64,000 nt of DNA from the NCBI RefSeq assembly GCF_030811555.1, contig NZ_JAUSQZ010000001.1:3221241-3285240 (forward strand), in the 5' to 3' direction. Numbering within the stretch: the first letter of the stretch is position 1; the number at the start of each line of letters is the position of its first letter. Source of the stretch: Kineosporia succinea. Its GTDB lineage: Bacteria > Actinomycetota > Actinomycetes > Actinomycetales > Kineosporiaceae. Position numbers and translations under genes: made by a program. The notes beneath the pieces were generated by a model. The model saw only the letters and a program-made list of their open reading frames with translations, had not been told where the DNA came from and searched no databases. Below are positions 1 to 64,000 of the stretch, piece after piece.

Positions 1-204
1 CCTTGGTTCTGGGGGCTTGTGGACGTGGCGGCACCGTCGGCGCGGCGGTTCGCCTCGCGGGTGGCCGGCTTTCGCGGCCGGCTGCTGGGGGCCGGGTGCT
101 TCGCGCCGGTGGTGGGGCTCATCGTCTCCGTCTCGAATCTGGACGTTCACCGCGACGGTGCGCCGTGCGTCTTCAAGCCTGCTCCGCCCCTGACCCCTGG
201 CCTT

Positions 205-226
205 TGCCCCTCGGGCCCGAAGGGCA
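205..226. terminator. Imperfect inverted repeat downstream of disA
   Basis: A 22-base near-palindrome with one mismatched pair lies just past the disA stop codon. It could end disA transcription on the minus strand, but no T-run follows, so the assignment is weak. The first 204 bases hold no coding sequence I can support. Confidence 0.35.
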
Positions 227-228
227 GG

Positions 229-1311
229 TCAGATGTACCGCTCCAGGATGCTGGACTCGGCCAGGCGCGAGAGGCCCTCGCGCACCGCGCGAGCGCGCTG
301 GTCGCCGACGCCCTCGACGAGCATCAGGTCGTCGAGATTGGCGGCAAGAAGTTTCTGCAGGTCGCCGAAGTGGTCGACGAGGCGCTCGACGATCGCGCCG
401 GGCAGGCGCGGCACCTTGGTGAGCAGCCGGTAGCCCTTGGGACTGACCGAGGCGTCCAGCGCGTCGCCACCCTGCACGAACCCGAGAACCCGGGCCACCA
501 GCCCGAGATCGACCAGGTCGCCGGAGGGGATGTCGGCCAGGGCGGCCACCACCTCGGGCATCGAGCGCTCGCGGCGGGTGGCGTCGAGGTAGTCGCGGAT
601 AACCAGGTCACGGTCGGGGCCGACACCGCCGATCAGCTCGTCGAGCTGGAGCGAGAGCAGACGGCCGTCGGTGCCGAGTTCGACCACGTAGTGCTGGATC
701 TCGTCGGAGATGCGGCGCACCATCTCGAGGCGCTGGATCACGATCGAGACGTCGCGGACGGTGACCAGGTCTTCGATCTCGAGCGCGGAGAGGGTGCTGG
801 TGACCTCGTCGAGCCGGGCCTTGTAGCGCTCGAGCGTGGCCAGGGCCTGGTTGGCCTTGCCGAGGATCGCGTCGGAGCCCTCGAGCACGTAGCGGCGGCC
901 GGCCACGTAGAGCGCGATGATGCGCATGGACTGGCTGACCGAGACCACCGGGTAGCCGGTCTGCTTCGCGACCCGCTCGGCGGTGCGGTGGCGGGTGCCG
1001 GACTCGTCGGTCTGGATGGTGGGGTCGGGCACCAGCTGCACCGCGGCCCGCAGGATGTGGGACGCGTCTTGATCGGTGACGATCGCGCCGTCCATCTTGG
1101 CCAGCTCGCGCAGGCGGGTGGCGGAGAACTCGACGTCGAGATTGAAGCCGCCGGTGCAGATCGTCTCGACCAGGGCGTCGTGGCCGAGCACGATCAGCGC
1201 GCCGGTCCGGCCCCGCAGAATCCGCTCCAGGCCGTCGCGCAGCATCGTGCCGGGAGCCACGGCGGCAAGGGTGTACCGCAACAGCTCTTCGGGAGTGCGC
1301 TCCGCAACCAC
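229..1311 (-). CDS. disA: DNA integrity scanning diadenylate cyclase DisA
   Basis: DisA condenses two ATP into cyclic di-AMP and scans DNA for branched structures, pausing synthesis at lesions. The 360-aa protein has the family's usual length. The N-terminal DAC domain carries DGA at residues 74-76 and the GTRHRTAER block at 105-113, the two catalytic signatures. A helical linker follows, and the C-terminus is a RuvA-like helix-hairpin-helix region ([10 protein letters not shown]). The GTG start at 1311 is supported by a TAGACT hexamer on the minus strand (1323-1318) only 6 nt upstream, which predicts a leaderless transcript. It is divergent from radA, a frequent chromosomal partner; DisA and RadA interact functionally in Bacillus and mycobacteria. 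Confidence 0.97.
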
Positions 1312-1317
1312 ACGATG

Positions 1318-1403
1318 AGTCTATCCGCCCGCCGAACCGGCTCGGGCACAAAGCCCCTGGCCCGGGCCGAGGGAGCAAGATTGTCGGTGGTGGCGCGTAG
1401 GTT
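1318..1403. promoter_or_regulatory. Divergent disA/radA promoter region
   Basis: Two outward-facing -10-like hexamers lie in the 99-bp gap: TAGACT on the minus strand (1323-1318), 6 nt before the disA GTG, and TAGGTT on the plus strand (1398-1403), 7 nt before the radA GTG. The spacing predicts that transcription starts at or within a base of each start codon. No convincing -35 was seen. Confidence 0.5.
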
Positions 1404-1410
1404 CGGGGGT

Positions 1411-2880
1411 GTGAGTACATCATCGGCAGGGCGGGCCAAGCGGTCCGGGCGTGACAACCCCGGCTACCGCTGCGCGGAGTGCGGCTGGAGCACCGTGAAG
1501 TGGGTGGGCCGCTGCGGCGAGTGCCAGGCCTGGGGCACCGTGATGGATGCGGTTCCGGCCGCGGCCGCCCCGGTCACCAAGGCGCGGGCGGCGGCCCAGA
1601 AGGCCCAGCCGATCGGTGAGGTCACCACCGAGAACGCGAAGACCTGGTCCACTGGCGTCGAAGAGCTCGACCGGGTGCTCGGCGGCGGCATCGTCAGCGG
1701 GGCCGTGGTGCTGCTGGCCGGTGAGCCCGGCGTCGGCAAGTCCACGCTGCTGCTCGACGTGGCCAGTCGCGCCGCTCAGAACTCGCGCACCGTGCTCTAC
1801 GTCACCGGTGAGGAGTCGGCCAGCCAGGTGCGGGTGCGGGCCGAGCGCATCGGGGCGCTGCGTCCGCGGCTGCTGCTGGCCGCCGAGACCGACCTGAGCA
1901 CGGTCCTGGGCCACGTTGAAGACGTGAAGCCCGACCTGCTGGTGGTCGACTCGGTGCAGACCATCGCGAGCGACGCGATCGACAGCAGCGCCGGCAGTGT
2001 CTCGCAGGTGCGCGAGGTGGCCGCCTCCCTGATCCGCGTGGCCAAGGAGCGGGGCATGGCCACGCTGCTGGTCGGGCACGTCACCAAAGACGGCTCGATC
2101 GCCGGGCCCCGGGTGCTCGAGCACCTGGTCGACGTGGTCTGCCAGTTCGAGGGCGACCGCCACTCCCGCCTGCGTCTGGTGCGCGCGGTGAAGAACCGTT
2201 ACGGCCCCACCGACGAGGTCGGTTGCTTCGACCTGTCCGAGGTCGGCATCGTCGGGCTCACCGACCCCAGCGGCCTTTTCCTGTCGCAGCACGAGAACCC
2301 GGTGCCGGGCACCTGCGTCTCGGTCACGCTCGAGGGCCGGCGCCCGCTGGTCAGCGAGGTGCAGGCGCTGGTCGCCCCGACCGCCGCGAACAACCCGCGC
2401 CGGGCCACGTCCGGGCTCGACAACAGCCGGGTCTCGATGATCCTGGCGGTGCTCGAGCGCCGTGCGGGCGCCCGCCTGTCCAACAACGACGTCTACGTCT
2501 CCACCGTCGGCGGCGTGCGCCTGGCCGAGCCGGCCTGCGACCTGGCAGTGGCGCTCGCGGTGGCCGGGGCGGCGATCGACCGGCCGCTGGCGGCGGGCAC
2601 GATCGCGATCGGCGAGGTCGGCCTGGCCGGCGAGGTGCGCCCGGTCGCCGGGGTGGGCCGGCGCCTGGCCGAGGCCGGAAGACTGGGCTTCACCACGGCA
2701 TTCGTGCCCACAGGCACCAAAGAGGCCGTCCCCGCCCCCGACGGCATGATCGTCTACGAGGTGCCCGACCTGATCACCGCCCTCAGTCGCGCCACCTTCC
2801 CCCTGGTGGGCAACCAGGGCAGCAACCCGGGCGGCGGTCACCCCGATCGCCCCCGAGAAGAAGGCCGCGGCCGCCGCTGA
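1411..2880 (+). CDS. radA: DNA repair protein RadA
   Basis: RadA is a RecA-related ATPase that drives branch migration of recombination intermediates. The 489-aa protein has an N-terminal C4 zinc finger (C21, C24, C35, C38), a RecA-like core with Walker A GEPGVGKST at 104-112, the RadA-specific KNRYG motif at 261-265 (usually KNRFG), and a C-terminal Lon-like domain. The frame stays open far upstream across disA, but that extension is antisense to disA and not credible. The GTG at 1411 begins just before the zinc finger and has TAGGTT at 1398-1403, 7 nt upstream, consistent with leaderless initiation. An in-frame ATG at 1315 is less likely. Confidence 0.95.
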   Translation: MSTSSAGRAKRSGRDNPGYRCAECGWSTVKWVGRCGECQAWGTVMDAVPAAAAPVTKARAAAQKAQPIGEVTTENAKTWSTGVEELDRVLGGGIVSGAVVLLAGEPGVGKSTLLLDVASRAAQNSRTVLYVTGEESASQVRVRAERIGALRPRLLLAAETDLSTVLGHVEDVKPDLLVVDSVQTIASDAIDSSAGSVSQVREVAASLIRVAKERGMATLLVGHVTKDGSIAGPRVLEHLVDVVCQFEGDRHSRLRLVRAVKNRYGPTDEVGCFDLSEVGIVGLTDPSGLFLSQHENPVPGTCVSVTLEGRRPLVSEVQALVAPTAANNPRRATSGLDNSRVSMILAVLERRAGARLSNNDVYVSTVGGVRLAEPACDLAVALAVAGAAIDRPLAAGTIAIGEVGLAGEVRPVAGVGRRLAEAGRLGFTTAFVPTGTKEAVPAPDGMIVYEVPDLITALSRATFPLVGNQGSNPGGGHPDRPREEGRGRR

Positions 2881-3029
2881 CCGCCCCCACCCGCCCTGAC
2901 ACCGTCACCCAAGGACAACCCACGGGGGTGGCGCATCGCGATGGCTGATGTCCTCATGGATGTGGCGCCCCGGACGCTGCCCCGGTCCGCGTGACGCCGC
3001 CGAGCCGATGAAGCGCGGTGCGGAGCCCG

Positions 3030-3230
3030 GGAGGGGCGGGCTCCGCACCGGTAACCGCCCCGCGCACTAGGAACCGCCCCGCGCCCCGGTAACCGCCGCG
3101 CGCACTAGGAACCGCCTCGCGCACCGGAGACCGCGTCCTGCACCGGGCAATGTTTCGCGCACCGGGGACCGTCTCGTGCACGATCGCCTGGAAACCGCGT
3201 CGTGCACCGAGAACCACGTCGTGCCCAGTC
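3030..3230. repeat. Degenerate ~20-bp tandem repeats
   Basis: Roughly eight diverged units of 19-26 bp share a core resembling GCACCGGNAACCGCGTCG. The copies differ at many positions, so this looks like an old tandem array. No coding or regulatory role is evident. Confidence 0.6.
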
Positions 3231-3571
3231 GCCCAGTCGCGGCACCAGCAGGGGGAGGGGAGGGGACCTCTTTCGAAAAAGGGCTGAACGATCCACAACC
3301 TATGGCCGCCCGCATTTTACGGATCGTCCGGGCCATCGCAAACACATGTCCCCTCTACCTATGGTGAGGTTGTCAGCGGTCACGCGTAACGGGCGACTGC
3401 GCGACCCGGCGACCGCGCACCCGGCGACCCAGCGACCCAGGCAGCCGGAACCCCGACCCCGGAACCCCGCGGCTCGGCGACCCTGGTGGCCAGCACTCCC
3501 GCGTTCCGTGCTCCGGCAGCTCGGTGCCTTTGGCGCCCAGCGACCCTGCGACCCGACGCCTCAGCGCCCCG

Positions 3572-3731
3572 GCACTCCCGGTGACCCGGCACTCCCGGTG
3601 ACCCGGCACTCCCGGTGACCCGGCACTCCCGGTGACCCGGCACTCCCGGTGACCCGGCACCTCCGGTGACCTGGTGACCTGGCACCTCCGGTGACCCGGT
3701 GACCTGGCACCCCCGGTGACCCGGTGACCCG
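3572..3731. repeat. 17-bp / 25-bp tandem array (VNTR)
   Basis: Five exact copies of a 17-bp unit (GCACTCCCGGTGACCCG, starting at 3572, 3589, 3606, 3623 and 3640) are followed by three 25-bp units (3657, 3682, 3707). The 25-bp units extend the same core by an extra GTGACCCG-like octamer. Exact identity among the five copies suggests recent slippage or homogenisation. It lies between radA and the methyltransferase gene. Confidence 0.9.
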
Positions 3732-3931
3732 ACATCCCTGCGCCCCGGCGACTCAGCGCCCCTGCAAACCGGCGACTCACCGACCAAGCGCCCCGGCGGC
3801 TCAGTGACCCGGCGGTCCTGCGCTGGCGGCGCGGCGAATTACCTGTTGCCTCACCGGGTACCACCGCGTTGGGTGAGGGGGTGGCTGGGTGGACCACCGC
3901 GTCCACCATTGGGGACTCGGCGGCGGGAGCC

Positions 3932-4654
3932 TCAGCGCCAGAGGCCCCGGGGGGCCTCGAACCAGAACAGGTTCACGGCGTAGTCGACCGACGAGCCGGG
4001 GTGCGAGGCCAGGATCTTCGCGGCGTGCTCGGCACTGAACTCGATCCGGACCACGGCCTCGAAGTCCGCGCGGGTCGGCATGTCCCAGCGGATGTCGAGG
4101 GGGACGCGGGTCCAGCCCTGCTTGCGCCAGAAGGCCTCGACGGCCTTCGGGTCGTACTTCGGCAGCCACTCCTGGAACCAGCGGCCGAAGGTCGAGCGGG
4201 TCGCGTCGTTGTCGATGACGAACGCGACGCCGCCCCGCTTCAGCACCCGGCGGATCTCGGCCAGGCCGGGTTCGCAGCCGGGGCCGAAGAAGTAGGCCCA
4301 GCGAGCGTGCACCACGTCGATCGAGTTGCTGGGCACGGGCAGCGCCTGCGCGGTGCCCGCCCGGACCTCGATGCGGGAGGCCAGGTCCGGGTCGTCGAGA
4401 GCGGCGACGCGGCGCCGGGCCAGCTGCACCAGGGGCGGGTGGGGCTCGACGCCGGTCACCGAGGCCGCGTCCCGGGCGAACCGGGGCAGGTGATAGCCAC
4501 TGCCGCAACCGATGTCGAGCACGGCGGCGCCGTCCCAGGGACGCACGGCGCGCATCGCCTGCTCGAGCACCCCGTCCGGGTCGACGCTGCGGTTCTCGAC
4601 CTCGTAGACGGCCGGGTACCGCCAGATGTTCGGGCTCGGGATGACGCCGGACAC
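3932..4654 (-). CDS. Class I SAM-dependent methyltransferase
   Basis: This 240-aa protein has a Methyltransf_11-type Rossmann fold. Motif I is VLDIGCGSG at about residues 45-53, an acidic motif II follows (GVEPH), and the IDVVHARWAYFF segment fits motif IV. The substrate cannot be told from sequence; this type often modifies small molecules or lipids. It starts with GTG one base after the stop of the upstream minus-strand gene, so the two are probably cotranscribed and translationally coupled. Downstream lies the repeat-rich spacer. Confidence 0.85.
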   Translation of the reverse strand: MSGVIPSPNIWRYPAVYEVENRSVDPDGVLEQAMRAVRPWDGAAVLDIGCGSGYHLPRFARDAASVTGVEPHPPLVQLARRRVAALDDPDLASRIEVRAGTAQALPVPSNSIDVVHARWAYFFGPGCEPGLAEIRRVLKRGGVAFVIDNDATRSTFGRWFQEWLPKYDPKAVEAFWRKQGWTRVPLDIRWDMPTRADFEAVVRIEFSAEHAAKILASHPGSSVDYAVNLFWFEAPRGLWR

Positions 4655-4655
4655 G

Positions 4656-5561
4656 TCAGCGCGCGCGGGTGGTGGCCGGGTGGACGGTGAGCGGGATCAG
4701 CTTGCGGGCCCCGGTGACCTGGTCGCAGTGCTGCGCCAGCACGTCGTAGGCGGCCTGGCCCATCAGCTCGACCAGCTCCGGCTTCAGGCTGCGGTAGACC
4801 GGCTTCGCTCCGATGTGGGCCTGCGGGTTGCCGGTGCAGTACCAGTCCAGGTCGTGGCCACCGGCGCCCCAGCCCCGGCGGTCGTACTCGCTGATCGTCA
4901 CCTCGAGATAGCTGGTGCCGTCGGGACGCTCGATCGTGCGGTACGAGCGGCGGATCGGAAGCTGCCAGCACACGTCCGGTTTCAGCTCCAGCGGCTCGCG
5001 CCCCTGGGCCCAGGCCAGCTTGTGCAGCGAACAACCGTCACCGGCGCCGAAACCCGGGCGGTTCAAGAAGATGCAGGCGCCGTCGAGCACCCGGGTCTTG
5101 CGCTGGCCGTCCGGGTCGACCTCGGTCCAGCCGTCGCGCAGACCCTCGTCGTGGAACTGCCAGATCGTCGGGTCGAGCCCCTTGACCGCCTCGGTGACCC
5201 GCTCCTCGTCCTCCTCGTCGGCGAAGTGCGCACCCAGGGTGCAGCACCCGTCGTCCGGGCGGTCCGCGTAGATACCGGCGCAGCCGCTGCCGTAGACACA
5301 CGTCCAGTTCGAGGTCAGCCAGGTCAGGTCGCAACGGAAGACCTGGGCGGGCTGGTCGTCCTCGAGCTCGTCGTCATCGGAGTCGTCCGAGTCGTCGGAG
5401 TCGGAGTCCGAGTCGTCGAACCCGACCACGACGTCCTCAAGATCGTCGTCCTCGTCGATGTTCTCGGGGTCTTCGATGACGTCGGCGGGCTCGGGGTCGG
5501 GGAACTCGAGCCAGAGCCGGGCCGGGTCGAGTCCGATCTCCGGCGCGGGAGGATGGGGCAT
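4656..5561 (-). CDS. Conserved cysteine-rich protein (Rv0495c-like)
   Basis: A 301-aa protein of unknown function. Its place divergent from ppx matches Rv0495c in M. tuberculosis. About residues 30-68 form a strongly acidic Asp/Ser/Glu tract that looks disordered. The rest is rich in Cys, Trp and His, including a Cys-Cys pair (GCCTLG) and several spaced cysteines, which suggests a bound metal or Fe-S centre; the pattern recalls YkgJ-type putative zinc/iron-chelating proteins, but this is inference. The frame extends to a TTG at 5570, but ATG 5561 is preferred because TACATT (5574-5569 on the minus strand) sits 7 nt before it. Confidence 0.8.
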
Positions 5562-5652
5562 GGCCGACAATGTAAGCCCTCGCCGCCTCTTCCCACGTCC
5601 AAGGGGCTGATTCGGCGCCGGTGGTGGCGCTGTGGTGAGGTACTTTCACGGA

Positions 5653-6579
5653 ATGCGGCTCGGTGTTCTCGACGTGGGTTCCAATACGGTGCATCTGCTG
5701 GTGGTCGACGCCCATCCCGGCGCCCGCCCCTTGCCCGCCTCCTCCCACAAGATCGAGCTCCGGCTGGCCGAGCACCTGGAGAAAGACGGACGGGTCTCGC
5801 CGGCGGCCGAGGAGTCGCTGCTGCGTTTCGTGCGTTCCAGCCTCACCGTGGGCGAGGACCTCGGGGTGGAGGAGGTCATCGGCTTCGCCACCTCGGCCGT
5901 CCGTGATGCCCCGAACGGCGAGGAACTGCTGGCCCGGGTGCGCAGCGAGACCGGGGTCGAGCTGCACGTGCTGGGCGGTGGAGACGAGGCCCGGCTGACC
6001 TTCCTGGCCGTGCGCCGCTGGTTCGGCTGGTCGGCGGGCCGCCTGCTGGTGCTCGACATCGGTGGCGGTTCCCTCGAGATCGCCTCGGGTATGGACGAAC
6101 TGCCCGACGTCGCGATCTCCCTCCCCCTGGGTGCGGGGCGGCTCACGCGAGACCGGCTGGTGAGCGATCCGCCGGCGCCCGACGAGGTCCGCGCCGTGCG
6201 TAAGTACGTGCGCGCCGAGGTAGGACGCGTGGTGCGGGACGTGGTGCGCAGCGGCCAGCCCGACCGGGTGGTCGGGTCGAGCAAGACCTTCCGCACCCTG
6301 GCCCGCATCTGCACCCCCACCGACCCGGGCACGCTGCGGCGCGCCGACCTGACCGAGTGGGTGCCCCGTCTGGCCGCGATGCCCGAGGCGGAACGGGCCG
6401 AGTTGCCGGGTGTCTCGGTCGGCCGGGCCCGTCAGATCCTCGCCGGTGCCCTGGTGGCCGAGGCCGCGATGGAGCTGCTCGGCGCCGAGAGCATGCAGAT
6501 CAGCCCGTGGGCCCTGCGCGAGGGCGTCATCCTGCGCCGGCTCGACGACATGATGAGCGCGGCCGGCCCCGGGTTCTGA
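5653..6579 (+). CDS. ppx: Ppx/GppA family phosphatase (exopolyphosphatase)
   Basis: This 308-aa member of the ASKHA superfamily hydrolyses polyphosphate or pppGpp terminal phosphate. The N-terminal phosphate-binding motif DVGSNT is at residues 7-12, and the second glycine-rich motif [12 protein letters not shown] is near 135. At about 310 aa it matches the short actinobacterial Ppx type, without the C-terminal HD domain of E. coli Ppx. A GTG at 5632 is in frame, but ATG 5653 puts the conserved first strand at the N-terminus and has TACTTT at 5641-5646, 6 nt upstream, so leaderless initiation is likely. Inverted repeats at about 6581-6615 could end the transcript. Confidence 0.93.
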
Positions 6580-6580
6580 C

Positions 6581-6615
6581 GGCCGCCAGAGAGGGCGGCC
6601 CGGGAGGGCCGCCCG
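6581..6615 (+). terminator. GC-rich inverted repeats after ppx
   Basis: Two overlapping GC-only stems (GGCCGCC/GGCGGCC and GGGCGGCC/GGCCGCCC) follow the ppx stop immediately. There is no T-run. They are plausible as an actinobacterial terminator. Confidence 0.45.
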
Positions 6616-6709
6616 GAGGCAGCGCGAATTCAGCCGGAGGGGTGACTCCCGGTGCCTGCCGGGAGGGTGTGCACAAGCGTCCACAGCGGGAGTGACTACG
6701 CTGAACGGC

Positions 6710-7567
6710 ATGGGCCGATCGAACAGTGGTCAGCCGGACGGCCGGGAGACCCGGCCGACCCGGCCCCCGTCAGCCAAGGTGGCGCTCTCCACGAGCTCCG
6801 TCTATCCGGAGTCCTGCGCCGACGCGTTCGAGATCGCCGCACGTCTGGGCTACGACGGCGTCGAGGTCATGGTGTGGACCGATCCGGTCAGCCAGGACAC
6901 GGGCGCTCTCAAGCGTCTCTCCCAGCACTACGGCGTCCCCGTGCTGTCGATCCACGCACCGACACTGCTGGTGACGCAGCGCGTCTGGGGCAAGGAGCCG
7001 TGGGCGAAGCTCGAGCGCTCGCTGCAGATGGCGGAAGACGTGGGTGCCAGTGCCGTGGTGGCGCACCCGCCGTTCCGCTGGCAGAAGGAGTACGGCGCGG
7101 CCTTCGTGGACGGGGTGGCCCGCCTGAACGACCATTTCGACGTGCCGCTCACGGTCGAGAACATGTACCCCTGGCGCGCGCGCAGCCGCGAGGTCATGGC
7201 CTACTCCCCGGGCTGGGACCCGCTGGAGCAGCCGTACCGCTATGTGACGCTGGACTTCTCCCACGCCGCGACCGCCGGCGGCGACTCGCTGGCGATGGCC
7301 CGGGCGCTCGGTGACCGTCTCACCCACATCCACCTGGCCGACGGCGCCGGTTCGGCCAAGGACGAGCACCTGCTGCCCGGCCGCGGCACCCAGCCCTGCG
7401 GCGAGGTGCTCGACCTGCTCTCCGAGAAGAGCTGGACGGGCGTGGTGGCGGTCGAGGTCAACACCCGCAAGTGCCGCACCCGCGGCGAGCGCGAGTCCGA
7501 GCTCACCGAGTGCCTGAACTTCGCGCGGGAGCACCTGAACTCGGCGAACCTGACGCCGACCGGCTGA
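6710..7567 (+). CDS. Sugar phosphate isomerase/epimerase (AP-endonuclease-2-like TIM barrel)
   Basis: The 285-aa protein has the xylose-isomerase-like TIM-barrel pattern. Spaced metal-ligand candidates fall at strand ends: VVAHPPF, TVENMYP, LDFSHA, HIHLADG and the C-terminal VEVNTRK. It corresponds in position to Rv0498. The physiological substrate of this family member is not known. ATG 6710 is chosen over the in-frame GTG at 6692 because TACGCT (6697-6702) lies 7 nt before it, implying a leaderless start. It faces pruA, with a strong shared terminator between them. Confidence 0.85.
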
Positions 7568-7592
7568 TCCGGAGCGCGTCGAGACCCGCTGA

Positions 7593-7632
7593 CCGTCAGG
7601 GCCCCGGACGAGGGGTTCCGGGGCCCTGACGG
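7593..7632. terminator. Bidirectional terminator
   Basis: A perfect 16-bp stem (arms 7593-7608 and 7617-7632) with an 8-nt loop lies between two convergent genes. A short T-rich stretch follows on the plus strand. Confidence 0.85.
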
Positions 7633-7639
7633 TGGTCTT

Positions 7640-9268
7640 TCACCCCATGTGCGGGTAGCGCCAGTCGACGGCCGGCTCGAACGTCTCCTTGATCGACCGG
7701 GTCGAGGTCCAGCGCTGCAGGTTCTGCGGCGCCCCGGCCTTGTCATTCGTGCCCGACGCCCGCGCCCCACCGAAGGGCTGCTGCCCCACGACGGCGCCGG
7801 TCGGCTTGTCGTTGACGTAGAAGTTGCCCGCGGCGAACCGCAGTCTCTCCGACACCGCGGCCACCGCGGCCCGGTCCTGGGCGATGATCGCCCCGGTCAG
7901 CGCGTACTTCGAGTCGTCGGCGATCCCGGCCACGATCTGGTCGAAGTCGGCGTCGTCGAACACGTGCACGGCCAGGATCGGGCCGAAGTACTCGGTGGTG
8001 AGCGCCTCGTCGGTGGGGTCGTCGACGATCAGCACGGTCGGGTCGACGAAGTAGCCGACGCTGTCGTCGGTGGTGCCGCCGACCAGGACCTCGATGCCCT
8101 CGGCCTCGGCCGCGCGCTTCAGGGCGGCCGTGTGCTTGGCGAACGCCCGCTCGTCGATCACCGAGGAGGTGAAGTTGGCGAAGTCGGTCGGGGCGCCGAC
8201 CGGCAGGCTACGGACGGTCTCGGCCAGATCGTCCTTCAACCCGGCCCAGACACTCGCCGGCACGTACGCCCGCGACGCCGCCGAGCACTTCTGCCCGGAG
8301 TACTCGAAAGCGCCTCGCACCAGGGCGGTGCGCAGCACGTCGAGGTCGGCGCTGGGGTGGGCCAGCACGAAGTCCTTGCCGCCGGTCTCACCGACGATGC
8401 GCGGGTACGACCGGTAGCCGGTGATGTTCGCGCCGACCTCGGCCCACAGGTGCTGGAACGTCGCCGTGGAACCGGTGAAGTGGATGCCGGCCAGGTCGGG
8501 GTCTTTCAGCGCGACCGAGGACACCTCGGGCCCGGCGCCGTGCACCAGGTTGATGACGCCCGGCGGCAGGCCCGCGGCGGTCAGCAGCTTCATCGTGTAC
8601 TCGGCCGAGAGCGCCTGCGTGGGGCTGGGCTTCCAGACCACGGTGTTGCCCATCAGGGCCGGGGCGGTGGCCAGGTTGGCCGCGATCGAGGTGAAGTTGA
8701 ACGGCGTGATCGCGTAGACGAAACCCTCGAGCGGCCGGTGGTCGAGCCGGTTCCAGATGCCGGGCGAGTTGGCGGCGGGCTGCTCGGCGTAGATCTGCCG
8801 GGCGAAATGCGCGTTGAAGCGCCAGAAGTCGGCCAGTTCGCAGACCGCGTCGATCTCGGCCTGGTAGATGGTCTTGGCCTGGCCGAGCATGGTGGCCGCG
8901 TTGGTGACCGCACGCCAGCTGCCGGTGAGCAGGTCGGCGGCCTTGAGCAGCACGGCGGCCCGGTCGTCGATGCTCAGCGCGGCCCAGCCCGGCGCCGCCT
9001 TCTTGGCCGCGGCGATCGCGGCGGCGGTGTCCTCGGCCGTGGCCTCACGGAAAGTGCCCAGCACGTGCGACTTCTCGAACGGCGCGACGACCTCGACGAC
9101 GGCCCCGCCCCCCAGAACCGGCCGGCCGTCGATCCAGTTGTGCAGTTCCGCCCGGTTCCCCCAGATCTCCTTGAGGGCGGGTTCCAGGGCGGCGCGGTCG
9201 GCACTGCCGGCCGAGTACGGCCGCGGCGGCTCGTTGACCGGAGCCGGAACCTGAGTGATCGCGTCCAT
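7640..9268 (-). CDS. pruA: L-glutamate gamma-semialdehyde (P5C) dehydrogenase
   Basis: Oxidises glutamate semialdehyde, formed from P5C, to glutamate with NAD+: the second step of proline breakdown. The 542-aa length is typical of group-1 P5CDH. The aldehyde dehydrogenase signatures are present: the glutamate motif ETGGKD and the catalytic cysteine in GQKCSAASR. The frame is open upstream through the proline dehydrogenase gene, but the ATG at 9268 starts the recognisable MDAITQVP N-terminus and is preceded by a purine-rich ribosome site (AGAAAGG on the minus strand). It lies 29 bp after the proline dehydrogenase gene and is almost certainly in its operon. Confidence 0.96.
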   Translation of the reverse strand: MDAITQVPAPVNEPPRPYSAGSADRAALEPALKEIWGNRAELHNWIDGRPVLGGGAVVEVVAPFEKSHVLGTFREATAEDTAAAIAAAKKAAPGWAALSIDDRAAVLLKAADLLTGSWRAVTNAATMLGQAKTIYQAEIDAVCELADFWRFNAHFARQIYAEQPAANSPGIWNRLDHRPLEGFVYAITPFNFTSIAANLATAPALMGNTVVWKPSPTQALSAEYTMKLLTAAGLPPGVINLVHGAGPEVSSVALKDPDLAGIHFTGSTATFQHLWAEVGANITGYRSYPRIVGETGGKDFVLAHPSADLDVLRTALVRGAFEYSGQKCSAASRAYVPASVWAGLKDDLAETVRSLPVGAPTDFANFTSSVIDERAFAKHTAALKRAAEAEGIEVLVGGTTDDSVGYFVDPTVLIVDDPTDEALTTEYFGPILAVHVFDDADFDQIVAGIADDSKYALTGAIIAQDRAAVAAVSERLRFAAGNFYVNDKPTGAVVGQQPFGGARASGTNDKAGAPQNLQRWTSTRSIKETFEPAVDWRYPHMG

Positions 9269-9297
9269 TGGTGTAAGCCTTTCTGTTCTAGGGAGAA

Positions 9298-10218
9298 TCA
9301 GCCGTTGAGGTGGCGCAGCAGGAAGAGCATGTTCGCCGGTCGCTCGGCCAGGCGACGGATGTAGTAGCCGTACCAGTCGGTGCCGAACGGCAGGTAGACC
9401 CGCACGTCCACACCGGCCTTCGCGAGACTGAGCTGCTCGTCGGTGCGGATGCCGTACAGCATCTGCAGCTCCCAGCTGTCTCTGGTCCGCCCGAGCCGGT
9501 TCGCGGTCGCGCAGGCCTCGGCCACCAGGGCCAGGTCGTGCGTGGCGATCATCGGGTGACCCTCGCCGCTGAACAGGATCTCCATGCACCGGCGGTAGGC
9601 CGCGTCGACGTCGGCCTTGGCCGGGTGGGCCACCGAAGCCGGTTCCGCGTAGGCGCCTTTCACCAGGCGGATGCGGGACCCGGCGGTGGCCAGGTCGCGG
9701 CAGTCGCCCTCGGTGCGGTAGAGCGCGGCCTGCAGCACGGCCCCCACCCAGGGGTACTGCGCGCGCAGCTCGGCCAGGATGCCCAGCGTGGAGTCGATCG
9801 TGGTGTGGTCCTCCATGTCGAGGGTCATCGTGGTGCCGGCCTCGGACGCCGCCGCGGCCACCGAGAACGCGTTCTCCATGGCGATCTGGTAGCCGTCGGG
9901 CCCCAGCGCCTGACCCAGGGCCGACAGCTTCACCGACACCTCGGCCCGGTCCGCGAGGCCGTGCTCCTTGAGCGAGACCAGCAGCGAGCGGTAGGCGGCG
10001 GCGGTGGCCGCGGCCTGGGCCCGGTCGGTGACGTCCTCGCCGAGTACGTCGAGCGTCACGGACAGGTCCTGCTCCCGCAGCGACTTCGTGACCTGCAGGG
10101 CGGACTCGGCGTCCGGCCCGGCGATGAACCGGCGCACCATCTTGCGACTGATCGGCAGAGCGCTCACAGAGGCCCGAACCGGCCGGGTCTGGGCGGCCGC
10201 CAGCAGGAGTTTCGGCAT
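9298..10218 (-). CDS. putA: Proline dehydrogenase (monofunctional PutA-type)
   Basis: FAD enzyme that oxidises proline to P5C and passes electrons to the quinone pool. It is 306 aa, the short monofunctional actinobacterial form. The (beta/alpha)8 core shows conserved patches MDMEDHTT-like (LDMEDHTTI), RLVKGAYAEP and, near the C-terminus, the YIRRLAERP segment that contacts the substrate carboxylate. ATG 10218 is supported by TAGCCT on the minus strand (10230-10225), 6 nt upstream, predicting a leaderless mRNA. It is first gene of a two-gene operon with P5CDH and divergent from a PucR-type regulator. Confidence 0.95.
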   Translation of the reverse strand: MPKLLLAAAQTRPVRASVSALPISRKMVRRFIAGPDAESALQVTKSLREQDLSVTLDVLGEDVTDRAQAAATAAAYRSLLVSLKEHGLADRAEVSVKLSALGQALGPDGYQIAMENAFSVAAAASEAGTTMTLDMEDHTTIDSTLGILAELRAQYPWVGAVLQAALYRTEGDCRDLATAGSRIRLVKGAYAEPASVAHPAKADVDAAYRRCMEILFSGEGHPMIATHDLALVAEACATANRLGRTRDSWELQMLYGIRTDEQLSLAKAGVDVRVYLPFGTDWYGYYIRRLAERPANMLFLLRHLNG

Positions 10219-10295
10219 ACGGCCAGGCTAGGAGCGGGACCGGAATGCCACCATGTGCAGATGTCACGAGCCGTTTCGACGATTGTCGTACTGGG

Positions 10296-11534
10296 ATGAC
10301 CGCCGCTGCGGCCGAGTCCGACCCGCGCGCGCTGCAGGAGCTCGTCGACGACGTGTCCGACCTGCTGCAGGCCCCGGCCGTGCTCGAGGACCTCGGATTC
10401 GCCCTGGTGGCCTACGGTTCGCAGAGCCCGGAGGGCGTCGACCAGGTGCGGGCCGCGACGATCCTGCGCAAGACCGCGACGTCGCAGGTGCGCACCTACT
10501 TTCTGGAGCACGGCATCGCCTCGGCCACCGGCCCGGTGCGGATCCCGGCCGACGAGTCGCGCCAGATCGCCGCGCGGGTCTGCATCCCGGTGCGTTCGGG
10601 CGGGCGGACGCACGGGTACCTCTGGGTGGTGGAGCCGCCCACCGGGGTGGCCGGCGATGCGCTGGCCCGGGTCACGCCGCTCGCGGACCGGGCCGGGGTG
10701 CTGCTCGCGCGGCGCGCGGGGGTGGCCGACGAGCGGGCGTCCCTGGTCGACGCCTTCCTGCTCGAGGACGCGTCGGACGGCGCCGGTGGGTCCGCGGGCG
10801 AGGTGCCGGGCCGGGTGGTGGGCGCCTGGCGTCGTCTGGTCGAGCTCGGTGAGGTGAACCCGGGAGAACCGTTCGTGGTGGCCGACTTCCGTCGGCCGGG
10901 CGAGGTGCGCAGGCGCTCGGTGCTGTCCGTGCCGGTGGGGGCGGACGCCGACCTGGTGACGCGGCGGGTGACGCGGCAGCTCCCGGCCGGGGCGGTCGCC
11001 GGGGTGAGCGAGCCGTGCGGCTTCCCGGGTGGCTCGGGCGGCACCGGCGGTTCGGGTGGCGCTGGTGGCGCTGGTGGCCCGGGGTTCGCCGGGGGCCCAG
11101 GTGGTGTGGGTGGCTCGGCGGGGGCCGGCGTTCCGGTGGGGCCCGCGATCGCCGCCCGCCAGGCCGCGGCCGCCGCGGTGACGGCTCTGGCCCGGCCGCA
11201 GCTCGGTCCGGTGCTGAGCTGGAGCCGGCTGGGGTTCTACCGGGTGCTGGCTTCGGGGCCGGCCGCGGTGGAGGCCCTGGTCGCCGGTACCCCGGCGGCT
11301 CTGCTGCGCGAGAAGGCCGACGCCGACCTGATCCGCACGGTGCTGGTCTGGCTGGACTCCGGCGGCAACGCGGCGCGTACGGCGGCCGCGCTCTCGGTGC
11401 ACCGCCAGACCCTGTACTACCGGCTGGAGCGCGTCGAGCAGCTGACCGGCGTGGACCTGGACGAGGGCGAGGCCCGCCTCGGCCTGCACCTCGGACTGGC
11501 ACTGGGGGAGGTGCTGGCCCGGAGCGGGGACTGA
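10296..11534 (+). CDS. PucR-family transcriptional regulator (probable proline-utilisation activator)
   Basis: The 412-aa protein ends in the PucR-type helix-turn-helix (about 345-395; NAARTAAALSVHRQTLYYRLERVEQLTG region), the DNA-binding part of this family. The N-terminal two thirds form a sensor domain without a named ligand motif. A Gly/Ala/Ser-rich insertion at about residues 243-283 is probably a flexible linker. Because it is divergent from the proline dehydrogenase/P5CDH operon, with only 77 bp between starts, it is likely the proline-responsive activator, as PucR-type PruC/PruR is in mycobacteria; that role is inferred from context. The start at ATG 10296 is the first plausible one; an upstream in-frame ATG at 10245 would overlap the opposing promoter. 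Confidence 0.85.
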   Translation: MTAAAAESDPRALQELVDDVSDLLQAPAVLEDLGFALVAYGSQSPEGVDQVRAATILRKTATSQVRTYFLEHGIASATGPVRIPADESRQIAARVCIPVRSGGRTHGYLWVVEPPTGVAGDALARVTPLADRAGVLLARRAGVADERASLVDAFLLEDASDGAGGSAGEVPGRVVGAWRRLVELGEVNPGEPFVVADFRRPGEVRRRSVLSVPVGADADLVTRRVTRQLPAGAVAGVSEPCGFPGGSGGTGGSGGAGGAGGPGFAGGPGGVGGSAGAGVPVGPAIAARQAAAAAVTALARPQLGPVLSWSRLGFYRVLASGPAAVEALVAGTPAALLREKADADLIRTVLVWLDSGGNAARTAAALSVHRQTLYYRLERVEQLTGVDLDEGEARLGLHLGLALGEVLARSGD

Positions 11535-11729
11535 ACGAAGACCCGGCCGGGGGGAGAGGTGCCCCGGGAAGGGGGCCGACGCGTCGTCAGGCACCGAAGC
11601 CCCGGCGCCGGCCCGGACCCACCCACCCGGGAAGACGAGCCGCCCGCGCGACATGTGAGGTCGAGTGGACCGCCGATTCCAGGAGTGCCCCGGACCGCTC
11701 GCCCGGCCCGGCCCGGGCATGATGGCCGC

Positions 11730-12569
11730 ATGGTTGAGCAGGTCTCTGAACAGGTCTCCGAGCAGGCGTCCGGCCGCGTCGCGATCCTCGGCGCGGGCAA
11801 CATGGGCGGCACGATCCTGGCCGGTCTGCTGCGTGCGGGCCGGGGCCCGGCCGACGTGGTGGTCTCGGCCCGGCGCCCCGAACGGGCAGCCGAACTGAGG
11901 CGGCAGCACGGGATCGAGGTGCTCGACAACGTCTCCGCCGCGGCCTGGGGCGACACCGTGCTGATCGCGGTCAAGCCCCGTGACGTGTCCGGTCTGCTGA
12001 AGGAGATCAGCCCGGCCCTGCGCCCGGGCACGCTGGTCGTCTCGCTGGCGGCGGGCCAGACCATCGCCGCGCTGGAGTCCGACCTGCCCGAGGGCACCCC
12101 GGTGATCCGGGTGATGCCGAACACCCCGTCGCTGGTCGACCAGGGCATGTCGGTGCTCAGCCCGAGCGAGCACTGCCGGCCCGAGCACACCGAACGCGCC
12201 CAGGAACTGCTCTCCGCCACCGGCAAGGTGCTGCAGGTGCCCGAGGCCTACCAGGACGCCGTCACCGCGGTCAGCGGCTCCGGCCCGGCCTACGTCTTCT
12301 ACGTGGCCGAGGCGATGATCGAGGCGGGCGTACTGCTCGGGCTGCCTCGCACCACGTCCACCGAACTCGTGGTGCAGACCCTGTTCGGCGCCGCCACCAT
12401 GCTGCGCCAGACCGGGACCCACCCGAGCATCCTGCGTGAGCAGGTCACCAGCCCGGGCGGCACCACCGCGGCGGCCCTGCGGCTGCTCGACGACCAGCGG
12501 GTGCGCGGCGCCTTCGTCTCGGCGATCGAGGCGGCCTGCCAGCGGTCGGAGCAGCTCTCCAAGAACTGA
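11730..12569 (+). CDS. proC: Pyrroline-5-carboxylate reductase
   Basis: Reduces P5C to proline with NAD(P)H, the last step of proline biosynthesis. The 279-aa protein opens with a Rossmann motif (AILGAGNMGG), has the VMPNTP block and ends with the family signature around VTSPGGTTAAALRLL. The frame is open from 11559, but ATG 11730 gives the standard ProC N-terminus; CATGAT at 11718-11723, 6 nt upstream, is a tolerable -10. It sits next to the genes of proline catabolism, so both directions of proline metabolism are encoded within 5 kb. Confidence 0.96.
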   Translation: MVEQVSEQVSEQASGRVAILGAGNMGGTILAGLLRAGRGPADVVVSARRPERAAELRRQHGIEVLDNVSAAAWGDTVLIAVKPRDVSGLLKEISPALRPGTLVVSLAAGQTIAALESDLPEGTPVIRVMPNTPSLVDQGMSVLSPSEHCRPEHTERAQELLSATGKVLQVPEAYQDAVTAVSGSGPAYVFYVAEAMIEAGVLLGLPRTTSTELVVQTLFGAATMLRQTGTHPSILREQVTSPGGTTAAALRLLDDQRVRGAFVSAIEAACQRSEQLSKN

Positions 12570-12614
12570 GGCCGAACCTGCCACGAGCCCCTACCAACGA
12601 TTACGGTAAAGGTC

Positions 12615-13796
12615 GTGGAGGCATTGCGGCTGGTCTGGGACGAGGCATTCACGGCGTACGACTTCGGCGTCGAGCATCCGATGGCCCCGATCCGGCTGGA
12701 GCTCACCGCCCGGCTGGCCGACGCCCTGGGCCTGCTCGACGCCGCCGGCGTGCACGTGGTCAGCGCCGAGCCGGCGTCCGACGAGCTGCTGCTCACCGTG
12801 CACGCGGCCGACTACGTCGAGGCGGTGCGCCGGGCCTCGACCCGTCCCACGCTCGGCGACCTGAAGTACGGCCTGGGCTCGAGCGACGTGCCCACCTTCC
12901 CCGGCATGCACGAGGCCAGCGCCCGGATCTGCGCGGCCAGCCGGGAGGTCGCGCTCGCGGTCTGGTCGGGGCAGGCCGAGCACGGGGTGAACTTCGTCGG
13001 CGGCATGCACCACGCGATGCCCGCCGCCGCCAGCGGTTTCTGCGTCTACAACGACGTCGGTGTGGCCATCCACGCGCTGCTCGAGGCGGGCGCGAAGCGG
13101 GTGGCCTACGTCGACGTCGACGTCCACCACGGTGACGGCGTCGAGAAGATGTTCTGGGACGACCCCCGCGTGCTCACGATCTCGCTGCACGAGAACGGGC
13201 GGGTGCTCTTTCCCGGCACCGGCTTCCCGGAGGAGATCGGCGGGCCCGCGGCCGAGGGCGAGGCGGTGAACGTGGCCCTGCCGCCGGGCACCTCCGACGC
13301 CGGCTGGCTGCGCGCCTTCCACGCCGTGGTGCCCCCGCTGCTGCAGGCCTTCGAGCCCGACGTCCTGGTGACCCAGCAGGGCTGCGATTCGCACGTGCTC
13401 GACCCGCTGGCCCACCTCGCCCTCTCGGTGGACGCCCAGCGCGCCTCCTACGAGGCCCTGCACGACTTCGCCCACCGCTTCGCGCACGGCCGCTGGGTGG
13501 CCTTCGGCGGGGGCGGGTACGAGGTGGTGGACGTGGTTCCCCGGGCCTGGTCACACCTGATCGGCATCGCGGCGCACCGGCCGGTGCCACCGGGCACCGA
13601 CGTGCCCGCCGCCTGGCGGGAGTACGTCTCGGCCCGGTGCGGCCGTCCGGCCCCGCAACGGATGACGGACGGCGCGAACACCGACTACCGGTCGTGGGCC
13701 ACCGGGTACGACCCGGCCGACGCCATCGATCGCGTGGTGCTCGCCACCCGTAAGGCGATCTTCCCTCTCCACGGGCTCGACCCGTACTTCGACTGA
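12615..13796 (+). CDS. acuC: AcuC-type histone-deacetylase-like protein
   Basis: Zinc-dependent deacetylase of the arginase/deacetylase fold, 393 aa. The key elements are present: GGMHHAM (proton-relay His pair), YVDVDVHHGDG (metal ligands and active-site HH), and QGCDSHVLDPLAHL (third metal ligand). In Bacillus, AcuC deacetylates acetyl-CoA synthetase; here the partner is unknown, since no acs gene lies nearby. The GTG at 12615 is supported by TACGGT (12602-12607), 7 nt upstream. It follows proC by 45 bp but probably has its own leaderless transcript. Confidence 0.92.
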   Translation: MEALRLVWDEAFTAYDFGVEHPMAPIRLELTARLADALGLLDAAGVHVVSAEPASDELLLTVHAADYVEAVRRASTRPTLGDLKYGLGSSDVPTFPGMHEASARICAASREVALAVWSGQAEHGVNFVGGMHHAMPAAASGFCVYNDVGVAIHALLEAGAKRVAYVDVDVHHGDGVEKMFWDDPRVLTISLHENGRVLFPGTGFPEEIGGPAAEGEAVNVALPPGTSDAGWLRAFHAVVPPLLQAFEPDVLVTQQGCDSHVLDPLAHLALSVDAQRASYEALHDFAHRFAHGRWVAFGGGGYEVVDVVPRAWSHLIGIAAHRPVPPGTDVPAAWREYVSARCGRPAPQRMTDGANTDYRSWATGYDPADAIDRVVLATRKAIFPLHGLDPYFD

Positions 13797-13812
13797 ACCC
13801 TCTTCCGAGGGT
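13797..13812 (+). terminator. Short hairpin after acuC
   Basis: A 6-bp stem with a TTCC loop begins directly after the acuC stop codon. The stem is short, so its strength as a terminator is uncertain. Confidence 0.4.
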
Positions 13813-14145
13813 CGTCACGGGCAAGAATTCTCATGATCGCGGGGCGGCTCCGGGCTGTCACCCATGAGTAAGTTTTTGTCCCCCGAAAGGGCTTCGAGGT
13901 CGGACTTCGATGCACACCAGGCCCGTACTGGTTGGTTGAGGGCCAAAAACGGGCAGTTCGGGGGAGTTGGCGACCCGGTAATTCGGGCCAGTCGGCAACT
14001 CGATTCACACTTCAGGCTCACTTACACCTATGGTTGGTTACGGGGCGTTGCCGATCGTATCCGGAGCGAAATCGACATCCGGTACGAGAGGGACAAGAAC
14101 GGCCCGAGATTCGCACTCCGTCAGCCCTACGAGGGGAGACCTGAG
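13813..14145. promoter_or_regulatory. Long 5' region of the HTH gene
   Basis: About 330 bp without a supported gene, visibly lower in GC than the flanking coding DNA. A TATGGT hexamer at about 14030 could serve as -10 and would leave a leader of roughly 110 nt ending in the Shine-Dalgarno sequence GAGGGGAG (14131-14138). An upstream in-frame extension of the HTH frame is open, but its codon use is unlike a gene. Confidence 0.5.
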
Positions 14146-14370
14146 ATGACCGCCGTGCGTGCCCTGCCCAGGGGAGATTTCGAAGTCCGTTTCCTCACCG
14201 TGGCCGAGGTGGCCGGGATCATGAGGGTGTCGAAGATGACCGTCTACCGACTCGTGCATGCGGGTGAGCTCGCCGCGATGCGGGTGGGGCGCTCCTACCG
14301 GGTGCCGGAGCGCGCGGTCCAGGAGTACCTTCGGCATTCCTACATGAGTGGTGCCGGCGAGACGGCCTGA
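14146..14370 (+). CDS. Excisionase/MerR-type helix-turn-helix protein (Rv0500A-like)
   Basis: A 74-aa DNA-binding protein built almost wholly from one winged-helix excisionase-type HTH: LTVAEVAGIMRVSKMTVYRL, then a basic wing (MRVGRSYRVP). This is the highly conserved actinobacterial protein found between proC and the bS22 gene. It is related in fold to BldC, but I make no claim of orthology. It has no enzymatic part and is probably a small transcription factor. The ATG at 14146 has a strong Shine-Dalgarno (GAGGGGAG), so unlike its neighbours this gene is leadered. Confidence 0.9.
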   Translation: MTAVRALPRGDFEVRFLTVAEVAGIMRVSKMTVYRLVHAGELAAMRVGRSYRVPERAVQEYLRHSYMSGAGETA

Positions 14371-14548
14371 TCATCGGCTGAGGTCCACCGGAGCCCGCCT
14401 GTCGGAGGGCGAGACCGGGGGCACCGTGTCCGAGGCGCTACCCTGGGACCAGGTACGGCTTGGTGTGGGTCTTCTCTTCCCGCGCCGCGAGCAACCTTGA
14501 TCCCGCGAAGGCGTCGCGGGCGACCCGATCTACGAACTGCGAGGACCC

Positions 14549-14647
14549 GTGGGCTCCGTCATCAAGAAGCGCCGCAAGCGGATGGCCAAGAAGAAGCACC
14601 GCAAGCTGCTGCGCAAGACGCGTCACCAGCGTCGCAACAAGAAGTAG
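14549..14647 (+). CDS. Small ribosomal protein bS22 (AURKAIP1/COX24 domain)
   Basis: A 32-aa, extremely basic peptide starting GTG at 14549 ([19 protein letters not shown]...), about two thirds Lys/Arg/His. It matches the tiny AURKAIP1/COX24-domain protein found on mycobacterial 30S subunits and named bS22; the homologous locus Rv0500B is in the same place. An AGGA ribosome site lies 8 bp upstream. It is followed by a UUCG-loop terminator. It is short enough to be missed by most gene callers. Confidence 0.9.
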
Positions 14648-14678
14648 CACCATCTGAACCGGACGTAGTACCGCACAC

Positions 14679-14704
14679 CGGCGGCCAGTTTCGACTGGCC
14701 GCCG
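14679..14704 (+). terminator. Terminator after the bS22 gene
   Basis: A perfect 11-bp stem (CGGCGGCCAGT and its complement) closed by a TTCG tetraloop, 31 bp after the stop codon. UUCG loops are very stable. Confidence 0.85.
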
Positions 14705-15194
14705 CGCGTGCTTTGGGGGCGATTCCAGAACGTCGAAACCGGCTTGCGGACGCGTCGGTCACCGCCGGGGAGCGGTGGACACCTGCGGTGGTCGTCTCGG
14801 GGAGGGACGCCGCGGTCGGCCGGGAAGGTTCGCGGCCGAGAGGATCCGGCCGGGAACAGCTGCCCGGGCCGGGCGGGGGAGAGCCGGGCGGATCCGGCCA
14901 GGAGCGGCCGGGCCGGGGCGGACCCTGACGCGCGCCGGGGGAGAACCGGGCAGATCCGGCCGGTGATCATGCGTGTTTCGCGTCTGGAACCGGTGAGGCC
15001 TGCGCGTCGCGAGGCGGGGCGCCCGGCGGCGGCCGATGATGGACCGGCGGCCGGGGGAGGCGCGGCTCTCCTGATCGTGGTCGCGGCTCGGCGGGCGCCG
15101 GTCATCAGCGCCGGTGAGGCCCGAGGCATCAGGACGGTTCACCGGGCACGGGTTCGTCAACGGCGGGTTCACCGAGTACGGGGCGGGAGGTCTG
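14705..15194. other. 490-bp spacer before the SDR gene
   Basis: No gene is supported. The spacer contains loosely repeated GC-rich blocks resembling GAACCGGGCAGATCCGGCCGG (about 14840-14960) that could form secondary structure. The only clear signal is the Shine-Dalgarno GGGAGG at 15185-15190 for the next gene. Confidence 0.6.
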
Positions 15195-16262
15195 ATGGGC
15201 AGGTCGGTGCTGGTGGCCGGGGTGTCTCGTTATCTCGGAGGCCGATTCGCCCGTCTTCTGGCCGAGCAGCCCGGGGTGGACCGGGTGATCGGCGTCGACG
15301 TGATCGCGCCCCCTCACGACATCGGCCGGGCCGAGTTCGTGCGGGCGGACATCCGGAACTCGATGGTCGGCCGGATCATCGAGCAGACCGGCGTCGACAC
15401 GGTCGTGCACATGAGTGTGATCGCCACGCCGGTCTCGGCCGGGGGCCGCACGGCCCAGAAGGAGATCAACGTCATCGGCTCGATGCAGCTGCTGGCCGCC
15501 TGCCAGCGGGCGCCGCGGCTGCGGCGGCTGGTGGTGAAGTCGACGTCCGCCGTCTACGGCAGCAGCCCGCGCGACCCGGCGATGTTCACCGAGACGACCG
15601 TGGGCAAGCACCTCCCGCGCAGCGGCTGGGGCAAGGACTCGGCCGAGGTCGAGGAGTACGTGCGCGGTTTCAGCCGCCGTCGCCCCGAGGTCTCGGTGGT
15701 GACGCTGCGGCTCGCGAACATCCTCGGCCCGGGCATCCGCACCCCGCTGACCGACTACTTCTCGCTGCCGGTGATCCCGGGGGTGCTCGGGTTCGACCCC
15801 CGGCTGCAGTTCCTGCACGAGGACGACGCGCTCGCGGCGATCCGCCTGGCCACGCTGGGCGAGGCCGAGGGAGTGATCAACGTGGCCGGTGACGGCGTGA
15901 TCAGCCTGGGGCAGGCGGCGCGGTTCGCGGGCCGTCCGACGGTGGGCGTCCCGCCGCGCCTGGCCGGGCTCATGGGCACCCTCCACCACCGCGGCGGTCT
16001 GGCCGACTTCAGCGCCGACCAGTTGCGATACCTGCGCTACGGCCGCTGCCTCGACACCACGCGCATGCGCGAACGGCTCGGCCTCGAGCCCGTCTACAGC
16101 ACCCGGGCCGCGTTCAAGGACTTCGTCCGCACCCGCGGCCTGCGCGGCCCGCTCTCGCCCGAGGTGGTGAACGCGGTCGAGCGCCAGGTGGTGCAGTGGA
16201 TCCGCCCCGGCGGGCGCCCAGCCGCCCCGGACCGCAGCGGTCCCCGGGTGGGACGTTCGTGA
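15195..16262 (+). CDS. NAD-dependent epimerase/dehydratase-like SDR (Rv0501/GalE2-like)
   Basis: A 355-aa extended-SDR protein. The N-terminal nucleotide-binding turn is VLVAGVSRYLGG. The expected catalytic Tyr-x-x-x-Lys appears replaced: in the segment GWGKDSAEVE the aligned positions are Trp145 and Ser149. The protein may therefore bind NAD(H) without classic epimerase chemistry. The ATG at 15195 has a good Shine-Dalgarno (GGGAGG). The gene overlaps the acyltransferase gene by 4 bases (GTGA), so the two products are probably coupled in amount and function. The same pair occurs in M. tuberculosis as Rv0501-Rv0502. Confidence 0.85.
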   Translation: MGRSVLVAGVSRYLGGRFARLLAEQPGVDRVIGVDVIAPPHDIGRAEFVRADIRNSMVGRIIEQTGVDTVVHMSVIATPVSAGGRTAQKEINVIGSMQLLAACQRAPRLRRLVVKSTSAVYGSSPRDPAMFTETTVGKHLPRSGWGKDSAEVEEYVRGFSRRRPEVSVVTLRLANILGPGIRTPLTDYFSLPVIPGVLGFDPRLQFLHEDDALAAIRLATLGEAEGVINVAGDGVISLGQAARFAGRPTVGVPPRLAGLMGTLHHRGGLADFSADQLRYLRYGRCLDTTRMRERLGLEPVYSTRAAFKDFVRTRGLRGPLSPEVVNAVERQVVQWIRPGGRPAAPDRSGPRVGRS

Positions 16263-17470
16263 GCGGGGAACGGGACGTGAGTCCGCGCGTCCGTAGAACC
16301 GGCGCGCCCCAGGTGACGGCCCCCGCGAAAGCCGGCCCCGACGACCTCGCCGCCCGCCAGGTGCGCGGCGGGGCCGAACGCGCCGCCGCCGAACGCAACC
16401 GCCGCGGGCTGAGCCCGATGCTCGCCGAGCCCACCGAACCACCGCCGGCCGTGCCCGACGCCGAGATCGCCCGCCCGGGCGTGGTGCCGAGCGCGAGCGC
16501 GGCCTCGATGGTGTTCTCGATCGCCGGGCAGATCGGGCAGGCCGTGCTCACCGCGATCACCGAGCCGGGCGACGAACCCGACCCGGCGACCGCCGGAACG
16601 GTCGGTGCCGCGGAGCCCGGAGCGCCCGCGGAGGCCCCCGACAGCCCCGACCGGCTGCTCGACCTGATCGAGTTCCTGCGCACCCGCCTGGCCGGCGAGT
16701 ACGAGATGGACGAGTTCGGCTTCGACCCGCAGTTCGCCGACGCGCTGCCGCTCAACCTGCTGCGCCCGCTGTACAAGCACTGGTTCCGGGTGGAGGTGCG
16801 CGGCGCCGAGAACATCCCGGCCGACGGGGGCGCCCTGATCGTGGCCAACCACTCCGGGGCGGTCCCGATGGACGCGCTGATGACCGGGGTCGCGGTGCGG
16901 GAGGAGACCGAGCGTTTCCTGCGCATCCTCGGCGGAGACCTGGTGTTCCAGACGCCGGTGCTCTCCACGCTGGCGCGCCGGGCCGGAGCCACGCTGGCCG
17001 CGAATCCCGACGCCGAGCGCCTGCTCTCGTCGGGTGAGCTGGTGGGGGTCTGGCCGGAGGGCTACAAGGGCATCGGCAAACCCTTCTCGGAGCGCTACAA
17101 GCTGCAGCGGTTCGGACGCGGCGGGTTCGTGTCGGCGGCCCTGCGCACCGGGGTGCCGATCGTGCCGTGCTCGATCGTCGGCGCCGAGGAGATCTACCCG
17201 ATCATCGCCCAGGTGCCCGCTCTGGCCCGGCTGCTGGGCCTGCCGTATCTGCCCGTGACGCCGTTCTTCCCGCTGCTCGGCCCGCTCGGCGCGGTGCCGC
17301 TGCCGAGCAAGTGGCTGATCGAGTTCGGCGCGCCGGTGCCGACGCACGACCTGGGCGCAGCCGCGGCCGAGGACCCGATCCAGGTGTTCGACCTCACCGA
17401 CCGGGTGCGGCAGACCATCCAGCAGACCCTGTACTCACTGCTGGTTCAGCGGCGGTCGGTCTTCTTCTGA
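16259..17470 (+). CDS. Lysophospholipid/MGAT-like acyltransferase
   Basis: A 403-aa PlsC-superfamily acyltransferase of the MGAT-like subgroup. About the first 140 residues are low-complexity and probably disordered. The catalytic block is NHSGAVPMD near residue 197 (a variant of NHX4D), followed by GVWPEGYKGIGKPFSERY and VPIVPCSIVGAEEIYP, the acyl-acceptor and glycerophosphate-binding regions. The acceptor lipid is unknown. GTG 16259 overlaps the SDR stop; an in-frame ATG at 16196 lies inside the SDR gene and is less likely. The 3' end overlaps the convergent HAD gene by 25 bp. Confidence 0.85.
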   Translation: MSGERDVSPRVRRTGAPQVTAPAKAGPDDLAARQVRGGAERAAAERNRRGLSPMLAEPTEPPPAVPDAEIARPGVVPSASAASMVFSIAGQIGQAVLTAITEPGDEPDPATAGTVGAAEPGAPAEAPDSPDRLLDLIEFLRTRLAGEYEMDEFGFDPQFADALPLNLLRPLYKHWFRVEVRGAENIPADGGALIVANHSGAVPMDALMTGVAVREETERFLRILGGDLVFQTPVLSTLARRAGATLAANPDAERLLSSGELVGVWPEGYKGIGKPFSERYKLQRFGRGGFVSAALRTGVPIVPCSIVGAEEIYPIIAQVPALARLLGLPYLPVTPFFPLLGPLGAVPLPSKWLIEFGAPVPTHDLGAAAAEDPIQVFDLTDRVRQTIQQTLYSLLVQRRSVFF

Positions 17471-18354
17471 GCGGGCGCCGGCTGCCGGCCGGTGACCTCG
17501 GAAACCGGCTTCTTCCAGCCCGACACCGGCGGCGTCTCCTGCCGGCGGTTGGCCGCCAGGGCCCCGGCCGCGAACCCGGCCAGCACCCCGGCCCCGGCGG
17601 CGGGCAGCCCGATCTTCGCGACCCGGCGGGTGGTGCGGTAGTCGTGCACCTGCCAGCCGTTGGCCCGGGCGTGGGCCCGCAGCCGGGAGTCGGGGTTGAT
17701 CGCGACCGGGTGGCCGACCAGCGAGAGCAGCGGGATGTCGTTCGAGGAGTCGCTGTAGGCCGCGCAGCGCCGCAGGGCCAGGCCCTCGCGCCGGGCCAGG
17801 GCGGCCACCGCGTCGGCCTTGGCCTCACCGTGCATCGGTGCCCCGACGAGCTGGCCGGTGTAACGGCCGTCGACGTGCTCGGGCACGGTGCCGAGCGCGC
17901 CGGTCAGGGCCAGACGCTGGGCGATCACCTCGGCGATCTCGATCGGGGTGGCCGTGACCAGCCAGACCCGCTGCCCTGCGTCTTCGTGCATACGGGCCAG
18001 CGCGAGGGTTCCCGGCCAGATCTTGTTGGTGAGAATGTCCTCGAAGACCTCTTCACCGATCGTGCGCATCTCGGCCACCGACCGCCCGGCGATGAAGGCC
18101 AGCGCGCGGGTCTGCACCTCGGCCAGCGCGTGCGGATGCTCACCCAGCGCCAGGAACCGGGCCTGCTGCAGGGCGAACCGCACGATGTCCCGGGGGGTGA
18201 GGAAACCGCGGTGATAGAGACCCTTGGCCAGATGGAAGATCGATGCCCCGCGGACGATGGTGTTGTCCACGTCGAAGAAGGCGGCCGCGGTCGGGTCGCC
18301 CGGGCGAGCCGGCGTGAAGTGGCTCTCCACCATCCGGATCTCGGCGTCCGACAT
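17446..18354 (-). CDS. HAD-superfamily phosphatase, subfamily IB (SerB1-like)
   Basis: The 302-aa protein has the HAD motifs: FFDVDNTIV (nucleophile and general acid Asp) near residue 28, the LVTATP motif II, and CAAYSDSSNDIPLL (motifs III/IV) near 200. The layout matches HAD-IB enzymes such as SerB-type phosphatases; Rv0505c at this position is called SerB1, but the true substrate here is not established. A hydrophobic Ala/Gly segment near the C-terminus could be a membrane anchor. ATG 18354 is chosen: TAGACT on the minus strand (18367-18362) lies 7 nt upstream. Confidence 0.88.
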   Translation of the reverse strand: MSDAEIRMVESHFTPARPGDPTAAAFFDVDNTIVRGASIFHLAKGLYHRGFLTPRDIVRFALQQARFLALGEHPHALAEVQTRALAFIAGRSVAEMRTIGEEVFEDILTNKIWPGTLALARMHEDAGQRVWLVTATPIEIAEVIAQRLALTGALGTVPEHVDGRYTGQLVGAPMHGEAKADAVAALARREGLALRRCAAYSDSSNDIPLLSLVGHPVAINPDSRLRAHARANGWQVHDYRTTRRVAKIGLPAAGAGVLAGFAAGALAANRRQETPPVSGWKKPVSEVTGRQPAPAQKKTDRR

Positions 18355-18481
18355 GGCGGGGAGTCTACGCGTGCACCGGCCCGGGTACAGGCCCGGCAAC
18401 GCCACGCAGGCGTGAACAGACGTGAATTGCGCGAGGTCACGAGCCGGTTACGCGGTTGTCCGGGCACGTAATGTGGACGGC

Positions 18482-18769
18482 GTGCCAGACGTTACCGGCG
18501 ATGCGCCGCGAATCACCCTGATCGGCAAACCCGGGTGCCATTTGTGTGACGACGCCCGGGTGGTAGTGAAAAAGGTCTCGGACGAAACCGGGACAGGATG
18601 GAATGAACTATCCATTCTGGACGATCCGGAACTTGCCGAGAAGTACTGGGAGCAGATCCCGGTGGTCCTGGTCGACGGTGCGCAGCACGACTTCTGGCGG
18701 GTCGACGAAGACCGGCTGCGAAGTGCCCTCACCCGGCGTAGGGGCCTCTTCTCCCGTCGTGCTCGATGA
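18482..18769 (+). CDS. Glutaredoxin-family protein
   Basis: A 95-aa thioredoxin-fold protein with the redox pair CHLC in GKPGCHLCDDAR (about residues 18-21), followed by a cis-Pro region (IPVVLVDG). It belongs to the glutaredoxin-like group that sits upstream of rex-hemA in actinomycetes (Rv0508 in M. tuberculosis). It is probably a cytosolic dithiol reductase with unknown partner. GTG 18482 has TAATGT (18469-18474) 7 nt upstream, so leaderless. The HAD gene is divergent, 127 bp away. Confidence 0.88.
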   Translation: MPDVTGDAPRITLIGKPGCHLCDDARVVVKKVSDETGTGWNELSILDDPELAEKYWEQIPVVLVDGAQHDFWRVDEDRLRSALTRRRGLFSRRAR

Positions 18770-18779
18770 GTTCACGACT

Positions 18780-18808
18780 TTGTGCATCCGTTCACAAGCG
18801 CTTAGGCT
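18780..18808 (+). promoter_or_regulatory. Rex operator overlapping the rex-hem promoter
   Basis: TTGTGCATCCGTTCACAA at 18780-18797 differs from the Rex operator consensus TTGTGAA-N4-TTCACAA at one position (C for A). It overlaps a promoter: TTGTGC (18780-18785) can act as -35, then a 17-bp spacer and TAGGCT (18803-18808) as -10. Rex bound at low NADH/NAD+ would block polymerase, so the rex-hem operon is predicted to be autorepressed and released when NADH rises, as known for S. coelicolor rex-hemACD. Confidence 0.85.
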
Positions 18809-18900
18809 GGGTAACGACACACCGGCATGACTGCGCATGTCACAAGGCGCCAGTCGTCCCTCATCAGGGGTACCAAAGCCATCGAAGGAGCCGGCCGACT

Positions 18901-19689
18901 GTGACCCGACCACGCCCCGCGCGGCTCGTCCGTAGAGACCGGACCACCCGCGACGGAATACCCGAGGCAACGGTCTCCCGGCTTCCGTTCTACCTCCAGG
19001 CCCTCACCGCACTCGCCGAGCGAGGTGTGGCGACGGTGTCCTCCGAGGAACTCGCCTCGGCCGCCGGTGTCGGTTCGGCAAAGCTGCGCAAAGACCTTTC
19101 CCACCTCGGTTCCTACGGAACCCGGGGCGTCGGGTACGAGGTCCAGTACCTGATTTACCAAATTTCACGTGAACTGGGTCTGACGCAGGACTGGAAGGTC
19201 GTGATCGTCGGAATCGGTAATCTCGGTCACGCTCTCGCCAACTACGGCGGATTCACCTCCCGGGGATTCACGGTCGCCGCTCTGGTCGACGCCGATCCCC
19301 GCGTGATCGGTGAAACTGTGGCCGGTCTCACCGTCTCCTCCCTGGATTCCCTCGACGAGACCGTGTCCTCCCTCGGCATCCAGATCGGTGTGGTCGCCAC
19401 GCCCGGTCCGGCCGCCCAGGAGATCTGTGACCGTCTCGTCACCGCCGGGGTGACCGGGGTGCTGAACTTTGCGCCCTGCGTGCTCACCGTGCCCGACGGG
19501 GTGATGGTGCGCCGCGTCGACCTGGCCACCGAGCTCCAGATCCTCGCCTTCCACGAGCAGCGCCGCGCCGCGAACCGCCTGGCCGGCGAGATGCCCACCG
19601 AACCGCAAGACCTGAACGCGGCGCTCAACGCTGCCCGCCCCGTTCCCCCCGCAACCCTGACGAAGTCGAGAGCCGAGGCAGCCGGATGA
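18901..19689 (+). CDS. rex: Redox-sensing transcriptional repressor Rex
   Basis: Rex is a dimeric repressor that binds DNA when NAD+ is high and lets go when NADH binds. The 262-aa protein has an N-terminal winged helix (TVSRLPFYLQAL... SSEELASAAGVGSAKLRKDLS) and a C-terminal Rossmann domain with GIGNLGHALANY near residue 103. The GTG at 18901 has a Shine-Dalgarno GAAGGAG at 18884-18890; longer in-frame starts reach back into the glutaredoxin gene and are rejected. It overlaps hemA by 4 bases, opening a rex-hemA-hemC-cobA/hemD-hemB operon with a Rex site at its promoter. Confidence 0.97.
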   Translation: MTRPRPARLVRRDRTTRDGIPEATVSRLPFYLQALTALAERGVATVSSEELASAAGVGSAKLRKDLSHLGSYGTRGVGYEVQYLIYQISRELGLTQDWKVVIVGIGNLGHALANYGGFTSRGFTVAALVDADPRVIGETVAGLTVSSLDSLDETVSSLGIQIGVVATPGPAAQEICDRLVTAGVTGVLNFAPCVLTVPDGVMVRRVDLATELQILAFHEQRRAANRLAGEMPTEPQDLNAALNAARPVPPATLTKSRAEAAG

Positions 19690-21050
19690 GCATCATGATC
19701 GTCGGGCTGTCGCACCGCACCGCTCCGATCGGGTTGCTGGAACGCACCACCCTCACCGCCGACGGTGCCGGCGAACTGGTGGCCGGCCTGTGCCGGGGCG
19801 ACCACGTCGCCGAGGCGATCGCGCTGGTCACCTGCAACCGGCTCGAGGTCTACGCCGAGGTCAGCAAGTTCCACGGCGGCATCGGGGAGATCGGCGCCGG
19901 GCTGGCCGCCGCCACCGGGGTCCCGCTCGACGAGCTCACCGAGCACCTCTACGTGCACTACGAGAACGCCGCTGTGGCACACCTTTTCCAGGTCACCTGC
20001 GGTCTGGACTCGATGGCGGTGGGTGAGCAGCAGATCCTCGGCCAGGTACGGGTCGCCCTGCGCAGCGCCCAGGCCACCGGCAGCGCCGGGCGCACCATCG
20101 GCCACCTGGTGCAGAACGCCCTGCGCGTGGGCAAGCGCGTGCACTCCGAGACGTTGCTCGACAAGGCCGCGCCGAGCCTGGTCGACGCCGGGCTGCGCCG
20201 CGCCGCCGACGAACTGGGCCCGCTGTCCGACCTGAACGTGCTGGTGCTCGGCGCCGGGGCGATGAGCGGCCTGTCGGTCGCCTCCGCGCACCGGGCCCGG
20301 GTCGGCTCGATCGCGGTGTGCAGCCGCACCCTGGCCCGGGCCCAGCGCCTGGCCGAGTCGGTCGACGGCACGCCCGTCCCGCTCGAGCACCTGCAGAGCG
20401 CCCTGGCCGACGCCGACCTGGTGATCGCCTGCGCCGGCGCCACCGGCTACCTGGTGCGCCGCGAGGCCGCCGAGCTGGCCCTCACCGCCCGCGGCGGGCG
20501 TCCGCAGGTCTACATCGACCTGGCCCTGCCCCGCGACGTCGAGCCCGGGATTGCCGAGATCGCACGGGTTTTCGACCTGGAGCACCTCGGGCAGATCCTG
20601 ACCGCCGAGGGCCTGGCCGAGGATCTCGCCGAGGCCCGCGCCATGGTCGAGGACGAGGTGGCCACCTACCTCGCCGACCAGCGCGCCAAGGAGGTCGCCC
20701 CGACCGTCGTGGCGCTGCGGGCGATGGCCCGCTCGGTGATGGAGTCCGAGCTGGGGCGGCTGTCCGGCCGGCTCGACGGGCTCGACCCCGACGTCTTCGC
20801 CGAGCTGGAGCAGACCGTGCACCGGGTCGTCGAGAAGCTTCTGCACCAGCCCACGGTGCGGGTGAAGGAACTGGCCGCGGCGCCCGGTGGAGACACCTAC
20901 GCCGAGGCCCTGCGGCTGTTGTTCAATCTCGGCCCGGCGCCGGAGACCAAGGCCGGTGAGCTACCGGGGGTGGAGCTCGCCGTGACTCTCGAGCAGGACT
21001 CGATGACCGATCTCTCCGCCCTGCTCGGCCACACCGGAGGAGCATCGTGA
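19686..21050 (+). CDS. hemA: Glutamyl-tRNA reductase
   Basis: First committed enzyme of the C5 heme pathway: reduces glutamyl-tRNA to glutamate-1-semialdehyde with NADPH. The 454-aa protein has the catalytic cysteine C50 in the motif VTCNRLEVYAE, the substrate-recognition SHRTAP near the N-terminus, an NADPH-binding LVLGAGAMSG and a C-terminal dimerisation helix. The ATG overlaps the rex stop (ATGA). Placing it under Rex links heme supply to respiratory demand. Confidence 0.97.
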   Translation: MSIMIVGLSHRTAPIGLLERTTLTADGAGELVAGLCRGDHVAEAIALVTCNRLEVYAEVSKFHGGIGEIGAGLAAATGVPLDELTEHLYVHYENAAVAHLFQVTCGLDSMAVGEQQILGQVRVALRSAQATGSAGRTIGHLVQNALRVGKRVHSETLLDKAAPSLVDAGLRRAADELGPLSDLNVLVLGAGAMSGLSVASAHRARVGSIAVCSRTLARAQRLAESVDGTPVPLEHLQSALADADLVIACAGATGYLVRREAAELALTARGGRPQVYIDLALPRDVEPGIAEIARVFDLEHLGQILTAEGLAEDLAEARAMVEDEVATYLADQRAKEVAPTVVALRAMARSVMESELGRLSGRLDGLDPDVFAELEQTVHRVVEKLLHQPTVRVKELAAAPGGDTYAEALRLLFNLGPAPETKAGELPGVELAVTLEQDSMTDLSALLGHTGGAS

Positions 21051-22108
21051 CCACCCTCGACAACCTGTTCGGGACCTTCCTTCCCGAGCTCGACGACCTT
21101 CCCACCGTGCTGAGGCTGGGCACCCGCCGCAGCAAGCTCGCGCGCACCCAGTCGCAATGGTTCGCCGACCGGCTGGTGACGGCCCTGGGGCTGGTGGCGC
21201 CCGGGCGCGAGTTCCGGGTCGAGCTGGTCGAGGTGGTCACTCCCGGAGACCTCAGCGCGGCCGCGGGGACACCCCTGACCAGTCTCGGCGGCACCGGCGT
21301 GTTCGTCTCCGCGCTGCGCGACGCCGTGCTGCGCGGTGACTGCGACTTCGCCGTCCACTCGCTGAAAGACCTGCCCAACGCCGGGCCCGAGGGGCTGACG
21401 CTGGCCTGTGTCCCGCCCCGCGAGTGCCCTGCCGACGTGCTGATCGGGCGGGACGACCTGGGTTTCGACGAGCTGCCGCCGGGTTCGGTGATCGGCACCG
21501 GTTCGCCGCGCCGCGCCGCCCAGATGCGGGCGCTGCGGCGGGACATCGAGGTCGTCGGGATCCGCGGCAACGTCGACACCCGGATCGGCAAGGTCACCTC
21601 CGGCGAGGTCGACGCGGTGGTGCTGGCCCTGGCCGGCCTGCGCCGCATCGGCCGGCACGCCGAGGCCACCCACGTGTTCACCTCGGAGCAGATGCTTCCC
21701 GCTCCGGGGCAGGGCGCACTCGCCGTGGAGTGCAGCCCGTCGTCGGTCGCGCTGCTGGCCGCCCTGCGGCTGGTCGACGACCGGATCACCCGCGCCTGCG
21801 TGCTCGCCGAGCGCGCCCTGCTGGCGCGGCTGGAGGCCGGGTGCGCCGCCCCCGTGGGCGCCCTGGCCACGTACGAGGACGAGACGCTGACGCTGACCGC
21901 GTTCGCCGGGTCCATCGACGGCGTGACGAGCATCCGCCGCAGCGCCACGGCTCCGCTGGGCGATCCCCGGCCGGACGAGCCGGACGCCACCACCCTGGGC
22001 CGTGCGCTCGCCGGGCAGATGCTCGACGACGGCGCCGCCCTCCTGATCCCTGTACCAGACCCCCTGCCGGCGGCCGACGAGGTCGTGGCAAGAGAAGGTG
22101 ACTCGTGA
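21047..22108 (+). CDS. hemC: Hydroxymethylbilane synthase (porphobilinogen deaminase)
   Basis: Joins four porphobilinogens into the linear tetrapyrrole hydroxymethylbilane. The 353-aa protein carries LRLGTRRSKLARTQ, the catalytic VHSLKDLP, and the dipyrromethane-cofactor cysteine C266 in LEAGCAAPVGA. The first 20 or so residues before LRLGTRR are an extension. The GTG start at 21047 overlaps the hemA stop (GTGA), implying translational coupling. Confidence 0.97.
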   Translation: MTTLDNLFGTFLPELDDLPTVLRLGTRRSKLARTQSQWFADRLVTALGLVAPGREFRVELVEVVTPGDLSAAAGTPLTSLGGTGVFVSALRDAVLRGDCDFAVHSLKDLPNAGPEGLTLACVPPRECPADVLIGRDDLGFDELPPGSVIGTGSPRRAAQMRALRRDIEVVGIRGNVDTRIGKVTSGEVDAVVLALAGLRRIGRHAEATHVFTSEQMLPAPGQGALAVECSPSSVALLAALRLVDDRITRACVLAERALLARLEAGCAAPVGALATYEDETLTLTAFAGSIDGVTSIRRSATAPLGDPRPDEPDATTLGRALAGQMLDDGAALLIPVPDPLPAADEVVAREGDS

Positions 22109-23721
22109 CCTCGACCATCACCAGCAAGAAGGCGGGCCCCGGCGGTTATGTGGCCTTCGTCGGGGCGGGCCCCGGCGACGACGGTCTGCTCACCCTTCGC
22201 GCCGTCGAACGGCTCGGCGACGCGGACGTCGTCGTGGTCGACCAGATCCCGCGCGAGGCGATCATCGGCCGGTACTGCCGGCCCGGCGTCGAGATCGTGG
22301 ACGCCGGGTTCGGGGAGGACGGCCAGCCCATGACCCGCGCGGCCCGGGCCAAGGTCGTGGTCCAGGCGGCGAGGACGGGCGCCCGGGTGGTGCGCCTGAT
22401 GGACGGCGACCCGGCCACCTTCACCGGTCTGGCCGAGGAGATCCAGGCCTGCCGCAAGCAGTCGCTGCCCTTCGAGGTCGTGCCCGGCGTGTCCGCCGCG
22501 TCCGCCGTTCCCGCCTACGCCGGTGTGCCCCTCACCCCGGCCGGCGTCAGCAGCGTGCACGTGCTGTACCCGCACGGCGAGGTCGTCGACTGGAAGCTGC
22601 ACGCCTCGGCGGGCACCACGCTGGTGGTTCTCGGTGCGGAGGAAGACATCTCGGGCGCGGTGGACGGTCTGCTCGAGGCCGGGCGCAAGGCCACCACCCC
22701 GGTGGTCGTCACCACGCACGGCACCACCACCCGCCAGCGGTCCATCGCCTGCGCCCTCGGGGAGCTGCCGCCGCTGCTCGCCGCGGCCAAGATGGACAAG
22801 CCGATGACCGCCGTGATCGGTGAGGCCGCGGCGCTGCGCGACAAGGCCTCCTGGTTCGAGACCAAGCCGCTGTTCGGCTGGCGCGTGCTCGTGCCGCGCA
22901 CCAAGCAGCAGGCCGGCGGGATCGTGAAGGAGCTGGCCGACCACGGCGCGACCGCCCAGGTGGTGCCGACCATCTCGGTCGAGCCGCCGCGCACCCCGCA
23001 CCAGATGGAGAAGGCGGTCAAGGGTCTCGTCACCGGCCGCTACGAGTGGATCGGCTTCACCAGCGTCAACGCGGTGCGCGCGGTGCGGGAGAAGTTCGAG
23101 GAGTTCGGCCTGGACGCCCGGGCGTTCGCCGGTCTCAAGGTCGCCGCGGTGGGTGGCGTCACCGCTACCGCGCTGCGCGACTGGGGCATCGAGCCCGACC
23201 TGACGCCGGCCGAGAACCAGTCCGCGATCGGCCTTCTCGAGTGCTGGCCGCCCTACGACGAGGTGCTCGACCCGATCAACCGGGTCTTCCTGCCGCGCGC
23301 CGACATCGCCACCGACACCCTGGTCGCCGGGCTCGAGCAGAACGGCTGGGAGGTGGACGACGTCACCGCCTACCGCACCGTGCGGGCCGCGCCGCCGCCC
23401 GCCGAGACCCGTGAGGCGATCAAGAGCGGCCACTTCGACGCGGTCGTCTTCACGTCGTCCTCCACGGTGCGCAACCTGGTCGGCATCGCCGGCAAGCCGC
23501 ACGCCACCACCGTGGTCGCCTGCATCGGCCCGCAGACCGCGAAAACCGCCGAGGAGCACGGCCTGCGCGTCGACGTCCTGGCGGCCGAGCCGAGCGCCGA
23601 CGCCCTGGTCGCCGCGCTCGCGGAGTACGGTGCGGGTCTGCGGCTGAGTGCCGACGAGGCGGGCGAGCCGGTGCTGCGCCCGAGTCAGCGCAAGGGTTCC
23701 ACGAGGAGGAACGCGAAGTGA
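22105..23721 (+). CDS. hemD: Fused uroporphyrinogen-III C-methyltransferase-like / uroporphyrinogen-III synthase
   Basis: A 538-aa two-domain protein. Residues about 1-250 are a CobA/SUMT-like SAM methyltransferase domain ([34 protein letters not shown]). Residues about 260-515 are HemD, which closes hydroxymethylbilane to uroporphyrinogen III. This fusion is typical of actinomycetes. The canonical GGDP SAM-site motif of CobA appears as [11 protein letters not shown], so the methyltransferase domain is divergent and may or may not be active. GTG 22105 overlaps the hemC stop, and the 3' end overlaps hemB. Confidence 0.94.
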
Positions 23722-24698
23722 GCTTCCCGGCGCACCGCCCGCGTCGCCTGCGGGTGAACCCCGCGGTGCGCCGCCTGGTGGGGGAGACCCGGCTGCACCC
23801 GTCCGACCTGGTGCTGCCGGTGTTCGTGAAAGAGGGCCTGGCCGAACCGCATCCGATCAGCTCGATGCCGGGGGTGTACCAGCACTCGCGCGAGTCCCTG
23901 CGGAAGGCGGCGTCGGAAGCCGCCGGGCTCGGGCTGGGCGGGATCATGCTGTTCGGCATCCCGGCCGCGAAGGACGCCGAGGGCTCGGGCGCCACGGATC
24001 CGGACGGCATCCTCAACGTCGCCGTCGCCGACGTGCGCGCCGAGGTCGGTGACGACCTAGTCGTGATGGCCGACCTCTGCCTCGACGAGTTCACCGACCA
24101 CGGCCACTGCGGCGTGCTGCGTCCCGACGGCTCCGTCGACAACGACGCCACGCTGCAGCGCTACGCCGACATGGGGGTGGCGCTGGCGCAGGCCGGCGCC
24201 CACATGGTGGGCCCGAGCGGAATGATGGACGGTCAGGTCGCCGTGATCCGGAAGGCGCTGGACTCCAGCGGTTTCGCGGAGAGTGTGTCGATCCTGGCGT
24301 ACGGTGCGAAGTACGCGTCCGCGTTCTACGGCCCGTTCCGCGAGGCCGTGGACTCGTCGCTCGAGGGTGACCGCCGCACCTACCAGCAGGACCCGGCGAA
24401 CGGCCGGGACGGCCTGCGCGAGATCGAGCTCGACATCGCCGAGGGCGCCGACATCGTGATGGTCAAGCCGGCGATGAGCTATCTCGACGTGGTGGCCCGG
24501 GCGGCCGACCGGTTCGACGTCCCGATCGCGGCGTACCAGATCTCGGGTGAGTACGCGATGATCGAGGGCGCCGCCGCCAACGGGTGGATCGACCGGGACC
24601 GGGCGATTCTCGAGTCGCTCCTGAGCATCCGCCGGGCCGGGGCGTCGATCATCCTCACCTACTGGGCCTCCGAAGTGGCGCAAACCCTGCGTTCGTAA
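23718..24698 (+). CDS. hemB: Delta-aminolevulinic acid dehydratase (porphobilinogen synthase)
   Basis: Condenses two 5-aminolevulinates to porphobilinogen. The 326-aa protein shows the Schiff-base lysines in [15 protein letters not shown] and [10 protein letters not shown]. The metal segment reads [14 protein letters not shown], with Cys-x-Asp...Cys rather than the three cysteines of zinc enzymes or the all-acidic magnesium type; this mixed form is common in actinobacteria. GTG 23718 overlaps the cobA/hemD stop. It is the last gene of the rex-hem operon. Confidence 0.97.
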
Positions 24699-24713
24699 CG
24701 GTTCTCGCCCTTC

Positions 24714-24747
24714 GAAGGGGTCGTCGGACCACCCCGACGGCCCCTTC
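24714..24747 (+). terminator. Terminator of the rex-hem operon
   Basis: A 14-bp stem with one G:U pair (arms 24714-24727 and 24734-24747) around a 6-nt ACCACC loop begins 15 bp after the hemB stop. Confidence 0.85.
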
Positions 24748-24826
24748 AGTGCGTCCGTGAACGGTCGACGGGGCGCACGCAGGCCGTCACCCGGCCTGTC
24801 AGGGGCCCAAGACCGAGGAGGACGCG

Positions 24827-25033
24827 ATGGGCGTGGGATCGGTGAGCAACAACTACGGCTTCGTCGGCAACGGCGGGACCGACGTCCTGGTGGCCATGGC
24901 AGCCATCCAGCAGCGCGCCGACGGCCGGATGCTGGCGTTCCGGGCCGCCGAGGCCGCCCAGGCGGCGGCGCAGGCCGCGCAGATGGCGGCCGTGCAGGCG
25001 ATCGGCGCAGGGCGCGTGGACATGTATCTGTAG
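24827..25033 (+). CDS. Small Ala/Gln-rich hypothetical protein
   Basis: A 68-aa open frame preceded by a strong Shine-Dalgarno (GAGGAGG ending about 7 bases before the ATG). The N-terminus is Gly/Asn-rich ([17 protein letters not shown]), the centre is an Ala/Gln-rich, probably helical segment ([19 protein letters not shown]), and it ends VDMYL. I do not recognise the family. The composition faintly recalls short RebB- or YjfB-like helical proteins, but the defining residues are not evident. It sits alone between the hem terminator and the hemL promoter. Confidence 0.65.
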
Positions 25034-25092
25034 CCGGGCCGACGGACCCCCCAGGTGCGGGACCGTGGGCCGGAGCTGGGACACTGCATCAT

Positions 25093-26430
25093 GTGACAGA
25101 CGTCAGTGGGGTCTACCCGGCCGACGCTCCCGCCTCGCAGGCGCTCTTCGATCGCGCCTCCGCCGTGACGCCCGGTGGTGTCAACTCCCCGGTGCGCGCC
25201 TTCCGCGCCGTCGGGGGCACACCGCGCTTCATGGTCCGGGGCGAGGGGCCGTATCTCTTCGACGCAGACGGTCGGCGCTACGTCGACCTGGTCTGCTCCT
25301 GGGGCCCGATGATCCTGGGGCACCAGCATCCGGCGGTGGTGGACGCGGTGCGTTCCGCTGCTGCGAACGGGTTCTCCTTCGGCACGCCGACCGAGGGCGA
25401 GGTCGCCCTCGCCGAGGAGATCGTGTCCCGGGTCGCGCCGGTCGAGCAGGTGCGCCTGGTCTCCAGCGGCACCGAGGCCACGATGAGCGCGATCCGCCTG
25501 GCCCGCGGCTTCACCGGCCGCAGCAAGATCGTCAAGTTCGCCGGCTGCTACCACGGCCACGTCGACAGCCTGCTGGCCGCGGCCGGCTCCGGGCTGGCCA
25601 CGTTCGCCCTACCCGACACCCCGGGAGTGACGGGTGCGGCGGCCGCCGACACGATCGTCCTCCCGTACAACGACGTCGACGCCCTCACCAGGATCTTCGA
25701 GGCCGACGGCCACGAGATCGCCGCCGTCATCACCGAGGCCGCCGCCGGCAACATGGGCGTCGTCCCGCCGACCCGCGAGTTCGAGACCGCCCTGCGCGAC
25801 CTCACCCGCCTCCACGGTGCGCTGCTCGTCTCCGACGAGGTGATGACCGGTTTCCGGGTGTCGAAGGCGGGCTGGAACGGGCATTCCGACATCAGCGCCC
25901 CCGACCTGCTCACCTTCGGCAAGGTCATGGGCGGTGGCTTCCCGGCCGCGGCGTTCGGCGGGCGCGCCGACGTGATGGCCCACCTGGCCCCGTCCGGCCC
26001 GGTCTACCAGGCGGGCACGCTGTCGGGTAACCCGGTGGCCACCGCGGCCGGTCTGGCCACGCTGAAGAACTGCACCGACGACGTGTACGCGCACCTGAAG
26101 GCCGCCTCGGCGAAGCTCGCCGGCGCCGCCCACGAGGCGCTGAACGCCGAGGGCGTGCCGCACGCCATCCAGTTCGCCGGCTCGATGTTCAGCGTGTTCT
26201 TCACCTCGCTGGACTCGGTGAGCACCTACGACGAGGCCAGGCAGCAGGACCTGCCCGCCTTCGCCGCGTTCTTCCACTCGATGCTGAGCCAGGGCGTCTA
26301 CCTGCCGCCGAGCGCCTTCGAGGCCTGGTTCCTGTCCGCCGCCCACGACGACGCCGTTCTGGACCAGGTCGTGGCGGCTCTTCCGAAGGCCGCGAAGGCC
26401 GCCGCCGAGGCTGGGAGTATGACCCGGTGA
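25093..26430 (+). CDS. hemL: Glutamate-1-semialdehyde 2,1-aminomutase
   Basis: PLP enzyme that turns glutamate-1-semialdehyde into 5-aminolevulinate, feeding HemB. The 445-aa protein has the class-III aminotransferase pattern: [27 protein letters not shown] (PLP phosphate), [11 protein letters not shown], and the Schiff-base lysine K277 in [11 protein letters not shown]. The GTG at 25093 has GACACT (25080-25085) 7 nt upstream, an acceptable -10, so it probably has its own leaderless promoter; an ATG-led extension to 24757 would cover the small gene and is rejected. The 3' end overlaps the histidine phosphatase gene. Confidence 0.95.
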
Positions 26431-27197
26431 CCGAGAACCCGCCCAGCGGTGAGAGCGCCGCGCCGCTCACCAACGACGAGCTGATCCACCCCGACGTCCC
26501 GCCCGCGCCCCACCACCTGCCGCCGGTGAGCGCGGCCCCGGTGGCCGGTGACGAGGCGAACCACCGCACCACCGTGCACCTGCTGCGCCACGGTGAGGTC
26601 TACAACCCGCAGGGCATCTTCTACGGCCGCCTGCCCGGGTTCCACCTGTCCGACCTGGGGCAGCGGATGGCCGAGCGGGCCGCCGGGTTCTTCTCCACCC
26701 GCGACGTGGTGCTGGTCGTCGCCTCGCCGATGGAGCGCGCCCAGCAGACCGCCCTGCCGGTCGCCGCCGCGCACGACCTCGAGGTCGGCACCGACCCGCG
26801 GATCACCGAGGGCACCAGCGTCTTCCAGGGCCTGACCTTCGGCGTGGGCGACGGCTCGCTGCGGCACCCGCAGCACTGGTGGCACCTGCGCAACCCGTTC
26901 CGGCCGAGCTGGGGCGAGCCCTACGAGCAGGTCGCCGCGCGCATGCTGGCCGGCGCCGCCGACGCCCGCGACAAGGCCGTGGGCCACGAGGCGGTGCTGG
27001 TGAGTCACCAGCTGCCGGTCTGGATGGCCCGGCTCAAGGTCGAGAACCGCCGCCTGTGGCACGATCCGCGCAAGCGTGAGTGCTCGCTGGCCTCGGTCAC
27101 CTCGATCACCTACCACGACGACAAGGTCGTCTCGGTGGCCTACACCGAGCCCTCCCGGGACCTGCTGCCCGGTGCACAGAAAATTGCGGGAGCCTGA
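26427..27197 (+). CDS. Histidine phosphatase family protein
   Basis: The 256-aa phosphoglycerate-mutase-like protein has the phosphohistidine motif LLRHGEV (R54-H55-G56), [10 protein letters not shown] and a late VLVSHQLPV with the second catalytic His. The first 48 or so residues are Pro/Ala-rich and non-conserved. It corresponds to Rv0525, between hemL and the cytochrome c genes. Its substrate is unknown; it is more likely a phosphatase than a glycolytic mutase. GTG start overlaps the hemL stop. Confidence 0.88.
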
Positions 27198-27202
27198 CGG
27201 TC

Positions 27203-27769
27203 ATGTCATCACCCGGACGGCGCTGGATCCTCGCGGTCGGCGCCACTGCTCTACTGGCGCTGACCGGTTGCTCCGGCTCGTCCTCGTCGGGCGGTGAGGC
27301 CGTGGACGGCGGCGCCGTCCAGGTCATCCCGGCCTCCGACCGCAAGTCACCGATCGAGATGTCGGGCACCACGGTCGACGGTGAGCAGCTGAACATCGCC
27401 ACGCTGCGCGGCAAACCGCTCGTCATGAACGTCTGGGGCTCGTGGTGCGGTCCGTGCCGCACCGAGGCCCCGGCGCTCGAAGAGGCCTACAACGAGCTGA
27501 AAGACACCACGAACTTCGTCGGGATGGCGTTCCGGGACACGAAGACCGGCGCCAAGAACCACGAGAAGGAGTTCGGCATCACCTACCCGAGTCTCTACGA
27601 CGAGGGTGATCTGCTGCTGAACCTCAACGGGGCCGTGACCTCGCAGTCGATCCCCGTCACCCTGATCCTCGACTCGCAGGGCCGGATCGCCGGCCGCTAC
27701 GTCGGCATCGTCACCAAGGTGACGCTGATGGACATGGTCGAGGACATCGAGGGGGACAGCGCCGCATGA
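27203..27769 (+). CDS. TlpA/ResA-type thioredoxin-like lipoprotein
   Basis: Extracytoplasmic thiol-disulfide reductase that probably keeps apocytochrome c cysteines reduced. The 188-aa protein starts with a lipoprotein signal peptide (hydrophobic core, lipobox LTGC with Cys23), a Ser/Gly linker, then a redoxin domain with WGSWCGPC (C82, C85) and cis-Pro in SIPVTLIL. The ATG at 27203 directly precedes the signal peptide, 5 bp after the previous stop. It overlaps ccdA, the membrane donor of its electrons. Confidence 0.93.
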   Translation: MSSPGRRWILAVGATALLALTGCSGSSSSGGEAVDGGAVQVIPASDRKSPIEMSGTTVDGEQLNIATLRGKPLVMNVWGSWCGPCRTEAPALEEAYNELKDTTNFVGMAFRDTKTGAKNHEKEFGITYPSLYDEGDLLLNLNGAVTSQSIPVTLILDSQGRIAGRYVGIVTKVTLMDMVEDIEGDSAA

Positions 27770-28500
27770 CCGGCACGGTGCTGAACGGGCCTCTGCTGCT
27801 GGCCGTCCCGATCGCGATCCTCGCGGGACTGGTCTCCTTCGCCTCCCCCTGCGTGCTGCCGCTGGTGCCCGGCTACCTGGGCTACGTCACCGGCCTCACC
27901 GGGGAGGACCTGGAACAGCAGCGCCGCAGCCGGATGGTGCTCGGCGTGCTCCTGTTCATCGCCGGCTTCACCGCGGTCTTCGTGACCATGGGCTGGGTGG
28001 CGGGAGCGGTCGGGCGCTCGCTGCTGGAGTACAACGACGTGATCACCCGGGTGCTGGGCGGCGTCACGATCGTGCTCGGCCTGGTCTTCGCCGGGTTCCT
28101 GCCCGGCCTGGCCACGGAGAGGCGGCTCAGTTTCCGGCCCACCGCCGGCCTGATCGGCGCCCCGCTGCTGGGCGTGGTGTTCGGCCTCGGCTGGACCCCG
28201 TGCATCGGCCCCACGCTCACCGCGATCGTGTCCATGTCGAGCGGTTTCGGCGACGCGAAGCGAGGCGGGCTGCTGGCTTTCGCCTACTGCATCGGCCTGG
28301 GCCTGCCGTTCCTGCTCGCCGCGCTGGCCTACCGCCGGGCCACCACGGCCTTCGGTGTGCTGCGCCGGCACCGGGTGGCCATCAACCGCTTCGGCGGGGC
28401 CATGCTGGTGCTGATCGGCGTGATGCTCGTGTCCGGTCTGTGGGGGCACCTGATCGCCGGCAGCCAGGGCTTCATCACCGGCTTCCAGTTGGCGGTCTGA
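27766..28500 (+). CDS. ccdA: Cytochrome c biogenesis protein CcdA
   Basis: Six-helix membrane protein of the DsbD/CcdA family that carries reducing power from cytosolic thioredoxin to the TlpA/ResA-like lipoprotein. The 244-aa protein keeps the two signature cysteines: SPCVLPLVPGYLGYVTG in the first helix region and GWTPCIGPTL in the fourth. ATG start overlaps the tlpA-like stop (ATGA). It belongs to the tlpA-ccdA-resB-ccsB System II operon. Confidence 0.95.
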   Translation: MTGTVLNGPLLLAVPIAILAGLVSFASPCVLPLVPGYLGYVTGLTGEDLEQQRRSRMVLGVLLFIAGFTAVFVTMGWVAGAVGRSLLEYNDVITRVLGGVTIVLGLVFAGFLPGLATERRLSFRPTAGLIGAPLLGVVFGLGWTPCIGPTLTAIVSMSSGFGDAKRGGLLAFAYCIGLGLPFLLAALAYRRATTAFGVLRRHRVAINRFGGAMLVLIGVMLVSGLWGHLIAGSQGFITGFQLAV

Positions 28501-28502
28501 CC

Positions 28503-30290
28503 ATGAGTGTCGACGACGAGATCGAGCTGAGGCCGGGCCAGAAGGGCAAGATGCCCCGGCTCTCCGAGAAGCAGCCCGTGGCCCAGCCCCGGCTCGGGTT
28601 CATCGGCTGGCTGCGCTGGATGTGGCGTCAGCTCACCAGCATGCGCACCGCCCTGATCCTGCTCATGCTGCTGGCCCTGGCCGCGGTGCCGGGTTCGCTC
28701 ATCCCGCAGACCCGCATCGACCCGTCCAAGGTCAGCGCGTTCGTGGAAGACCACCCCGATCTGACGCCCTGGGTGCGCCGGCTCGACGGGTTCGACGTCT
28801 ACGGCTCGCCCTGGTTCAGCGCGATCTACCTGCTGCTGTTCATCTCGCTGATCGGCTGTGTGGTCCCGCGCACCCGGCAGCAGTTCAAGGCGCTGCGGGC
28901 GAAACCGCCCAAGGCCCCGCGCCGCCTGGAGCGGATGCCGGTCCACGCCACCACGCACACCACCGCCGGGGCCGACGAGGTGCTCGCGCAGGCCCGCAAG
29001 GCCCTGCGCCGCAAGCGCTACCGGGTGCACGCGCACGACGGGCAGACCCTGTCGGCCGACCGCGGCATGCTCAGCGAGACCGGCAACCTCCTCTTCCACC
29101 TCTCACTCGTCGGCCTGCTCGCGGCGATGGCGATCGGCTCGTTCATCAGCTACTCGGGCCAGAGCGTGGTCGTGGTCGGCGAGAAGTGGTCGAACACGCT
29201 GCCGCAGTACGACACCTTCGAGGGGGGCCGGTCGGTCGGGTCCGACGACCTCACGCCCTACTCGTTCACGCTGAAGAGCTTCACGGCCGACTTCGACGAC
29301 CAGGCCGACGGCAACCAGTTCGGCGCGGCCCGTGACTTCGAGGCCAAGGTCGACGTGGTTCCCGAGCCGGGCGCGAAGGCCGAGGAGCGCAGCATCCGGG
29401 TGAACGACCCGCTCGACGTGAACGGCTCCCGGGTGTTCCTGGTGGGCAACGGCTACGCCCCGGAGATCACCGTGCACGACGGTGAGGGCAACGAGGTCTG
29501 GTCGGGGGCGGTGCCGTTCCTGTCCACCGACTCGAACTACACCTCCACCGGCGTGGTGAAGATGGCCGGCGCCAAGCCCGAGCAGCTCGGCCTGTTCGCG
29601 ATCTTCCTGCCGACGGCGAGCACCGACCCGGTCACCGGAGCCGAGATCTCGGTCTTCCCCGACGACAACAACCCCCGCATGCAGGTCTACGCGTACACCG
29701 GTGACCTCGGCCTGGACGACGGGGTGGGCCAGTCGGTCTACGTGCTCGACCAGAGCAAGCTGGAACAGGTCAAGGACGCCGACGGCAAGCAGTTCACCCA
29801 GACCATCGGCGTCGGCGACACGCTCACCCTGCCCGGAGGCAACGGCACGGTGACGCTCGACGGCGTCACCCGGTACGTCGCGCTCGACGTGCGCTACGAC
29901 CCGACGAAGATGTACGTGCTCGTCTTCGCCCTGATGGCGCTGTTCGGCGTGACCGCCTCCCTGTTCGTGCGTCGCCGGCGGGTGTGGTTCCGGGTCACGA
30001 CGTCGGACGCGGGGCTCACCACGGTGGGCATCGGCGGCCTGTCGCGCACCGAGGACACGCAACTCGCGGACGAGGTGCGTAGCCTGCTGACGGCCGCGGT
30101 ACCCGACCGGGTCGATCCCCCGAGGGCTGAGACCGGTGTCCTGGACGACACCGGGACCGCCGAGAACGACGAGACCGCCGGCAGCCCTGAAGCCGGCCCC
30201 CAGACCAGCACCGAGAGGCCCGGTACCGCGGGCGACAACACGAGCGAGAGGCCGGCGAGCAGCGACACGGCGCCGGGCGAAGGAGTCTGA
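28503..30290 (+). CDS. resB: Cytochrome c biogenesis protein ResB (Ccs1)
   Basis: Partner of CcsB in the System II cytochrome c synthase, exporting heme and attaching it to apocytochromes. The 595-aa membrane protein has three N-terminal membrane segments (near 45-65, 100-120 and 195-215), a long extracytoplasmic beta-rich domain (about 220-470) and a final membrane helix near 480-500 (LVFALMALFGVTASLFV). About 90 residues of acidic low-complexity tail follow. ATG 28503 is 2 bp after the ccdA stop; ATG starts further upstream lie within ccdA. Confidence 0.94.
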   Translation: MSVDDEIELRPGQKGKMPRLSEKQPVAQPRLGFIGWLRWMWRQLTSMRTALILLMLLALAAVPGSLIPQTRIDPSKVSAFVEDHPDLTPWVRRLDGFDVYGSPWFSAIYLLLFISLIGCVVPRTRQQFKALRAKPPKAPRRLERMPVHATTHTTAGADEVLAQARKALRRKRYRVHAHDGQTLSADRGMLSETGNLLFHLSLVGLLAAMAIGSFISYSGQSVVVVGEKWSNTLPQYDTFEGGRSVGSDDLTPYSFTLKSFTADFDDQADGNQFGAARDFEAKVDVVPEPGAKAEERSIRVNDPLDVNGSRVFLVGNGYAPEITVHDGEGNEVWSGAVPFLSTDSNYTSTGVVKMAGAKPEQLGLFAIFLPTASTDPVTGAEISVFPDDNNPRMQVYAYTGDLGLDDGVGQSVYVLDQSKLEQVKDADGKQFTQTIGVGDTLTLPGGNGTVTLDGVTRYVALDVRYDPTKMYVLVFALMALFGVTASLFVRRRRVWFRVTTSDAGLTTVGIGGLSRTEDTQLADEVRSLLTAAVPDRVDPPRAETGVLDDTGTAENDETAGSPEAGPQTSTERPGTAGDNTSERPASSDTAPGEGV

Positions 30291-30291
30291 C

Positions 30292-31293
30292 GTGGGCGTC
30301 AACGAGAACCTGGCGCAACTGAGCAACAACCTGATCTATTCGGCGATGGCGGCCTACGCGGTCGCGCTGATCGCCTTCGCGATCGACCTGTCAGGACGAG
30401 GCCGGGTGATGAACGCGGCCCGGAGCAACGAGGAACTGGTCGGCGCCGGCGTGGTGGTGAGCGGTCCGGGGGCCGGGGGCACCGAGCTGCCCCGCACCTC
30501 GCTGGCGGCCGGTGACAAGCCGACCGAGCGGCGTCAGACCGTGGCCATCGCGGTCATGGTCTCGTGGGTGGCCCTGGCCCTGCACCTGGCGGGCGTCGTG
30601 CTGCGCGGCCTCTCGGTCGAGCGCGTGCCGTGGGGCAACATGTACGAGTTCTCGATCAGTGGCTCGGTCGTGGTGACCGCGGTCTACCTGCTCGCGCTCT
30701 GGCAGGTCGACCTGCGCTTCCTGGGTACCTTCGTGATCGGCCCGGTGCTGCTCACCCTCGGCCTGGCCGTGGCGGTCTTCTACACCGACGCCGCCCAGCT
30801 GGTGCCTGCCCTGCAGAGCACCTGGCTGATCATTCACGTGTCGGTCGCCTTCGTGGCCTCGGCGCTGTTCGTGCTCGGCTTCTCGCTCACGGTCCTGCAA
30901 CTCGTGCAGGACCGCCGGGAGTCGCTGGCCGCCGCGGGCAGGCCCCCGGCGCGGGGCGCCTTCATGGAGAAGCTGCCCACCTCCGGCGTGCTCGACCGCA
31001 CGTCGTACCGGCTCTACGCGGTGGCGTTCCCGCTGTGGACCTTCACCCTGATGGCCGGGGCGATCTGGGCCGAGAAGGCCTGGGGCCGCTACTGGAACTG
31101 GGACCCGAAGGAGATCTGGAGCTTCGTCATCTGGGTCGCCTACGCCGCGTACCTGCACGCCCGCGCCACCCGCGGCTGGGACGGGCGCCGGGCCGCCTAC
31201 CTGGCCTGTGTCGCGTTCTTCTGCCTGATGTTCAACTGGTTCGGCGTGAACATCTTCTTCTCCGGCCTGCACTCGTACGCCGACGTGGGCTAG
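30292..31293 (+). CDS. ccsB: Cytochrome c synthase subunit CcsB (CcsA family)
   Basis: Heme-handling subunit of the System II cytochrome c synthase. The 333-aa polytopic protein contains the tryptophan-rich WWD-type motif WGRYWNWDPKEIWS at about residues 264-277 and conserved histidines in loop regions (for example LIIHVSVAF and the C-terminal LHSYADVG). The GTG at 30292 follows the resB stop by one base and has a Shine-Dalgarno GAAGGAG. It is the last gene of the operon, ended by a strong terminator. Confidence 0.95.
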   Translation: MGVNENLAQLSNNLIYSAMAAYAVALIAFAIDLSGRGRVMNAARSNEELVGAGVVVSGPGAGGTELPRTSLAAGDKPTERRQTVAIAVMVSWVALALHLAGVVLRGLSVERVPWGNMYEFSISGSVVVTAVYLLALWQVDLRFLGTFVIGPVLLTLGLAVAVFYTDAAQLVPALQSTWLIIHVSVAFVASALFVLGFSLTVLQLVQDRRESLAAAGRPPARGAFMEKLPTSGVLDRTSYRLYAVAFPLWTFTLMAGAIWAEKAWGRYWNWDPKEIWSFVIWVAYAAYLHARATRGWDGRRAAYLACVAFFCLMFNWFGVNIFFSGLHSYADVG

Positions 31294-31309
31294 GAGCTCC
31301 GCAAAGCCG

Positions 31310-31352
31310 ATGAGGGACGACGTGGTGACCACGTCGTCCCTCATTCGCTTTT
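31310..31352 (+). terminator. Intrinsic terminator of the cytochrome c operon
   Basis: A perfect 16-bp stem (31310-31325 and 31329-31344) with a 3-nt TGA loop is followed by a short T-run (TCGCTTTT). It is the most classical Rho-independent terminator in the window. Confidence 0.95.
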
Positions 31353-31406
31353 GCCCCGGTCACCACCAGGAGAGCGGGGCCCGGGAGGACCACCTACCAT
31401 TGGTCA

Positions 31407-31697
31407 ATGGCCAGAGTTCTGTTCGTGCTCGCGGCAATCGGTGTCACCGTCTACGCCGCCATCGACTGTCTGCAGAGCAGTGACGACGACATCCGCACCC
31501 TGCCCAAGCCGCTGTGGCTGCTGCTCATCGTGGCCCTGCCGCTGCTGGGCGGGATGATCTGGATCCTGTTCGGGCGTCAGTCGTCGCCGGGCAACCAGCC
31601 GCCGCGCCGTCTGCGCTCGACCGGTCCCGACGACGACCCCGACTTCCTGCGCAACCTCGACGTGCGCAAGCCGCGTCCCGACGACAAGGACAAGTGA
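31407..31697 (+). CDS. PLDc_N-domain small membrane protein
   Basis: A 96-aa protein with two membrane segments (about 4-20 and 36-56, the second ending GGMIWILFGR) and a charged cytoplasmic tail with GPDDDPDF. The two-helix unit matches the PLDc_N (phospholipase D nuclease N-terminal) domain without any nuclease. Function unknown. ATG 31407 has TACCAT (31395-31400) 6 nt upstream, so leaderless. A second PLDc_N-like gene with the same GPDDDPDF motif lies at 45372-45761. Confidence 0.8.
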   Translation: MARVLFVLAAIGVTVYAAIDCLQSSDDDIRTLPKPLWLLLIVALPLLGGMIWILFGRQSSPGNQPPRRLRSTGPDDDPDFLRNLDVRKPRPDDKDK

Positions 31698-31703
31698 GGG
31701 GTT

Positions 31704-34310
31704 CTACTTCTCCGTCCGCAGCCGCAGCTCGCGGGGCATGCGCAGGGTGAGCAGGTTGGTCACGTCCTGCGCCGACATCGGGCGGGCGATCGCGTGACCC
31801 TGCACGGCGTCCGCGCCGATCCGCCGGGCTCCCTCCAGCTGGCCGGAGGTCGAGACCGACGCGCAGATCACCTGCAGGCCGAGCGAGTGGCACAGCTGGG
31901 CCGCGGCCCGGGCCACGTCGTCACCCTCGCCGGTGCCGTCGAGCTCGGTGGCCAGCCGGCCGTCGAGCTTCACCGCGCTGATCGGCAGCCGGCGCAGCAT
32001 CGTCAGTGAGGTGCCGCTGGTGCCGAAGTCGGCCAGCGCCACCGAGATCCCGAGCGAGCGCAGCATCCCGAGCGTCACCAGGGCCTGCTCCGACTCCACC
32101 AGCTGCCCGGCGCCGACCTGCAGCACCAGCGACGCGGCGGACAGGCCGCGGATGGCCAGCTGGGCCGCCACCTCGTGGGCGAAGTCCGCGTCCTCGAGCT
32201 GGGCCGGAGACAGGCTGACCCAGACCTGCTCGACGTCCACGCCCTCGTGCCGCCAGATCACCAGCGCGGCCAGGGCCCGGTTGATCGTCTGCAGGCCGAG
32301 CGTCACGCCCAGGCCGAGTTCGTCGGCCAGCGGCACGAAGGTCTCCGGGGAGACCACCACCCCGTCCTGGCGCCGCCAGCGCGGCAGGGCCTGCGCCCCG
32401 GCGATCCGGTCGTCGTCGTCCACCCCGGTGCCCAGGGCCAGCAACGGCTGGAAGTCGACCTCGATCAGGCCCATCCGCACCGCGTGCCGCAGCTCCTGCT
32501 CCAGGCCGGCCCGCATCAGGCTGCGCGCCCGCTCGGCCCGGTCGAACATCGCCCACCGGCCGCGGCCCCCGCGCCGGGCCGCGCGCACGGCCTCGTCGGC
32601 GGCCTGCAGCAGGTCCTCGGCGGTGATCAGGCCCGGCCCGGAGACCGCGCCCCCGAGCGAGCAGGACAGGCTGAGCTCACGGGCCCCGGCCAGCACCGGC
32701 TCGTCCATCAGCCGGGAGATCACCCGGGCCACGTCGGCGCAGGTGTCGGCGTTCGGCGGGAGGACGTCGTCGGTGACGACCACGGCGAACTGCCGGCGCG
32801 CCACCCGGGCCACCAGGTAGCCGTCGAAACCCTCGGCGATGCGCAGGCCCACCTGGGTGGCCAGGTCGTCGGCGACGGTCGCGCCCAGGCTGTCGGCCAG
32901 GTCGTCGAAGCGGTCGAGCTCGGCCAGCACCAGCCCGACCGGCGGCGGGGTGCTGCCGTGGGTGAGCGGGTCGGCGGTGGACAGGGTCAGGGCCAGGGCC
33001 CGCAGCAGGCCGTCGCGGTTGGGCAGCCCGGTCGTCGGGTCGATCGACGAGGACGCGGCCAGCGCGGCGGTCTCGGCGCGGGCCCGGCGCTCGCCGGCCT
33101 GGGCGGCGGAGGCCGCTCCCGTCAGGCGTCGGCGGGTGGTCGTGGAGGTCAGGCCGACCAGGGCGGCCACCAGAACGCCGGAGCCGAGCGCGATCTGGAT
33201 GCCGACGGCCGGGTGGTTGCCCGGGTCGGCCAGCAGGTGCAGCACCCGGCCGGGCCCGTCGGACAGGGTGCGTCCGGTCAGGGCCCCGGCCAGCGAGAGC
33301 ACGGCCAGGCCGGTGACGAGCCAGCCGGCCACCGGGCCGACCATCAGCGGGTACGAGGCCACCGTGCCGAGGGCGATCACCAGCGAGACCGGGGTCATCG
33401 CGGAGTCGAGCACGGGCAGGGCGGCGGCGGTGCCGAGCAGGGCGGCGGCGCGCAGCACCCGGGCGGTGGTGAAACCGGGCAGCAGCAGCGCCAGCAGGCC
33501 GGCGGCGGGCACGGCGGCGAGGGCCAGCCAGACCGCGGGCGGTGCGGCGACGGCCCAGGCGGTGGCCCCGGCGATGAGCGAGAGGACGAACGTGAGCAGG
33601 GCTTCGGGGACGCGGCGGGGTTCGGTGACGGGGCGCGTCGCGGCCGGGCGGGCCGGGCTCAGGTCGACGTTGGCCCCGGCCTGGTCCGGTCCGGCCAGGG
33701 TGGTCCGGGTGATGAGACGCAGCCCGGTGCGCGGGGTCTGCGGGCCGGCCTGCCCGGCCTGCCCGAGCTGCCCGGACGTGGGGTCCGGCGGCGGCAGCAC
33801 CGGGTGGTGGATCAGCTTGGGGCCGTCGGACAGGTCGATCGCCATCGCCACGGGCTGGTCCCACTCGGCGGTGTCGTCCCGGTTCTCCTCGGGAGTCCCG
33901 TCCTCGGGAAGGTGACCCAGGAGCCGTGCCGCCGAAACGTCCTCAGGTGTGCCGGGTTTCTGCCGACCGGAGGCGGGACGCGGCCGGGGGAGGCCGCCGC
34001 GGACGGTGCCGGGCCGGGTCACCCCGAACGTCAGGGTGTCGAAACCGCACTCGCCGGACCGGGACTCGCCGTCGCGCAGCGGGTTGGGCACGGCCAGCGG
34101 AGGCGTCAGCAGCTTGTCGCCGTCGTGGTGGGTCACGGGTCCGCGAGCGCCGCGACCCGCCCGCCGCAGCCGGGCCCGCACCCGGGCACCGCGCCGTCTC
34201 CAGCTCCGCGACCGCCGGGACACCGCGGAGCCGCCGAACCCACCGCCGGGGCGCGCCGCGAGGTCGTCGCCCGCGGGCTCGCCGCCGGTGTTGGCTCCGA
34301 GAAGCGTCAT
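31704..34310 (-). CDS. Membrane GGDEF-EAL protein with both active sites degenerate
   Basis: An 868-aa protein: about 210 residues of Arg/Pro/Gly-rich, probably disordered sequence; several membrane segments (about 225-385); a GGDEF-type domain (about 420-590); and an EAL-type domain (about 605-860). The GGDEF signature is ARRQF (504-508), lacking the GG and acidic residues needed for diguanylate cyclase. The EAL signature is QAL (640-642), and the DDFGTGYSS motif reads ADFGTSGTS, so metal ligands are missing. It probably binds a ligand or partner rather than making or breaking c-di-GMP. ATG 34310 has GGGAGA before it; a GTG at 34343 is an alternative. Confidence 0.85.
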   Translation of the reverse strand: MTLLGANTGGEPAGDDLAARPGGGFGGSAVSRRSRSWRRRGARVRARLRRAGRGARGPVTHHDGDKLLTPPLAVPNPLRDGESRSGECGFDTLTFGVTRPGTVRGGLPRPRPASGRQKPGTPEDVSAARLLGHLPEDGTPEENRDDTAEWDQPVAMAIDLSDGPKLIHHPVLPPPDPTSGQLGQAGQAGPQTPRTGLRLITRTTLAGPDQAGANVDLSPARPAATRPVTEPRRVPEALLTFVLSLIAGATAWAVAAPPAVWLALAAVPAAGLLALLLPGFTTARVLRAAALLGTAAALPVLDSAMTPVSLVIALGTVASYPLMVGPVAGWLVTGLAVLSLAGALTGRTLSDGPGRVLHLLADPGNHPAVGIQIALGSGVLVAALVGLTSTTTRRRLTGAASAAQAGERRARAETAALAASSSIDPTTGLPNRDGLLRALALTLSTADPLTHGSTPPPVGLVLAELDRFDDLADSLGATVADDLATQVGLRIAEGFDGYLVARVARRQFAVVVTDDVLPPNADTCADVARVISRLMDEPVLAGARELSLSCSLGGAVSGPGLITAEDLLQAADEAVRAARRGGRGRWAMFDRAERARSLMRAGLEQELRHAVRMGLIEVDFQPLLALGTGVDDDDRIAGAQALPRWRRQDGVVVSPETFVPLADELGLGVTLGLQTINRALAALVIWRHEGVDVEQVWVSLSPAQLEDADFAHEVAAQLAIRGLSAASLVLQVGAGQLVESEQALVTLGMLRSLGISVALADFGTSGTSLTMLRRLPISAVKLDGRLATELDGTGEGDDVARAAAQLCHSLGLQVICASVSTSGQLEGARRIGADAVQGHAIARPMSAQDVTNLLTLRMPRELRLRTEK

Positions 34311-34449
34311 GGTGTCTCCCTGCTGGCCGCCTGCGCGGGTCACCCGGACGGGCGAACGCTGTTGGGCTGTGCTTCGGCAGCGGGCGGGGAGATCTTGAAG
34401 TCCGGGAGCAGGTTCAGGGCGGGTGCACAGGCCGGGCTACCCTGGAACG

Positions 34450-34746
34450 GTGCATCTGGCTCTGATCAAGTACACCGCGATGCGGGTGGCGATCTTCGTG
34501 GTCGTCCTGATCCTGCTGGGGCTCGTCGCGGGCCGGAGCATCACCACGGTCGTGCTGGCCGCCGTGATCTCCCTGGCCCTGTCGTACCTGCTGCTGCAGG
34601 GGCCGCGGGCCCAGCTCACCGAGGCCATCACCGAGCGCACGGCGAACCGGCTCGACCGTCGGCGTGAAGGCCTCGACCGCTCCGACGACGAGATCGAGGA
34701 CGAGGCGGACGAGGCGTCCCGCTCAGGTGAGACCGGGCCCGGCTAG
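34450..34746 (+). CDS. DUF4229 small membrane protein
   Basis: A 98-aa protein with two membrane helices (about 10-29 and 33-52, YTAMRVAIFVVVLILLG and TTVVLAAVISLALSYLLL) and a charged Arg/Asp/Glu tail. This arrangement fits DUF4229, a family often found next to menA in actinomycetes (Rv0531 region). Function unknown. GTG 34450 has TACCCT (34438-34443) 6 nt upstream, so leaderless; an ATG at 34423 is in frame. Its stop codon overlaps the convergent menA stop in a shared CTAG. Confidence 0.8.
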   Translation: MHLALIKYTAMRVAIFVVVLILLGLVAGRSITTVVLAAVISLALSYLLLQGPRAQLTEAITERTANRLDRRREGLDRSDDEIEDEADEASRSGETGPG

Positions 34747-35624
34747 AAGGCCAGCCCCACGCCCATCAGCAGCGCCCACACCAGCCCGAGCCGGCCGGTG
34801 TCCCTGAGCGCGGGGATCAGGCCGAGCCCCTGGTTGCCGGCGGTCACGCACATCACCGGGCCGCGGGCCAGGGGCAGCGCGATCAGCGAGATCATCGTCC
34901 ACGGGTGCCACGGCCCGATCACCAGCGTGAGCACGAACGGCGTGGCGATCAGGAACACGTAGAACACCCGCGTGCTGCTGTCGCCGAGCTTCACCGCCAG
35001 CGTGTGCTTGCCGGTCACCGAGTCGGTCGGGATGTCGCGCAGGTTGTTGGCCACCAGCACCGCGCAGGCCAGCGAGCCCATCCCGACGGCCGCGCCGAAG
35101 CCGGAGCCGGAGATCGTGCCGACCTGGGTGTACATCGTGCCGAGCACCGCCACCAGGCCGAAGAAGACGAACACCGCGACCTCGCCGAAGCCGGAGTAGC
35201 CGTAGGGCTTCCGGCCTCCGGTGTAGTACCAGGCCGCGAGCACGCAGAGCACGCCGACCGCGAGCAGCCAGTACTGCCCGGCCAGCAGCACGAGCACCAG
35301 CCCGGCCACGCCCGCGACGCCGAAACAGGCGAACGCGGCCAGCTTGACCTGCGAGGGCGTGGCCGCGCGGGAGCCGGTGAGCCGGAACGGGCCGACCCGG
35401 TCGTCGTCGGTGCCGCGGATGCCGTCGGAGTAGTCGTTGGCGTAGTTCACGCCGATCTGCAGGGCCAGCGACACGATCAGGGCGAGCGCGGCCATGATCA
35501 GCTCGAGCGGGCCCCAGCCGAGGTCCTGGCCGATCGCCGCGCCGGTGCCGATCAGCACCGGGGCCACCGAGAGCGGGAGGGTCTTCAGGCGAGCGCCCTC
35601 GACCCATTGGGTTGCGGTGGCCAT
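34743..35624 (-). CDS. menA: 1,4-dihydroxy-2-naphthoate polyprenyltransferase
   Basis: Attaches the polyprenyl chain to dihydroxynaphthoate, giving demethylmenaquinone. The 293-aa UbiA-superfamily membrane protein has both Asp-rich motifs: NYANDYSDGIRGTDDD in the first and NNLRDIPTDSVTGKHT in the second cytoplasmic loop, with eight or nine helices. It lies 3 bp after menE on the same strand, so menE-menA are one transcript. Confidence 0.96.
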   Translation of the reverse strand: MATATQWVEGARLKTLPLSVAPVLIGTGAAIGQDLGWGPLELIMAALALIVSLALQIGVNYANDYSDGIRGTDDDRVGPFRLTGSRAATPSQVKLAAFACFGVAGVAGLVLVLLAGQYWLLAVGVLCVLAAWYYTGGRKPYGYSGFGEVAVFVFFGLVAVLGTMYTQVGTISGSGFGAAVGMGSLACAVLVANNLRDIPTDSVTGKHTLAVKLGDSSTRVFYVFLIATPFVLTLVIGPWHPWTMISLIALPLARGPVMCVTAGNQGLGLIPALRDTGRLGLVWALLMGVGLAF

Positions 35625-35627
35625 GGA

Positions 35628-36806
35628 TCAGGTTCCTTCCAGGATCTTCGTGATCGCCGCACGGTCCGGTTTACCCGGGCCGCGCAGAGGTAGGTGCTCC
35701 AGCACCACCAGTTGCCGAGGTGCCGACCGGGCGGACAGTTCGTCGGTGACCCGCGCCCGGACCTCGGCCAGGGTAGGGGCTGACGCGCCCGGCGTGAGCA
35801 CGAGCGCCGCGGCCACCCGCTGCCCCCACTCCGGGTCCGGCACGCCTACGACGACCACCTCGGCCACACCGGGCATCCGGTGCAGGACGTCCTCCACCGG
35901 GCCGGGGGCGATGTTGACGCCGCCGCTGATGATCATCGAGTCGAGCCGGCCGGTGACGACGAGCCGGTCGTTCTCCCAGTAGCCGTGGTCGTTGGTGATC
36001 ACGCGGCGGTCGGTGAAGGGCGCTCCCAGGTAGCCGCGGGCCACGGTGGGGCCCCCGATGACGATCCGGCCTCGTTCCAGCTCCACGGTCACGCCGTCGA
36101 GCGGCACCCCGTCGTACACGCACCCGCCCGCGGTCTCGCTCATGCCGTAGGTGGTGACGAGACGCGCGCCGGACCTCTCCAGCAGTGCCGGGTTCACGGC
36201 CGAACCGCCCACCAGCACCGCGTCGTACCGGCGCAGCGCCTCGGTGGCCTCGGGATCGTCGAGGATGCGGGTGATCTGGGTCGGCACCAGGGAGGTGTAG
36301 AGCCGCCGGCCCCGCAGCCGACGGGTGGCCTCGGTGAATCCCCGGGCGGTGAACCCGTCGTTGAGGTCCATCACGACGGGCGTGGTGCCGGCGACCAGCG
36401 AGCGCACCAGCACCTGCATCCCGGCGATGTGCTGGGCGGGCAGGGCGAGCAGCCAGCGGCCGGCTCCGCCGAGCCGGTCGTGGGTGGCGGCGGCGGACGC
36501 GAGCAGGGCCGAGGCGGACAGCAGAACCCGCTTGGGGTCGCCGGTGGAACCGGACGTGCGCACCGAGACGGCGGTGGGGTCGGTGGGGTCGTCGTCCGCC
36601 CCGAGGAGGGGCACGGCGGGCCCGACGGCATCCAGAACGCCACCGAGGGTCGATCCTGAGTGACTTTGGGGAACTTCGTCGCTGAGCGCAAGGGCGGGAC
36701 CACTGCCCGAAAGAGCCGCCCGCAGGTGCGTCAGGACCCCCAATATTCGGTCGTCAGCGCAGGTCAGCCGGGTTTCGAGGATGCGTGGAGAGGTCCCGGA
36801 GGTCAC
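35628..36806 (-). CDS. menE: o-Succinylbenzoate-CoA ligase
   Basis: Activates o-succinylbenzoate with ATP and CoA for MenB. The 392-aa AMP-forming ligase has the P-loop region VRTSGSTGDPKRV, TYGMSETAGG (adenine site), and the hinge/C-terminal lid VTGRLDSMIISGGVNI. It is shorter than typical acyl-CoA synthetases but normal for actinobacterial MenE. The GTG at 36806 has TACCCT on the minus strand (36818-36813) 6 nt upstream, predicting leaderless translation. Operon with menA. Confidence 0.94.
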   Translation of the reverse strand: MTSGTSPRILETRLTCADDRILGVLTHLRAALSGSGPALALSDEVPQSHSGSTLGGVLDAVGPAVPLLGADDDPTDPTAVSVRTSGSTGDPKRVLLSASALLASAAATHDRLGGAGRWLLALPAQHIAGMQVLVRSLVAGTTPVVMDLNDGFTARGFTEATRRLRGRRLYTSLVPTQITRILDDPEATEALRRYDAVLVGGSAVNPALLERSGARLVTTYGMSETAGGCVYDGVPLDGVTVELERGRIVIGGPTVARGYLGAPFTDRRVITNDHGYWENDRLVVTGRLDSMIISGGVNIAPGPVEDVLHRMPGVAEVVVVGVPDPEWGQRVAAALVLTPGASAPTLAEVRARVTDELSARSAPRQLVVLEHLPLRGPGKPDRAAITKILEGT

Positions 36807-36884
36807 CTCGGCAGGGTAAGCGGTGACCGGATCGGCCAGCGCGGCAGGTTCCCCAGACGGTCAGTAAGTGGCAGGCTGCTGCTC

Positions 36885-38210
36885 GTGCATTCCGTGGAAC
36901 AGGCGCTGGCTGCAATCGGCCGCGCCGAACCCGAGGTGGCCGAGGACGCTCGGGCGGCTTGGGACTCGCTGACCGGGGGTGAGGGGCCCGAGTCGGTGAC
37001 GCAGTGGCGGCTCCAGCAGTTCTGCTGGGACGAGCTGAACCGATCGTGGATGTCCGACGCGGCGGGTCGCTGGCGGGTCGCCACCGCCCTGGCCGCGCTG
37101 CTCGACGGTCTCAGCATGCAGCGCTACGCGGGCATCGCCCGCAGCGACACCACTCGCCAGATCCTCTTCACCGGTGACCAGGCGCCCGACCGGGGCCGCA
37201 CCGTGGTGCGCCGGGCGATGCAGCGCTCGGGCATCGAGCCGCCCGACACCGAGCTCCTGACCTGGGGCGCGATCATGGGCACGGCCGAGTCGCAGGCCCG
37301 CGAGGCCGTCGCCGACCGGCTCGAGATGGCCGTGGCGGTGGGCGATCTGCAGCCCGGCACCCGCGGCTGGCGGGACTCGCAGGCCGAGATCACCCTGAAC
37401 GTGCTGCTGTCGCCGCGCCTGGACCTGTCCGGAGAGGCCCTCTACGACCAGATCCTCGACGAGCGTCTCGACGACTGGATCCGCGGCCCCCGTTCCACCA
37501 CGCGCGGCGGTCTGCTGGCCCCGCTCGAGACCAGCCTGCGCGAGAACGTCGACCCGGGCATGGCCGCCCCGGCCCGCGCCCTGCTGCGACCCCTCGACTG
37601 GCTGCTGACCGAGATCGGTGACGGCCTGGCCCTCACCGCCGCCGGCTACCTGCCGCCGCGCACGGTCTCCCGCGCGCTCGACGAGCTGGGCTGGCGCGAC
37701 GAGCTGATCGGCCCGGCCAACCGCGAGGTCGACGCCTACCCGGTGCTGGTGCTGCGCGAGACCGCGCAGCGCCTGGGCCTGTGCCGCCGCCGCGCGTCCC
37801 GTCTCACCCTGACCCCGAGCGGCCGGGCCGCCCTGGCCGACGGCCGCACCCTCTGGCAGGCCGTGTCCGCCGGGCTGGTCGGTCCCGAGCACTCCGCCCT
37901 GGCCGTGGCCTGGGAGGTCGTGCTGGCCGTGCTGGCGCCGGGCGACGTGGTCGGTGAAGAAGACGTGCGCACCCTGGTGCAGGCCGTGATCACCGAGTCC
38001 GGCTGGCGGGTGGCCGGCCGCCGCACGCCGAGCGAGAGCGACACCAGCGCCCTGTTCTTCGCGGTGCTGCGTGAGCTGCGCTGGATGGAACTCGTCGAGG
38101 AGTCCGGCGCCCTGCTCGACCGGCAGCTGCGGGCCCGGGCCGGCGCCGCCGACCTGTTCCGCGCCGCGCTGCGCCACCGGGTGCTGCACCGCGACATCGT
38201 GCCCTTCTGA
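36885..38210 (+). CDS. Conserved hypothetical protein
   Basis: A 441-aa soluble protein I do not recognise with confidence. The stretch around residues 245-325 (LLTEIGDGLALTAAGYLPP..., ...RRASRLTLTPSGRAALAD) resembles a segment found in uncharacterised actinobacterial proteins, some with pRiA4b-like domains, and looks like a winged-helix arrangement. No catalytic motif or membrane segment is seen. The frame is open upstream to 36660 across the menE 5' end; GTG 36885 is chosen because that extension is antisense to menE and CAGGCT (36872-36877) lies 7 nt before it. Divergent from menE. Confidence 0.7.
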   Translation: MHSVEQALAAIGRAEPEVAEDARAAWDSLTGGEGPESVTQWRLQQFCWDELNRSWMSDAAGRWRVATALAALLDGLSMQRYAGIARSDTTRQILFTGDQAPDRGRTVVRRAMQRSGIEPPDTELLTWGAIMGTAESQAREAVADRLEMAVAVGDLQPGTRGWRDSQAEITLNVLLSPRLDLSGEALYDQILDERLDDWIRGPRSTTRGGLLAPLETSLRENVDPGMAAPARALLRPLDWLLTEIGDGLALTAAGYLPPRTVSRALDELGWRDELIGPANREVDAYPVLVLRETAQRLGLCRRRASRLTLTPSGRAALADGRTLWQAVSAGLVGPEHSALAVAWEVVLAVLAPGDVVGEEDVRTLVQAVITESGWRVAGRRTPSESDTSALFFAVLRELRWMELVEESGALLDRQLRARAGAADLFRAALRHRVLHRDIVPF

Positions 38211-38219
38211 CACCTGCCC

Positions 38220-38269
38220 GACGCGTTAGACCGGCCCTGCGACGCGTCGCAGGGCCGGTCTAACGCGTC
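38220..38269. terminator. Perfect 50-bp palindrome, bidirectional terminator
   Basis: Two 25-bp arms (38220-38244 and 38245-38269) are exact reverse complements with no spacer. It lies between convergent genes, and its right arm contains the last codons and stop of the giant minus-strand gene. With no T-run, it would act as an I-shaped terminator in both directions. Confidence 0.85.
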
Positions 38270-41200
38270 AGGAAGGCCGGGATCTCCTCCGGCGGCAGCG
38301 GCCGGGCGAACCAGTAGCCCTGCCCCGTCTCGCATCCCACGTCGCGCAGCAGGTCGGCCTGGGCCTCGCTCTCGATGCCCTCGGCGGTGGTCTCCAGCGA
38401 CAGGATCCGGGCCAGGTCGACCACGGTACGCACGATCGCCAGGTCCTCCTCCACCGTCTCGATGTTGTCGATGAACGACTTGTCGATCTTCAGCTTGTCC
38501 ACCGGGAAGCGCCGCAGGTACGACAGCGACGAGTAGCCGGTGCCGAAGTCGTCGATGCCGACCTGCACCCCGAGCCGCCGCAGCTCCGACAGCTGCGCGG
38601 TGATGCCCTCCGGATCCTCCATCAGCACAGTCTCGGTGAGCTCGAGGGTCAGCGCCGACGCCGGCAGACCGGTCTCGGCGAGCGTGGCGATCACGTCCTC
38701 GGCCAGCCGCCCGTCGGTCAGCTGCCGGGCCGAGACGTTGATGTTGAGCCCGAGGTCGGGCTGCGCGTGACGGCGCCAGGCGGCCACCTGGCGACAGCTG
38801 CGGGCCAGCACCCAGCGCCCCATCTCGACGATCACCCCGGTCTCCTCGGCGATCGGCACGAACGCGGCCGGCGAGATCATCCCGCGCTCGGGGTGCCGCC
38901 ACCGGATCAGCGTCTCCACGCCCAGCGGGACCCGCCGGGACAGGTCCATCAGCGGCTGGTAGACCAGCTCGAACTGGCTCTCCGCCAAGGCCTTGCGCAG
39001 GTCGCCCTGCAGCTCCAGGCGGTCCCGCGCGTCCGCCTGCATCCGCGGCTCGAACACCACCGCGCGCCGGCTGCCGTTCTTCTTCGCCTGGTACATCGCC
39101 AGGTCGGCCTGGCGCAGCAGCTCGCCGGTGCCGTGCCGGTCGGCGTCGCCGTGGGCCACCCCGACGCTGGCCGACACGAACAGGTCGCGCCCGGCGAGCC
39201 GGATCGGCCTCGACAGGGCCGCCGTGATCCGCTCCGCCGCCCGCAGCGCCGGACCCGACCCCCGCGTCCGCTCCATCAGCACCGCGAACTCGTCGCCGCC
39301 GAGGCGGGCCACGGTGTCGCTCTCCCGGATGCAGTCGCGCAGCCGCCGGGCCACCTCGGCCAGGAGGTCGTCCCCGGCGCCGTGCCCGAGCGTGTCGTTC
39401 ACCGCCTTGAACCGGTCCAGGTCGATGAACAGCACGCTCACCTCGCCGGCGTCCTCCCGGGCCAGTGCCTCCTTCAGCCGGTCGAGGAACAGCGTGCGGT
39501 TGGCCAGGCCGGTCAGGGAGTCGTACGAGGCCTCGCGGATCGCCTCCAGGGTGGTGGCGTCGTTCAGGGCCAGGCTGACCTGCTCGGCGAACGCGCCCAG
39601 CAGGTCCTGCCGCCAGTCCGCAGACCCCGGCCGCGACGCCGTGCTCGTCACCAGGCTGCCGATGATGCGCCCGCTGACGTGCACCGGGGCGGCCATCAGC
39701 GTCACCTCACCGGCGGAGGTGACCAGCTCGTCCGCCTCGATCGCGTCCGTCGCCGTCCGCAGCACCCACTCGTCGGTCTCCACCCCGGCCCGGTGACCGC
39801 TCACCGAGGGGATGTTCGGGCGTCCGTCGTGGTCCGGGTCGAGCAGCACCAGTGCCACGAACGCACCCTCGAGCATGCCCGAGGCGCCCTCGGTGACGGC
39901 GTCCATGACCATCTGCAGCGGCACCCGGTGCGCGATGTCCCGCTGGATCGCCAGCAGTGTCTCCAGCAGGCGCTCCCGCTGCCGCACGGCCTGCAGCAGT
40001 GATTCCCGTTGCCGCGCCTGCAGTTCGCTGTGCCGCCGGGCCCGGGCGTTGTCGAACGACACCGCCAGCTGCCCGGCGATCAGCCGCACCGCGTCCAGCC
40101 GGGCCGGTGAGAAGGCGTTGCCGTGCAGGTGGTTCTCGAGCACCAGCACCAGCCGGGGCTCCCCGCCCGAGCTGATCGGCACCACCATCAGCGCGCAGCG
40201 GGGCAGCCCGGCCAGGTGCGGGTCGGCGCTGAACCGGTCGTCGCGGGTGGCGTCGGCCACCAGCAGCGGCTCCCCGGTGCGCTCGGCGTACCGCACCGCC
40301 GAGACCGGGAACCCGGAGGTGGGCCACTCGCCGTCGGTGAGCAGGATCGTCACGTCGGTGGCGCCGGTCATGGCGGTCAGCACCTCCACGACCCGGGCGT
40401 GCAGCGCCTCGAAGGCGGTCTCCCGGCCGATCGCCTGCGAGGCCGAGAGCACCCCGAGAAGGTCCACGGCGTCACCGGTCTCGTCCGAGGTGACCACCTC
40501 GTCCACACTCAGCGGCGGCCGTTCGGGCAGGGCCGTGCGCAGGTCCGGGTAACGCCGGCGCAGCTGTTCCACCTTGGCGTCGGCGCCCCAGGCCCGGTAC
40601 GCGTCGCGGGCCAGGGTGAGCATCGCCCGCGAGCCGTACGTGTGCCCCTGCGCCTCGCGGAACATCCCGGCCCGCTCGAGCACCAGCGCCCGGTGCCAGC
40701 CGCGGTTCGGCGGCGTGGTCAGGATCGCGTCGTCGAAGTGCTTCATCGCGGCGGTCAGATCGCCTGCGGCCCAGGCGGTCTCGGCGTCCAGCCAGGTGAC
40801 CAGGTGGCCGAAGCCGGAGGGCAGGTCGTGCGCCCGCCGGGCGAGCCACTCGCGGCTGGCCCGGAGACTCTCGGGGTCACCGCCGTGCGAGAGCGACAGG
40901 GCGTTCAGCAGGTGCGCCTGCGAGGCCGCGTAGGTGCTCTCCAGGAACGCGAACATCGGCATCACCCGGCCCAGTTCGGCCCGCAGTGACTCCGGGGAGC
41001 CGAGCAGGGCGGCGTGCAGCGCGCCCAGCAGGTGGTGGTTGACCTGGGCGGCGGGCACGCTCAGCGTGAGGTCGGGGAACGGGGCCCCGCGCAGCGCCTC
41101 GACCAGCGACCGGTGGCTCAGGATCAGCTGCCGGGCCTGGTCGTTGCTCATCCGGGCGGCCAGCGCGAGCCCCTGGTCGACGACCGAGAGCAGGCCGCCC

Positions 41201-44200
41201 AGGCTCAGCCCGAAGTCGAGCATGCTCGAGCACAGCGTGCTGTAGCTGAAGGCGGCCGACTGTGGCTCCCCGCCGCGCAGCAGCCCGGACTCGGCCTGCT
41301 GGAGGTCGGCGATCGCGGCCTGGAGCGGCTCGAACCAGGGCCGGGCGGTGGCCCCGCACAGGAACCGGGCGTACGAGGTCTCCGGCTCGTAACCGCGTTC
41401 GGCGCTGACCGCGAGAACCCTGGTCACCACGCGGTATCCGGTGCGGAAGTCACCGGCCCGGCCGATCGTCAGCAGGGCCGCGTGCGAGAGCGCCTCGACC
41501 AGGGCCCGCAGCGGGCCGTGCTCCTGCCACATCTTCTGGGCGGTCAGGATCAGCCAGCCGAGCAGGTCGTGGTCGGCGAAGTAGGCGGTGTGGTTCAGGC
41601 GGCGCAGCACGTCGGCGCGGGCCCGCACCACCGGGTCGGTGCTCTCGTCCCGAAGGAGTTCCGCGGAGTCGGCCCAGGCCGTGAACTCCGGCAGCCCGGC
41701 GCTGATGATGCCCACCAGCTCGTCCGGGGGAGGGACCGGCAGACCGAGCCGGCCGAGCTGCTCGCGTCCCAGCGTGATCGCCTCGTGCACCCGCCCGCGG
41801 TTGGTCAGGGCGGCGATCTGCAGGCACACCGCGTCGTTCAGGCGCAGCGGGTCGTCGCAGCGCTGCCGGGCCGAGGCGAACAGGCGGTCCATCGCGTCGA
41901 GTTCGCCCAGCCCGTACACCGTGGCGTGCCGTTCCAGGGCCAGCCTCAGCAGCAGCTCGTCGTCGGTCTGCGAGTCGGTCAGCAGCTCTTCCCCGGCCGC
42001 GTAGAACCGTTCCGCCGAGCTCGGATTCGTCACCCGCACGGCCGTCCCGGCCCGTTCCAGCAGGTGCGCCGCGCGCCGCCGCTCGGCCGGGTCGGTCAGC
42101 TCGGGCAGGGCCGCCACGTACTGCGCGGCGGCGGTGGTCAGGTGCCGGGGATCGGACGCGAGGCGGTGGGCGATGGTCAGGCTCAGCAGCCGGGTGGCAT
42201 CCTCGCCGAGCTGCTCGCGCACCAGCCGGCGGCTGCGCTCGTGCCGGAAGCGCACGGTCGCGTCGCCCTCGGCCTCACCGGTCGTGGTCATGATCAGGCC
42301 CTCGGCCAGCGCCGGCTCGAGCCGTTCGTCGAGGTCCTCCACGCTCATCCCGGCCGCGGTGGCCAGCACACCCAGTTCGCTGCGCCGCCCCAGCCCGGCC
42401 AGCACCTCGAGCACGGCCACGGTCGGGTCGGGCAGTGTGCGCAGCCGGGCGGCCAGCAGGTCGCCGTTCTCCCCGCCCACCAGCCGGCCCCGCACGGCCG
42501 TCGAGTCCCAGGTCCAGCCCGACTCGCCCAGGAGCAGCGACCCCTCGGTGCGCAGGGCGTTGAGCAACTCGATGGTCTCGTAGGGGTTGCCCCGGGTGCG
42601 GGCACCGACCACGTCAGCCAGCCGGGCGGCCTCGCGGCGCTCGAGCCGGAGCATCTCGCCGAGCATCTCGGTCAGGTCGTCGCGGCCCAGGTTCTCCAGG
42701 CGCACGGCGGGCGGCCAGAGCCCGAGCTGGCTCCAGCGCGCGACCATCGAGCCGATCGTGGGCCCCGGGTCGTCGTCGCGCAGCGCGCCCACGATCAGCA
42801 GGCCGTCGATCTCGCCGCCGGTCAGCACGGCGTCGATCAGGCCGAGCGGGAAGGGCGCCGCCCACTGCAGCGAGTCCAGCACCATCACCACCGGCCGGCT
42901 GCGGGAGGCCGTGGCGCGCAACAGGTCGAGGGCGCTCTGCCGGGCCCGGCTCTGGATCTCCAGCGGGTCGCCGAACGGTGGGTCGCCGGGCACTCCCAGC
43001 ACCGGCGCCAGGTCGGGCACCAGCCCGGCCAGCAGCGACGCGTTGCCGCCGAGCATGCTGCGCATCCGCTGACGCTGCTCGATCAGGGCGCTCTCGGGCT
43101 CGGCCAGCAGCAGCCGGCCCAGCTGCCCCAGGGCCTCGACCACCGCGTTCGAGCGCAGGTCGGACTCGGAGGCGTCGAAGGTGCCGGAGATGAACCAGCC
43201 GCCGGCCGAGGCCACGGTCGGGCGCAGCTGGTCGATGAGCGACGTCTTGCCCACCCCGGCCCGCCCGGTGACGAGGATCCCGGCGGTGCCGCCGGAGCAG
43301 ATCCCGGTGAACGCCGCCCGCAGCCGGGAGATCTCGGGGTCCCGGGCGAAGAGCCGCGCCGGCCCGGTGAGCTGGTGCGGGAAGTCGCGGTCGCCGAGCG
43401 CGAACGGCCGGATCGGGGCCAGCTGCCGTCCGCCGTGCCCGCCGCCGGCCTTCACCATCTCCTGCCGCAGTCGTCGCAGGTCGTGCAGCAGCCCGGCCGC
43501 GCTCTGGTAGCGCCGGCCCGGCTCCTTCTCCAGCAGCTTGGCCACGATGTCCGAGAACGGACGCGGCAGAGCCGGGTTCAGGACGGCGACGGGGGTGGGC
43601 AGGCGGGCCAGCTGGTCGCGCATCAGGCCCAGCGCGTCGGCCTCGCCGCGGCCGAACGGGGGCTCACCGGTGCACAGCTCGTGGATCACGACGCCGAGCG
43701 TGTAGAGGTCGGCGCGCTGGTCGACCGGCTGGGCGGTGCGGCCGGTCTGCTCCGGGGCCAGGTAGACCAGGCGCTGGATGAGCGAGTTGCTGTGCGAGTA
43801 GCCGGGCTGTTCGCCCGAGAACAGGGTCGCCCGGTCGAAATTGACGATGAAGGGCCGGTTCTGGGGAACGCTGAGCAGGATCACCTCGGGGCTGAGGTCA
43901 CTGTGCACCACACCCCGCCCGTGGATCTCGGTGAGCAGCGCGGCCAGGTCGACCACCACGTCCACCAGGGCCGGGACATCGAGGTGCCACTTCGGGCTGC
44001 GCATCAGGCCGCGCAGCGACTCACCGCGGAACGCGCGCACGTGGTAGACCGTGCCGGTCGCCGGGCCGACCAGCTGCGGCACCCCCGGGATGCCGCGCAG
44101 GCGGTCCATCACGGCCGCCGAGTGACGCGCCCGCAGGGCGGCGTTGACCCCGCGCATCTCCCGGCGGATCAGCGCGTCGTCACCCGTCCCGATCCGGGTG

Positions 44201-44334
44201 ACCCGGCCGAAGCGGTCGTCGTGGATCAGGATCTCGCCCGGTGCCAGCCCGGCCGCGGGCTCCGGCGGCCGTTGCCCCGGAACAGCCCCGTCGGCCCGGG
44301 TGTCCCTGCCGCTCCCCGGTTCCGTGTTCGTCAT
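38260..44334 (-). CDS. Giant pseudokinase-AAA ATPase-GAF-GGDEF-EAL protein
   Basis: A 2,024-aa multidomain signalling protein. In order: a Ser/Thr-kinase-like domain (about 35-300) that keeps the catalytic-loop Asp (HSDLSP, D146) but has NFD (165-167) where DFG should be; an AAA/STAND-type ATPase (about 325-620) with Walker A GRAGVGKTS (K363); a long helical TPR-like region to about 1,320; two GAF-like domains (about 1,330-1,480 and 1,510-1,640); an intact GGDEF domain (LGGDEF, 1679-1683); and an EAL-type domain (ETL, E1807; DDFGTGYSS present). The loss of DFG suggests a pseudokinase, while the c-di-GMP domains look active. ATG 44334 has GAGG upstream; a TTG at 44394 is an alternative. Confidence 0.88.
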   Translation of the reverse strand: MTNTEPGSGRDTRADGAVPGQRPPEPAAGLAPGEILIHDDRFGRVTRIGTGDDALIRREMRGVNAALRARHSAAVMDRLRGIPGVPQLVGPATGTVYHVRAFRGESLRGLMRSPKWHLDVPALVDVVVDLAALLTEIHGRGVVHSDLSPEVILLSVPQNRPFIVNFDRATLFSGEQPGYSHSNSLIQRLVYLAPEQTGRTAQPVDQRADLYTLGVVIHELCTGEPPFGRGEADALGLMRDQLARLPTPVAVLNPALPRPFSDIVAKLLEKEPGRRYQSAAGLLHDLRRLRQEMVKAGGGHGGRQLAPIRPFALGDRDFPHQLTGPARLFARDPEISRLRAAFTGICSGGTAGILVTGRAGVGKTSLIDQLRPTVASAGGWFISGTFDASESDLRSNAVVEALGQLGRLLLAEPESALIEQRQRMRSMLGGNASLLAGLVPDLAPVLGVPGDPPFGDPLEIQSRARQSALDLLRATASRSRPVVMVLDSLQWAAPFPLGLIDAVLTGGEIDGLLIVGALRDDDPGPTIGSMVARWSQLGLWPPAVRLENLGRDDLTEMLGEMLRLERREAARLADVVGARTRGNPYETIELLNALRTEGSLLLGESGWTWDSTAVRGRLVGGENGDLLAARLRTLPDPTVAVLEVLAGLGRRSELGVLATAAGMSVEDLDERLEPALAEGLIMTTTGEAEGDATVRFRHERSRRLVREQLGEDATRLLSLTIAHRLASDPRHLTTAAAQYVAALPELTDPAERRRAAHLLERAGTAVRVTNPSSAERFYAAGEELLTDSQTDDELLLRLALERHATVYGLGELDAMDRLFASARQRCDDPLRLNDAVCLQIAALTNRGRVHEAITLGREQLGRLGLPVPPPDELVGIISAGLPEFTAWADSAELLRDESTDPVVRARADVLRRLNHTAYFADHDLLGWLILTAQKMWQEHGPLRALVEALSHAALLTIGRAGDFRTGYRVVTRVLAVSAERGYEPETSYARFLCGATARPWFEPLQAAIADLQQAESGLLRGGEPQSAAFSYSTLCSSMLDFGLSLGGLLSVVDQGLALAARMSNDQARQLILSHRSLVEALRGAPFPDLTLSVPAAQVNHHLLGALHAALLGSPESLRAELGRVMPMFAFLESTYAASQAHLLNALSLSHGGDPESLRASREWLARRAHDLPSGFGHLVTWLDAETAWAAGDLTAAMKHFDDAILTTPPNRGWHRALVLERAGMFREAQGHTYGSRAMLTLARDAYRAWGADAKVEQLRRRYPDLRTALPERPPLSVDEVVTSDETGDAVDLLGVLSASQAIGRETAFEALHARVVEVLTAMTGATDVTILLTDGEWPTSGFPVSAVRYAERTGEPLLVADATRDDRFSADPHLAGLPRCALMVVPISSGGEPRLVLVLENHLHGNAFSPARLDAVRLIAGQLAVSFDNARARRHSELQARQRESLLQAVRQRERLLETLLAIQRDIAHRVPLQMVMDAVTEGASGMLEGAFVALVLLDPDHDGRPNIPSVSGHRAGVETDEWVLRTATDAIEADELVTSAGEVTLMAAPVHVSGRIIGSLVTSTASRPGSADWRQDLLGAFAEQVSLALNDATTLEAIREASYDSLTGLANRTLFLDRLKEALAREDAGEVSVLFIDLDRFKAVNDTLGHGAGDDLLAEVARRLRDCIRESDTVARLGGDEFAVLMERTRGSGPALRAAERITAALSRPIRLAGRDLFVSASVGVAHGDADRHGTGELLRQADLAMYQAKKNGSRRAVVFEPRMQADARDRLELQGDLRKALAESQFELVYQPLMDLSRRVPLGVETLIRWRHPERGMISPAAFVPIAEETGVIVEMGRWVLARSCRQVAAWRRHAQPDLGLNINVSARQLTDGRLAEDVIATLAETGLPASALTLELTETVLMEDPEGITAQLSELRRLGVQVGIDDFGTGYSSLSYLRRFPVDKLKIDKSFIDNIETVEEDLAIVRTVVDLARILSLETTAEGIESEAQADLLRDVGCETGQGYWFARPLPPEEIPAFLTR

Positions 44335-44450
44335 GAATGGTGCCTCGCAATCCCCGTTACCACTCCCCATCGGTGGTGACGCGCGGCGACTCAAGCCATG
44401 GGGCCCAACGGGGGACGCGCCGGTCCGGGAACGTCGGTAGGCTCAGCAAC

Positions 44451-45329
44451 ATGTTTGATACAGATCGAACACCGGACCTGAAGTCGCCCTACGCCGTCTG
44501 GCTCGGCCTCGGCCCGCAGGCGGTCGGAGCCTACGAGGGCCGCGAGGGAGAGCTCACCGCGCAGATCGAGCAGCTCGGTTTCGGGGCACTCTGGCTCGGC
44601 GGTTCCTGGGGAGCCGACCTGGCCCCGGTCGAGCGGATGCTGGCCGGCACTCCCGGGCTGGTCGTCGGCACCTCGATCGCCAACATCTGGCGCGATCCGG
44701 CCGAGGCGGTGGCGGCCTCGTACCGGAAGGTGGCCGACCGGTTCGGCGACCGGTTCGTGCTCGGCCTGGGCGTCGGCCACCATCCGCAGACCGAGTTCAA
44801 CCAGGGGCAGTACGACAAGCCGCTCGCGAAACTGCGGGCCTACCTGGACGTTCTCGACGAGGGCGGGGTGCCGGCGCGCAACCGGGCCCTGGCCGCGCTC
44901 GGCCCGAAGGCCCTGGAGCTGGCTCGCGACCGTTCGGCCGGGGCGCTGCCCTACCTGACCACGCCCGAGCACACCCGCACGGCCCGCGCGGCGCTGGGGC
45001 CCGACCGGCTGCTGGTGCCCGAGCAGAAGGTGGTGCTGAGCAGCGACCCGGACGAGGCCCGGGGCCTGGCGCGCGGCGTGCTGAAGCCCTACCTCGGCCT
45101 GCCGAACTACGTGAACTCGTGGCTGCGGCTGGGATTCACCGAGGCGGACGTGGAGAACGGCGGTAGCGACCGGCTGATCGACGGTCTCTTCGGCTGGGGC
45201 CCGGACGCGCTGATGCGGGTGCGGGCGCACCGCGAGGCCGGGGCCGACCAGGTCTGCGTGCAGCCCGTGCCGGCGCCGGGCCGGCACGCGCTCGACGACC
45301 TGCGGGTCATCGCCCGCGAACTCTTCTGA
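44451..45329 (+). CDS. LLM-class F420-dependent oxidoreductase
   Basis: A 292-aa luciferase-like TIM-barrel protein of the probable-F420 oxidoreductase group (Rv-type TIGR03620-like). Conserved patches are GFGALWLGGSWGADL, VVGTSIANIWRDPAE and FVLGLGVGHHPQTE, the last at the flavin/deazaflavin-binding site. F420 use is inferred from family resemblance; the substrate is unknown. ATG 44451 has TAGGCT (44438-44443) 7 nt upstream, so leaderless. Divergent from the giant gene. Confidence 0.85.
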   Translation: MFDTDRTPDLKSPYAVWLGLGPQAVGAYEGREGELTAQIEQLGFGALWLGGSWGADLAPVERMLAGTPGLVVGTSIANIWRDPAEAVAASYRKVADRFGDRFVLGLGVGHHPQTEFNQGQYDKPLAKLRAYLDVLDEGGVPARNRALAALGPKALELARDRSAGALPYLTTPEHTRTARAALGPDRLLVPEQKVVLSSDPDEARGLARGVLKPYLGLPNYVNSWLRLGFTEADVENGGSDRLIDGLFGWGPDALMRVRAHREAGADQVCVQPVPAPGRHALDDLRVIARELF

Positions 45330-45330
45330 G

Positions 45331-45369
45331 ACGCGCGGGTGGGCTCCCCACCGGGGTGCCCACCCGCGT
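45331..45369. terminator. Bidirectional terminator
   Basis: A 12-14-bp GC-rich stem (about 45331-45344 with 45357-45369, one small bulge) lies between the convergent oxidoreductase and PLDc_N-like genes. Confidence 0.75.
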
Positions 45370-45371
45370 CC

Positions 45372-45761
45372 TCAGTTCTCGGTCTCGTCGTTCTTCTTCG
45401 GCGGCTTCGCCTTCGCCTCGGAATCGTCGTCGGGGCGGGTCAGTGTGCGCTTGCGCTGCGCGCGGGCCAGCCCGGCGATGAAGTCGGGGTCGTCGTCGGG
45501 ACCGACGGGGTACTGCGTCATGCCCTCGGCGGCCCAGCCGGTGCCGGAGGGGTGCCCGGGGGCGTGCTCGTGGCGGCCGCGGCGCGGGCCACTGGTCAGC
45601 AGCCAGAACACCGCACCGAAGAGCGGCACCACGAGAACCACGGCGACCCACTGACCGCGGGTCAGGCGGTGGAGCTCGTCGGGCGGCGTCTGCATCACGT
45701 CGAAGACGGAGTAGACGATGAGGCCGATGTAGAGCAGCGCGGGCAGGGCGGTCAGCAGCAC
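45372..45761 (-). CDS. PLDc_N-domain membrane protein
   Basis: A 129-aa protein with two membrane segments (about 2-20 and 36-56) joined by a short loop, then a charged tail containing GPDDDPDFIAGL and a Lys/Glu/Asp-rich end. The two-helix unit fits PLDc_N. It shares the GPDDDPDF motif with the protein at 31407-31697. Function unknown. The GTG at 45761 has a good Shine-Dalgarno (GGGGGAG, 6 bp spacing), so this one is leadered. Confidence 0.8.
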   Translation of the reverse strand: MLLTALPALLYIGLIVYSVFDVMQTPPDELHRLTRGQWVAVVLVVPLFGAVFWLLTSGPRRGRHEHAPGHPSGTGWAAEGMTQYPVGPDDDPDFIAGLARAQRKRTLTRPDDDSEAKAKPPKKNDETEN

Positions 45762-45920
45762 GTGCGCTCCCCCTTCTGTCGGTGTTCCCGATACCGGCGC
45801 ACCAGGGCGCCTGGCATCCCTCGGCCGGCGGTTCGGCCGGGAGAAAACCCGTCCCCCAAGCCTGCCACGTTCCGCGCGTCTTGTGACCGTCGTCGGGCTG
45901 AGAGTAAGCCCGGAAATCCA

Positions 45921-46871
45921 TCAGTAGTAGTAGGGGTACGGGCTCCAGTCCGGGTCGCGCTTCTGCAGGAACGCGTCGCGTCCCTCCACCGCCTCGTCGG
46001 TCATGTAGGCCAGGCGGGTCGCCTCGCCGGCGAACACCTGCTGGCCCATCAGCCCGTCGTCCGTCAGGTTGAAGGCGAACTTGAGCATGCGCTGGGCCGT
46101 CGGGCTCTTGGCGTTGATCTCGGCGGCCATCCGCAGGGCGGCGTTCTCCAGATCGGCGTGGTCGGCCACCTCGTTCACGGCGCCCATGCGCTGCATCGCC
46201 TCGGCGTCGTAGGCCCGGCCCAGGAAGAAGATCTCCCGGGCGTTCTTCTGGCCCACCATCTTGGCCAGGTAGGCCGAGCCGTAACCGGCGTCGAACGAGC
46301 CCACGTCGGCGTCGGTCTGCTTGAACCGGGCGTGCTCGCGGCTGGCGATCGTCAGGTCGCAGACCACGTGCAGGCTGTGCCCGCCACCGGCCGCCCAGCC
46401 GTTCACCACCGCGATGACGACCTTGGGCATGGTGCGGATCAGGCGCTGCACCTCGAGGATGTGCAGCCGGCCACCCTCGACCTTCACCCGGGCGGAGTCG
46501 ACCGTGTCGGCGGTGTCGCCCTCGGCGTACTGGTAGCCGCTACGGCCCCGGATGCGCTGGTCGCCGCCGGAGCAGAACGCCCAGCCGCCGTCCTTCGCGC
46601 TCGGGCCGTTGCCGGTGAGCAGCACCGTGCCCACGTCCGGGGTGCGCCGCGCGTGGTCAAGGGCCTGGTAGAGCTCGTCCACGGTGTGCGGACGGAAGGC
46701 GTTGCGTACTTCCGGACGGTCGAAGGCGATGCGCACCGTGCGGCCGGCCGGACCCGGACGGGTACATCTGTGATAGGTGATGTCGGTAAAGTCGTATTCG
46801 GGAACGGACTCCCACGACGTCGGATCGAAGATCGCGGAAACGGTCGGGTCGGCATCGTGAGAGCTCGTCAC
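45921..46871 (-). CDS. menB: 1,4-dihydroxy-2-naphthoyl-CoA synthase
   Basis: Crotonase-fold enzyme that closes the second ring of menaquinone from o-succinylbenzoyl-CoA. The 316-aa protein has FCSGGDQRIRG (oxyanion and active site), NGWAAGGGHSLHVVCDL, DAGYGS and the C-terminal SPYPYYY, all typical of MenB. Length matches M. tuberculosis MenB. A longer frame to 46967 exists, but GTG 46871 is chosen because TATTCT on the minus strand (46884-46879) is 7 nt upstream, predicting a leaderless mRNA. Confidence 0.96.
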   Translation of the reverse strand: MTSSHDADPTVSAIFDPTSWESVPEYDFTDITYHRCTRPGPAGRTVRIAFDRPEVRNAFRPHTVDELYQALDHARRTPDVGTVLLTGNGPSAKDGGWAFCSGGDQRIRGRSGYQYAEGDTADTVDSARVKVEGGRLHILEVQRLIRTMPKVVIAVVNGWAAGGGHSLHVVCDLTIASREHARFKQTDADVGSFDAGYGSAYLAKMVGQKNAREIFFLGRAYDAEAMQRMGAVNEVADHADLENAALRMAAEINAKSPTAQRMLKFAFNLTDDGLMGQQVFAGEATRLAYMTDEAVEGRDAFLQKRDPDWSPYPYYY

Positions 46872-46951
46872 CCACCGAAGAATAGGCGGGCCGGCGTCGC
46901 GCACCGGTCCTGCCCCCGCGCGACGAGCCCCAGGGCGGGGGTGGTGACGAG

Positions 46952-49900
46952 GTGGTCCGCGAGCCACGGATGAGGTTCACCCTCCGTGGGCAGGACGCGG
47001 TCTGGTACTACCAGGACCGCTCGCACAGCCATGTCCTCGTCGACCCCGACGTGGTGCGGCGCTCCGCCTCGCCCGGGTTCGTGCGGCCGGTCGAGCTGTG
47101 GGCCGCGCGTCAGTGGTCGCGCCCGCCGCACGCCCCGGTCGTGCGCTACGCCCAGCTGTTCGGCTCGCTGGTCTCGCTCGACGACGACGAGCCCGCCGAC
47201 CCCTCGTCGTTCACGCTGCCCGACCGGGCGATCGACCGGGCCCGGGCGGTCGACTTCGTCGCCGATCCGCACTTCCGGCTGGGGGCGCTGGGTTCACTGA
47301 TGGACGCGGTGGCCGCCGCGGTCGCGGGCGGCAAGCCGGTCGTGCTGGCGGCTCCCGACCAGATCACCGGGGTGCGCTGGATCGCCCTGATCAGTTTCCT
47401 GGCGCCGCCGCCGGTGAGCCTGCGGCTGTCGTTCTCCACCTACGAGCGGCTCACCGACGTGCTGGCCCGGGCCTCGGCCGAGGCCGGCGGCGGGGGCGAC
47501 CTGATCTCGGCGGCGCTGCAGGAAGACGACCCCGAGGGCTGGCGCACGCCGGTCGTCAGCGTGGTGCTGGAGCCCGACCTCGACTCGAACCTGCCGCGGG
47601 GTCGCGAACTCCCGGTCGTGATCGTCGACCCGCGTATGGACCCGCTGGTCGTGGCCACCGGCGGCCGGGCCCACCGCCGCACCCACCTGGGCCAGCTGGT
47701 GCCGGTCACCGACTGGTCGCGGCTGGGGCTCGACGCGGTCTGCGAGGAGACGGGGGCGCTCGAGCGATGTCTGCGCCGTCTCGACGACCTCAGCCTGACC
47801 ACCCCGCCCGCCGGTGGCCTGCGCGGCGACTGGTGGCCCGGCACCGGTGACGACGCCCAGGGCGCGGCCTGGTTCCTGGCCGGGGCGGTCGCGCTGACGC
47901 CGGGCCTGCCGCTGGCGCTGCCCACGGCGACCCGCATCATCCTCCGGGACACCCCGCCCGGCCTGCAGCTTTCCGACGATCTGGCCGCCGCGCTGGCGTC
48001 GCTGGTCGCGGCCACGGTCGACAACGCGGCCCAGGCCTGGACCCGTCTGGTCAACGCCCTGGAGTCCGACCCGCCGCGGCCCGCGCTGGTGCAGGCGGCG
48101 TTCGAGAGCTACCTGTACCTGTCGTTCGAAGACGACGACTGGCTGCTGCACGAGCCCCCGCCCCTGCCCGGGAGCATCCGTTTCGACCCGGGGCTGGCGG
48201 CCCGGCTGCGCTCGCCCCTGGCCAAGCTGACCGACCGGCTGGCCCGTCCGGCCGGGGGTGGTGAGGCCGCGGTCCGGCACGGCGTGTTGCTGCTGCGGGC
48301 GGTCGATTTCGCTCACCGCACGGCCCGTCTGGTGCCGGGGCCGGACCTGTCCGGGCTGGAGTTGCTCGCCGACCGCGCGGCGCGGTTGCTGGCGTCGGGC
48401 TCGGGAGCTGCGGTGCGGGGTGGGGCCGGGGAGGGTGAGGTGCTTGAAGACGCGCCGGTCACCCGGGAGGCCCCCTCACCTTCCGGCCCGGTCGGCCCGG
48501 TCGGCTCGGGCTCCTCGGGTGACGAGGTCGTGTTGCGGCTGGACGGGGGCGAGCCCGGGTTCGTTCCGGGGGCCGACGTCGCTTCGGGGTCCGGCTCTGT
48601 TTCAGGTGCCGGCTCTCGGTCAGATGTCGATGCCGCGCCGGGTGCCGGTGCCGCGCCGGGTGGCGGTGCCGCGCCGGGTGCCGGTGCCGCGCCGGGTGCC
48701 GGTGCCGCTCCGGTGGGCGGTGCTGCTCAGGGGTTCTTCGGCGCCTCCTCGGCCCTTGAGGCGTCCAACAGCCCCGGGGAAGGTTCCGGGGAAACCCGGT
48801 CACCCGGCACCACTCTCGGCTCCGAACGCCCTTCGGCCGCCCGGCCTCTTCCGCGTTCCCTGGACCCCCAGGGCACCTTCGGGTCCGGTGGTTCCGCGGA
48901 CCCGAAGGTGCCGGGCATCGGCTCGGGAGCGGTCGGCGAGGGGAACCCGCGGGGTTCGGCCGACGACAGCGTGGGCGCGTGGATCGCGGCGCAGGCCGGC
49001 GCACTCGACCCGGCGGCCCTGGCCCGGTGGATCGTGCCGCACCTGGCCCGGGCCGGGCACGAGCCGGGAGGGTGGTTGCACGCCGGACGTCCGCCGGGGG
49101 AGCGGCTGCCCGCGGCCGTGCTGGCCCTGCTCGCCCCGGCGGTGGACGCCGACCGCCTTGCCCGGATGCGTCCCGAGGAACTCGCGGCGGCCGACGTCGG
49201 ACGGGGACCCGACCGGGTCGCGCTCGAGGTCGCGGTGGCCTCGGCCACCGGGCGGATCGTGGGTGACCCCCGGCTGCGCGGGCCCGCGGTGCGTCATCTG
49301 CTGCGTCTCGACCTCGACGCGAACCCCCTGGCCGACCCGGAACCCCTGGTCGCGCGCATCTTCTCGCGGCTGGCGGCGGGCGAGGCGTGGAGCGCCGGGC
49401 TGCTGCTGCAGATCGCCGAGCCGGCCCCGCCCACGCTGGCGCCGCACCTGGTCCCGGTCGCGCTGCGGCACCTGGCCGACTGGCTCGACGATGCCGACAG
49501 CGCCCGTCTGGCCGCCGCCCTGCTCAAGCGCGTCGACTTCCTGCCCGGCCGCGACCCCGACGGCCGCGAGCGCCCGCGCCGCGCCGGGGTCACCGACGCC
49601 CAGGCCCAGCTGCTGAACCTGCTGGCGATCGCCGGTCCGGGCTGGCACGAGCAGGACGACGGACTGCACCGCCGCGCCGCCGAGATGCTCATGTTCGCCG
49701 ACCGCGCCTGGCCCGGCCTCGCCCCGGCCGAGCGCCGCCTGATCGCCCCGCGGGTCACGGTGGCCGCCTTCGCCGTCGCGATCGCCGCCGAGCCCGCCCA
49801 GCGCGACACCGTGCTGCGCTCGCGGCTGGCCGTGGTCCCGGTCGGCAACGCCTGGCGCGAGGCGGTGCCGCTGGGGATGGAGCAGGCCCTTCCGCTGGTC

Positions 49901-50971
49901 GCGGGCATCCTCCGGCAGAACCGCCACCGGCTGGCCGGCGAGGTCGTGATCGCCTCCACCCGGGCGATGCTGCGGCCCGGTGACGCGTCCGCAGGATCGG
50001 CCCCGACCTCAGGACCGGGGTCGCGGGCGGCGGCGCTGCCCGCCGTCGGGGCCGACGTGCCGCGTCTGTCCGAGCTGCCGGTCGGCCCGGCGCTGCGTCG
50101 TCTGGTGGAGATCGAGAACGCCACCGCACCGGAAGCTTTCGCAGCCCCGGCCTCCGGACCGGCCGGCACCCGCCTCGCCGGTGACCTGATCGCCCTGGTC
50201 GAGGCCGAGATCCGGGCCGCCACCGGCGGAGTCGACCGCACTGCCCTGCGCCGGTTCTGGGAGCAGGCGCTGCCCGGGGCCACGCTGTCCGTCGAGCCCC
50301 TGCCCCTCGACGAGCCCGCTCCGGAGGTGATCCGGGGCAAGGTGATCCGCGACGATCCCGGCCCCCGGCGCCGTTCCCGTCTGCGCTCCGCGATCAGCGG
50401 ACGCATCCCGATCGTCCGCCCCGACCGCCACCCCGAACCGCCCCCCGCCTACCCCAACCACCCCGACACCCCGCCCCCCGGCACCTCCCCGGACGCCCGG
50501 ACCCGCCCCACCGCACCCCGCGGCCTCACCCCACCCCACGGCACGACCCCGGGCGACGGCACCTGGCGTCCGGGCCGGTCCACGCAGCCGACGGACTCGG
50601 CCCACCCGGCGGACGCGGCCCACCCGACGGACGCCGTCCACCCCACGCACCCCGACGCGTCCCTCATCAACCCCACTGATGCGCACGCGGGCGCCCCTCA
50701 CCCGAGCGACCCCGACGCGTCCTCCGTCAACCCCACCGACGCCCACGCGAGAGCCGCCCGCCCGGGCGACCCCGACGCGTCCACCATCGACCTGACCGGA
50801 ACCGGAACGGGAACCGGAACCCCCGACGCCGAGGCGTCCGACGCCCTCAGCCCGTCCTCGGAGGTGGACCTGCGCCCCGACGCCCACCTGCGCCGGCCCC
50901 GCGGAGCCGAACGCGCGGTGAATCGCCCGCCGTGGCTGGAGTGGCTGAGAACGGTGCGCCGCCGACCCTGA
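46952..50971 (+). CDS. Large GAP1-like protein (GTPase-associated protein 1 family, tentative)
   Basis: A 1,339-aa protein. Residues about 7-270 resemble the GAP1 N/M region of actinobacterial GTPase-associated systems (YAQLFGSLVSL, then RWIALISFLAPPPVSLRLSFSTYE), an inference from memory of the family pattern. After that come helical stretches, a Gly/Ser/Ala/Pro-rich linker with an 18-bp DNA repeat (about residues 555-595), a helical domain (about 670-1,060) and a Pro/Asp/His-rich tail with repeats. No GTPase or other GAP1-system partner is nearby. GTG 46952 has a GGGGGTGG block 8 bp upstream; ATG 46970 is also possible. It is divergent from menB and cotranscription with menD is possible. 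Confidence 0.7.
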   Translation: MVREPRMRFTLRGQDAVWYYQDRSHSHVLVDPDVVRRSASPGFVRPVELWAARQWSRPPHAPVVRYAQLFGSLVSLDDDEPADPSSFTLPDRAIDRARAVDFVADPHFRLGALGSLMDAVAAAVAGGKPVVLAAPDQITGVRWIALISFLAPPPVSLRLSFSTYERLTDVLARASAEAGGGGDLISAALQEDDPEGWRTPVVSVVLEPDLDSNLPRGRELPVVIVDPRMDPLVVATGGRAHRRTHLGQLVPVTDWSRLGLDAVCEETGALERCLRRLDDLSLTTPPAGGLRGDWWPGTGDDAQGAAWFLAGAVALTPGLPLALPTATRIILRDTPPGLQLSDDLAAALASLVAATVDNAAQAWTRLVNALESDPPRPALVQAAFESYLYLSFEDDDWLLHEPPPLPGSIRFDPGLAARLRSPLAKLTDRLARPAGGGEAAVRHGVLLLRAVDFAHRTARLVPGPDLSGLELLADRAARLLASGSGAAVRGGAGEGEVLEDAPVTREAPSPSGPVGPVGSGSSGDEVVLRLDGGEPGFVPGADVASGSGSVSGAGSRSDVDAAPGAGAAPGGGAAPGAGAAPGAGAAPVGGAAQGFFGASSALEASNSPGEGSGETRSPGTTLGSERPSAARPLPRSLDPQGTFGSGGSADPKVPGIGSGAVGEGNPRGSADDSVGAWIAAQAGALDPAALARWIVPHLARAGHEPGGWLHAGRPPGERLPAAVLALLAPAVDADRLARMRPEELAAADVGRGPDRVALEVAVASATGRIVGDPRLRGPAVRHLLRLDLDANPLADPEPLVARIFSRLAAGEAWSAGLLLQIAEPAPPTLAPHLVPVALRHLADWLDDADSARLAAALLKRVDFLPGRDPDGRERPRRAGVTDAQAQLLNLLAIAGPGWHEQDDGLHRRAAEMLMFADRAWPGLAPAERRLIAPRVTVAAFAVAIAAEPAQRDTVLRSRLAVVPVGNAWREAVPLGMEQALPLVAGILRQNRHRLAGEVVIASTRAMLRPGDASAGSAPTSGPGSRAAALPAVGADVPRLSELPVGPALRRLVEIENATAPEAFAAPASGPAGTRLAGDLIALVEAEIRAATGGVDRTALRRFWEQALPGATLSVEPLPLDEPAPEVIRGKVIRDDPGPRRRSRLRSAISGRIPIVRPDRHPEPPPAYPNHPDTPPPGTSPDARTRPTAPRGLTPPHGTTPGDGTWRPGRSTQPTDSAHPADAAHPTDAVHPTHPDASLINPTDAHAGAPHPSDPDASSVNPTDAHARAARPGDPDASTIDLTGTGTGTGTPDAEASDALSPSSEVDLRPDAHLRRPRGAERAVNRPPWLEWLRTVRRRP
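48632..48721 (+). repeat. 18-bp in-frame tandem repeat in the GAP1-like gene
   Basis: Five units of GCCGCGCCGGGTGCCGGT or close variants (starting 48632, 48650, 48668, 48686, 48704) encode repeating Ala-Pro-Gly-Ala/Gly linker. Being a multiple of three, copy number can change without breaking the frame. Confidence 0.9.
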
Positions 50972-51052
50972 CTCGCGCCACCCGACCGCGCGAAGGGGGT
51001 CGGGGGACAGGCGCCGGGGGCACACCTGGGAGCATGGACGCGTGATTGCCCG

Positions 51053-52738
51053 GTGAACCCGTCGACCGCCCTGGCCACCGTCCTCGTCGACTCGCTCGCG
51101 CGTCTCGGCGTGCGGCACGTCGTGCTCTGCCCGGGCAGCCGCTCGGCCCCGCTGGCCTACGCGCTGGCCGAGGCCGCCGACGCCGGCACGATCGAGCTGC
51201 ACGTCCGCATCGACGAGCGCACGGCCGGATTCCTGGCCCTGGGACTGTCCCGCGGCGACGAGAACGCCCCGGCGGCCGTCGTCACCACGTCGGGCACCGC
51301 CGTGGCCAACCTGCATCCGGCCGTGCTGGAGGCGGCGCACGCGGGAGTGCCGCTGATCGTGCTGTCCGCCGACCGTCCGCACGAGCTGCGGGGCACCGGG
51401 GCGAGCCAGACCACCGACCAGGCCAAGATCTTCGGCTCCGCCGTGCGCTGGTTCGGCGAGGTCCCCGCTCCCACCGGGCACCGCGCCGGGCAGGTCGCGG
51501 GCTGGCGCAACGTCGCTTCGCGAGCCTTCGCCGCCGCTCTCGGCCGCATCGGGCACCAGCCCGGGCCGGTCCAGCTCAACGTCGGTTTCCTCGAGCCGCT
51601 GACGCCCGACGAGGGCGAGCCGGGGTCGTGGCCCGAGCCTCTGGTGCCGGGGCCGGACGAGCGGGAGACCGGCCTCACCCGCGTCGCCCCACCGGTGCCG
51701 CCCGCCCCGTACATCCTCGACAGTGGCCTGCGCACGGTCGTTCTCGCCGGTGACGGCGCCGGGCCCGAGGCCGCCGCGCTGGCCGCGAGCGCGCGCTGGC
51801 CGTTGCTCGCCGAACCCTCGTCCGGCGTCCGTGAGCACGCCACCGTCGCGCCCTACCGCCTGGTGCTGGGCACCGAACTGGGCGGACGCATCGAGCGGGT
51901 CGTGGTGTTCGGGCGGCCCACGCTGTCGCGGCCGGTCACCCGGCTGCTCTCGTCCGGCGCGGTACAGGTGCTCGTCGTGTCACCGCGGCCGGACTGGAGC
52001 GACGCCGGACGTCAGGCGTCCGTCGTACTGCCCGCCGTGGCCGTGGCCGAGGATCACCAGGCCGACGAGATCTGGCTCAGCGAGTGGGTTTCCGCGGGAG
52101 ACGCCGCCGAGAAGGCCGTGAACGCGGTGCTCGACGGCGCCGGGCGGCTCACCGGGCAGCTGGTCGCGCGGGCCACGGCCGAGGCCACCCGGCCGGGGCA
52201 CCTGCTGATCTCCGGCTCCAGCAACCCGATCCGCGACCTCGACCTGGTCGGGCGCATCCCGAACGGGGCCCGGATCGTGGCCAACCGGGGCCTGGCCGGT
52301 ATCGACGGCACGGTCTCCACCGCCCTCGGGGTCGCGCTCGCCACGAAGCGCCCGGCCCGGCTGCTGATCGGTGACCTGACCCTGCTGCACGACGCCAACG
52401 GCCTGCTGTTCGGGCCGGACGAGCCCTGCCCGGACGTGCAGATCGTGCTGGTCGACGACAACGGCGGAGGCATCTTCTCCACGCTCGAGCACGGTGCCCG
52501 GGCGGGGGCCGGTGCGAAGCAGAACCGGCACTACGAGCGGGTGTTCGGCACTCCCCAGCAGATCGACGTCGAGGCGCTGTGCGCGGCCTACTCGGTCGCC
52601 TACCAGCCCGTCGACGAGGTGACCCAGCTGCGGGAGGTGCTCGACGCGTCCATCATCGGCATCTCGGTGGTGCACGTGCGGATCGACCGCACGCGGCACC
52701 GTGAGCTCAACGACGCGCTGAGGGCCGCTATCGGCTGA
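51053..52738 (+). CDS. menD: SEPHCHC synthase (2-succinyl-5-enolpyruvyl-6-hydroxy-3-cyclohexene-1-carboxylate synthase)
   Basis: Thiamine-diphosphate enzyme adding 2-oxoglutarate-derived succinyl to isochorismate. The 561-aa protein has the N-terminal VVLCPGSRSAPLA and HVRIDERTAGFLALG, a central domain, and the ThDP/Mg2+ site LVDDNGGGIFSTLEHG near the C-terminus. GTG 51053 is the first in-frame start after the GAP1-like gene (81 bp spacer); no clear Shine-Dalgarno is seen, and CGTGAT (51041-51046) is a weak -10 candidate. Its 3' end overlaps the convergent menF by 11 bp. Confidence 0.95.
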   Translation: MNPSTALATVLVDSLARLGVRHVVLCPGSRSAPLAYALAEAADAGTIELHVRIDERTAGFLALGLSRGDENAPAAVVTTSGTAVANLHPAVLEAAHAGVPLIVLSADRPHELRGTGASQTTDQAKIFGSAVRWFGEVPAPTGHRAGQVAGWRNVASRAFAAALGRIGHQPGPVQLNVGFLEPLTPDEGEPGSWPEPLVPGPDERETGLTRVAPPVPPAPYILDSGLRTVVLAGDGAGPEAAALAASARWPLLAEPSSGVREHATVAPYRLVLGTELGGRIERVVVFGRPTLSRPVTRLLSSGAVQVLVVSPRPDWSDAGRQASVVLPAVAVAEDHQADEIWLSEWVSAGDAAEKAVNAVLDGAGRLTGQLVARATAEATRPGHLLISGSSNPIRDLDLVGRIPNGARIVANRGLAGIDGTVSTALGVALATKRPARLLIGDLTLLHDANGLLFGPDEPCPDVQIVLVDDNGGGIFSTLEHGARAGAGAKQNRHYERVFGTPQQIDVEALCAAYSVAYQPVDEVTQLREVLDASIIGISVVHVRIDRTRHRELNDALRAAIG

Positions 52739-53984
52739 GGGCGCCCTTGACCGGCAGCAGCTTGGCCTCGGACTCGGCCAGCTCGGAGGCCGGGTCGGAG
52801 CCCGCGACGATGCCGCAGCCGGCGAAGAGCCGGAAGCGGTGCGGGTCTTCGGCGTCGAGCTGGGCGCAGCGCAGGGCGATGCCCCACTCGCCGTCGCCGG
52901 CGGCGTCGACCCAGCCGACCGGACCGGCGTAGCGTCCGCGTTCCATGCCCTCGACCGCTTCGATCAGCTTCGCGGCGGCCGGGGTGGGGGTGCCGCAGAC
53001 CGCGGCCGACGGGTGCAGTGCCGCGGCCAGGTCGAGGGACGTGGTGCCGTCGGCCAGCACCGCGGTGACGTCGGTGGCCAGGTGCATGACGTTGGGCAGG
53101 TGCAGCACGAACGGGGAGTCGGGCACGTTCGTCGTGGTGCAGTGCGGGGCCAGGGCCTCGGCGACCGAGCGCACGGCGTACTCGTGCTCCTCGAGGTCCT
53201 TGCTCGAGCGGGCCAGGGACGCGGCCAGGGCCAGGTCCTGCTCGTCGTTCTGGGTGCGCCGGATCGTGCCCGCCAGCACCCGCGAGGTGACGAGGCCGCG
53301 TTCCAGCTTGACCAGCATCTCCGGGGTGGCGCCGACCAGGCCGTCGACGCTGTAGGTCCAGCAGTTCTGGTAGCCGTTCGCGAGGCGGCTGATCAGGTCG
53401 CGGGGGTCGACGGGTTCGGCGGTGCGGGCGACCACGTCACGGGCCAGCACCACTTTCTCCACCTCGCCGCCCTTGATCCGGGAGATCGCCTCGGTGACGG
53501 CGTCCATCCATTCCCGGGGCTCGCGGGCCGAGGTGAACACGGTGCCCTCGGGGGACTGCATGATCCGCTCGTGCTGCGTGAGCGTGACCGGTGTGGGCAG
53601 GGCGCCGTCGGCGCTGATCGTGGTCAGCCACCAGGTGCCGCCGCGATGACCCACGACGACCTCGGGCACGATCAGCGCGCCGCCGTCGGGGGAGCTGGGC
53701 GAGAAGGCGAACGAGCCGAAGGCGACCGGGCCGGTGCCGGGCAGGCGGACCTCGTCGCGGATCACCGCGCGTTTGGCCACCTCGGCCCAGGTACGGGCGG
53801 CGGTGTCGAAGCGGGACTCGCCGTGGCCGGTCACCCGCAGGACCTCGCCCCATCCGACCAGGCCCTCACCGTGACGCACCCAGGCCAGTGACGGGCCGGG
53901 CGGCAGCAGGGCGAGCAGGGGGCCGGGATCGGAGATCGCCACGGTGCGGGCGACCAGGGGTGCCAGGGCGGGGGCAGTGGTCAT
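52728..53984 (-). CDS. menF: Isochorismate synthase
   Basis: Converts chorismate to isochorismate, the substrate of MenD. The 418-aa chorismate-binding enzyme shows KVVLARDVV, GATPEMLVKLERG, LAGTIRR and HPSAAVCGTPTPAA, then GWVDAAGDGEWGIALRC with the Mg2+ ligands near the C-terminus. A longer frame reaches 54149, but ATG 53984 is preferred: TAATCT on the minus strand (54000-53995) lies 10 nt upstream, giving a nearly leaderless mRNA. The salicylate or siderophore variants are unlikely given the men context. Confidence 0.92.
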   Translation of the reverse strand: MTTAPALAPLVARTVAISDPGPLLALLPPGPSLAWVRHGEGLVGWGEVLRVTGHGESRFDTAARTWAEVAKRAVIRDEVRLPGTGPVAFGSFAFSPSSPDGGALIVPEVVVGHRGGTWWLTTISADGALPTPVTLTQHERIMQSPEGTVFTSAREPREWMDAVTEAISRIKGGEVEKVVLARDVVARTAEPVDPRDLISRLANGYQNCWTYSVDGLVGATPEMLVKLERGLVTSRVLAGTIRRTQNDEQDLALAASLARSSKDLEEHEYAVRSVAEALAPHCTTTNVPDSPFVLHLPNVMHLATDVTAVLADGTTSLDLAAALHPSAAVCGTPTPAAAKLIEAVEGMERGRYAGPVGWVDAAGDGEWGIALRCAQLDAEDPHRFRLFAGCGIVAGSDPASELAESEAKLLPVKGALSR

Positions 53985-54199
53985 GATGACGTCAAGATTA
54001 GGAGCGGTTCGGGCGTCGGATCCCGCCGGGGCCACCCTTGGATCATGCCCGGACGCCCCGGGTGACCCGTGATCAAGCCCGTGGCCTGCGGGACTGCGGT
54101 GCATTGTGAACTCGCGCACCCTGCGCCCGAACGGTTGCCTGACGCACACGTCAGGACACGGTGGGGCGATTGTCGGTGGCGCGTGGGAGCATCAGAGGC

Positions 54200-54889
54200 A
54201 TGTCCCGCGCTGGTCTGGAGAAGACGCCACATGAGGTGGCGAGCATGTTCGACGGTGTCGCCGCTCGCTACGACCTGACCAACACCGTGCTGGCCATGCG
54301 CCAGGACGTGCGCTGGCGGCGCCTGGTCGCCGAGGCCCTCGATCTGCGGCCCGGGCAGACGGTGCTCGACCTGGCCGCCGGCACCGGTACCTCGAGCGAG
54401 CCGTTCGCCGACGCCGGGGTGCACACCGTGCCCTGCGACTTCAGCCTGGGCATGCTCCGCGTGGGCAAGAACCGCCGCACCGACCTCCCCTTCGTCGCCG
54501 GCGACGCCACCCGCCTGCCCTTCGCCGACGCCTCGTTCGACGCCGTCACCATCTCGTTCGGCCTGCGCAACGTGGTCGACGTCGACGGGGCGCTCGCCGA
54601 GATGCGCCGCGTCACCAAGCCGGGCGGCAAGCTCGTGGTCTGCGAGTTCTCGCACCCGGTGTGGTCGCCCTGGCGCGTGGTCTACACCGAGTACCTGATG
54701 CGGGCTCTGCCCGAGGTCGCCAAGGCCGTGAGCTCCAACCCCGAGGCCTACGTCTACCTGGCCGAGAGCATCCGGGCCTGGCCCGACCAGCGGGGCCTCG
54801 CCGCGAAGCTCTACGCCGCAGGCTGGAGCGACGTCTCGCACCGCAACCTGTCCGGCGGCATCGTGGCCCTGCACCGCGCCTATCGCTGA
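54200..54889 (+). CDS. menG: Demethylmenaquinone methyltransferase
   Basis: Final step of menaquinone synthesis: SAM-dependent methylation of demethylmenaquinone (UbiE/MenG family). The 229-aa protein has [16 protein letters not shown] at the N-terminus, motif [35 protein letters not shown] and [15 protein letters not shown] 54200 matches the family start; GTG 54161 is possible but adds a non-conserved leader. GAGCAT (54187-54192) 7 nt upstream is a weak -10. A strong terminator follows. Confidence 0.95.
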
Positions 54890-54912
54890 GCCGCAGAACC
54901 GTTCCTGCTTTT

Positions 54913-54944
54913 CGGTGCCCCCGGTCCCACGGCCGGGGGCACCG
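54913..54944 (+). terminator. Terminator of menG
   Basis: A perfect 12-bp GC stem (54913-54924 with 54933-54944) and an 8-nt loop, 24 bp after the menG stop. Confidence 0.85.
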
Positions 54945-55114
54945 TCGCGTCCAGCCCCAACCCCGCTGCTTGAGGACGCGTCGGCACCAACCCCCCACCC
55001 CTCACCACCCACCCGGGTCGGCTCAGGCGCCCCGGACACCCCCGGCGAGTTCGCGCTCTGAGCTGGCCCCCTCTGTGTCGACCGCCTAGCGTCGCCGCCT
55101 CGAGCTGGCCATCC

Positions 55115-55198
55115 TGCGTCGACTGCCCTGCGTCGACTGCCCTGCGTCGACTGCCCTGCGTCGACTGCCCTGCGTCGACCGTCCAGCGTTGGCCTTTC
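55115..55198. repeat. 14-bp tandem repeat
   Basis: Five exact copies of TGCGTCGACTGCCC (starting 55115, 55129, 55143, 55157, 55171) and a sixth diverged copy ending at 55198. More degenerate relatives flank the array on both sides. Confidence 0.9.
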
Positions 55199-55379
55199 TG
55201 CGTTGCCAGCAGGGCCAAGCTCCGGCTGAGCGGCGTGGCTCCGGAACGTCCCGGGCCGCGTCACATCAGCCGTCGCGCAAAGCAGTCGCCGAGTCCCACC
55301 TGCATGGCATGCCCACCTGCAGGGCAGGCGGTTTGGTCGGTGGCTGGTGCGCGTAGTCAGGTCTGGCCCGGATCGGCGA

Positions 55380-55426
55380 GTGTGCTGCTTTCGATTATCG
55401 ACTATCGATAATCGAAAGCAGCACAC
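55380..55426. repeat. Perfect inverted repeat, 22-bp arms, 3-nt loop
   Basis: The left arm 55380-55401 begins GTGTGCTGCTTTCG and ends ATTATCGA; the right arm 55405-55426 is its exact reverse complement; the loop is CTA. The inner arms (TCGATTATCGA) are AT-rich for this genome. It abuts the 17-bp array by one base. It lies more than 400 bp from the menG stop, which already has its own terminator, so a terminator role is not required. Confidence 0.95.
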
Positions 55427-55427
55427 G

Positions 55428-56000
55428 TTGCCGCACCGACCTGGTTGCCGTACCGACCTGGTTGCCGTACCGACCTGGTTGCCGTACCGACCTGGTTGCC
55501 GTACCGACCTGGTTGCCGTACCGACCTGGTTGCCGTACCGACCTGGTTGCCGTACCGACCTGGTTGCCGTACCGACCTGGTTGCCGTACCGACCTGGTTG
55601 CCGTACCGACCTGGTTGCCGTACCGACCTGGTTGCCGCACCGACCTGGTTGCCGCACCGACCTGGTTGTCGTGCCGGGCTGGTTGTCGTGCTGGTTGCCG
55701 CACCGACCTGGTTGCCGCACCGACCTGGTTGCCGCACCGACCTGGTTGCCGTGCCGGGCTGGTTGCCGTGCCGGGCTGGTTGCCGTGCCGGGCTGGTTGC
55801 CGTGCCGGGCTGGTTGCCGTGCCGGGCTGGTTGCCGTGCCGGGCTGGTTGCCGTGCCGGGCTGGTTGTCGTGCCGGGCTGGTTGTCGTGCCGGGCTGGTT
55901 GTCGTGCCGGGCTGGTTGTCGTGCCGGGCTGGTTGTCGTGCCGGGCTGGTTGTCGTGCCGGGCTGGTTGTCGTGCCGGGCTGGTTGTCGTGCCGACCCTT
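55428..56000. repeat. 17-bp tandem array, about 33 units in homogeneous blocks
   Basis: Unit TTGCCGTACCGACCTGG and variants, head to tail without spacers. By block: one CGCAC-type copy; eleven identical CGTAC-type copies (to 55631); two CGCAC copies; one TTGTCGTGCCGGGCTGG; a 12-bp truncated unit (55683-55694); three CGCAC copies (to 55745); seven TTGCCGTGCCGGGCTGG (to 55864); seven TTGTCGTGCCGGGCTGG (to 55983); and a broken last unit. Block structure indicates local duplication of variants. No coding role is likely. Confidence 0.95.
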
Positions 56001-56576
56001 GGCGTTGCGGCAGGTCGTTGGGGGGTTGGTTTGGATGACCGGTGGGGCGTGACCGACTGGAGGTGGCCTCAGGGGTGGGGCGACGCGTCCGCAAGCAGGT
56101 TTGGGGTTGGGGTTCCGAATCGGGACTTTGGTCCGGGGGGATCCCGGGACTATTGGAAATAGCAAGCCCTTGGGGCATCAGTTTTCTGAGTTATCGGTGA
56201 ACGGTCGAAGTGGGGCAGTTCAAATCCGCACATCAGGCTTGTCGGTGAAACCTCAAGCAAAACGACTGATTGATATTGGCACAGCGTGACGAAACAAAAG
56301 ATGTGGCTGGGGTAGGTGCGCGAGTTGAAGTGACACCCTGTGTCGAAAACAAGGGCATAGGTCCTCGGAGCGGCTGCCGCGAGTCCTTCGAATTAGCACC
56401 TGATTCTGTCACCTAAATCGGGGACAGTGTCATGCGGCTTGGAAAACCACTGCGGGGCAACCGTATTCAGGAATGAATTACGTCACTGTGATCGTTCGTA
56501 AAACCCCAGGTCAGGAGTCATCTGAACAACGGGCCAAAGCGGTACCCCGGCACTCTGCCGCCTTCTCTTCTGGTCG

Positions 56577-56605
56577 TATGCTGTGCCACGTGAATCACTT
56601 CACAA
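56577..56605 (+). promoter_or_regulatory. Probable nuo promoter with Rex operator
   Basis: TATGCT at 56577-56582 is a good -10; the -35 region is weak. Starting at 56588, ACGTGAATCACTTCACAA matches the Rex consensus TTGTGAA-N4-TTCACAA in 12 of 14 specified bases, with a perfect right half. The operator would cover the expected transcription start, a standard repressor position. The nuo operon is a known Rex target in S. coelicolor. The leader to nuoA would be about 170 nt. Confidence 0.7.
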
Positions 56606-56756
56606 GCGCGTTCGGCCGGTCTTCCGGGCCGGTCGCCTGTAATCGCGACGGGGCGGTTGACCCTGCTCCGTCCGCGAATGTGCAGGCCCCTAGGATGAGC
56701 GCGACCCGGGCTGATCCGGGCTCGTCAATGGCGACAAGTGCGGGAGGGCCGCTGCC

Positions 56757-57116
56757 GTGAACCCTTACGTTCCGATCCTGGCGCTCATGGCCATTGCCGC
56801 GGGATTCGCCGGCTTCTCGCTGATCGCCACCTCGCTGTCCGGGCCCAAGCGCTACAACCGGGCCAAGCTCGAGGCCTACGAGTGCGGCATCGAGCCGACG
56901 CCGCACGCCGCCGGGGGTGGCCGCTTCCCGGTCAAGTACTACCTGGTGGCGATGCTGTTCATCGTCTTCGACATCGAGAGCGTCTTTCTCCTGCCGTTCG
57001 CCGTGGCCTTCGACTCCCTGGGCGTGTTCGCGCTGGTCGAGATGGTGCTGTTCGTGATCACCGTCTTCATCGCCTACGCCTACGTCTGGCGCCGCGGCGG
57101 CCTGGAGTGGGACTGA
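56757..57116 (+). CDS. nuoA: NADH-quinone oxidoreductase subunit A
   Basis: Membrane-arm subunit of complex I, near the quinone site. The 119-aa protein has three membrane helices and the conserved YECGIEP and FDIESVFLLPFAV motifs. The GTG start at 56757 has GGGAGG about 10 bp upstream. The final codons, including the stop, are part of an 18-bp tandem triplication. First gene of the nuo operon. Confidence 0.95.
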   Translation: MNPYVPILALMAIAAGFAGFSLIATSLSGPKRYNRAKLEAYECGIEPTPHAAGGGRFPVKYYLVAMLFIVFDIESVFLLPFAVAFDSLGVFALVEMVLFVITVFIAYAYVWRRGGLEWD

Positions 57117-57158
57117 GCCTGCGAGTGGGACTGAGCCTGCGAGTGGCACTGAGCCTGA
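57105..57158 (+). repeat. 18-bp triplication over the nuoA stop codon
   Basis: Units 57105-57122 and 57123-57140 are identical (GAGTGGGACTGAGCCTGC); 57141-57158 has two changes. Each unit carries the codons GAG-TGG-(GAC or CAC) followed by TGA, so the natural C-terminus and stop of nuoA are repeated in the short nuoA-nuoB spacer. Confidence 0.9.
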
Positions 57159-57194
57159 GCGCCCCGAAGACTGCGGCGGGATAGAGGGAATCAG

Positions 57195-57749
57195 ATGGGT
57201 ATCGAAGAGAAGCTTCCCAGCGGTTTCATGCTGACCTCGGTCGAGATGCTGGCCGGCTACATGCGCAAGGCGTCGCCCTGGGCGGCCTCGTTCGGCCTGG
57301 CCTGCTGCGCCATCGAGATGATGACCAGCGGCGGCCCGCGCTACGACCTCGGCCGCTTCGGCATGGAGGTCTTCCGGGCCTCGCCGCGCCAGGCCGACCT
57401 GATGATCGTGGCCGGCCGGGTGAGCCAGAAGATGGCCCCGGTCGTGCGCCAGGTCTACGACCAGATGACCGAGCCGAAATGGGTTCTGTCGATGGGCGTC
57501 TGCGCGTCGTCGGGCGGCATGTTCAACAACTACGCGATCGTCCAGGGCGTCGACCACATCGTTCCGGTCGACATCTACCTGCCCGGCTGCCCGCCCCGTC
57601 CCGAGATGCTGATCAACGCGATTCTCGAGCTGCACAAGCAGATCCAGAGCATGCCGCTGGGCGTCAACCGGGAGAAGGCGGCCCGCGCGGCCGAAGAGGC
57701 TGCGCTGAAGGCTATTCCCACCTCCCAGATGAAGGGTCTGCTCCGGTGA
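57195..57749 (+). CDS. nuoB: NADH-quinone oxidoreductase subunit B
   Basis: Holds iron-sulfur cluster N2, which passes electrons to quinone. The 184-aa protein has the tandem cysteines in LACCAIEMM, then [18 protein letters not shown] and PGCPPRPE, completing the four ligands. ATG 57195 follows a GAGGGAA ribosome site. GTGA overlap with nuoC. Confidence 0.97.
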
Positions 57750-58456
57750 CCGACGGCATCGAAGAGCCCGGCGAGCTGTCCGTCAACACCCCGGCGGCCG
57801 ACGTCATCACCACCCGCCACGGCATGTTCGGCAACCGCGACACCGGCGACACCTCGGGTTTCGGCGGCCTCGTGCGCAGCGTGGCCCTGCCTCCACCCAC
57901 GCCCCGTCCCTACGGCGGGTGGTTCGACGACGTGGCCGACACCCTGGCCCAGGCTCTGAGCACCGCCGGCACCGACCCGGCCACCGCCATCGAGACCGTG
58001 GTCGTCGACCGCAACGAGATCACCTTCCACGTCCGCCGTGAGCACATCCTTCAGGTCGTGAAAAGCCTTCGGGACGAACCGGATCTGCGGTTCGAGCTGT
58101 TCTCCGGCGTCAGCGGCGTGCACTACCCCGACGACAAGGGCCGCGAGCTGCGGGCGGTGTACCACCTGACCTCGATCACCCACACCCGCCGGGTCCGTCT
58201 CGAGGTCGCCGCCCCCGACGCCGACCCGCACGTCCCCTCGATCGTCGAGGTCTACCCCAGTGCCAACTGGCACGAGCGGGAGACCTGGGACTTCTTCGGC
58301 CTGATCTTCGACGGTCACCCGTCGCTGACCCGGATCCAGATGCCCGACGACTGGCCCGGTCACCCCCAGCGCAAGGACTATCCGCTCGGCGGCATCCCGG
58401 TGGAGTACAAGGGCGCCACCGTGCCGCCGCCGGACACGAGGAGGTCGTACAACTGA
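57746..58456 (+). CDS. nuoC: NADH-quinone oxidoreductase subunit C
   Basis: Connecting-module subunit (30-kDa type), 236 aa. The conserved core [22 protein letters not shown]...[15 protein letters not shown] is near the C-terminus. About the first 60 residues are a non-conserved extension. It is separate from nuoD, unlike the fused E. coli NuoCD. GTG 57746 overlaps the nuoB stop; the stop shares a base with the nuoD start (TGATG). Confidence 0.95.
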
Positions 58457-59790
58457 TGGCCGAATCCACCATCGACGCGGAGATCAACCCCGAAGAGGGC
58501 AAGGTCTTCAACGCCTCCGGCGGAGACTGGGCCGACATCGCCGAGGAGGCGGTGACCCTCGGCGAGGAACGCATCGTCGTCAACATGGGCCCGCAGCACC
58601 CGTCCACCCACGGCGTGCTCCGCCTCATCCTCGAGCTCGACGGCGAGACGGTGACCGAGGCGCGAGCCGGAATCGGTTACCTGCACACCGGTATCGAGAA
58701 GAACATGGAGTTCCGCAGCTGGACGCAGGGGGTCACCTTCTGCACCCGCATGGACTACCTGGCCCCGCTGTACTCCGAGGCCGCGTACTGCCTGGGCGTC
58801 GAGAAACTGCTCGGCATCACCGACGACATCCCCGAGCGGGCCAGCGTCATCCGCGTGCTGCTGATGGAGCTCAACCGGGTCAGCTCGCACCTGGTCGCCC
58901 TCGGCACCGGCGGCATGGAGATCGGCGCCCTGACCGTGATGACGGTCGGCTTCCGGGAGCGCGAGGTGGTGCTGCACCTGCTCGAGCTCATCACCGGCCT
59001 GCGCATGAACCACGCCTTCATCCGCCCCGGCGGCCTGGCCCAGGACCTGCCGCCCGGCGCGATCGACCGCATCCGCGAGGACATCCCGCTGCTGCGCCGG
59101 GGCATCGCCGACATCGAGAAGCTGTCGAACGAGAACCCCCTGGTCAAGATGCGCCTGCAGGACGTGGGCCACCTCGACCTGACCGGCTGCATGGCCCTGG
59201 GCCTCACCGGCCCGGTGCTGCGTTCCACCGGATTCCCCCACGACCTGCGCAAGTCCGAGCCCTACTGCGGTTACGAGACCTACGACTTCGACGTCCAGAC
59301 CTGGGACTCCTCCGACGCCTACGGGCGGATGCGGATCCGGATCAACGAGATGAAGGAGTCGCTGAAGATCGTCGAGCAGTGCCTCGACCGGCTCGCCGAA
59401 CTCGGCCCGGGCCCGGTGATGATCGGCGACAAGAAGATCGCCTGGCCGGCCCAGCTGGCCATCGGCGGCGACGGGATGGGCAACAGCCTCGACCACATCA
59501 AGGAGATCATGGGCACCTCGATGGAGGCCCTGATCCACCACTTCAAGCTGGTCACCGAGGGCTTCCGGGTTCCGGTCGGCCAGGTCTACCAGGCAGTCGA
59601 GGCTCCCCGCGGTGAGCTCGCGGTGCACCTCGTGTCCGACGGCGGAACCCGGCCCTACCGGGCGCATTTCCGGGATCCCTCGTTCCACAACCTGCAGGCG
59701 ACAGCGGCGATGAGTGAGGGCGGGCAGGTGGCCGACGTGATCGTGGCCGTGGCTTCCATCGATCCGGTGATGGGTGGTGTCGACCGCTGA
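58456..59790 (+). CDS. nuoD: NADH-quinone oxidoreductase subunit D
   Basis: The 49-kDa subunit, which forms the quinone pocket with NuoB. The 444-aa protein has [36 protein letters not shown] and the C-terminal [23 protein letters not shown] and [20 protein letters not shown] overlaps the nuoC stop by one base, and its own stop overlaps nuoE in the same way. Confidence 0.97.
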
Positions 59791-60695
59791 TGGCACTCTC
59801 CGCCGAAGCCGTCGAACGGCTCTCCGAGCAGTCCCGCGAGATCATCGCCCGCTATCCCCAGGAGCGCAGCGCGCTGCTTCCGATGCTGCACCTGATGCAG
59901 AGCGAGGAAGGGTTCGTCAGCCCCGACGGAATCGCGCTGTGCGCACAGCTTCTCGGGCTGAGCACGGCCGAGGTCTCCGCGGTGGCCACCTTCTACACCC
60001 AGTACAAGCGTCACCCCAACGGTGAGTACACGGTCGGCGTCTGCACCAACACGCTGTGCGCGGTGATGGGCGGCGACGCGATCTTCGAGTCGCTGGAAGA
60101 CCACCTCGGCGTCGGTCACGACGAGACCACCGAGGACGGCAAGATCACGCTCGAGCGCATCGAGTGCAACGCGGCCTGCGACTTCGCCCCCGTGGTGATG
60201 GTGAACTGGGAGTTCTTCGACAACCAGACCCCGTCGTCCGCCCGGGGTGTCTGCGACCGGCTGCGCTCGGGTGAGGTCGTGAGGCCCACGCGGGGCCCGA
60301 ACCAGGTGCCCACCTTCAAAGAGGTCTCGCACGTGCTCGCGGGTTTCAACGACGGACGCGCCGGTGAGGGTGTCGGTGCCGGTGAGGCTTCCCTGCGGGG
60401 AACCGTACTGGCAGCCGAGAAGGGCTGGGAGGCACCTGGTCCCGCGGGCACCGGTGGTCCTTCGGCCGGGTCCCCGAAGAGCGACACCGACTCCACCCAG
60501 AGCGTCACCACCCCGTCGGCGACCGCTTCCGCGGCCGCCGACGTGAAGGAACGCGGCGCCAAGACCAGCGGCTCGGACGCCCCGGCGGTCGACCCGGCGA
60601 CGAAGAACCGGGCGGGTACCGAGGCGGGCAAGCCCCCGGGCGAGGCCACCCAGGGCGAGAGCGACCCCGGTACCGGTACCGAGAAGAAGGGCTGA
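59790..60695 (+). CDS. nuoE: NADH-quinone oxidoreductase subunit E
   Basis: The 24-kDa [2Fe-2S] subunit of the NADH-oxidising module. The thioredoxin-like domain (about residues 1-190) has VATFYTQY, the first cysteine pair in VCTNTLCAVMGG and the second in ECNAACDFAPVVMVN. Residues about 195-301 are a Gly/Ser/Pro/Lys-rich, low-complexity tail that E. coli NuoE lacks; similar tails are seen in other actinobacteria. Overlaps nuoD by one base (TGATG); nuoF follows by 6 bp. Confidence 0.95.
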   Translation: MALSAEAVERLSEQSREIIARYPQERSALLPMLHLMQSEEGFVSPDGIALCAQLLGLSTAEVSAVATFYTQYKRHPNGEYTVGVCTNTLCAVMGGDAIFESLEDHLGVGHDETTEDGKITLERIECNAACDFAPVVMVNWEFFDNQTPSSARGVCDRLRSGEVVRPTRGPNQVPTFKEVSHVLAGFNDGRAGEGVGAGEASLRGTVLAAEKGWEAPGPAGTGGPSAGSPKSDTDSTQSVTTPSATASAAADVKERGAKTSGSDAPAVDPATKNRAGTEAGKPPGEATQGESDPGTGTEKKG

Positions 60696-60701
60696 GGTCC
60701 G

Positions 60702-62024
60702 ATGACGGAAACTGTGCGCGAGCCGGTCACTCTCACCCCGGTGCTGTCAAAGCACTGGAGCGAGGCCGAGTCCTGGACCCTCGAGAGCTACGAGCGCAAC
60801 GGCGGCTACCAGGCCCTGCGCAAGGCCCTCGCCATGACCCCCGAAGACGTCGTGACCACGGTGAAGGACTCCGGCCTGCGCGGCCGGGGCGGCGCCGGCT
60901 TCCCGACCGGGCTGAAGTGGAGCTTCCTGCCCAAGCCCGACGGTAACCCGCGCTACCTGGTCGTCAACGCCGACGAGTCGGAACCCGGTACCTGCAAGGA
61001 CATCCCGCTGATGATGGCCACGCCCCAGTACCTGATCGAGGGCGCGATCATCACCTGCCACGCGATCCGGGCCGAGCGGGCGTTCATCTACCTGCGCGGC
61101 GAGGTCGTGCACGTCTACCGCCGTCTGCTGCAGGCCGTCGAAGAGGCGCGCGCCGCGGGCTATCTCGGCGAGAACGTGCTCGGCTCGGGCCAGAACATCG
61201 ACATCGTGGTGCACGCCGGTGCCGGTGCCTACATCTGCGGTGAGGAGACGGCGCTGCTCGACTCCCTCGAAGGACGGCGTGGTCAGCCCCGGCTCAAGCC
61301 CCCGTTCCCCGCGGTCGCCGGTCTGTACGCCCGGCCCACCGTGGTGAACAACGTCGAGTCGATCGCCAGCGTGCCCAGCATCATCGACAACGGCTCGTCG
61401 TGGTTCACCGGCATGGGCACCGCGAAGAGCGCCGGGTTCGGCTTCTTCTCGCTCTCCGGCCACGTGAAGCGCCCCGGCCAGTACGAGGCCCCGCTCGGCA
61501 TCACGCTGCGCGAGCTGATCGACATGGCCGGCGGTATGCGCGAGGGCCACGAGCTGAAGTTCTGGACGCCGGGTGGTTCGTCCACGCCGATGTTCACGGC
61601 CGAGCATCTCGACATCCCGCTGGATTTCGAGTCCACCGGTGCGGCCGGCTCGATGCTCGGCACCCGGGCCCTGCAGATCTTCGACGAGACGGTCTGCGTG
61701 GTGCGCGCCGTGCTGCGCTGGACCGAGTTCTACGCCCACGAGTCCTGCGGCAAGTGCACCCCCTGCCGCGAGGGCACCTACTGGCTCGTCCAGGTGCTGC
61801 GGCAGCTGGAGGCCGGCTCGGGCAAGCCGGAAGACCTCGACCGTCTGCTGGACATCTGCGACAACATCCTGGGCCGCTCGTTCTGCGCCCTCGGTGACGG
61901 CGCGACCAGCCCGATCAGCTCGTCCATCAAGCATTTCAAGGACGAGTACCTGCGCCACCTGGACGAGGGTGGCTGCCCCTTCGACCCGGTGAAGTCCACG
62001 CTCTTCGCGGGAGTGAACGCCTGA
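60702..62024 (+). CDS. nuoF: NADH-quinone oxidoreductase subunit F
   Basis: NADH- and FMN-binding subunit with one [4Fe-4S] cluster (N3). The 440-aa protein has [16 protein letters not shown] (NADH), the FMN region ([12 protein letters not shown] and [14 protein letters not shown]) and the cluster motif [13 protein letters not shown] with the fourth Cys in [14 protein letters not shown] 60702; the stop overlaps the nuoG ATG by one base. Confidence 0.97.
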
Positions 62025-64000
62025 TGACCGTGACCGAACCCTCCAAGCCCGCGGTCGATCTGGTCACGCTGACCATCGACGGCATCGAGGTCAGCGTGCC
62101 CAAGGGCACCCTGCTGATCCGCGCGGCCGAGGAACTGGGGATCGCGATCCCGCGGTTCTGCGACCATCCCCTGCTGGCCCCGGCCGGCGCCTGCCGGCAG
62201 TGCCTGGTCGAGGTCGCCATGCCCGACCGGGAGGGCAATGTGCGGCCGATGCCCAAGCCGCAGGCGTCCTGCACCATGACGGCCACCCCCGGCATGGTGG
62301 TCAAGACCCAGCTCACCTCGGCGGTCTCGGAGAAGGCGCAGCGCGGGGTGATGGAGCTGCTGCTCATCAACCACCCGCTCGACTGCCCGGTCTGCGACAA
62401 GGGCGGCGAGTGCCCGCTGCAGAACCAGGCCCTCGCGAACGGGCAGCCGGAGAGCCGTTTCACCGAGGTCAAGCGCACCTTCCCGAAGCCGATCCGGATC
62501 TCCACGCAGGTCCTGCTCGACCGCGAGCGCTGCATCCTCTGCCAGCGCTGCACCCGGTTCTCCAAGGAGATCGCCGGCGACCCGTTCATCGACCTGCAGA
62601 TGCGCGGCGCGCACCAGCAGATCGGCACGTTCTCGCCGGGCGTCCTGAACTTCCACGTCGACCTGCCCGACCCGGTGGTGCGCACGTCGGAGGAACTCGA
62701 GCCGACCGTGCAGTCGCAGACGCAGGGCACCGCGACCGACGAGTCCCGCGGCACCGGGCACGACCACCGCACCGGCACCTACGCGGCCGACAGCATCGAC
62801 AGCGCCCGCACCACCCAGGGGGAGGCCCTGCTCGACGAGTCGGGTCAGCCGTTCGCCAGCTACTTCTCCGGCAACACGATCCAGATCTGCCCGGTCGGCG
62901 CGCTCACGGGCGCCGCCTACCGGTTCCGGGCCCGCCCGTTCGACCTGGTCTCCACCAAGGGCGTGTGCGAGCACTGCGCCGGGGGCTGCGCGCTGCGCGT
63001 CGACCACCGCCGCGGCAAGGTCACCCGGCGCCTGGCCGCGGAAGACCCGGAGGTGAACGAGGAGTGGAACTGCGACAAGGGCCGCTGGGCGTTCAACTGG
63101 AGCACCGGCGCCGACCGTCTCACCCACCCGCTGGTGCGCGACCCCGAATCCGGTGAGCTGGAACCGGTGAGCTGGCCGTACGCCATCGAGGTGGCCGCCG
63201 CCGGACTCCTGAAGGCCCGCGAGGCCAACGGTGTCGGCGTGCTGCCGGGCGGTCGCCTGACCGTCGGCGACGCCTACGCCTACGCCAAGTTCGCCCGGAT
63301 CGTGCTGCGCACCAACGACATCGACTTCCGGGCCCGGTCGCACTCGGCCGAGGAGGAGGCGTTCCTCGGGCACGCCGTGGCCGGTTCCGGCCTGGGCGTC
63401 ACCTTCGCCGCGGTCGAGGGCGCGCCCGCCGTGCTGCTGGCCGGTCTGGAGGCCGAGGAGGAGGCCGCGAGCCTGTTCCTGCGCCTGCGGAAGTCGGTGC
63501 TGCGCAAGGGCAAGAAGGTCACCTCGATCGCCCCCTGGGCGAGCCGGGGCCTGATCAAGCTGTCCGGCACGCTGATCCAGACGCTGCCCGGTCAGGAGGC
63601 CGCCGCGCTCGGCAGCCCGGAGGCCGCGGCCGCGGTCGCCGAGCCGGGCTCGGTCATCCTGCTCGGCCCCCGCCTGACCGAGTCGCCCGGCGCCTACCAG
63701 GCGGCCCTGGCCCTGGCCGCGAGCTCCGGCGCGCGGCTGGCCTGGGTGCCGCGGCGTTCCGGGGAGCGCGGTGCGGTCGAGGCCGGCCTGCTGCCGGGCC
63801 TGCTGCCCGGTGGCCGTCCGGTCTCCGACCCGGCCGCCCGGGTCGACATCGCCGCGGCCTGGGACGTCGACAGCCTGCCGGCGACCCCCGGGCGGGACGC
63901 GACCCGAATGGTGGACGACGCGGCCGGGGGAGCCCTGTCGGGTCTCCTGGTCGGTGGTGTCGACCCCGACGACCTGCCCGACCCGGCGGCCGCCCGCGCG
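62024..64000 (+). CDS. nuoG: NADH-quinone oxidoreductase subunit G (partial, 3' end missing)
   Basis: Largest peripheral-arm subunit of complex I. The window holds the first 659 codons with no stop, so the gene runs off the right edge. The N-terminal [2Fe-2S] ferredoxin domain ([19 protein letters not shown]), the [18 protein letters not shown] segment and [10 protein letters not shown] for the [4Fe-4S] clusters are present, followed by a molybdopterin-oxidoreductase-type domain opening with [11 protein letters not shown], which may carry the extra N7-type cluster. ATG 62024 overlaps the nuoF stop. Confidence 0.96.

Follow-up and report, generated by a model that had tools for sequence, protein, structure and literature searches.

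A Kineosporia protein joining a probable pseudokinase, an ATPase module and GAF domains to a GGDEF-EAL ending

What can a protein be doing that begins with a kinase-like domain and ends in the two domains associated with c-di-GMP turnover? The question is raised by one gene in the stretch of DNA analysed here (the window), 64,000 nucleotides from the genome of the soil bacterium Kineosporia succinea, which is a single contig of 8.07 Mb. From the letters of the window, the first-pass annotation had described a single protein in which a kinase-like domain with NFD in place of DFG is fused to a STAND-type ATPase, two GAF domains, an intact GGDEF domain and an EAL-type domain.

Gene and domain layout

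The annotated 2,024-aa frame at 38260-44334 is real. Its strand, which the annotation had not given, was found to be minus, and the plus-strand reading is interrupted by stops. A Pfam profile search bore out the proposed order of kinase, AAA ATPase, two GAF, GGDEF and EAL domains, and the cited residues (D146, NFD at 165-167, Walker A K363, GGDEF at 1679-1683 and E1807) had been placed correctly. Above their cut-offs were Pkinase at residues 118-281 (55.2 bits against 31.7), AAA_16, GAF (two stretches, the best scoring 57.5 bits), GGDEF (156.4 bits) and EAL (249.7 bits). The features are as follows.

38260..44334, minus strand: whole gene, 2,024 aa, ATG at 44334; full-length orthologues in other Kineosporia genomes
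43462..44253, minus strand: kinase domain, residues 28-291; predicted to fold into both kinase lobes in full, catalytic residues degraded
44161..44163, minus strand: R58 at the beta3 Lys position, aligned with the Lys of relatives
43897..43905, minus strand: HSD, residues 144-146, at the HRD position with the Asp kept (family alignment)
43834..43842, minus strand: NFD, residues 165-167, replacing DFG (PknB and family alignments)
42790..43356, minus strand: AAA_16 ATPase, residues 327-515 (Pfam, 83.7 bits)
43243..43266, minus strand: Walker A GRAGVGKT, residues 357-364; Lys in 116/117 rows of the family alignment described below
42871..42882, minus strand: Walker B VLDS, residues 485-488, second acid changed to Ser (family alignment)
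40465..42654, minus strand: long region, residues 561-1290, outside any Pfam family
40057..40398, minus strand: GAF domain, residues 1313-1426 (Pfam)
39565..39972, minus strand: second GAF-like region, about residues 1455-1590 (second Pfam GAF stretch, approximate placement)
39067..39531, minus strand: GGDEF domain, residues 1602-1756; motif 1679-1683, RxxD 1670-1673 (Pfam)
38299..39003, minus strand: EAL domain, residues 1778-2012 (Pfam; alignment to PDB 4rnh)

No Pfam family was found between AAA_16 and GAF, and residues 300-1295 matched no solved structure by sequence at E 0.1; the region 561-1290 can be called TPR-like only by analogy. A hydropathy scan revealed no strong transmembrane stretch, the best 19-residue mean being 1.605, with a single window just above 1.6.

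A full-length orthologue was found in four of the five other Kineosporia genomes searched, 75.6-78.2% identical over residues 1-2024. These orthologues, all four with NFD, rule out a chance frame, a sequence error or a frameshift. All five orthologues, that of the window included, are single open frames. The fifth genome (G002) lacks the gene: the flanking genes adjoin directly there, and the match to the luciferase-like neighbour is limited to its residues 250-330. The gene was most likely deleted in G002; absent from one species, it is dispensable. The enoyl-CoA hydratase neighbour of the 516-aa gene is 93% identical.

Kinase, ATPase and c-di-GMP modules

The five Kineosporia orthologues share the same set of changes in the kinase domain: Arg replaces the beta3 Lys, Val or Thr the catalytic-loop Asn, and NFD the DFG. 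An active Ser/Thr kinase has the beta3 Lys together with the Asp of HRD and that of DFG; here the HRD Asp alone is kept. NFD aligns with the DFG of PknB without gaps, and a displaced DFG was rejected because none was seen in the PknB alignments or in the family alignment. No GxGxxG loop was found in the aligned N-lobe. With three positions altered rather than DFG alone, the pseudokinase suggested by the first-pass annotation appears more probable than before. Of the checks that the annotation had proposed, a survey of homologues placed NFD in 5 of 117 rows, all of them the Kineosporia orthologues, and structure prediction gave a complete bilobal kinase fold with high confidence in spite of the degraded residues, the structural matches listed being kinase chains. 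Across the five orthologues the C-lobe is strongly constrained (pN/pS 0.287, against 0.483 for the N-lobe), and NFDRAT is invariant. The other values are 0.224 for EAL, 0.363 for GGDEF, 0.411 for AAA and 0.557 for the region 561-1290. A defence system was also considered and rejected, since the 25 PADLOC matches listed fall within residues 57-317, in the kinase domain.

The call of a STAND-type ATPase with Walker A K363 agrees with an AAA_16 profile above cut-off and an intact GRAGVGKT. The two acids of a Walker B motif were not both found. An Asp-Ser pair occurs in 6/117 rows (the truncated L216 besides the five orthologues), and Asp-Asp in 104/117. The second Walker B acid is needed for hydrolysis. 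Judged from these motifs, the module could plausibly bind ATP, and it is doubtful that it hydrolyses it.

At the other end of the protein, none of the seven GGDEF-EAL proteins of the survey described below has lost the GGDEF motif, the metal residues or RxxD. Nine EAL positions (E1807, N1866, E1898, D1928, D1929, K1949, E1985, E1988 and Q2005) are alike in six of them, L139 having T at E1988. The catalytic residues of an EAL phosphodiesterase (E, N, E, DD, K, E, Q) are all present in the window protein. Among solved structures the tail matched the PDB entry 4rnh, 'Motility regulator' (MorA), best, at 413 bits, the comparison being of the GGDEF-EAL part only. The residues thus favour the first-pass call of an intact GGDEF and an EAL-type domain, and the two domains look able to make and break c-di-GMP.

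Family survey and origin of the GGDEF-EAL ending

Kinase-AAA proteins were searched for in 38 relatives including K. succinea itself, two sets from the phylum (396 and 346 genomes), eight single genomes, 349 and 60 genomes around a Caenimonas, 151 around a Chloroflexi and 199 around a Bacillus genome. Twenty places were chosen from among the matches listed for the 38 relatives, which included more long frames of the same family. From the 346 phylum genomes 16/19 places were taken, two of those left out being in the K. succinea genome; the Caenimonas sets gave 42/45 and 9/9, the Chloroflexi set 9/13 and the Bacillus set 23/25. Places found in the 396-genome search alone were left out of the classification, L149 and L243 gave no alignment row, and the only cyanobacterial loci are two on plasmids. 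In all, 116 frames were classified together with the window protein (n=117). A kinase was scored as degraded when it lacked K, D or D at the first, second or third, respectively, of three MAFFT columns, and a gap was treated as a loss (seven 'other' rows and L190).

Because the search model was seeded with the Kineosporiaceae family, the resulting proportions are not natural frequencies: 7 rows end in GGDEF-EAL, 26 in GGDEF alone and 74 otherwise, and 10 are truncated. The GGDEF-EAL rows (the window protein, L130-L133, L138 and L139) all belong to Kineosporiaceae; the GGDEF-alone rows lie 14 within that family and 12 outside it. Kinase-ATPase-GAF proteins were present in every group sampled. 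The first-pass annotation had stated that such proteins usually end in a histidine kinase. In this family-biased sample, Pfam assigned HATPase_c to 52 of 107 tails, GGDEF to 33, Guanylate_cyc to 14, EAL to 7 and GerE to 5, so that the histidine kinase end is indeed the commonest, but GGDEF, 7 times with EAL, is not rare.

The kinase is degraded in 7/7 GGDEF-EAL proteins and 1/26 GGDEF-only relatives, the other 25 keeping all three residues. Degradation is frequent in the wider family too (42/74 other and 5/10 truncated rows), and the notable point is how the two GGDEF groups differ rather than degradation as such. The 14 GGDEF-only proteins of Kineosporiaceae (L019, L020, L134-L136 and L140-L148) share the architecture of the window protein up to GGDEF, yet in all 14 the Lys and the Asp of both HRD and DFG are intact, the motif is GGEEF and EAL is absent. 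L019 and L020 lie in K. succinea's own genome.

In a 31-row tree, the paralogue L138 groups with the five orthologues (100/100), followed outward by GGDEF-only proteins whose kinase residues are intact, L136 (82/76) and then L134 and L135 (88/79). L139 is placed apart, near L208 and L209 (82/70). A single clade of all seven GGDEF-EAL proteins, and with it a single origin of the ending, was rejected by the AU test (p 2.46e-7), to be read with caution for the long branch of L139; two origins are also what the 117-row tree gives. At the beta3, HRD, catalytic-loop and DFG positions, L138 has V, HRC, T and DFT, and L139 has E, HRG, H and GLR. These changes are unlike, so the kinases of L138 and L139 broke in different ways. 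With only two origins, a link between the kinase and EAL is unproven.

A tree of the GGDEF domain alone, in which some groups are not starred and L005 and L006 duplicate L020 and L019, placed the seven among 18 rows that are mostly free GGDEF-EAL proteins (SH-aLRT 91, without a star). Of the GGDEF-only kin, 25/26 fell into a group of 39 rows (96, starred), and the one outside it was L163, which has a long branch. The motif itself is GGDEF in 7/7 of the former and GGEEF in 25/26 of the latter. This suggests that a whole GGDEF-EAL cassette most likely replaced an older output, and disfavours the simple addition of EAL to the old GGDEF.

Proposed working and its alternatives

Proteins of this general kind are already in print. 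In the available text of O'Boyle et al. 2025 (PMC12599244), CP1 is a named class of soluble (pseudo)kinases fused to a COG3899 ATPase with GAF or PAS, mainly cyanobacterial and proteobacterial, in which degradation of the catalytic motifs is frequent (about 40% of CP1). The window protein resembles CP1, by description, in its kinase, predicted ATPase and GAF domains, its lack of a transmembrane region in the hydropathy scan and its degraded motifs. CP1 pseudokinases lack one or more of beta3 Lys, HRD Asp and DFG Asp; in 5/5 orthologues Arg stands for the first and Asn for the last. Its two GAF stretches recall the FhlA (GAF) or PAS domains frequent in CP1. The ATPase after its kinase is an AAA_16 match in Pfam, and the words 'GGDEF' and 'diguanylate' are absent from the main text of the CP1 paper. 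A Clostridium thermocellum protein of 1,826 aa with a kinase, six TPR and GGDEF was described in 2005 (PMC1262709); it shares the N-terminal kinase, long middle and C-terminal GGDEF, but the available text gives it no EAL and makes no pseudokinase statement. Cyanobacterial dual kinases, cbSTKIII, are reported, in the part of the source available, as kinase-GAF-HisKA (PMC2176072). Two cyanobacterial examples, L260 and L261, have the kinase-AAA_16-GAF order of the window protein but end in a histidine kinase, and their aligned DFG and beta3 Lys are present. With kinase-ATPase-GAF pseudokinases (CP1) and kinase-TPR-GGDEF fusions both described, the window protein is best seen as an unusual variant of a known protein family. 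A literature search covering few subscription journals found no characterised kinase-AAA-GAF-GGDEF-EAL protein, no test of a kinase-ATPase-GAF protein with a GGDEF end, and no report of a GGDEF-EAL ending on such proteins, its two origins, the degraded kinases that accompany it or the Walker B change.

We favour, with confidence slightly better than even, a soluble c-di-GMP turnover protein of Kineosporia that descends from kinase-ATPase-GAF proteins, received a swapped-in GGDEF-EAL and retains its kinase as a fold-keeping pseudokinase, signalling by conformation. The ancestor would have been a signalling protein that exchanged its older output for the cassette, while the kinase shed its phosphotransfer residues and kept its fold. 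The pseudokinase and the ATP-binding STAND-like module may then serve as input and assembly platform. A nucleotide, ligand or partner bound there and at the GAF domains would alter the dimer or oligomer, and this would shift the balance between c-di-GMP synthesis by GGDEF, with its RxxD inhibition site, and breakdown by EAL, the signal being passed by conformation rather than phosphorylation. c-di-GMP would thus be controlled by binding events, not phosphotransfer. The first-pass annotation had suggested that the ending would put the c-di-GMP level under an ATPase sensor; in these orthologues the putative sensor has lost a Walker B acid. What we observed is the anatomy (domains, residues, constraint and trees); that the enzymes are active, that ATP is bound and hydrolysed slowly or not at all, and which way control runs, we infer.

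A protein that works mainly in one direction, as a phosphodiesterase with a GTP-binding regulatory GGDEF or the reverse, with the N-terminal half as a localisation scaffold, is possible but not probable. Many composite GGDEF-EAL proteins are described as having one dominant activity, and EAL is the most constrained domain here; GGDEF, however, is constrained too, and its motif, metal residues and RxxD are intact throughout the seven. It is quite unlikely that the kinase is still active in an unusual arrangement, in which D146 would act as the base, D167 would bind metal where the DFG Asp normally does and R58 would stand in for the Lys, the protein phosphorylating itself or a partner. D146 is retained in 5/5 orthologues and an acid stands at the third DFG position in 14/15 rows of the clade against 5/102 outside, so residual catalysis is possible, and the constrained C-lobe and complete fold would suit it. 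Against this, three nucleotide or metal residues changed together in all five orthologues, no GxGxxG loop is seen in the aligned N-lobe, and in the paralogue L138 it is the HRD Asp that is gone. That the kinase and ATPase are decaying relics behind a useful C-terminal half is very improbable and largely refuted: several nucleotide-handling residues are gone and one species lost the gene, but the frames are unbroken in every orthologue, pN/pS is low in the kinase C-lobe and AAA, and the fold is predicted with high confidence.

Beyond the conformational reading that we favour, a broader rule seems unlikely: gain of GGDEF-EAL would remove the need for kinase activity and leave a nucleotide- or partner-binding pseudokinase, at least two times, and in Kineosporia the Walker B acid would also have been lost, giving a double non-cycling nucleotide sensor that sets c-di-GMP. 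If this were true, the kinase would pair with a GGDEF-only output, and a self-balancing GGDEF-EAL output would make kinase activity superfluous. That the protein takes part in zoospore motility is a guess, prompted by 80 GGDEF and two flagellin matches in the K. succinea genome and by an excess of GGDEF proteins in zoospore-forming actinobacteria, as given in the available text of the source (PMC10746217). The Kineosporiaceae offer a matched series, with intact kinase residues beside GGDEF and a degraded kinase beside GGDEF-EAL, and comparing its members could reveal the job of the kinase part and whether a pseudokinase is able to steer a second-messenger enzyme.

Neighbourhood of the main gene

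Three features bear on the surroundings of the main gene, which encodes the pseudokinase-AAA_16-GAF-GGDEF-EAL protein:

Window 36660-38210, + strand: gene of a 516-aa protein, convergent to the main gene
Window 31704-34343, - strand: gene of an 879-aa GGDEF-EAL protein, the second in the window, four genes from the main gene
L255 15104-16884, in G002 (a Kineosporia genome): junction of the neighbours without the main gene

In G002, the neighbours of the main gene are joined directly and the luciferase-like gene survives as a remnant. The main gene was likely deleted there.

A Pfam search with the 516-aa neighbour revealed no family. The protein was present in all 11 Kineosporiaceae genomes searched, with 92-96% identity within Kineosporia and 68-77% in other genera of the family, a conservation similar to that of the enoyl-CoA hydratase neighbour (93%). 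Its real start may be near residue 69-76, the point at which the majority of matches begin.

K. rhizophila and K. babensis each have a syntenic counterpart of the 879-aa protein (63-66%). Judged by eye, both active sites of the 879-aa protein are degenerate, with RRQF replacing the end of GGDEF, QAL standing for EAL and ADFG for DDFG.

Related proteins in the same genome

We found further related loci in G000, the genome holding the window:

G000:C1 near 5731612 (L019): kinase-AAA-GAF-GGDEF protein
G000:C1 near 5070913 (L020): kinase-AAA-GAF-GGDEF protein
G000:C1:2908000-2917500 (L021): frame of about 2,000 aa with GGDEF-EAL at its end

The kinase residues (beta3 Lys, HRD Asp and DFG Asp) are intact in L019 and L020. 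L021 gave no kinase-domain match to the kinase profiles used in the analysis. The whole genome has 80 GGDEF domain matches. For actinobacteria, 0 to 80 GGDEF proteins are reported in PMC10746217; the number found here equals the maximum stated there, although domains and proteins are different counts.

Kinase-AAA proteins in Caenimonas

The comamonad Caenimonas (G429) has five kinase-AAA proteins, two of them adjoining each other:

L024, L166, L167, L168: loci of the Caenimonas kinase-AAA proteins

Among 60 genomes sampled around Caenimonas, no other had an equally close kinase-AAA protein. In the tree, all five are nested in a clade that is otherwise Kineosporiaceae (100/100), and their presence looks like a transfer between phyla.
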